Below are positions 1-20,496 of a stretch of DNA of 20,496 bases, piece by piece. Made by a program: the position numbers and the translations under genes. This DNA is from an uncultured Bacilli bacterium (GTDB lineage Bacteria; Bacillota_I; Bacilli_A; RF39; UBA660), in assembly GCA_944363805.1 (NCBI GenBank), contig CALVVH010000020.1:1-20496 (forward strand), written 5' to 3'. Positions within the stretch are counted from its first letter, which is position 1, and each line of letters begins with the position of its first letter. The notes under the pieces were generated by a model that was given only the letters and a program-made list of their open reading frames with translations, ran no database searches and was not told the origin of the DNA.

Positions 1-2
1 AC

Positions 3-68
3 CGTGATGTTAATGCAAGTGTAAATATAATGTTTGAAGGTTTAAAAATGTATGTAAATAGATTATAA
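3..68 (+). CDS. tnpB: TnpB (IS200/IS605 accessory nuclease), C-terminal end only
   Basis: Partial gene entering from the left edge. The open frame reads RDVNASVNIMFEGLKMYVNRL and stops at 66-68. The D-x-NA-x-NI pattern matches the last RuvC segment of TnpB/OrfB proteins, where the Asp is the third catalytic carboxylate. TnpB is an RNA-guided DNA nuclease carried by IS200/IS605-family transposons. Only about 21 residues are visible, so whether the gene is intact cannot be judged, but the stop position and the structured RNA-like sequence directly after it fit an undamaged 3' end. The family call rests on one short motif plus this context. Confidence 0.72.
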   Translation, partial: RDVNASVNIMFEGLKMYVNRL

Positions 69-200
69 TCTAAATAGATGAACAAAAAAAGTAGGGTGGC
101 GACCATCCAAAGTTGGTCTATGGAGAGTCTGAAGGACTCTATGAAGTAGAAATGCCTTGTAGTGATGCAAGGATAGTCAAACTTGTTTGACTTTTGTTCT
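69..200 (+). ncRNA. Omega-RNA-like right end of an IS200/IS605 element
   Basis: Directly downstream of the TnpB stop is a non-coding stretch with consecutive hairpins: 101-105 with 114-118 (gacca/tggtc), 124-129 with 135-140 (agagtc/gactct), 155-159 with 168-172 (ccttg/caagg), and a perfect 8-bp hairpin at 175-182 with 185-192 (agtcaaac-tt-gtttgact). In TnpB systems the 3' end of tnpB and the transposon right end form the guide-RNA scaffold, and the guide is the flanking DNA just outside the element. By analogy the element would end near 193-205. The exact boundary is inferred, since no left end or empty site is available. Confidence 0.6.
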
Positions 201-210
201 AAAAAAAGAA

Positions 211-240
211 TTAGAAATAATTTTAAAATTTTGCTATAAT
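211..240 (+). promoter_or_regulatory. Promoter of the carD-like gene
   Basis: Extended -10 tgcTATAAT at 232-240 with a weak -35 (ttagaa, 211-216, spacer 18). Transcription would begin near 246, just before the hairpin at 249. It lies immediately outside the inferred right end of the IS200/IS605 element. Confidence 0.6.
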
Positions 241-248
241 GTAAACGA

Positions 249-294
249 GTAGCTATAAATATGGCGTAAGTCCAGTTTTATAGCTACTTTTTTT
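249..294 (+). terminator. Leader hairpin with U-tract (attenuator-like) before the carD-like gene
   Basis: An 11-bp perfect stem (249-259 with 277-287, gtagctataaa/tttatagctac) encloses a 17-base loop and is followed by seven T residues at 288-294. It has the form of an intrinsic terminator, but it sits between the promoter and the ribosome binding site (aaggag, about 297-302) of the next gene. It could therefore be an attenuator, or make a short RNA of about 48 bases. The loop contains a small tgg/cca pairing (262-264 with 272-274). No known riboswitch aptamer was recognised. Confidence 0.6.
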
Positions 295-310
295 AAAAAG
301 GAGAGGATAA

Positions 311-774
311 ATGAAAGAAGTCGGCGACTACATTGTTTGTCATAAACAAACTTGTAAAATATTAGATATTATCGATAATTATTATGTCTTAGAACCAATT
401 GCAGATACTACTTTAAAAATGAAAGTTCCCACTGACTCTAAAATCTTACGTGATTTAATAAAAAAAGAAGATATTCCGGCATTACTTCAAGAAATACCAA
501 ACATAAAAACAGTCATTAATAGTGAACGAATGATGGAAAATACTTATAAAGAATTACTCCAAAGAGGAATTATGAAGATTTAATAACTGTCATTAAAACA
601 GCTTATCTGCGCAATGAAAACCACAAAAATAACAATAAAAAGATTAGCGATAAAGATAATGATTATTTTGCTCAAGCCGAAAAATATCTATATTCTGAAT
701 TAGGTGTAGTCCTTGGTTTGGATTTTGAGGCAACTAAACAATATGTGATCGATGTAGTAAGTCAAAACATTTAA
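311..774 (+). pseudogene. CarD/CdnL-type RNA polymerase-binding regulator, split by a one-base frameshift
   Basis: The first frame (311-583) begins MKEVGDYIVCHKQTCKILDI, the Tudor-like N-terminal domain of CarD/CdnL regulators that bind the RNA polymerase beta subunit. It stops after about 90 residues. From about 568 the frame with codons starting at 571 continues YEDLITVIKTAYLRN...KISDKDNDYF...YLYSELGVVLGLDFEATKQYV to a TAA at 772-774, which is the helical C-terminal domain of the same family. Joined, the product would be about 154 residues, normal for the family. The simplest explanation is loss of one A near 566-570, where RGNYEDL became RGIMKI. It may be a real mutation or a sequence/assembly error. 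Ribosome binding site aaggag, about 8 bases before ATG. A convergent terminator follows. Confidence 0.8.
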
Positions 775-806
775 AAAGTAAATAGTCCAAAGCCTATTTA
801 CTTTTT
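773..806. terminator. Bidirectional terminator between carD-like gene and xre
   Basis: A 13-bp perfect stem (773-785 with 794-806) with loop 786-793 has an A-run on its left arm and a T-run on its right arm, so it can terminate transcription from both sides. It overlaps the stop codon of the carD-like gene and the last codons of the convergent xre gene. Confidence 0.8.
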
Positions 807-1030
807 TCAGCTATTATACTTTTCGGATAAGGTGTTCTATCATCTGTTCTATATAAAATATAATCGATACTCGTATTATAAAAATCTGCAAGAGCCATCA
901 AGCCATCGTATGAAAGTTCATTTTCACCATTTTCATACCTTGAATACTGTTGCTGAGATATGTTAAGTATCTTAGCCATGTCTTTTTGTAGTAAATCCTT
1001 ATCTTCGCGCATTTCTCTAATTCTGTTCAT
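794..1030 (-). CDS. Xre/Cro-CI-type helix-turn-helix repressor
   Basis: A 78-residue protein that is almost entirely one helix-turn-helix DNA-binding domain of the Xre family. The segment QKDMAKILNISQQQYSRYEN (about residues 15-34) is the typical helix-turn-recognition-helix, followed by the usual hydrophobic helices (LMALADFYNTSIDYIL). It has no sensor domain. It is divergent from the surface-protein gene at 1148, and the intergenic region holds two 19-bp dyads that are natural operators for it. Autoregulation and repression of the 1148 gene are inference from that arrangement. Its ribosome binding site reads taggtgat on the minus strand. Its own -10 is weak and was not assigned. Confidence 0.85.
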   Translation of the reverse strand: MNRIREMREDKDLLQKDMAKILNISQQQYSRYENGENELSYDGLMALADFYNTSIDYILYRTDDRTPYPKSIIAEKSK

Positions 1031-1072
1031 TGTATCACCTAAAACAATTTTATCCTACACGTTAAATTTGTA

Positions 1073-1101
1073 TTGACATATACTCATAAAATGGGTATAT
1101 T
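1073..1101 (+). promoter_or_regulatory. Sigma-A-type promoter of the 1148 surface-protein gene
   Basis: Consensus -35 TTGACA at 1073-1078, a 17-base spacer, and -10 tatatt at 1096-1101. The predicted start is near 1107. Both 19-bp dyads overlap or directly follow it. Confidence 0.75.
1080..1098. promoter_or_regulatory. Operator-like 19-bp dyad 1
   Basis: ATACTCATAAAATGGGTAT: arms ATACTCAT and ATGGGTAT with one mismatch, around a 3-base centre. It covers the spacer and -10 region of the promoter. It shares the half-site ATACTC with the dyad at 1110, and the centres of the two are 30 bases apart. Confidence 0.6.
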
Positions 1102-1109
1102 ATTATTGT

Positions 1110-1128
1110 ATACTCGGTTAACGAGTAT
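1110..1128. promoter_or_regulatory. Operator-like 19-bp dyad 2
   Basis: ATACTCGGTTAACGAGTAT: perfect 7-base arms ATACTCG/CGAGTAT around gttaa. It covers the expected first transcribed bases of the 1148 gene. Same length and half-site as the dyad at 1080. Confidence 0.65.
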
Positions 1129-1147
1129 TATACGAGGAGTGTAGTAA

Positions 1148-2944
1148 ATGAATTTAAAAAGTAAGAAACAGTTATTTTTTATGGTGATTGGTGCGCTAAC
1201 TTTAATTATTGTAGTATTAAGTGCAACATATGCTTATTTTGTTGCTCAAAGTAGTGGAAGTTCTAATACTAATGTCAATGTTGGGACTAATACAACTGAC
1301 AACTTATCATTCGAAGTGGGAAATTCTATAAATCTAAACATAACTCAAGAAAACTTTGCCCAAGGTTTGGGAAACCAAGCAGGCAGTACCACTGCTAGTG
1401 CCACCCTTACAGCCAATAATGCGACGAATAGTGCCACCAGAAATTATTACCTATATTTAAATATAACAAGTAATAACTTTGAATACACAGTAGATAGCGA
1501 TACACCAGAATTGATTTTAACGATAGAAAATCCCGAGGGTACCGAATTACAAACTCTATCTGGCTACAAATATGTAGAAGTAGGAGAAGTATCGGGATTT
1601 GATATAACAACAGCAAGTGATGTAATTACTCTAGCAGATAATTATGAAATAACTTCAACAGGAACAGAAACACAAACTTGGAATATCACGGTAACATTTA
1701 TTAATTTAGATACTGACCAAGTAGAAAATGCAGGTAGAACATTTGAAGCAGTTTTAATAATCCAGGAAGAGCCAATACAAACTAGCGTAAACTTTGCAAG
1801 TTATATAACAGAAACAATATATACAGAAGATGGCGAAAACGGATTATACTTACATGATGGTCAAGGAACATATACAAATTCTGACCAAGAAGCCGGAGAC
1901 AACTCATACAGATTTAGTGGTGGAGATTATCAAGTAACAGAGAAAGCAACAAGTGAGGGATTAACCAGAATATATACAGCAGCTAATACTGAAAGTGATG
2001 GGGTAATAAATTTTTATTGTAATGGAGCAAAACAATTTGTAGGTTACGCTTGTGATCCTACACAAGAACATTACTACACAACAGAGTATAATGAAGAAAC
2101 GCATTACGAAACATTAGAATCTGCATTAGTTCAAGCAGTAACAGATGGCTATTTAACAAGTGATAATATCAAAAACTTCGTATGCTTTGGTCCAGGAGCA
2201 AGTGAAAGTTCATGTTCAGAAGATAATTTATATCGAATTGTTGGAGTATTTGATGGTCAAGTCAAACTAATCAAATATGATTATGCTGATACAACTATGC
2301 TAGGAGAAGATGGAGATTATAGCTATATAGATACGTCATATTTTCTTAGTGGAGAAAGACTAACACATGACATATGGTACAGATATTATTGGAATAATAA
2401 TGAAAGTGATTCTCAAATTAATTGGGAAACAAGTAAGTTAAATACAGTGAATTTAAATATTAATTATTGGAATTATCTAACAACAGATTGGCAAAGTTTA
2501 ATAACGGATAATACATGGACTACTAGTAAAAATCTGCATGATAATATAGCTATGAAAAGCACTGCAATAGTATATGAAAATGAGATAGTAAATCCAGCTG
2601 AGCCTGCTACATATCAAGATGAAATAGGATTGATATATGTATCAGATTATATGTATGCAGTAGATCCAAGTGGTTGGCAAAATGTAGGGCTGGATGAAAA
2701 TATTGAGCGGGATTATCGGTCAATTAAAGGAGTTAATTGGCTGTATATGGGAATTGCAGAATTGACAATTTCCCAAATTATTGAATCTGATAACGTTTTT
2801 CATATTAATGATAGAGGGAATATAGGTGGTAATGCAGCAGATTTTAGCCTTGCTGTCCGTCCTGTATTCTACTTAAAATCAAATGTCCAAATCTACAAAG
2901 GTCACGCCGGAACCCAATCAGATCCATACCGCCTGGTAATATAA
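1148..2944 (+). CDS. Large secreted/anchored surface protein with C-type-lectin-like C-terminus (paralogue A)
   Basis: A 598-residue protein. Residues 9-31 form one hydrophobic segment ending ATYAYF, the end seen in SipW-type (TasA/camelysin-like) signal regions. An Asn/Thr-rich beta-type domain follows (about 35-215), then a middle region with two Cys pairs (FYCNGAK..YACDP and FVCFG..SSCSED). A C-terminal domain (about 340-598) contains DEIGLIYVSDYMYA, AVRPVFYL and SDPYRLVI; it looks like the DUF6273/C-type-lectin fold found in variable surface proteins. It is closely similar throughout to the protein at 18596-20401, but its last 60 codons are AT-rich like the rest of the genome. A strong promoter with two operator-like dyads lies upstream, with a divergent Xre gene. 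Location outside the membrane is well supported; its ligand is unknown. Confidence 0.75.
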   Translation: MNLKSKKQLFFMVIGALTLIIVVLSATYAYFVAQSSGSSNTNVNVGTNTTDNLSFEVGNSINLNITQENFAQGLGNQAGSTTASATLTANNATNSATRNYYLYLNITSNNFEYTVDSDTPELILTIENPEGTELQTLSGYKYVEVGEVSGFDITTASDVITLADNYEITSTGTETQTWNITVTFINLDTDQVENAGRTFEAVLIIQEEPIQTSVNFASYITETIYTEDGENGLYLHDGQGTYTNSDQEAGDNSYRFSGGDYQVTEKATSEGLTRIYTAANTESDGVINFYCNGAKQFVGYACDPTQEHYYTTEYNEETHYETLESALVQAVTDGYLTSDNIKNFVCFGPGASESSCSEDNLYRIVGVFDGQVKLIKYDYADTTMLGEDGDYSYIDTSYFLSGERLTHDIWYRYYWNNNESDSQINWETSKLNTVNLNINYWNYLTTDWQSLITDNTWTTSKNLHDNIAMKSTAIVYENEIVNPAEPATYQDEIGLIYVSDYMYAVDPSGWQNVGLDENIERDYRSIKGVNWLYMGIAELTISQIIESDNVFHINDRGNIGGNAADFSLAVRPVFYLKSNVQIYKGHAGTQSDPYRLVI

Positions 2945-2945
2945 A

Positions 2946-2974
2946 AAGCCTAGTCTTTAATGACTGGCTTATTT
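2946..2974. terminator. Bidirectional terminator between paralogue A and tmcAL
   Basis: Stem 2946-2950 plus 2952-2955 (aagcc, bulged t, agtc) pairs with 2962-2970 (gactggctt). A-rich on the left and T-rich on the right. It overlaps the end of the convergent tmcAL gene. Confidence 0.7.
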
Positions 2975-4053
2975 CTTTGTTCAAATTTATAAGTATTGGT
3001 ATCATTTATTAAATCATATACAATACTTGCTTGTAATTCATATTTGTACTGCTTAGAATCTTTATTGACAATAGTGGGTATTTTCAAATCTTTTAACTTA
3101 TTTAAATATTGTTGACCATTACGATTAAATCCGAGTATCTTAATGTATTCTAATTCATTATTATCTTCTTTTTTTAAAGATACTAAAATATGGACAAACA
3201 TTCTATTTAATTTGTTGTAGGTATATCTTTTAGTTTTAATATTGTTTATAAATTCTTCCATATTTTTAGAACTATTGATAAAGCTTTTTAAACGATATTC
3301 AATTCCTTCATCAACATCTAAATATGTATTTAAAAAATCACAAGTATTTATTTTGTATTTTAATAATTTAAAGTAATTATCTTTGTTAATATTAATAATT
3401 TTATCTACCACATTATTAGGTACAAATCTAGTAATATCTTCTTTACTATTTAATTTATTTCGAATATTAGATGCACTAATTATGTTTTCATTACTAACTA
3501 TATCGTGATAACTGTTGGTCCTTTTAATTGTTGTAATTTCAATTGAATAATTGTTTTTTATTATGGCTTTAGCATAAGAAATACCTAAAAGATCGTTGGG
3601 TAAAAATTGAAAATCTTCTTCTAATGCTTTAGCTAGGGCAGTAGGGTAATTAAGTCCTTGTGCTAAATATTCTTTGACCTTTTCATCATAGCTACCACAT
3701 AATTCTTTTTTTGCTAGAGTTTTAATTTTTTTGACATCATTTGACTCACTTCCAAATATTAATCTGTTTACGTAGAAATTATTTAGTATTTTTAAAGAAA
3801 TACTAGCAAAAGTATCTGCAGATTGAGTCCCATGTACAAATGGTAATTCTAAAACAATATCAATATTATTTTCTAAAGCAATTTTAGTCTTATCTTCCTT
3901 TGTAAGTATCGACATTTCTCCTCGTTCTAAAAAATAACCATTTAAAACCAGAATTATTAAAGAATCTGGATACATTTCCTTTATTTTATTTAGATGATAT
4001 ATATGCCCATTATGTAAAGGGTTATACTCACAAATTATACCGATTACTTCCAT
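2950..4053 (-). CDS. tmcAL: tRNA(Met) cytidine acetate ligase
   Basis: A 367-residue member of the TmcAL (YlbM) family, which uses ATP and acetate to make N4-acetylcytidine at the wobble base of elongator tRNA-Met. The N-terminus carries the nucleotidyltransferase signature EYNPLHNGH (residues 9-17, HxGH motif). Family blocks GYFLERGEMSILTKEDKTKIAL, LPFVHGTQSADTFA, IKRTNSYHD and ISASNIRNKL follow in order. It is somewhat shorter than the Bacillus protein (about 415). The start has ribosome binding site agaggt. The upstream hotdog thioesterase gene ends only 8 bases before it, so the two are probably one transcript. Confidence 0.9.
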   Translation of the reverse strand: MEVIGIICEYNPLHNGHIYHLNKIKEMYPDSLIILVLNGYFLERGEMSILTKEDKTKIALENNIDIVLELPFVHGTQSADTFASISLKILNNFYVNRLIFGSESNDVKKIKTLAKKELCGSYDEKVKEYLAQGLNYPTALAKALEEDFQFLPNDLLGISYAKAIIKNNYSIEITTIKRTNSYHDIVSNENIISASNIRNKLNSKEDITRFVPNNVVDKIININKDNYFKLLKYKINTCDFLNTYLDVDEGIEYRLKSFINSSKNMEEFINNIKTKRYTYNKLNRMFVHILVSLKKEDNNELEYIKILGFNRNGQQYLNKLKDLKIPTIVNKDSKQYKYELQASIVYDLINDTNTYKFEQRNKPVIKD

Positions 4054-4061
4054 GTTAACCT

Positions 4062-4436
4062 CTATTTAAAAAAGTAATATGTCGAAGACATTATCGCTAT
4101 AAGTTCTTCTTTATCATTATAGATATTAGCTTTTAAGACACTCGTTGTTTTTCCATATTTGACAACTTCACTTGTAGCAATAAGATATTTGCCAGTCCCC
4201 GGTTTTAGAAAGTTAATATTGGCATCTAATGTTACTGCATCTTTTCCTGTACTTCTACAAGTTATGCCCATTACTGTATCTCCCAAAGAAAATATCAAGC
4301 CTCCATGAATAATACCATAAGGATTTAAAGATTTATCAGTTATGTTTAATCTAACTTTACTTACTTTTTCATTGGCTTCTTCGATTATAATATCATTATG
4401 TTTTAAAAAGCCATTTTGTTCATTTAATATATTCAT
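4062..4436 (-). CDS. PaaI-type hotdog-fold acyl-CoA thioesterase
   Basis: A 124-residue single hotdog domain. The segment NPYGIIHGGLIFSLGDTVMG (residues 38-57) holds the HGG motif (44-46) and a conserved Asp (53) used by PaaI/4HBT thioesterases to hydrolyse acyl-CoA thioesters. Length is normal for the family. The substrate cannot be read from the sequence. It is the first gene of a two-gene minus-strand unit with tmcAL and divergent from miaA. Ribosome binding site gaggagag lies just upstream of the ATG. Confidence 0.85.
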   Translation of the reverse strand: MNILNEQNGFLKHNDIIIEEANEKVSKVRLNITDKSLNPYGIIHGGLIFSLGDTVMGITCRSTGKDAVTLDANINFLKPGTGKYLIATSEVVKYGKTTSVLKANIYNDKEELIAIMSSTYYFFK

Positions 4437-4456
4437 AATATTCTCTCCTCGAAAAT

Positions 4457-4494
4457 ATTATATCATTTTAAATAGGCAAAATCTATGCTATAAT
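4457..4494. promoter_or_regulatory. Divergent promoter pair: thioesterase-tmcAL (-) and miaA (+)
   Basis: Plus strand: extended -10 tgcTATAAT (box 4489-4494) with a poor -35 (ttttaa, 4466-4471). Minus strand: -10 TATAAT at 4462-4457, about 20 bases before the thioesterase start. Leaders of roughly 12-15 bases are implied on both sides. Confidence 0.6.
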
Positions 4495-4512
4495 ATGCCC
4501 AGGTGGTTTGTT

Positions 4513-5376
4513 ATGATTATTGCAATTGTTGGCCCTACAGGGGTGGGAAAAACCAAATTGAGCGTCGAACTAGCAAAGCGATTTGCTGGGATAATTATCA
4601 ATGCCGATGCTGTTCAAGTATATCGTGGTTTAGATATTGGTAGTGCTAAGGTAACTGAAACTGAAAAAGAAGGAGTCCCACATTTTTTGTTTGACATCAA
4701 AAATCCTGATGAATTATATACCGTAAAGGATTACCAAACTGATGCTCGCAATCTTATGGCTAAATATTTGAATAAAAACATTATATTTTGTGGAGGAACT
4801 GGCTTGTATTTGAGTGCAGCTTTATATGATTATCGTTTTTACGAAGATGAAACTAGTGAAACTTACGATAATCTAACTACTGCTCAATTATACGAATTAG
4901 TCTTAAAAAAATATCCGGACACTAAAATTGATTCTCATAACCGCCAACGTCTAGTAAGAGCCTTAAATAAAAAAGTTGTTACACTAGTTGAACCTAAACT
5001 TTTATATAAAAATGTCATAATTATCGGTTTAACTACCACAAGGGATAATTTATATGATATAATTAATAATAGGGTAGATGAAATGTTTACTCAAGGGCTT
5101 ATATCAGAGGTAACTTCCTTGCATGAAAAGTACCCTAAATCTCGCGTCTTAAAGACAGCTATCGGGTATAAAGAAGTAATTGGCTATTTAAATGGTGAAT
5201 ATACTTTAGAAGATGCCAAAGATTTAATCAAGAAAAATAGTCGACATTATGCCAAAAGACAGTATACTTGGTTTAACAACAAAATGGATGTTAATTGGTT
5301 TGAAGTCAATTATACTAATTTTTCTGAAACAATTGCAAAAGTTACAGACTTTATTAATAAAAAAATAAAAGAATAA
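4513..5376 (+). CDS. miaA: tRNA dimethylallyltransferase
   Basis: A 287-residue MiaA, which transfers a dimethylallyl group to A37 of tRNAs reading codons that begin with U. Visible motifs: P-loop GPTGVGKT (7-14), NADAVQVYRGLDIGSAK (30-46, with catalytic Asp32; the usual Ser is Ala here), GGTGLYL (94-100), and the C-terminal block AIGYKEVIGYL...YAKRQYTWF. A longer open frame exists to 4342, but its added residues are not family-like. ATG 4513 follows aggtgg at 4501-4506 and starts exactly where MiaA proteins start. The next gene begins within 12 bases, suggesting co-transcription. Confidence 0.95.
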   Translation: MIIAIVGPTGVGKTKLSVELAKRFAGIIINADAVQVYRGLDIGSAKVTETEKEGVPHFLFDIKNPDELYTVKDYQTDARNLMAKYLNKNIIFCGGTGLYLSAALYDYRFYEDETSETYDNLTTAQLYELVLKKYPDTKIDSHNRQRLVRALNKKVVTLVEPKLLYKNVIIIGLTTTRDNLYDIINNRVDEMFTQGLISEVTSLHEKYPKSRVLKTAIGYKEVIGYLNGEYTLEDAKDLIKKNSRHYAKRQYTWFNNKMDVNWFEVNYTNFSETIAKVTDFINKKIKE

Positions 5377-5388
5377 ATGGTGATGCGA

Positions 5389-6609
5389 ATGAATACTAGA
5401 AAAAAAGGAATAATTTTATTATGGGTTAGTATTTTTATTATATTTACTTGCCTTACTTTTTTTATAATTGGTTGTAACTCTAGTTACTTAATAAATGATT
5501 TAGCTAGAAGAATTTTTTTAGGAGGTTTAATTCTAGCTGTAATACTGTTAGCTTACAGTATATTTTTACTTATTAGATTCCGTCTTTCTCCAGCATTTAA
5601 AAAAGCTAAGTTATTGATAGTATCTATTATTATAGGTATTTATGCTTTGGGATGTTCTTCGTTTTTGTTTATTTTATATGGCCCATACGATAACTTTCGG
5701 ACATGGTTAATTACTACTGCTATGGCTACAATGAATCATCAACATTATTGTCGGTGGTTTTATTCGAACGATACTATCGAAAAAGTCTTATCTCAAAATT
5801 ATGTTTCGGGAGAAGGAGATTCAACTGATCCATCTTTAATAACTTTTGATAAAACTGAATTCTACAGTAATGAATATGAACGCGAAATTTTAGAACATGA
5901 CGAAGATGCATTGTATAAGTTAATCGAGTTTGAAGTCAATGGCTGTGATGCTTATCTTGCAGCAATATATGATCCAAGCAAAATAAGTGTTGGGGTAAGT
6001 AAATATATCGGCGTTGGTGGTCAATATATTTATGATATGGCCAAACAACAAAATGCTGTACTAGCTATCAATGGTGGAGGATTTTACGATCCTGGCTACA
6101 ACAGTAATGGTGCCAATCCTCTGGGAGTAACTATCGCTGGAGGAAAGATAATTACTGATGATGCCTATGCTTCTAATAGCGGTGGTATAATCGGCTTTGA
6201 CTTTGCTAATAAACTCGTCTTGCTTCGGGAAGCTGATGCAGATGATGCTATTAAAATGGGCATTAGAGATGCTGTTACTATGGGACCGTTTTTGATTGTC
6301 AATGGCGAAATGGCTGACATCCGTGGTAATGGTGGCTGGGGCTATGCTGCTAGAACTGCAATAGGTCAACGAAAAGATGGCATTGTTTTGCTTTTAGTTG
6401 TTGATTCAAACGAATTTCGAACTAAAGGAGCATCGATTAAAGACCTTGCCGAAATAATGGAAAGATATGGCGCTATAAATGCTGCAAACTTAGATGGTGG
6501 AACATCTAGTGCTATGGTTATAAATGGAAAGCTAATCAATGACCCTATCAATTCCGCTTTGGAACACAAAACTAGAGGAATACCTACGATATTTAAAGTA
6601 GTAGAATAA
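5389..6609 (+). CDS. Membrane-anchored phosphodiester glycosidase-family (NAGPA-like) protein
   Basis: About 406 residues. Three hydrophobic segments lie near the N-terminus (about 6-30, 38-63 and 74-97). After them is an outward-facing catalytic-type domain with the family blocks AINGGGFYDPG (about 226-236), GWGYAARTAIGQ (about 317-327) and NLDGGTSSAM (about 367-376), as in mammalian NAGPA and bacterial phosphodiester glycosidases that remove sugar-phosphate caps from glycans. A cell-wall or capsule substrate is inference. Alternative starts at 5377 and 5383 exist; 5389 is preferred because ggtgat sits 4 bases upstream. It directly follows miaA. A long hairpin follows the stop. Confidence 0.82.
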   Translation: MNTRKKGIILLWVSIFIIFTCLTFFIIGCNSSYLINDLARRIFLGGLILAVILLAYSIFLLIRFRLSPAFKKAKLLIVSIIIGIYALGCSSFLFILYGPYDNFRTWLITTAMATMNHQHYCRWFYSNDTIEKVLSQNYVSGEGDSTDPSLITFDKTEFYSNEYEREILEHDEDALYKLIEFEVNGCDAYLAAIYDPSKISVGVSKYIGVGGQYIYDMAKQQNAVLAINGGGFYDPGYNSNGANPLGVTIAGGKIITDDAYASNSGGIIGFDFANKLVLLREADADDAIKMGIRDAVTMGPFLIVNGEMADIRGNGGWGYAARTAIGQRKDGIVLLLVVDSNEFRTKGASIKDLAEIMERYGAINAANLDGGTSSAMVINGKLINDPINSALEHKTRGIPTIFKVVE

Positions 6610-6613
6610 AATC

Positions 6614-6645
6614 AAATGACTATTCGTATTATTGAATAGTCATTT
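6614..6645. terminator. Hairpin terminator between convergent genes
   Basis: A perfect 12-bp stem (6614-6625 with 6634-6645, aaatgactattc/gaatagtcattt) around an 8-base loop lies between two convergent genes. The T-tract is short, so it may act on both strands. Confidence 0.65.
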
Positions 6646-6649
6646 TAAA

Positions 6650-7597
6650 TTAATTAAATTCTAAATAATATAATGAGTTAAATTGATGTTCTTCGATAAC
6701 TGTTTCCCCTTGATCAGCCTCATGCATAGCTTCAGTTGTAACTAAGAAGTAGGTATGAAATAGATAGTCTCTATTATCACTACTAACTGGATCGTCCCAA
6801 GTTAAATCGATATGTAACCAGTTTCCTTCAAAAAATACTGCATTCCATATATGGCCTGTTGTCGAGTAGACCATTTCTTCTGGGGTCGTTGCTACCTTAA
6901 AATTATCATATCCTAGTCTAGTTAAAAATATTGCCATTAAATCAGTATATCCATTACATGTAGCGTATCCTTCAAATAAAGGCCCATATGCAGTAAAAGA
7001 ATTGTAAGCACTACTATTTTCTTCATTGCGTTCTACATCATATTTCGTGTTATTTACAATATAATCATGAATAGTCTTAATTTTTTCATATCCATCCATT
7101 TGGTCTGTAAGTAGACTTCCTAAAAGTTCATCGACTTTGTTGTTGATCGCAGCAATTTGTTCATCAGTATAAAGATAATATACGGTTAAAGTTATTTCTC
7201 CATTTTCATTTAAACTAGTTTTAATGTTCGTAAAACTATTAAATGGATGAATATAATTATTTAAATGGGTAAGAATGAGTTCATCACTACTAATATCGGA
7301 AACATCTTTTAAACATTTGCTATATTCACTAGGACAATAAAACGTAAATTGTTCCCAGCCATTATTTATAACACTATAATAAATATTTAATATATCCTGA
7401 TAAGAGTAGGGTACATAATCTTCTGTTCTCTGGACAAACAAATAATCTCTATCTTTTGTATATTCATTCCCCGGGCTTATAACGAGCTTTTCTTTACCAC
7501 TAATGGCATCTGCCAAAATATTGGTAACGGGTTCTAAATAAATTGTTGTTACTGCTATTAGTATTATACATACAATTGGAATAATTAGCTTTTTCAT
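6650..7597 (-). CDS. Secreted transglutaminase-like domain protein
   Basis: A 315-residue protein with an N-terminal signal/anchor helix (about 3-22). The C-terminal half has a transglutaminase-like (papain-type) core: FEGYATCNGYTDLMAIF with candidate nucleophile Cys214, STTGHIWNAV with His249, and HIDLTWDDP with Asp264, in the correct order and spacing. Such extracytoplasmic proteins act as cysteine peptidases or cross-linkers. The substrate is unknown. Its start has aggtgat on the minus strand. Its promoter overlaps the terminator of the upstream rpsT gene. Confidence 0.82.
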   Translation of the reverse strand: MKKLIIPIVCIILIAVTTIYLEPVTNILADAISGKEKLVISPGNEYTKDRDYLFVQRTEDYVPYSYQDILNIYYSVINNGWEQFTFYCPSEYSKCLKDVSDISSDELILTHLNNYIHPFNSFTNIKTSLNENGEITLTVYYLYTDEQIAAINNKVDELLGSLLTDQMDGYEKIKTIHDYIVNNTKYDVERNEENSSAYNSFTAYGPLFEGYATCNGYTDLMAIFLTRLGYDNFKVATTPEEMVYSTTGHIWNAVFFEGNWLHIDLTWDDPVSSDNRDYLFHTYFLVTTEAMHEADQGETVIEEHQFNSLYYLEFN

Positions 7598-7615
7598 GGT
7601 ATCACCTATATTAAT

Positions 7616-7644
7616 ATAATAGCAAAAAAAAATAAAGTAAACAA
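7616..7644 (-). promoter_or_regulatory. Promoter of the transglutaminase-like gene
   Basis: Minus strand: -35 TTGTTT (7644-7639), 17-base spacer, extended -10 TGCTATTAT (7624-7616), about 19 bases before the start codon. It overlaps the rpsT terminator hairpin and T-run. Confidence 0.6.
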
Positions 7645-7653
7645 TTGTTACTT
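7622..7653 (-). terminator. rpsT terminator
   Basis: Minus strand: arms aagtaa/ttactt (7653-7648 with 7640-7635) followed by a long T-rich run corresponding to A-rich 7624-7632. It overlaps the last codon and stop of rpsT. Confidence 0.65.
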
Positions 7654-7911
7654 CATATTTTTTACTTTTTGTGTCAATCTTGCTTTTTGTCTATCAGCAG
7701 TATTTTTCTTAATTAAACCTTTGCTAACTGCTTTATCAGTATATTTTTGAATGTCTTTAACTAAATTTTCTGCTTCTTCCTTGTTACCAGCAGCGATTTT
7801 CTTTTCGCAGTTCTTAATAAGGTTTTGAACACGCATCTTAAGTTCATGATTGTTAGCTGTTTTCTTTGCAATAACTTTTACAGCTTTTTTAGAACTTTTA
7901 ATATTTGGCAT
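7648..7911 (-). CDS. rpsT: 30S ribosomal protein S20
   Basis: An 87-residue basic helical protein, the normal length for S20, a primary binder of the 5' domain of 16S rRNA. The N-terminus MPNIKSSKKAVKV and C-terminal segment GLIKKNTADRQKARLTQKV are characteristic. Ribosome binding site aaggag on the minus strand. As in Bacillus, it is divergent from the spoIIP-lepA-hemW block. Confidence 0.95.
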   Translation of the reverse strand: MPNIKSSKKAVKVIAKKTANNHELKMRVQNLIKNCEKKIAAGNKEEAENLVKDIQKYTDKAVSKGLIKKNTADRQKARLTQKVKNMK

Positions 7912-7939
7912 AATCCAGCTCCTTCCTCATTTCTTAATA

Positions 7940-7968
7940 ATTTTAACAAATTATTCCTTTTTTAGCAA
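7940..7968 (-). promoter_or_regulatory. rpsT promoter
   Basis: Minus strand: -35 TTGCTA (7968-7963), 17-base spacer, extended -10 TGTTAAAAT (7948-7940). Predicted leader about 20 bases. Confidence 0.6.
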
Positions 7969-8080
7969 GTATTTTAATAAATATCTATACTATTTTGCTA
8001 AAATATCATTTTTTTGAATTAATTACCTTCCTTCGACATATTATTTAACCCGCTTGTAGTAATATATAGATGTGATGAAT

Positions 8081-9025
8081 ATGAAAGTCAAATTTAAAGG
8101 TCGAAAAAAATTAAGCAGAATTATTTTTAAATTAATTAGTATTATTTTAATACTTGTAGTATCTTTCGGAGGTACTTTTAAAATATTGTATGACAGTATT
8201 AAGATAAATATTGATAATACTGATTATTTACAATATTTAGTAAATGACTCTTTAGGTATATTTTATTTAGAGGATTTAATAAATTTATCTAGTACAGAAT
8301 TTTTACTCAAGTATTCTTTTGGTTTAAATTCATTCAATACTGGTACCAATAATTACGAACTTACTTCTCCAGTATCTTCAGAAATAGAGACTCCTACCAA
8401 TACCAATAAGGACCCAGTTGTCTATATTTATAATTCACATCAAACCGAAAGCTATCGCAGCGATTTTGCTGAAAGTTTCAATATCAATAATACTGTTTAT
8501 ATTGCTAGTTTTATTTTAAAAGAGTATTTAGAAGATTTAGGTATTCCTACTATCGTCGAAGAAAATAATATTGTTGATGTTTTAAATACCAATGGATGGA
8601 AATATGGTAGTAGTTATAAAGCTAGTAGGATATTATTAGAACAAGCTAAAAAAGATCATCCAACTCTTAATTTTTTTATCGATTTACACCGGGATGCCGC
8701 CAGTTATGAAAGGACAATGCTCGAAATAGATGGTCAAAAGTATGCTAAGATTATGTTTGTAGTAGGGCTAAAACATGATAATTACGCTCCCAACTTAGAA
8801 CTCGCCAACAATCTAAATTCCAGAATTTTAAAGTTCAATCCCAATTTAAGTCGGGGTGTAATGCAAAAGGATAATTCGGGAGCTAATGGTATATATAATC
8901 AAGATTTTTCTCCCAATACTATCCTAATTGAAGTGGGAGGCCAATATAATTATATTGAAGAGGTCAATAATACCTTGAAAGTTTTTGCTGAGGTTTTATA
9001 TGATTATTTTGAGGAGCAACAATGA
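8081..9025 (+). CDS. spoIIP: Stage II sporulation protein P-type amidase
   Basis: About 314 residues. N-terminal transmembrane helix (about 13-34), variable linker to about 110, then the SpoIIP amidase domain: YIYNSHQTESY, FFIDLHRDA and ILIEVGGQYN. The His, Glu and His residues in these blocks and the late Glu fit the zinc and catalytic positions of this peptidoglycan amidase, which works with SpoIID during engulfment. The start is ambiguous: GTG 8072, ATG 8075 and ATG 8081 are in frame; 8081 is preferred because a weak gtgat site precedes it. The stop overlaps the next gene by 4 bases (ATGA). The gene order matches Bacillus except that gpr is absent. Confidence 0.88.
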   Translation: MKVKFKGRKKLSRIIFKLISIILILVVSFGGTFKILYDSIKINIDNTDYLQYLVNDSLGIFYLEDLINLSSTEFLLKYSFGLNSFNTGTNNYELTSPVSSEIETPTNTNKDPVVYIYNSHQTESYRSDFAESFNINNTVYIASFILKEYLEDLGIPTIVEENNIVDVLNTNGWKYGSSYKASRILLEQAKKDHPTLNFFIDLHRDAASYERTMLEIDGQKYAKIMFVVGLKHDNYAPNLELANNLNSRILKFNPNLSRGVMQKDNSGANGIYNQDFSPNTILIEVGGQYNYIEEVNNTLKVFAEVLYDYFEEQQ

Positions 9026-9345
9026 AAAAGAAGAAAAATTGGTTTTTACGTTTACTTTTTATTTCCTTTATTGCTTTTCTAGGTTTATATATTGCCTCGA
9101 TTAGTGGTTATTATGAATCGCAAGTGAGCAATAAAGTAGCTTTGACTGATGCTGCTATTAAGGAATTTGAAGAAGATGTCCTCGAAGGTAAAAATGTCGA
9201 TATCAATACATATATCACTGAAGAAAACAAAGATTATTCCAATTCTTTTACTGATGCTGGTGATCGTTTTTCAGAGTCCCTTCAAAAGATATTAACTGAT
9301 GGCATCGGTGGTTTGTGGGATGCAATAAAAGTTTTGTTTTTTTAG
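9022..9345 (+). CDS. Small membrane protein in the yqxA position
   Basis: 107 residues: basic start, one transmembrane helix (about 9-29), then an acidic, helical outside domain ending in a hydrophobic tail (GLWDAIKVLFF). In Bacillus a small single-pass protein, YqxA (DUF3679), lies between spoIIP and lepA, and this gene has the same position, size and topology. Homology to YqxA is inferred from position; sequence similarity alone was not convincing. Translation is coupled to spoIIP through ATGA. Confidence 0.7.
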   Translation: MKKKKNWFLRLLFISFIAFLGLYIASISGYYESQVSNKVALTDAAIKEFEEDVLEGKNVDINTYITEENKDYSNSFTDAGDRFSESLQKILTDGIGGLWDAIKVLFF

Positions 9346-9362
9346 GCTACTTAGTGTATAAT
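9334..9362 (+). promoter_or_regulatory. lepA promoter
   Basis: -35 ttgttt (9334-9339), 17-base spacer, -10 TATAAT (9357-9362), only 17 bases before the lepA start and overlapping the end of the yqxA-like gene. Confidence 0.65.
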
Positions 9363-9379
9363 AGTTGCAGGTGTTAGAA

Positions 9380-11161
9380 ATGAAACAAGCAAATATTAGA
9401 AATTTTTCAATAATTGCCCATATCGATCATGGCAAAAGCACTTTAGCTGACCGAATTTTGGAAATCACTGGTGCAGTTTCTGCTCGGGAAATGAAAGATC
9501 AACTCTTAGATAGTATGGACTTGGAACGGGAAAGAGGTATAACGATTAAACTAAATGCCGTTCGCTTAGAATATAAAGGTTATATTATCAATCTGATTGA
9601 TACTCCTGGCCATGTCGATTTTTCGTATGAAGTTTCGCGAAGTCTTGCCGCCTGTGAAGGTGCTGTTTTAGTAGTAGATGCTGCTCAAGGAATCGAAGCT
9701 CAAACTCTAGCTAATCTTTATCTAGCATTGGATAACGATCTTACTATTATTCCTGTTATCAATAAAATCGATTTACCCAATGCCAACATTCCTAAAGTTA
9801 AACAAGAGTTAATCGATGTATTAGGTTTTAAGGATGAGGATATTATTTTATGTAGTGCTAAAACTGGTGAGGGCATCAACAACATCATCGATGCTGTTAT
9901 AGATCGTATCAATCCCCCAGAAATAAAATTAGATTGTCCAACTCGGGCTTTAGTGTTCGACTCTTATTTTGATTCATACCGGGGAGTTATCCTTTTAGTT
10001 AAAGTTGTTGATGGCACTATCAATATCGGGGATAAGATAAAAATGTTAGCAACCGGTGGAACATTTGAAGTTGTCGAACTTGGTGTTCATACTCCTAAGG
10101 AAGTCAAATATAAAACTCTGAAAAGTGGGGAAGTAGGTTTCATTGCTGCTTCGATTAAGGATATTAGCCTAGTATCCGTCGGTGATACTATTACAACTTT
10201 AAATAATCCGGCAACTGAACCTCTAGCAGGTTATAAAAAAATGAAACCAATGGTTTTCTCAGGTATATTTCCAACAGAAGCAAATAGATACGAAGAACTA
10301 AAAGAAGCCTTAAATAAGTTAAAACTAAATGATGCGGCCTTATCTTTTGAACCAGAAACAAGTGAAGCCTTAGGGTTTGGTTTTCGTATTGGCTTTTTAG
10401 GACTATTACATATGGATGTCATAATTACCCGAATTGAAAGAGAATTTAATATCGGCATTATTGCTACTAGTCCTAGTGTAATTTATAAAGTAACATTGAC
10501 TGATGGATCGCAAGTAGAAGTCGATTCCCCCAATAAAATGCCTGATCGGGCCAAAATATCCCAAATTGAAGAACCATATATCTATACTAATATCATAGCT
10601 CCATCCGAATATGTCGGTGCTATTATGGAACTTTGCCAAAATAAACGCGGCATTTATAAATCGATTGAGTATATCGATGCGACAAGAATCAACGTGCATT
10701 ATGAGATTCCTTTATCAGAAATCGTCTATGATTTTTATGATAAATTAAAAAGTACAACCAAAGGTTATGCCTCTTTCGATTATGAAATTTGTGGCTATCG
10801 AGCTAGCAATTTAGTCAAAATGGATATTTTGCTAAATGGAGAAATTGTCGATGCTCTAAGCGTCATTGTCCATAAGGACTTTGCTTATTCTAAAGGAAGA
10901 GCAGTTGTGACGAAGCTAAAAGAATTGATTCCTCGCCAAATGTTTCAAATACCCATTCAAGCAAGTATTGGTTCTAAAGTAATTGCTAGGGAAAACATCA
11001 GTGCTATGCGCAAAAATGTCTTATCCAAGTGCTATGGTGGTGATGTATCTCGAAAAAGAAAATTATTAGAGCATCAAAAAGAAGGTAAAAAGCGAATGAA
11101 AATGGTAGGAACTGTCGAAGTTCCTCAAGAAGCCTTCTTAGCAGTTTTAGGTGGTGAATAA
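9380..11161 (+). CDS. lepA: Elongation factor 4 (back-translocating GTPase LepA)
   Basis: 593 residues, typical for EF-4, a ribosome-binding GTPase related to EF-G. G1 AHIDHGKST (13-21), G3 DTPGH (74-78), G4 NKID (128-131), the middle domains, and the LepA-specific C-terminus ending [21 protein letters not shown] are all present. The ATG at 9380 is chosen over an upstream TTG at 9365 because aggtg lies 6 bases before it. The stop is one base from the next start, and the ribosome binding site of that gene lies in the last lepA codons. Confidence 0.97.
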
Positions 11162-11162
11162 A

Positions 11163-11753
11163 ATGAATGAAGTAACAGAAAAATTGAATCAAATGTTTCC
11201 TAAGCCTCAAAATAGAAAGAAAGTAGTTATTATGTCGAGTCTGACTTTTGGATTAGATGCCGACTCTCTTAGCAAACTTCTTGGTCAAGATAAAGATACT
11301 ATCAACACTGAATTAGTACAACGGAGTGGTTTCGGTACATCGCTTTTAAATAGATGGCATCGTATAACTTCTACTCCTGAAGAATCTCAAGCTAGATTCT
11401 GTGAATTTTTAGAAAGATTATATCAAGCATATGTCCAAAGAGATACTCAAGCATTTAGAAAAATTCTAAGAGAAATCACTGATTATGACTTTAAACAATT
11501 TATAGAAAATCATAAGAAAACCGATAAACTTACTCCTGAAAATATTTTAACTATTTTAAAATATCAAGTGAAGTATGGCTTAGGTATCGCTGATGTTGCT
11601 ACAATTTGTGGGGTAAATCGCAATAGTTACAGTAGCAAAGTACATGCTCTTCTTGAAAGTTATCCCGAATTTCAAGAATACTACGATTGTCTTCAAACTC
11701 TAATTTATCAAAGGACTCTAGAAATTCGCAAAGCGGAGCGTAAACATGTGTAA
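11163..11753 (+). CDS. Unknown helical protein between lepA and hemW, possible two HTH-like modules
   Basis: About 196 residues, soluble and mostly helical, not recognised. Two segments resemble helix-turn-helix elements: residues about 27-45 (LDADSLSKLLGQDKDTI) and about 136-155 (YGLGIADVATICGVNRNSY). The C-terminus is Lys/Arg-rich (LEIRKAERKHV). ATG 11163 is chosen because aggtggtg lies just upstream inside lepA. It overlaps hemW by 8 bases, so it is co-translated with lepA and hemW. In Bacillus hrcA follows hemW in this operon, but this protein does not look like HrcA. A DNA- or RNA-binding role is only a suggestion. Confidence 0.75.
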   Translation: MNEVTEKLNQMFPKPQNRKKVVIMSSLTFGLDADSLSKLLGQDKDTINTELVQRSGFGTSLLNRWHRITSTPEESQARFCEFLERLYQAYVQRDTQAFRKILREITDYDFKQFIENHKKTDKLTPENILTILKYQVKYGLGIADVATICGVNRNSYSSKVHALLESYPEFQEYYDCLQTLIYQRTLEIRKAERKHV

Positions 11754-12825
11754 ATCGGTCTATATTCATATTCCATTTTGTCAAAGCATTTGCTCATATT
11801 GTGATTTTTGTAAATTTATCTATAATGAAAAGTGGGTTGGAGCATATCTAACAGGTCTTAGAAATGAAATTAAAGATCGCTACATGGACGATGAAATTAG
11901 AACGATTTATATTGGAGGTGGGACGCCTTCAGCTTTAAGTGAAGCAGAACTTCGACGATTATTTAAGATAATATCGATATTTAAAACTTCTCAATTAGAA
12001 GAATTTACTTTTGAATGTAATTTGAGTGACATTACTAAAGAACTACTAGTCTTATTAAAATATTATGGGGTAAATCGTCTTAGTATTGGAATTGAGTCAT
12101 TCAATAAGAAAAATTTAGAGTTTATGGAACGCGATGCCAATTTTAACGATGCTGAAGCAAAAATAAAGTTATGTCGAGAATATGGCTTTAATAATATCAA
12201 TATCGATTTGATGTATGCCATACCTGGTGAAACTCTAAAAGATTTGAAAAAAGATATCGAATATTTTCTTAAGTTAAATCCAACACACATTAGTACTTAT
12301 AGTTTGATATTAGAAGAACATACTAAGGCAACTAATGCTAAAGTTAGTTATATTCAAGAAGAGCTAGATTATGAGATGTTTAAATTGATCGAAAAGAAAC
12401 TAAATGGAGCTAACCATTATGAAGTAAGCAATTTTGCAATTCCCGGATATGAGTCTAAGCACAATTTAGTTTATTGGAATAATGAAGAATATTATGGCTT
12501 TGGCCTAGGAGCTGCTGGTTATATCGATGATATAAGATATCAAAATACGAAGAATTTAAAAGAATACCTATTAGGTAATTATGTGGACTCTAGGGAAATA
12601 CTTGGGGAAAAAGAGAAGATGGATTATGAAATTATGTTAGGTCTTCGCAAACTTTCGGGTATAGATATAAAAGAATTTAAAAATAAATATGGCAAAGATA
12701 TTGAAGAAGTGTATAATTTGAAAGAATTATTTAAAAATAAAGATTTAATCAAGAAAAAAGGACATATTTTTATCAATCCGGAAAAGATTTATGTAATGAA
12801 TGAAATATTAATTAAAATAATTTGA
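11746..12825 (+). CDS. hemW: Radical SAM heme chaperone HemW
   Basis: 359 residues. Radical SAM motif CxxxCxxC at 12, 16 and 19 within YIHIPFCQSICSYCDFC, then GGGTP (57-61), RLSIGIESF and NIDLMYAIPGET, as in the HemW/HemN family. HemW carries heme and inserts it into haemoproteins. The downstream-of-lepA position and length favour HemW over the true coproporphyrinogen dehydrogenase HemN, but old annotations call it HemN. Ribosome binding site ggag in the upstream gene. A strong terminator overlaps the stop codon. Confidence 0.9.
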   Translation: MCKSVYIHIPFCQSICSYCDFCKFIYNEKWVGAYLTGLRNEIKDRYMDDEIRTIYIGGGTPSALSEAELRRLFKIISIFKTSQLEEFTFECNLSDITKELLVLLKYYGVNRLSIGIESFNKKNLEFMERDANFNDAEAKIKLCREYGFNNINIDLMYAIPGETLKDLKKDIEYFLKLNPTHISTYSLILEEHTKATNAKVSYIQEELDYEMFKLIEKKLNGANHYEVSNFAIPGYESKHNLVYWNNEEYYGFGLGAAGYIDDIRYQNTKNLKEYLLGNYVDSREILGEKEKMDYEIMLGLRKLSGIDIKEFKNKYGKDIEEVYNLKELFKNKDLIKKKGHIFINPEKIYVMNEILIKII

Positions 12826-12861
12826 CGATTTTAAACAATTTTTGTGTTTAAAATCGTTTTT
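12825..12861 (+). terminator. hemW terminator
   Basis: A perfect 12-bp stem (12825-12836 with 12846-12857, acgattttaaac/gtttaaaatcgt) followed by five T residues. It ends the lepA-hemW unit. The promoter of the next gene overlaps its right arm. Confidence 0.88.
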
Positions 12862-12873
12862 GTATGTTATAAT
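12845..12873 (+). promoter_or_regulatory. Promoter of the AAA ATPase gene
   Basis: -35 tgttta (12845-12850) inside the preceding terminator stem, 17-base spacer, extended -10 tgtTATAAT (12865-12873), 22 bases before the start codon. Confidence 0.6.
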
Positions 12874-12895
12874 GTTATTACAGGTGGTGAGGTAA

Positions 12896-14002
12896 ATGAA
12901 AATACTTAAGTTAAAGATTAATAATTTTGACCTTTGTCATGATGGAGTAACTATCGATTTTTTGCCAGTTGCTAAAAAAACTTTGGAAGATAAAGAATAT
13001 GAACTCATAAAAGTAGCAGATGAATTGTATGTCTATAATACGTTAGCATTAATTGGTAAAAATGCATCTGGTAAAACCACTTTATTACGGTTATTATATA
13101 TTGCTTATGAAATATTATCATACTTTAGGGTTGAAAAATTTAAGTCTTTAATAAAATCAAAGGCTTCTTTTGAGTTGACGTTTATTTATGAGAGAAATTT
13201 ATATTATTATAAAACAGACTTAATAAATGAAGATAATATAGTAAAGTTTAAAAATGAAAAATTATTTTTTAGGGTCTATAACAAGACTTGCCTAAAATAT
13301 ATTTATGATTATTCAAAATATAAAGAAAAGAAAATTACGACGAATTTACCAGAAGATACTTCGATTTTATTCAATGTATTAAAAAAAATAAATACCAAAG
13401 TTCTTTATTATTCTAGCGATGAGTTTGATACAGATATATATTTTAATATTTATAAACTGATAGGTATGAATAATCAAAAGATAATTCAAGATATATTAAA
13501 GTTATTTGATGAACATATAGAAAATATTGAATTAACAGAATTTGACCTTTTTAAAATAACTTATAGTAATAAAGAAGTAGAGATATTGGATCAAAAAGAA
13601 TTGAACGAAAAATTATCGAGTGGGACTTCTAAAGGAATTGCCTTGTTTGTTTATGTAGTATATGCTCTTAGTAATGGAATAGACTTGATAGTAGATGAAA
13701 TAGAGTCGCATTTTCATAGAACACTTGTAGATAATCTTATAAATTTATTTAAAGATAAGGCCGTCAATCGACATGGAGCAACTTTAATTTTTTCTACGCA
13801 TTATCCCGAATTATTGGATCTTTTTAATCGTAGTGATAATATCTTTATTGCGAAAAATGATGGCAAAATATATTTGGAAAATATATATTTAAATTACAAT
13901 GCTCGTAGTGAACTTTTGAAAAGTAAAAGATTTTATAATAATGCTTTTGCCACGAATGTAGATTATGAGAAACTGATGAAATTTAAAGAGGATTTAATGT
14001 AA
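12896..14002 (+). CDS. AAA/ABC-type (OLD-like) ATPase, defence-type
   Basis: 368 residues with Walker A GKNASGKT (54-61), an ABC-like signature region LSSGTSKGI (240-248), Walker B DLIVDEIE (263-270) and switch His in IFSTHYPE (His302). This is the SMC/OLD-like AAA_15/AAA_21 type of ATPase that usually pairs with a nuclease or toxin in phage-defence systems such as AbiL, Septu or PARIS. Ribosome binding site aggtggtgagg precedes the ATG. It overlaps the next gene by one base (TAATG), so the two are translationally coupled. The ATPase looks intact while its partner does not. The defence role is inference from family and pairing. Confidence 0.85.
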   Translation: MKILKLKINNFDLCHDGVTIDFLPVAKKTLEDKEYELIKVADELYVYNTLALIGKNASGKTTLLRLLYIAYEILSYFRVEKFKSLIKSKASFELTFIYERNLYYYKTDLINEDNIVKFKNEKLFFRVYNKTCLKYIYDYSKYKEKKITTNLPEDTSILFNVLKKINTKVLYYSSDEFDTDIYFNIYKLIGMNNQKIIQDILKLFDEHIENIELTEFDLFKITYSNKEVEILDQKELNEKLSSGTSKGIALFVYVVYALSNGIDLIVDEIESHFHRTLVDNLINLFKDKAVNRHGATLIFSTHYPELLDLFNRSDNIFIAKNDGKIYLENIYLNYNARSELLKSKRFYNNAFATNVDYEKLMKFKEDLM

Positions 14003-14282
14003 TGCAGTATCTAGTGATGTGCGAAGGCCCCAATGAAAAGGCGATTATAGATATGGGATTATTCAAAGAATATAATAAAGTAAAAAATAAAATTAGTCCT
14101 AAAAGTTTCGCTAAAAAATATGTGATGTTAAATAGAGAAAGATATAATAATAGTACAGCTTTTTGGAGAGATTTTTATTGTAATAATATAGATTTGCTTG
14201 TAAGAGATATTAAGGAATATAAGAAGTTAAAAAAAAACAGGAAAATTTAAAAGAAGAGTATTTGGCTGATTATTTGGTGTGA
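14002..14282 (+). pseudogene. TOPRIM-like partner of the AAA ATPase, internally deleted and frameshifted
   Basis: The visible frame (14002-14250, 82 residues) starts MQYLVMCEGPNEKAIIDMG, which resembles the first strand and CEGxNE/VEGxxD motif of TOPRIM-like partners of defence ATPases. It then runs straight into a basic helical stretch (EYNKVKNKISPKSFAKKYV...) that looks like the C-terminus of such proteins, so the middle appears deleted. The frame ends soon after a run of nine A at about 14229-14237. With one more A it would continue QENLKEEYLADYLV to TGA at 14280-14282, a natural end. Both lesions rest on my memory of the family and were not tested by alignment. A genuine short protein cannot be excluded. 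Confidence 0.55.
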
Positions 14283-14314
14283 TTTTGGCTATCCTATAAC
14301 TAGGAGTTGAAATT

Positions 14315-14719
14315 ATGCTTACTGATTTGGAAATTTTAAATGGTGAATTATCACCAGTATTTGACATATATAATGATATTTATTCAGTTACAATCGATGA
14401 AGATGTCGATCGCTTAGTGATGGATTATGATGTAAGTGAAGGCTATGTTGTAAACATTATCGATAATGAGTCTTTAAGTGCTGGGGAAAATGAGGTATAT
14501 ATCCAAGTAATTAATGGAGAAGATATAAATACTTATACATTGTTAGTTTATAAAGAGGATAGCACTCCAGTAGTAAATTATGATTATTTAATTGAGCCTT
14601 TGGAAGTGGAAGAAGAAATGCCTGAGTATGTTCCTCCAGTTATCATTGGCAGTTGTACTTTTATAATCATATTAGTTTTCTTTATTTTGTTTCATAAAAA
14701 GAAAGTTCATATAAAATAG
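14315..14719 (+). CDS. Small tail-anchored protein with a cadherin-like beta-sandwich domain
   Basis: 134 residues. Residues 2-81 (LTDLEILNGELSPVFD...YSVTID...GENEVYIQV...INTYTLLVYKE) match the pattern of the bacterial cadherin-like beta-sandwich repeat (PF12733 type) usually found outside the cell. A Pro/Glu linker follows, then a transmembrane helix (about 107-127) and a basic tail KKKVHIK. No signal peptide is present, which is odd for an outward domain: either it inserts as a tail-anchored protein with the N-terminus out, or it is the remnant of a longer surface protein. Ribosome binding site aggag (14302-14306) and a possible -10 tataac (14295-14300) support expression. Confidence 0.65.
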   Translation: MLTDLEILNGELSPVFDIYNDIYSVTIDEDVDRLVMDYDVSEGYVVNIIDNESLSAGENEVYIQVINGEDINTYTLLVYKEDSTPVVNYDYLIEPLEVEEEMPEYVPPVIIGSCTFIIILVFFILFHKKKVHIK

Positions 14720-14738
14720 TTTTATAACTATTTTTTCT
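14713..14738 (+). terminator. Terminator before mscL
   Basis: A 9-bp perfect stem (14713-14721 with 14726-14734, aaaatagtt/aactatttt), 4-base loop, then further T residues. It overlaps the stop codon of the beta-sandwich gene. Confidence 0.75.
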
Positions 14739-14748
14739 TTTAAGTTTA

Positions 14749-14757
14749 TGCTAAAAT
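14749..14757 (+). promoter_or_regulatory. mscL promoter, extended -10
   Basis: tgcTAAAAT, 18 bases before the mscL start. The -35 position (14729-14734, tatttt) falls inside the preceding terminator hairpin and is weak. Confidence 0.5.
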
Positions 14758-14775
14758 TATTATGGATGTGGTAGT

Positions 14776-15162
14776 ATGATTAAAGAATTTAAAAAGTTTA
14801 TTGCTCGTGGTAATGTCTTAGATTTAGCAGTTGGTGTTATCGTCGGTGGAGCATTTTCATCGATTGTTACGAGTTTAGTAAATAATATTTTTACTCCTGT
14901 CATTGGTCTTATTCTAGGGGGTGTCGATTTCAGTGGCCTTTCTATTACTTTTCGGGATACAGAAATTATGTATGGGGCTTTCATTCAAAGTATCATCGAC
15001 TTTTTAATCGTTGCTTTCTGTTTGTTCTTAGTAGTTAAAGTAGTAAATAAAGTAACTGCTAAAAAGGAAAAACAAGAAGAAAAGAAAGATACTAAGAGTG
15101 CAGAAGTAAAAATACTAGAAGAAATAAGGGATATGCTTAAAGATGACATACAAAGCAAGTAA
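14776..15162 (+). CDS. mscL: Large-conductance mechanosensitive channel
   Basis: 128 residues, normal for MscL, the pentameric channel that opens under membrane tension to release solutes during osmotic down-shock. The N-terminal helix and first transmembrane segment (FKKFIARGNVLDLAVGVIVG) are diagnostic. A second transmembrane segment lies at about 70-93. The charged cytoplasmic C-terminal helix (KKEKQEEKKD..LEEIRDML) is present. The end overlaps the next gene by 20 bases. It opens a plus-strand series that continues without clear terminators to 18391. Confidence 0.95.
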   Translation: MIKEFKKFIARGNVLDLAVGVIVGGAFSSIVTSLVNNIFTPVIGLILGGVDFSGLSITFRDTEIMYGAFIQSIIDFLIVAFCLFLVVKVVNKVTAKKEKQEEKKDTKSAEVKILEEIRDMLKDDIQSK

Positions 15163-15778
15163 TGGTTTAGAAATAGAAGTAATAGTAAATAGAAAAAATA
15201 ATAAAAATATTTACTTTCGTGTTAAAGAAGATTTAAAACTTTATGTGAATGCTCCCATATTTTTAAGTAGCAACAGTATTTTAAAGTTAATTAATGAAAA
15301 TGAAAGTGCTATATTAAAGATGTATGATAAAGTCGCCGGCAGAAGTAAAGATGATGACAAATTTGCTTATCTAGGTAAAAAATACAATATAGTAATTAAA
15401 GAAGATATTTCTAATGTTACTATGGATGAAGAAAATGTCTATACACCATCACTAGAAGAATTAGAAAAATTCTATCAAAATCAAATTGTAGAAGTATTTA
15501 CTAAAGAAGTTGATATTGCTAAGAAATGTTTTGCCCATCTGCCAGAGTTTAGTTTAAAATTTCGCAAAATGCGTACTAGATGGGGTGTATGCAATACTTT
15601 AAAAAAGACAGTTACTTTAAATACTGAACTTCTAAAAAAAGATATTGAACTTTTGGATTATGTCATAGTCCATGAACTATGTCACTTTTTTGAAGGTAAT
15701 CATAGCAAAAACTTCTGGAATTTGGTGAGTCAAGCGTATCCTAATTATAAAGAGGCAAGAAAGAGGCTTAAATACTGA
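15143..15778 (+). CDS. YgjP-like zinc metallopeptidase-domain protein
   Basis: 211 residues of the YgjP/M48-like metallopeptidase family (DUF45). The zinc site HELCH (177-181) with third ligand His187 in EGNHSKNFW is clear, as is the family block KMRTRWGVCN...TLNTELLKK. The function of the family is poorly known. The start lies inside the mscL end. The stop overlaps the next start as TGATG. The ribosome binding site is weak, so translation may depend on coupling with mscL. Confidence 0.87.
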   Translation: MTYKASNGLEIEVIVNRKNNKNIYFRVKEDLKLYVNAPIFLSSNSILKLINENESAILKMYDKVAGRSKDDDKFAYLGKKYNIVIKEDISNVTMDEENVYTPSLEELEKFYQNQIVEVFTKEVDIAKKCFAHLPEFSLKFRKMRTRWGVCNTLKKTVTLNTELLKKDIELLDYVIVHELCHFFEGNHSKNFWNLVSQAYPNYKEARKRLKY

Positions 15779-16488
15779 TGAATATTACTAGTTTACAAAA
15801 TGAACATGTCAAATATTGGCATAGCTTAAATAATAAAAAAGTAAGAGATAAAGAAAGACGTTTCTTAATTGAAGGTGAGCATTTAATTAATGAAGCTCGA
15901 AAACAAAATTTGATCGTTGAAACTATCAGTGTAGTTGATCATAACGCTGATTATTTTGTTACTAAAGAAATAATGGCTAAAATTAGTGATCAAAAATCTG
16001 CTTCTTTGAATGCTGCTGTTGTAAGATTCATTCCCGAAGATTCCTTAAGTGGCAATATCATCATTCTCGATGGTATTCAAGACCCTGGTAACCTCGGAAC
16101 AATCATCCGTTCTTGTATTGCCTTTGGTTTTACCAATATCGTATTAAGTGATAATTCTGTTGATTTATATAATCCTAAAGTGATTAGAGCAACCGAAGGA
16201 ATGATCTTTCACATCAATGTTTTAAGAAGAAATCTAGGAGAGTTTATTCCCACTTTAAAAAACTTGGGGTATCGGATAATTGGGACCGATGTTGCTAATG
16301 GCCAAGATATAAGAAAAATTACTAAAGATAACCTAGCTTTAGTTTTAGGTAATGAAGGCAAGGGAATGAGTACTGAAGTAAAGAAACTTTGCGATGAATT
16401 CATTTACATAAAGATGCATGATAATTGTGAATCCCTAAATGTTGGTGTTGCTGCTAGTATTTTAATGTATGAGGTAAATTATGAATGA
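15778..16488 (+). CDS. TrmH/SpoU-family RNA 2'-O-methyltransferase
   Basis: 236 residues. An N-terminal substrate-binding domain (RRFLIEGEHLINEA) precedes the SPOUT knot domain with the three SpoU motifs: ILDGIQDPGNLGTIIRSC, LALVLGNEGKGMS and SLNVGVAASILMYE. It is closest in layout to the YsgA/RlmB-like rRNA methylases. The exact RNA target cannot be read here. It overlaps its neighbours on both sides (1 base upstream, 8 bases with rimM), so it is part of the same transcript as rimM. Confidence 0.9.
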   Translation: MNITSLQNEHVKYWHSLNNKKVRDKERRFLIEGEHLINEARKQNLIVETISVVDHNADYFVTKEIMAKISDQKSASLNAAVVRFIPEDSLSGNIIILDGIQDPGNLGTIIRSCIAFGFTNIVLSDNSVDLYNPKVIRATEGMIFHINVLRRNLGEFIPTLKNLGYRIIGTDVANGQDIRKITKDNLALVLGNEGKGMSTEVKKLCDEFIYIKMHDNCESLNVGVAASILMYEVNYE

Positions 16489-16972
16489 ATTAGTATGTAT
16501 TGGTAAAGTTATAAATTTTTTTGGTATCAAAGGAGAACTTAAAATCCAAAGTGATTTTGAATACAAAGATAAAGCCTTTAAATGTGATAATAAAATTATG
16601 ATTAAAGAAGAATGGCTCAATATTACTAGTGTAAGATATCATAAAAATTATGTTTTAATTAAAGTAAATAATTTAGATAATATCAATCTAATTACTAAAT
16701 ACATTGGCTTTAATATCTATATTGAAAAAAACACTTTAGCTTTGGAAGAAGATGATTATTTACTATCCGATTTACTTGGGGCCACTATAATCGACGATGA
16801 TCAAAATTTGGGTACTGTAATCGATATTTATACAAATTCTAGTGCCAACTATGCCAAAGTTGCTTTGGCGGATAAAGAATATCTCATTCCTTTAATACCT
16901 GTTTATATTAAAAAGTTTGATTCAGAAAATAAAAAATTATATACTATTAATGCAAAAAGTTTAATAATTTAG
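16481..16972 (+). CDS. rimM: Ribosome maturation factor RimM
   Basis: 163 residues. The N-terminal domain begins CIGKVINFFGIKGELKIQ, the usual RimM start. A C-terminal PRC-barrel follows (about 90-163, LLSDLLGATIIDDDQNLGTV, YLIPLIPVYI). RimM assists assembly of the 30S head through S19. As in most bacteria it directly precedes trmD. rpsP and ffh, often upstream, are replaced by a TrmH-family gene. A possible extra promoter lies at its 3' end. Confidence 0.93.
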   Translation: MNELVCIGKVINFFGIKGELKIQSDFEYKDKAFKCDNKIMIKEEWLNITSVRYHKNYVLIKVNNLDNINLITKYIGFNIYIEKNTLALEEDDYLLSDLLGATIIDDDQNLGTVIDIYTNSSANYAKVALADKEYLIPLIPVYIKKFDSENKKLYTINAKSLII

Positions 16973-16978
16973 TATAAT
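16973..16978 (+). promoter_or_regulatory. Possible internal promoter before trmD
   Basis: -10 TATAAT 21 bases before the trmD GTG and right after the rimM stop. The -35 (atgcaa at 16950-16955) is poor. Confidence 0.4.
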
Positions 16979-16999
16979 AAACTTGTTGGAGGTGAAATT

Positions 17000-17674
17000 G
17001 TGCGAATCGATATTATGACTTTGTTTCCTAATTTAGTTCAAGGTTTCTTAACTGAATCCATTATTAAAAGAGCAATAGAAAAAAATATTGTTACTATCAA
17101 TGTTATCGATTTTCGTGAGTTTTCACCACTTTCTAATAAACAAGTTGATGACACCCCTTATGGGGGAGGTGCAGGCATGTTACTGCGCTGTGAACCGATA
17201 TTTGAATGTTTAGATGCTATTGCTAACAATAATGCTCATGTCATATTGTTATCTCCAGAAGGCCCAACTTTTAAAGAAAATAAGGCTATTGACTTAACAA
17301 AATATAAACATATCATCCTTATTTGTGGCCATTATGAAGGATTCGATGAACGAATAAAGACACGTGTCGATGAAATAATTAGCATCGGTGACTTCATCTT
17401 AACTGGTGGAGAAATACCCGCTTGTGCCATAACTGATGCTGTAGTAAGATTGCTCCCAGGAGTTATCAATTCCGAATCTTTAGCTAATGAATCATTTACA
17501 GATAATTTACTCGATTATCCGCAGTATACTAAACCTGCTGAATATCGGGGCTTAAAAGTACCTGATGTCCTAATAAGTGGTAATCATCAAAAAATCGCTG
17601 AATGGCGAAAAAATGAACAACTAAAAAAGACACAAAATCTACGGCCAGATTTAATGGGGGATGAAAATGAATAG
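17000..17674 (+). CDS. trmD: tRNA (guanine-37-N1)-methyltransferase
   Basis: 224 residues with a GTG start behind a strong ggaggtg site (16987-16993). It makes m1G37 in tRNAs with G36, which prevents frameshifting. The trefoil-knot motifs are clear: DTPYGGGAGM (51-60), ICGHYEGFDERI (108-119) and GDFILTGGE (130-138), with the flexible C-terminal domain ending ENEQLKKTQ-like residues. Slightly shorter than the usual 240-250 residues. It overlaps the next gene by 8 bases. Confidence 0.96.
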   Translation: MRIDIMTLFPNLVQGFLTESIIKRAIEKNIVTINVIDFREFSPLSNKQVDDTPYGGGAGMLLRCEPIFECLDAIANNNAHVILLSPEGPTFKENKAIDLTKYKHIILICGHYEGFDERIKTRVDEIISIGDFILTGGEIPACAITDAVVRLLPGVINSESLANESFTDNLLDYPQYTKPAEYRGLKVPDVLISGNHQKIAEWRKNEQLKKTQNLRPDLMGDENE

Positions 17675-18092
17675 TTATATTTTAAAAAATGACGATGAAG
17701 AAAAGAAAGTGCTACTTTATAAAGAACAAAATGGTTATTCATTTTCTCCTAAAAAAGGTTATAAAAAGGTCAAAAAGATAACAGTTTTAGATACAGACAT
17801 GGTAAGTAGTATCTTAGAAGATAAAGTAATAAAGGCTTATAATAGATTAATTAAAATCATCTATAGTCTTATTACAGCAGGTGATGATACAACCAGCGGT
17901 GATGTCCTAATGGCTTATACAGAACTTGATCGTATCAGAAATATCTTAGAATATAAATACAATCAGTTCCTAAAAAAAACATTTATTGAAAAATATTTAA
18001 AAAAATTATATATTTTAGAACTAGAACTAAAAAAAGTCCATGTTATGGAATTAGAAGATGAAATTGAAGAGGAAAGAGGGAAAAGTAGATAA
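17667..18092 (+). CDS. Unknown helical protein in the trmD unit
   Basis: About 141 residues, not recognised. A short N-terminal Lys-rich beta-like part (residues 1-40) precedes two long helices (about 45-125) and an acidic tail (ELEDEIEEERGKSR). No signal peptide or transmembrane segment. ATG 17667 is preferred over 17661 because the ggggg tract ends at 17660. It overlaps trmD and, by one base (TAATG), the next gene, so it is co-translated with both. Confidence 0.75.
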   Translation: MNSYILKNDDEEKKVLLYKEQNGYSFSPKKGYKKVKKITVLDTDMVSSILEDKVIKAYNRLIKIIYSLITAGDDTTSGDVLMAYTELDRIRNILEYKYNQFLKKTFIEKYLKKLYILELELKKVHVMELEDEIEEERGKSR

Positions 18093-18391
18093 TGGCAAAA
18101 TTAGATAAGAAAAAGACAATCTTAATGGGAGTAATATTAATATTAGCGGTTGTGGCAATATTTGTTTATTTAAACTTTTTTAGAACATTTACTGTAACAT
18201 TCAATGTCCGTATAGGAAATGGTATTCCTGTTCAAGAAGTGCAAATTGGACATACAGCAACCGAACCTGCTGAACCTACTGCTGAGGGTTATGCTTTCTT
18301 AGGGTGGTATTTAGATGGCAAAGAATATGATTTTACAACTCCCGTTGAAGGAAATATAACTCTTACTGCTGAATGGGAAGAACAAGAATAG
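18092..18391 (+). CDS. Single-pass membrane protein with one InlB-type B-repeat
   Basis: 99 residues. N-terminal basic segment, one transmembrane helix (about 9-28), then a single Listeria-Bacteroides/InlB B-repeat (Flg_new type): TVTFNVRIGNG...TAEGYAFLGWYLDG..YDFTTPV..NITLTAEWE. Such repeats usually occur in tandem in adhesins; here there is one copy on a membrane stub, predicted outside. It is the last gene of the mscL-to-18391 series and is followed by a terminator. Role unknown. Confidence 0.82.
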   Translation: MAKLDKKKTILMGVILILAVVAIFVYLNFFRTFTVTFNVRIGNGIPVQEVQIGHTATEPAEPTAEGYAFLGWYLDGKEYDFTTPVEGNITLTAEWEEQE

Positions 18392-18414
18392 TCAAGCAAT
18401 GCGTGACTTTTTTT
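18390..18414 (+). terminator. Terminator of the trmD unit
   Basis: Stem agtca/tgact (18390-18394 with 18404-18408), possibly extended by gc/gc inside, followed by seven T residues. Confidence 0.75.
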
Positions 18415-18450
18415 GTTTACATAAAAAAGTATATAGTCTGGTAGTACATA

Positions 18451-18479
18451 TTGACATTTAGAAATATTCCTTTTAAAAT
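18451..18479 (+). promoter_or_regulatory. Upstream promoter of paralogue B
   Basis: Consensus -35 TTGACA (18451-18456), 17-base spacer, -10 TAAAAT (18474-18479). It would give a leader of about 110 bases that includes the dyad at 18491. Confidence 0.6.
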
Positions 18480-18490
18480 TTTTATAGTAA

Positions 18491-18509
18491 TGCTAGGTGA
18501 CAACTAGCA
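18491..18509. repeat. 19-bp dyad in the leader of paralogue B
   Basis: TGCTAGGTGACAACTAGCA: perfect 6-base arms around gtgacaa, lying just after the upstream promoter. It is followed by A residues, not T, so it is not a plus-strand terminator. An operator or RNA hairpin is possible. Confidence 0.5.
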
Positions 18510-18560
18510 AAAAAATATTTCGGTATAGTACATAGTTCGACAAGAATTTTGTATTGTATC

Positions 18561-18569
18561 TGTTATAAT
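18561..18569 (+). promoter_or_regulatory. Proximal promoter of paralogue B, extended -10
   Basis: tgtTATAAT, 27 bases before the start codon. The best -35-like sequence, tcgaca (18537-18542), has a spacer of 21, so the extended -10 probably dominates. Confidence 0.55.
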
Positions 18570-18595
18570 TTGGGAAGTTGAAAGGATAATTTAAA

Positions 18596-20401
18596 ATGGA
18601 AAAGAAGAACAAAACTCTTGTGCTATCAATTATAGCGATAGCAACTCTTTTAATCGTGGTAGTAGGAGCAACATATGCATATTTTATGGCTCAAGGAGGA
18701 GCTAGTGCTAATACAAATTTAGATGTCCAAACAAATACGACAGATAATTTGTCATTTAGTGTAGGGGATGCAATAAGCATAACAGCAACCCAAGATAATT
18801 TTGCTCAAGGATTGGGTAACCAAGCAGGCAGTACCACAGCTAGTGCCACACTTACAGCAAATAATGCAACGAATACTGCCACCAGAAATTATTATTTGTA
18901 TTTGAATATTACAAGTAATGATTTTGAATATACGGTAGATAACGATACTCCAGAATTGATACTTACTGTAACAGATCCAGATGGAAGTCCAGTAGAAAAC
19001 ATTTCAGGACTAAAATATGTAACAGTAGGAGAAGCTGATAACCAAGTAACAGGATTTGATATAACAACAGCAAGTGAATTAATAACATTAGCAAGTAATT
19101 ATGAAATTACAGCTACAAGTGATCCGAAAGTCCAAGAATGGAATATCACTGTAACATTTGTTAATCTAAATAGTGACCAAGTAGGCAATGCGGGTAAGAC
19201 ATTTGAAGCGACAGTCATAATCCAAGAAGAACCACTAACTTCATCACAAAATTTAGCAAGTTATATAACAGAAACATTATATACAACGGATGGCGTAAAC
19301 GGATTATACTTACATGATGGACAAGGGGATTACGTGAATTCTGACCAAGAAGCTGGAGATAACTCATATAGATTTAGTGGTGGAGATTACAAAGTAACAG
19401 AAACAGCTATACAAGCAGGATTAACGAGAGTTTATACAGCAGCTGCTACTGAAAGCGATGGAGTAATCAATTTTTATTGTAATGGGGCAAAACAATCTGT
19501 TGGTTATGATTGTAACGCTAGTGAAGAACATTATTATACAACAGTATATAGTGAAACAGCTCATTATAATACATTAGAGGAAGCGTTAAACCAAGCAGTA
19601 ACTGATGGATATTTAACAAGTGATAATATCAAAAACTTTGTCTGCTTTGGCCCAGAAGCAAGTGAAGGCTCATGTTCAGAAGATAATCTATATCGAATCA
19701 TCGGAGTATTTGATGGCCAAGTAAAATTAATCAAATATGATTATGCAAAGCCAACAATATTAGGAGAAGATGGTGATTATTATCAAACACAAACAACCAG
19801 TTTCTTAAGCGGAAAATTATATGATGCAGGTACAAGATATTTGTATTATTGGAATGGTCCAACGAGTAGTGGAGGAACAGAAACAAATACATGGAGTGCA
19901 AGTAGACTTAATACAGTAAATCTAAATACAAATTATTGGAATTATCTAACCGCTGACTGGCAAGGTAAGATAGCGAATACAACATGGAAAGTTGGAGGAA
20001 ATACATGGGAAAGTATAGGAACCCAAAGTGTTAAAACGGCATATACAAACGAAATAGTAAGCCCAGCCGAAGGAACAACATACCAAGATGAAATAGGGTT
20101 AATGTATGTGTCAGATTATATGTATGCAGTAGATCCAAGTGGTTGGACAACTGTTGGTAGTGGAACAACAGACTATCGTGCTATAAAGGGAGATAACTGG
20201 ATGTATATGGGAGAAGTAGATTGGACAATTTCCCGTCGTTTGGTCTATGCGTATGATGCGTTCTGCGTGGGCGGCGGAGGAAGCGTCACTTACACTGCAG
20301 TGAGCCTCCCACGTGGTGTGCGCCCGTCCTTCTATCTGAACTCTAATGTAGAATTTGAGGGGGGAAGTGGCTTGTCCTCTGACCCTTTTGTAATAATTTG
20401 A
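18596..20401 (+). CDS. Large secreted/anchored surface protein with probable DGR variable region (paralogue B)
   Basis: A 601-residue paralogue of the 1148-2944 protein with the same order: hydrophobic segment 8-30 ending ATYAYF, Asn/Thr-rich beta region, Cys-containing middle (FYCNGAK, FVCFGPE), and C-type-lectin-like C-terminus (DEIGLMYVSDYMYA, GVRPSFYL, SSDPFVII). From WTIS (residue 543) onward the codons change sharply: gcg, ggc, gtg, cgc and ccg appear, and residues 547-573 look randomised around fixed A-F, V and G-x-V positions. This is the layout of a DGR target protein, where the C-terminal lectin fold displays diversified residues. Two promoters are visible upstream. It stops with TGA. 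Binding partner unknown. Confidence 0.78.
   Translation: MEKKNKTLVLSIIAIATLLIVVVGATYAYFMAQGGASANTNLDVQTNTTDNLSFSVGDAISITATQDNFAQGLGNQAGSTTASATLTANNATNTATRNYYLYLNITSNDFEYTVDNDTPELILTVTDPDGSPVENISGLKYVTVGEADNQVTGFDITTASELITLASNYEITATSDPKVQEWNITVTFVNLNSDQVGNAGKTFEATVIIQEEPLTSSQNLASYITETLYTTDGVNGLYLHDGQGDYVNSDQEAGDNSYRFSGGDYKVTETAIQAGLTRVYTAAATESDGVINFYCNGAKQSVGYDCNASEEHYYTTVYSETAHYNTLEEALNQAVTDGYLTSDNIKNFVCFGPEASEGSCSEDNLYRIIGVFDGQVKLIKYDYAKPTILGEDGDYYQTQTTSFLSGKLYDAGTRYLYYWNGPTSSGGTETNTWSASRLNTVNLNTNYWNYLTADWQGKIANTTWKVGGNTWESIGTQSVKTAYTNEIVSPAEGTTYQDEIGLMYVSDYMYAVDPSGWTTVGSGTTDYRAIKGDNWMYMGEVDWTISRRLVYAYDAFCVGGGGSVTYTAVSLPRGVRPSFYLNSNVEFEGGSGLSSDPFVII
20231..20401 (+). other. Probable DGR variable region (VR)
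   Basis: Bases 20234-20338 contain about 60% G+C and only 13 adenines in 105 by hand count, in a genome stretch that is otherwise AT- and A-rich. Adenine loss is what DGR mutagenesis does: every template A can become any base. Residues R-R-L-V-Y-A-Y-D then fixed A-F, C, V, G-G-G-G-S, V, T-Y-T fit a template rich in AAC/AAT codons. The conserved GVRPSFYL block (20270s-20338 region end) would correspond to the invariant 3' part near the initiation site. The exact 5' and 3' limits need the template repeat, which is not in the window. Confidence 0.62.
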
Positions 20402-20409
20402 TTAACAAT

Positions 20410-20429
20410 CTTAACTCTGCTTAACTCTG
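20410..20429. repeat. 10-bp tandem direct repeat downstream of paralogue B
   Basis: cttaactctg occurs twice in a row at 20410-20419 and 20420-20429, 8 bases after the stop codon. Its role is unknown. Confidence 0.7.
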
Positions 20430-20460
20430 GACAGTTTTGATTCAGCCCAGTAAATACGGG

Positions 20461-20479
20461 ACTTTTTGAAAGTAAAAGT
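20461..20479 (+). other. Small hairpin at the right edge
   Basis: acttttTGAAAGTaaaagt: 6-bp stem (20461-20466 with 20474-20479) and a 7-base loop, about 60 bases after the paralogue B stop. DGR targets often have a hairpin shortly after the variable region, but this one is short and AT-rich, so the link is weak. No gene was seen in 20402-20496. Confidence 0.3.
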
Positions 20480-20496
20480 GCGACCAAAGCTGTATA

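Follow-up and report, generated by a model that had tools for sequence, protein, structure and literature searches.

The 20,496-nt stretch of DNA analysed here (the window) contains one place where adenine is depleted to an unusual degree, and this place lies near the end of a gene for a 601-aa protein. What could have written such a tract? An earlier note on this DNA had proposed that the end of the gene is the target of a diversity-generating retroelement (DGR), a copying system that scrambles chosen codons. The proposal is supported here: the tract is homologous base for base to the template of relatives, with the non-A bases kept and the A's replaced, and a template repeat (TR), a DGR-type reverse transcriptase (RT) and accessory genes are present in the genus to which the relative G001 belongs. 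The LepA of G001 and that of the window are 93% identical. It is very probable, on the grounds of sequence comparison, that positions 20228-20326 are the variable region (VR) of a DGR target gene, which a DGR located elsewhere in the same genome would rewrite. The features to which the text refers are the following.

1148-2944, + strand: paralog of the target gene, 66% identity
18596-20401, + strand: target gene, 601 aa (from the ORF listing, profile matches and homologue search)
20228-20326, + strand: predicted VR, 33 codons (ISRRLVYAYDAFCVGGGGSVTYTAVSLPRGVRP), gapless against the type I template repeat of the relative G303 (ISRRSDNTNNAFNVNNTGNVNNNNVNNNNGVRP)
20315-20326, + strand: GC-rich 3′ border of the VR (GGTGTGCGCCCG), at which the TR/VR homology in G303 ends
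20327-20401, + strand: conserved tail SFYLNSNV...SDPFVII and stop, 3′ of the VR

The Target Gene and Its Low-Adenine Tract

The protein encoded by 18596-20401 has a hydrophobic N-terminal segment (as read from its sequence), through which it is probably anchored or secreted as a cell-surface protein. Its N-terminal domain is common to many paralogs, and comparison of this domain by sequence with solved structures gave nothing convincing (best E 0.63). The C-terminal domain, which carries the VR, is weakly similar to DUF6273: the profile matches the window protein with E 0.021 and 15 of 50 homologues with a best E of 5.5e-5, while sequence profiles gave no usable solved structure for this domain. 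A lectin-type fold and a binding role of the hypervariable tip are putative. Pfam Wzz matches in the protein were under the cut-off and were judged to be due to chance. Directly 5′ of the gene, positions 18092-18391 encode a 99-aa protein with a hydrophobic start, whose repeat resembles, by eye, what we take to be listeria-type surface repeats.

The earlier note had counted 13 A in the 105 bases of 20234-20338, and this count is exact. Among all 105-base stretches of the window the minimum on the + strand is 12 A, at 20229, against a mean of 37.8, and stretches with at most 13 A start only at 20228-20234; the tract 20228-20326 is the most adenine-poor stretch of the whole window, and the A content of 18596-20221 is 39.1%. 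The gene end had also been called GC-rich, which holds for 20228-20326 with a GC content of 0.61. The borders of the tract could be drawn more sharply, from 20228 (ATTTCCCG) to 20326 (GTGCGCCCG), since the last 75 bases of the gene, stop codon included, are an ordinary conserved tail outside the VR. The sequence GTGCGCCCG also closes the homology of the G303 TR with most G303 VRs and is identical in the window; by analogy with known DGRs, 20315-20326 is a probable initiation-of-mutagenic-homing (IMH) site. Finally, the skeleton of fixed A-F, V, G-x-V and GVRP positions between variable residues, pointed out before, turns out to be the non-Asn skeleton of the relatives' template repeats.

Fit of the Tract to Templates of Relatives

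The tract lies near the 3′ end of a coding gene and is homologous to a template repeat. Aligned with the G303 TR over 99 bases without a gap, it differs at 27 of 37 template A's and at 15 of 62 other bases (G 1/20, T 3/16, C 11/26); 13 of these 15 non-A changes fall on third codon positions, and one, TCG to TTG, alters the amino acid. None of the 15 Asn codons in the G303 TR is left unchanged in the tract, yet 13 of the 15 still read NNY, compared with an NNY share of 46% in the rest of the gene. The TR of G001/G004 fits almost as well (27/37 A and 16/62 non-A changed), these two fits being the best among the templates compared, whereas in ungapped alignments with three other templates the fit is poorer, the non-A changes being 34/65, 34/65 and 29/70.

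Since the tract has so few A's, differences are to be expected at the A's of any A-rich partner, so that the Fisher value of 2.2e-6 (A vs. non-A, tract against G303 TR) is not an independent proof and the weight rests on the non-A bases that are kept. When the G303 TR was scanned with masked A's along both strands of the window, the best place was 20228 with 15 mismatches, followed by 32 in an overlapping register and 34 at the next independent place (mean 49.4, s.d. 3.3). Shuffling the codons of the tract 5000 times gave on average 42.7 non-A mismatches to the template and never fewer than 28, against 15 for the real tract, while on average 32 of the 37 template A's were changed in the shuffles, compared with 27 in the real tract. 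In the rest of the gene, a comparison with the G001 homologue reveals no bias toward A (26% of A and 29% of non-A changed). Differences at A make up 27 of 42 (64%) between the tract and the G303 TR, which is a relative's template from which the window's own may differ; this share is under the value of at least 75% that overwhelmingly applies to TR-VR pairs in a DGR survey (PMC8144416).

The window also holds a natural comparison, the paralog at 1148-2944. Its stretch matching the VR, 2768-2863, is A+T-rich (27 A of 96, GC 0.35), and in frame with the template it is changed at 18 of 36 A's and 32 of 60 other bases, that is without A bias; its candidacy as a second VR was rejected on these counts. 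Because the paralog fits the template so poorly at non-A bases, family homology alone does not give the fit of the tract. In a direct comparison of the tract with the paralog's stretch, 19 of 27 A's and 34 of 69 non-A bases are changed, so A changes more there too. The paralog is a family member without recognisable VR within the same 20 kb.

DGR Machinery in the Genus

The genus of G001 is represented by 30 genomes of 0.9-1.7 Mb, all of them metagenome-assembled genomes (MAGs) of unstated completeness and contamination. Scanning genome contigs led to 28 loci in MAGs of uncultured Bacilli, and RVT_1 matches were present in 11 of the 11 genomes with those loci; some have the QG...SP motif of other RTs, and the DGR-type subset has IGNMTSQ, IGNQSSQ or IGNVSSQ together with YMDD. 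At E ≤ 1e-20 the DGR RT was found in 23 of the 30 genus genomes, with an open frame of at least 354 aa in 20 and as pieces only in three, and was not found at this threshold in the remaining seven; several RT copies in relatives contain stop codons. In two genomes (G005:C1 and G008:C3) there are stop-interrupted pieces of a DGR-like RT with another RT (443 aa, QGSILSP) between them, as if a second retroelement had inserted.

Near DGR-type RTs there are templates of two types, ISRNSDNTNNAFNVNNTGYVNNNNVNNTNAVRP with its kin (type I) and TPNSSNSNNVFNVNNNGNLNNNNANNG (type II). The complete cassette of G303 (locus L148) comprises, in this order, a local target, the TR (1603-1701), a protein of about 126 aa matching MutS_I (25.4 bits, over the cut-off of 20.6), an Avd-like protein, an RT of 364 aa and a small ORF. 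By sequence, the solved structure nearest to this RT is 8ub7 ("Reverse transcriptase", E 1e-21), which we take to be the BPP-1 complex; its best NCBIfam model is a group II maturase, under the cut-off. The relatives' cassettes thus include an Avd-like accessory protein, with matches to NF033474 DivGenRetAVD (E 7e-7 and 7.9e-12, both under the curated cut-off) and to bAvd (3.7e-4 and 2e-7, under the cut-off). The small protein between TR and RT in type I cassettes, at L148:1866-2240 with its MutS domain I match, has a copy at L047:602-982 that looks alike by eye.

How widespread are the templates? The A-masked type I pattern, with up to 3 mismatches allowed, matched in 17 of the 30 genus genomes and the type II pattern in 14 of 30, with reversed controls at 0/30 for type I and controls at 0/30 for type II. 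G303 has 18 type I matches (1 TR and 17 others) and the other 16 genomes have 1-10 each. The pattern scan of viral contigs revealed no close relatives of the RT or the target. On contig C1 of G001, two different A-rich type I template-like sequences occur at 3291 and 83087, with a VR-like match 418 and 387 bases away, respectively; G001 possibly has two type I DGRs in one genome.

One Template and Many Variable Regions in G303

G303, the richest of the 30 genomes, was chosen for its number of pattern matches. Over 72 ungapped bases, its 17 VRs differ from the TR at 261 of 476 A's (55%), 17 of 272 C's, 9 of 238 G's and 11 of 238 T's; the differences within G303 are thus concentrated at A (261 of 298, 88%). 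Sixteen of these 17 pattern-matched VRs are located on contigs other than that of the cassette.

A wider count started from 35 domain matches, of which five without a locus were left out; four of the 30 loci had no frame, and two more rows were omitted, L176, which gave the VR of L171 again, and L180, read in a wrong frame (its real VR is that of L156). Among the 24 distinct VRs, 14 show 0-4/62 non-A and 14-24/37 A changes in relation to one TR, with 0-6 codon gaps, and some of them combine 0/62 non-A changes with 14 or 24 changes at A; of the others, four have 10-13 and six have 16-23 non-A changes. Whole-codon gaps were allowed in this alignment, which favours changes at A, and a control was run for this reason: 150 random segments aligned in the same way had a mean non-A mismatch fraction of 0.61 and a minimum of 0.40. 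In three VRs (L184, L172 and L177) nearly all non-A bases fit and there are 4-6 whole-codon gaps in Asn runs, as if a run of AAC codons slips during copying.

The C-terminal domain of the target is found in all 30 genus genomes, with 10-41 matches per genome and 717 in total, some of them fragments. The genome with most matches (G312, 41) gave no DGR RT at E ≤ 1e-20 and neither of the A-masked patterns; they may be lost, missing from the MAG, or replaced by a different template. Whether DGRs in this genus act as a genome-wide means of surface diversification, with one template for many targets and the window gene as a member, is in our estimate an evenly balanced question; in G303 one template would rewrite the tips of about 14-17 dispersed genes among the 35 matches, a number to be read knowing that the MAG may mix strains, and in other members of the genus type II (TPNSSNSNNVF...), with a template of its own, would serve another subset of the family.

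Hypervariable Tips Among Homologous Proteins

Of 7999 candidates scored in a protein search, 7092 were homologues, and 120 of these were listed. From the 79 listed as P0042-P0120, 55 sequences were chosen by two fixed strings flanking the tip, which are constant by selection. Over the last 95 columns of this set, variation (entropy 0.84-3.28) is confined to 18 columns of the tip; outside the tip, entropy does not exceed 0.23 in the columns that the two strings leave free. By eye, 15 of the 18 correspond to Asn codons of the G303 template, and the remaining three to an Arg codon (Asn in the G001/G004 template), an Asp codon and a Thr codon. With the exception of 0.3% Lys, these columns contain residues to which changes of AAC/AAT can lead (Y, N, D, S, G, R, F, I, L, H and others).

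One relative contributes 30 proteins of 598 aa with a pairwise difference of 0.8% upstream and 51% in the 28-residue tip, as well as 20 proteins of 590 aa with 3.1% upstream versus 53% in the tip; the upstream values come from the remainder of each protein, on which the choice by flanking strings puts no constraint. The pairs identical upstream (127 and 80, respectively) have tips that differ by at least 11% and at least 39%. As far as protein sequences can tell, this variation is a DGR-like signature, belonging to a relative and not to the window's species. For the lineage of the window, the comparison covered those 16 of 41 close homologues that agree in tip length and motif. Here the 15 Asn columns have a pairwise identity of 10%, the other VR columns one of 58% and the 20 residues upstream one of 68%. 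The window protein's own cluster consists of one contig only among the matches listed.

Remote Target, Local Cassette or Relic

Template homology, A-specific VR divergence together with the machinery in relatives, and hypervariation in the proteins of one relative were demonstrated above. Where would the machinery that acts on the window gene be located? In the 20,496-nt window no RT, TR or accessory genes were found, and a lone Avd match (E 0.20) is at chance level. In six cassettes (G303, G004, G001, G011, G006 and G003) the start of the TR lies 382-435 bases past that of the VR beside it; this geometry puts a local TR at about 20610-20665, off the contig, so the absence from the window says nothing and a local cassette is still compatible with the data. 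Given an active DGR, we nevertheless lean toward 18596-20401 being a remote target whose RT and TR lie at another place in the chromosome, because of the pattern in G303, where nearly all VRs lie away from the cassette. The target gene also comes after housekeeping-like ORFs, among them a trmD-like one at 17000-17674. The 98 bases past the last sense codon match nothing convincing in the relatives' loci (best 16 bases, E 0.014), which says little about local versus remote.

The tract could also have been written by a DGR whose RT or template has since been lost, or the gene may no longer be rewritable, and its sequence would then be frozen. The seven genus genomes without an RT at the threshold, all of which keep the target domain, the stop codons in several RT copies and the other paralog in the window, with no recognisable VR, speak for such a relic, and strains of Treponema denticola without RT keep targets that are read as leftovers (PMC4891356). 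Yet the relatives are MAGs of unstated completeness, which makes a missing RT weak evidence, and the low-A, GC-rich composition of the tract has not drifted to the 39% A of its gene, its reading frame is intact and its borders match those of the G303 VRs; we regard a relic as unlikely. A GC-rich, fast-evolving ligand-binding tip with no DGR history, shaped by diversifying selection, gene conversion or recent transfer, is most improbable: rapid change is possible in ligand-binding tips, gene conversion is conceivable in a family of this size and A-poverty alone yields many mismatches at template A's, but none of this predicts a gapless fit, with non-A bases kept, to a template outside the target gene, the NNY pattern at Asn positions, the identical 3′ border, or G303 VRs changed exclusively at A.

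Proposed Mechanism

For a VR rewritten by an active DGR, we infer that the window's own genome has the same, active machinery as its relatives. The DGR in this genome would transcribe a template repeat rich in AAC/AAT codons, and the RT with Avd, probably joined by the MutS-domain-like accessory protein, would copy it with errors at template adenines. The cDNA would then take the place of the VR, from one fixed border (ATTTCCCG) to the other (GTGCGCCCG). In this way the 15 asparagine-coded positions and a few other A-containing codons would be rewritten, and the skeleton would stay. The product would probably be a surface protein with a hypervariable binding tip. As one template can serve a dispersed gene family in the genus, a cell may show many independently diversified tips.

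Known Systems and Significance

The system resembles the DGR of the Bordetella phage BPP-1, with its VR in mtd, in its RT, Avd and TR, in the 3′-terminal position of the VR within the target and in adenine-directed change. The BPP-1 DGR has been reconstituted by expression in a laboratory strain of E. coli (PMC12875486). The system described here differs from BPP-1 in lying among housekeeping-like genes on its contigs and not in a phage, in the extra MutS-domain-like gene and in the many targets per template. Another DGR is that of Treponema denticola, whose targets we presume to be the TvpA family. As described in PMC4891356, it likewise has one TR and RT with dispersed targets, predicted to be lipoproteins or secreted, and 2-7 targets per isolate, whereas here a MAG of about 1 Mb, from an uncultured Bacilli genus, has 14 VRs that strongly match a single template. 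Remote variable proteins of cyanobacteria are also encoded by dispersed targets without adjacent RT; over a set of cyanobacterial genomes, 76 of 121 diversified genes are remote and 45 belong to a DGR (PMC7517822). There the proteins are mostly predicted to be cytosolic and are linked by the authors to signalling, in contrast to the hydrophobic N-terminal segment found here. Thiohalocapsa PB-PSB1 likewise has many targets per genome, 15 over nine loci, some of them explored as diversified in trans (PMC10907252), the difference being that the 14-17 VRs of the G303 MAG all go with a single template. The 14 VRs per template of G303 exceed the T. denticola count and rival that of Thiohalocapsa, although the MAG may mix strains and record status is not claimed; for cellular DGRs, PMC10907252 and PMC4891356 give 2-15 targets per genome.

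A large metagenome survey would, as its authors state, miss targets away from the RT (PMC8144416), and RT-distant targets are the very arrangement seen here. Masking the adenines in a relative's template recognises VR-like tips on contigs that have no RT. Among the matches listed from the open-licence literature, no paper presents itself, by title or start of abstract, as a study of DGRs in this Bacilli group. The DGR target identified here by comparison belongs to a lineage in which it would be worth studying separately how many targets one template has. If one template drives more than 12 surface genes in a tiny genome, DGRs can be antigenic or receptor repertoire systems, and the sharing of one cDNA pool among many loci becomes testable by sequencing. 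Should the genome-wide system prove true, these bacteria would wear a coat that is combinatorial in the manner of the var/vsg-type families of parasites but rewritten by reverse transcription.
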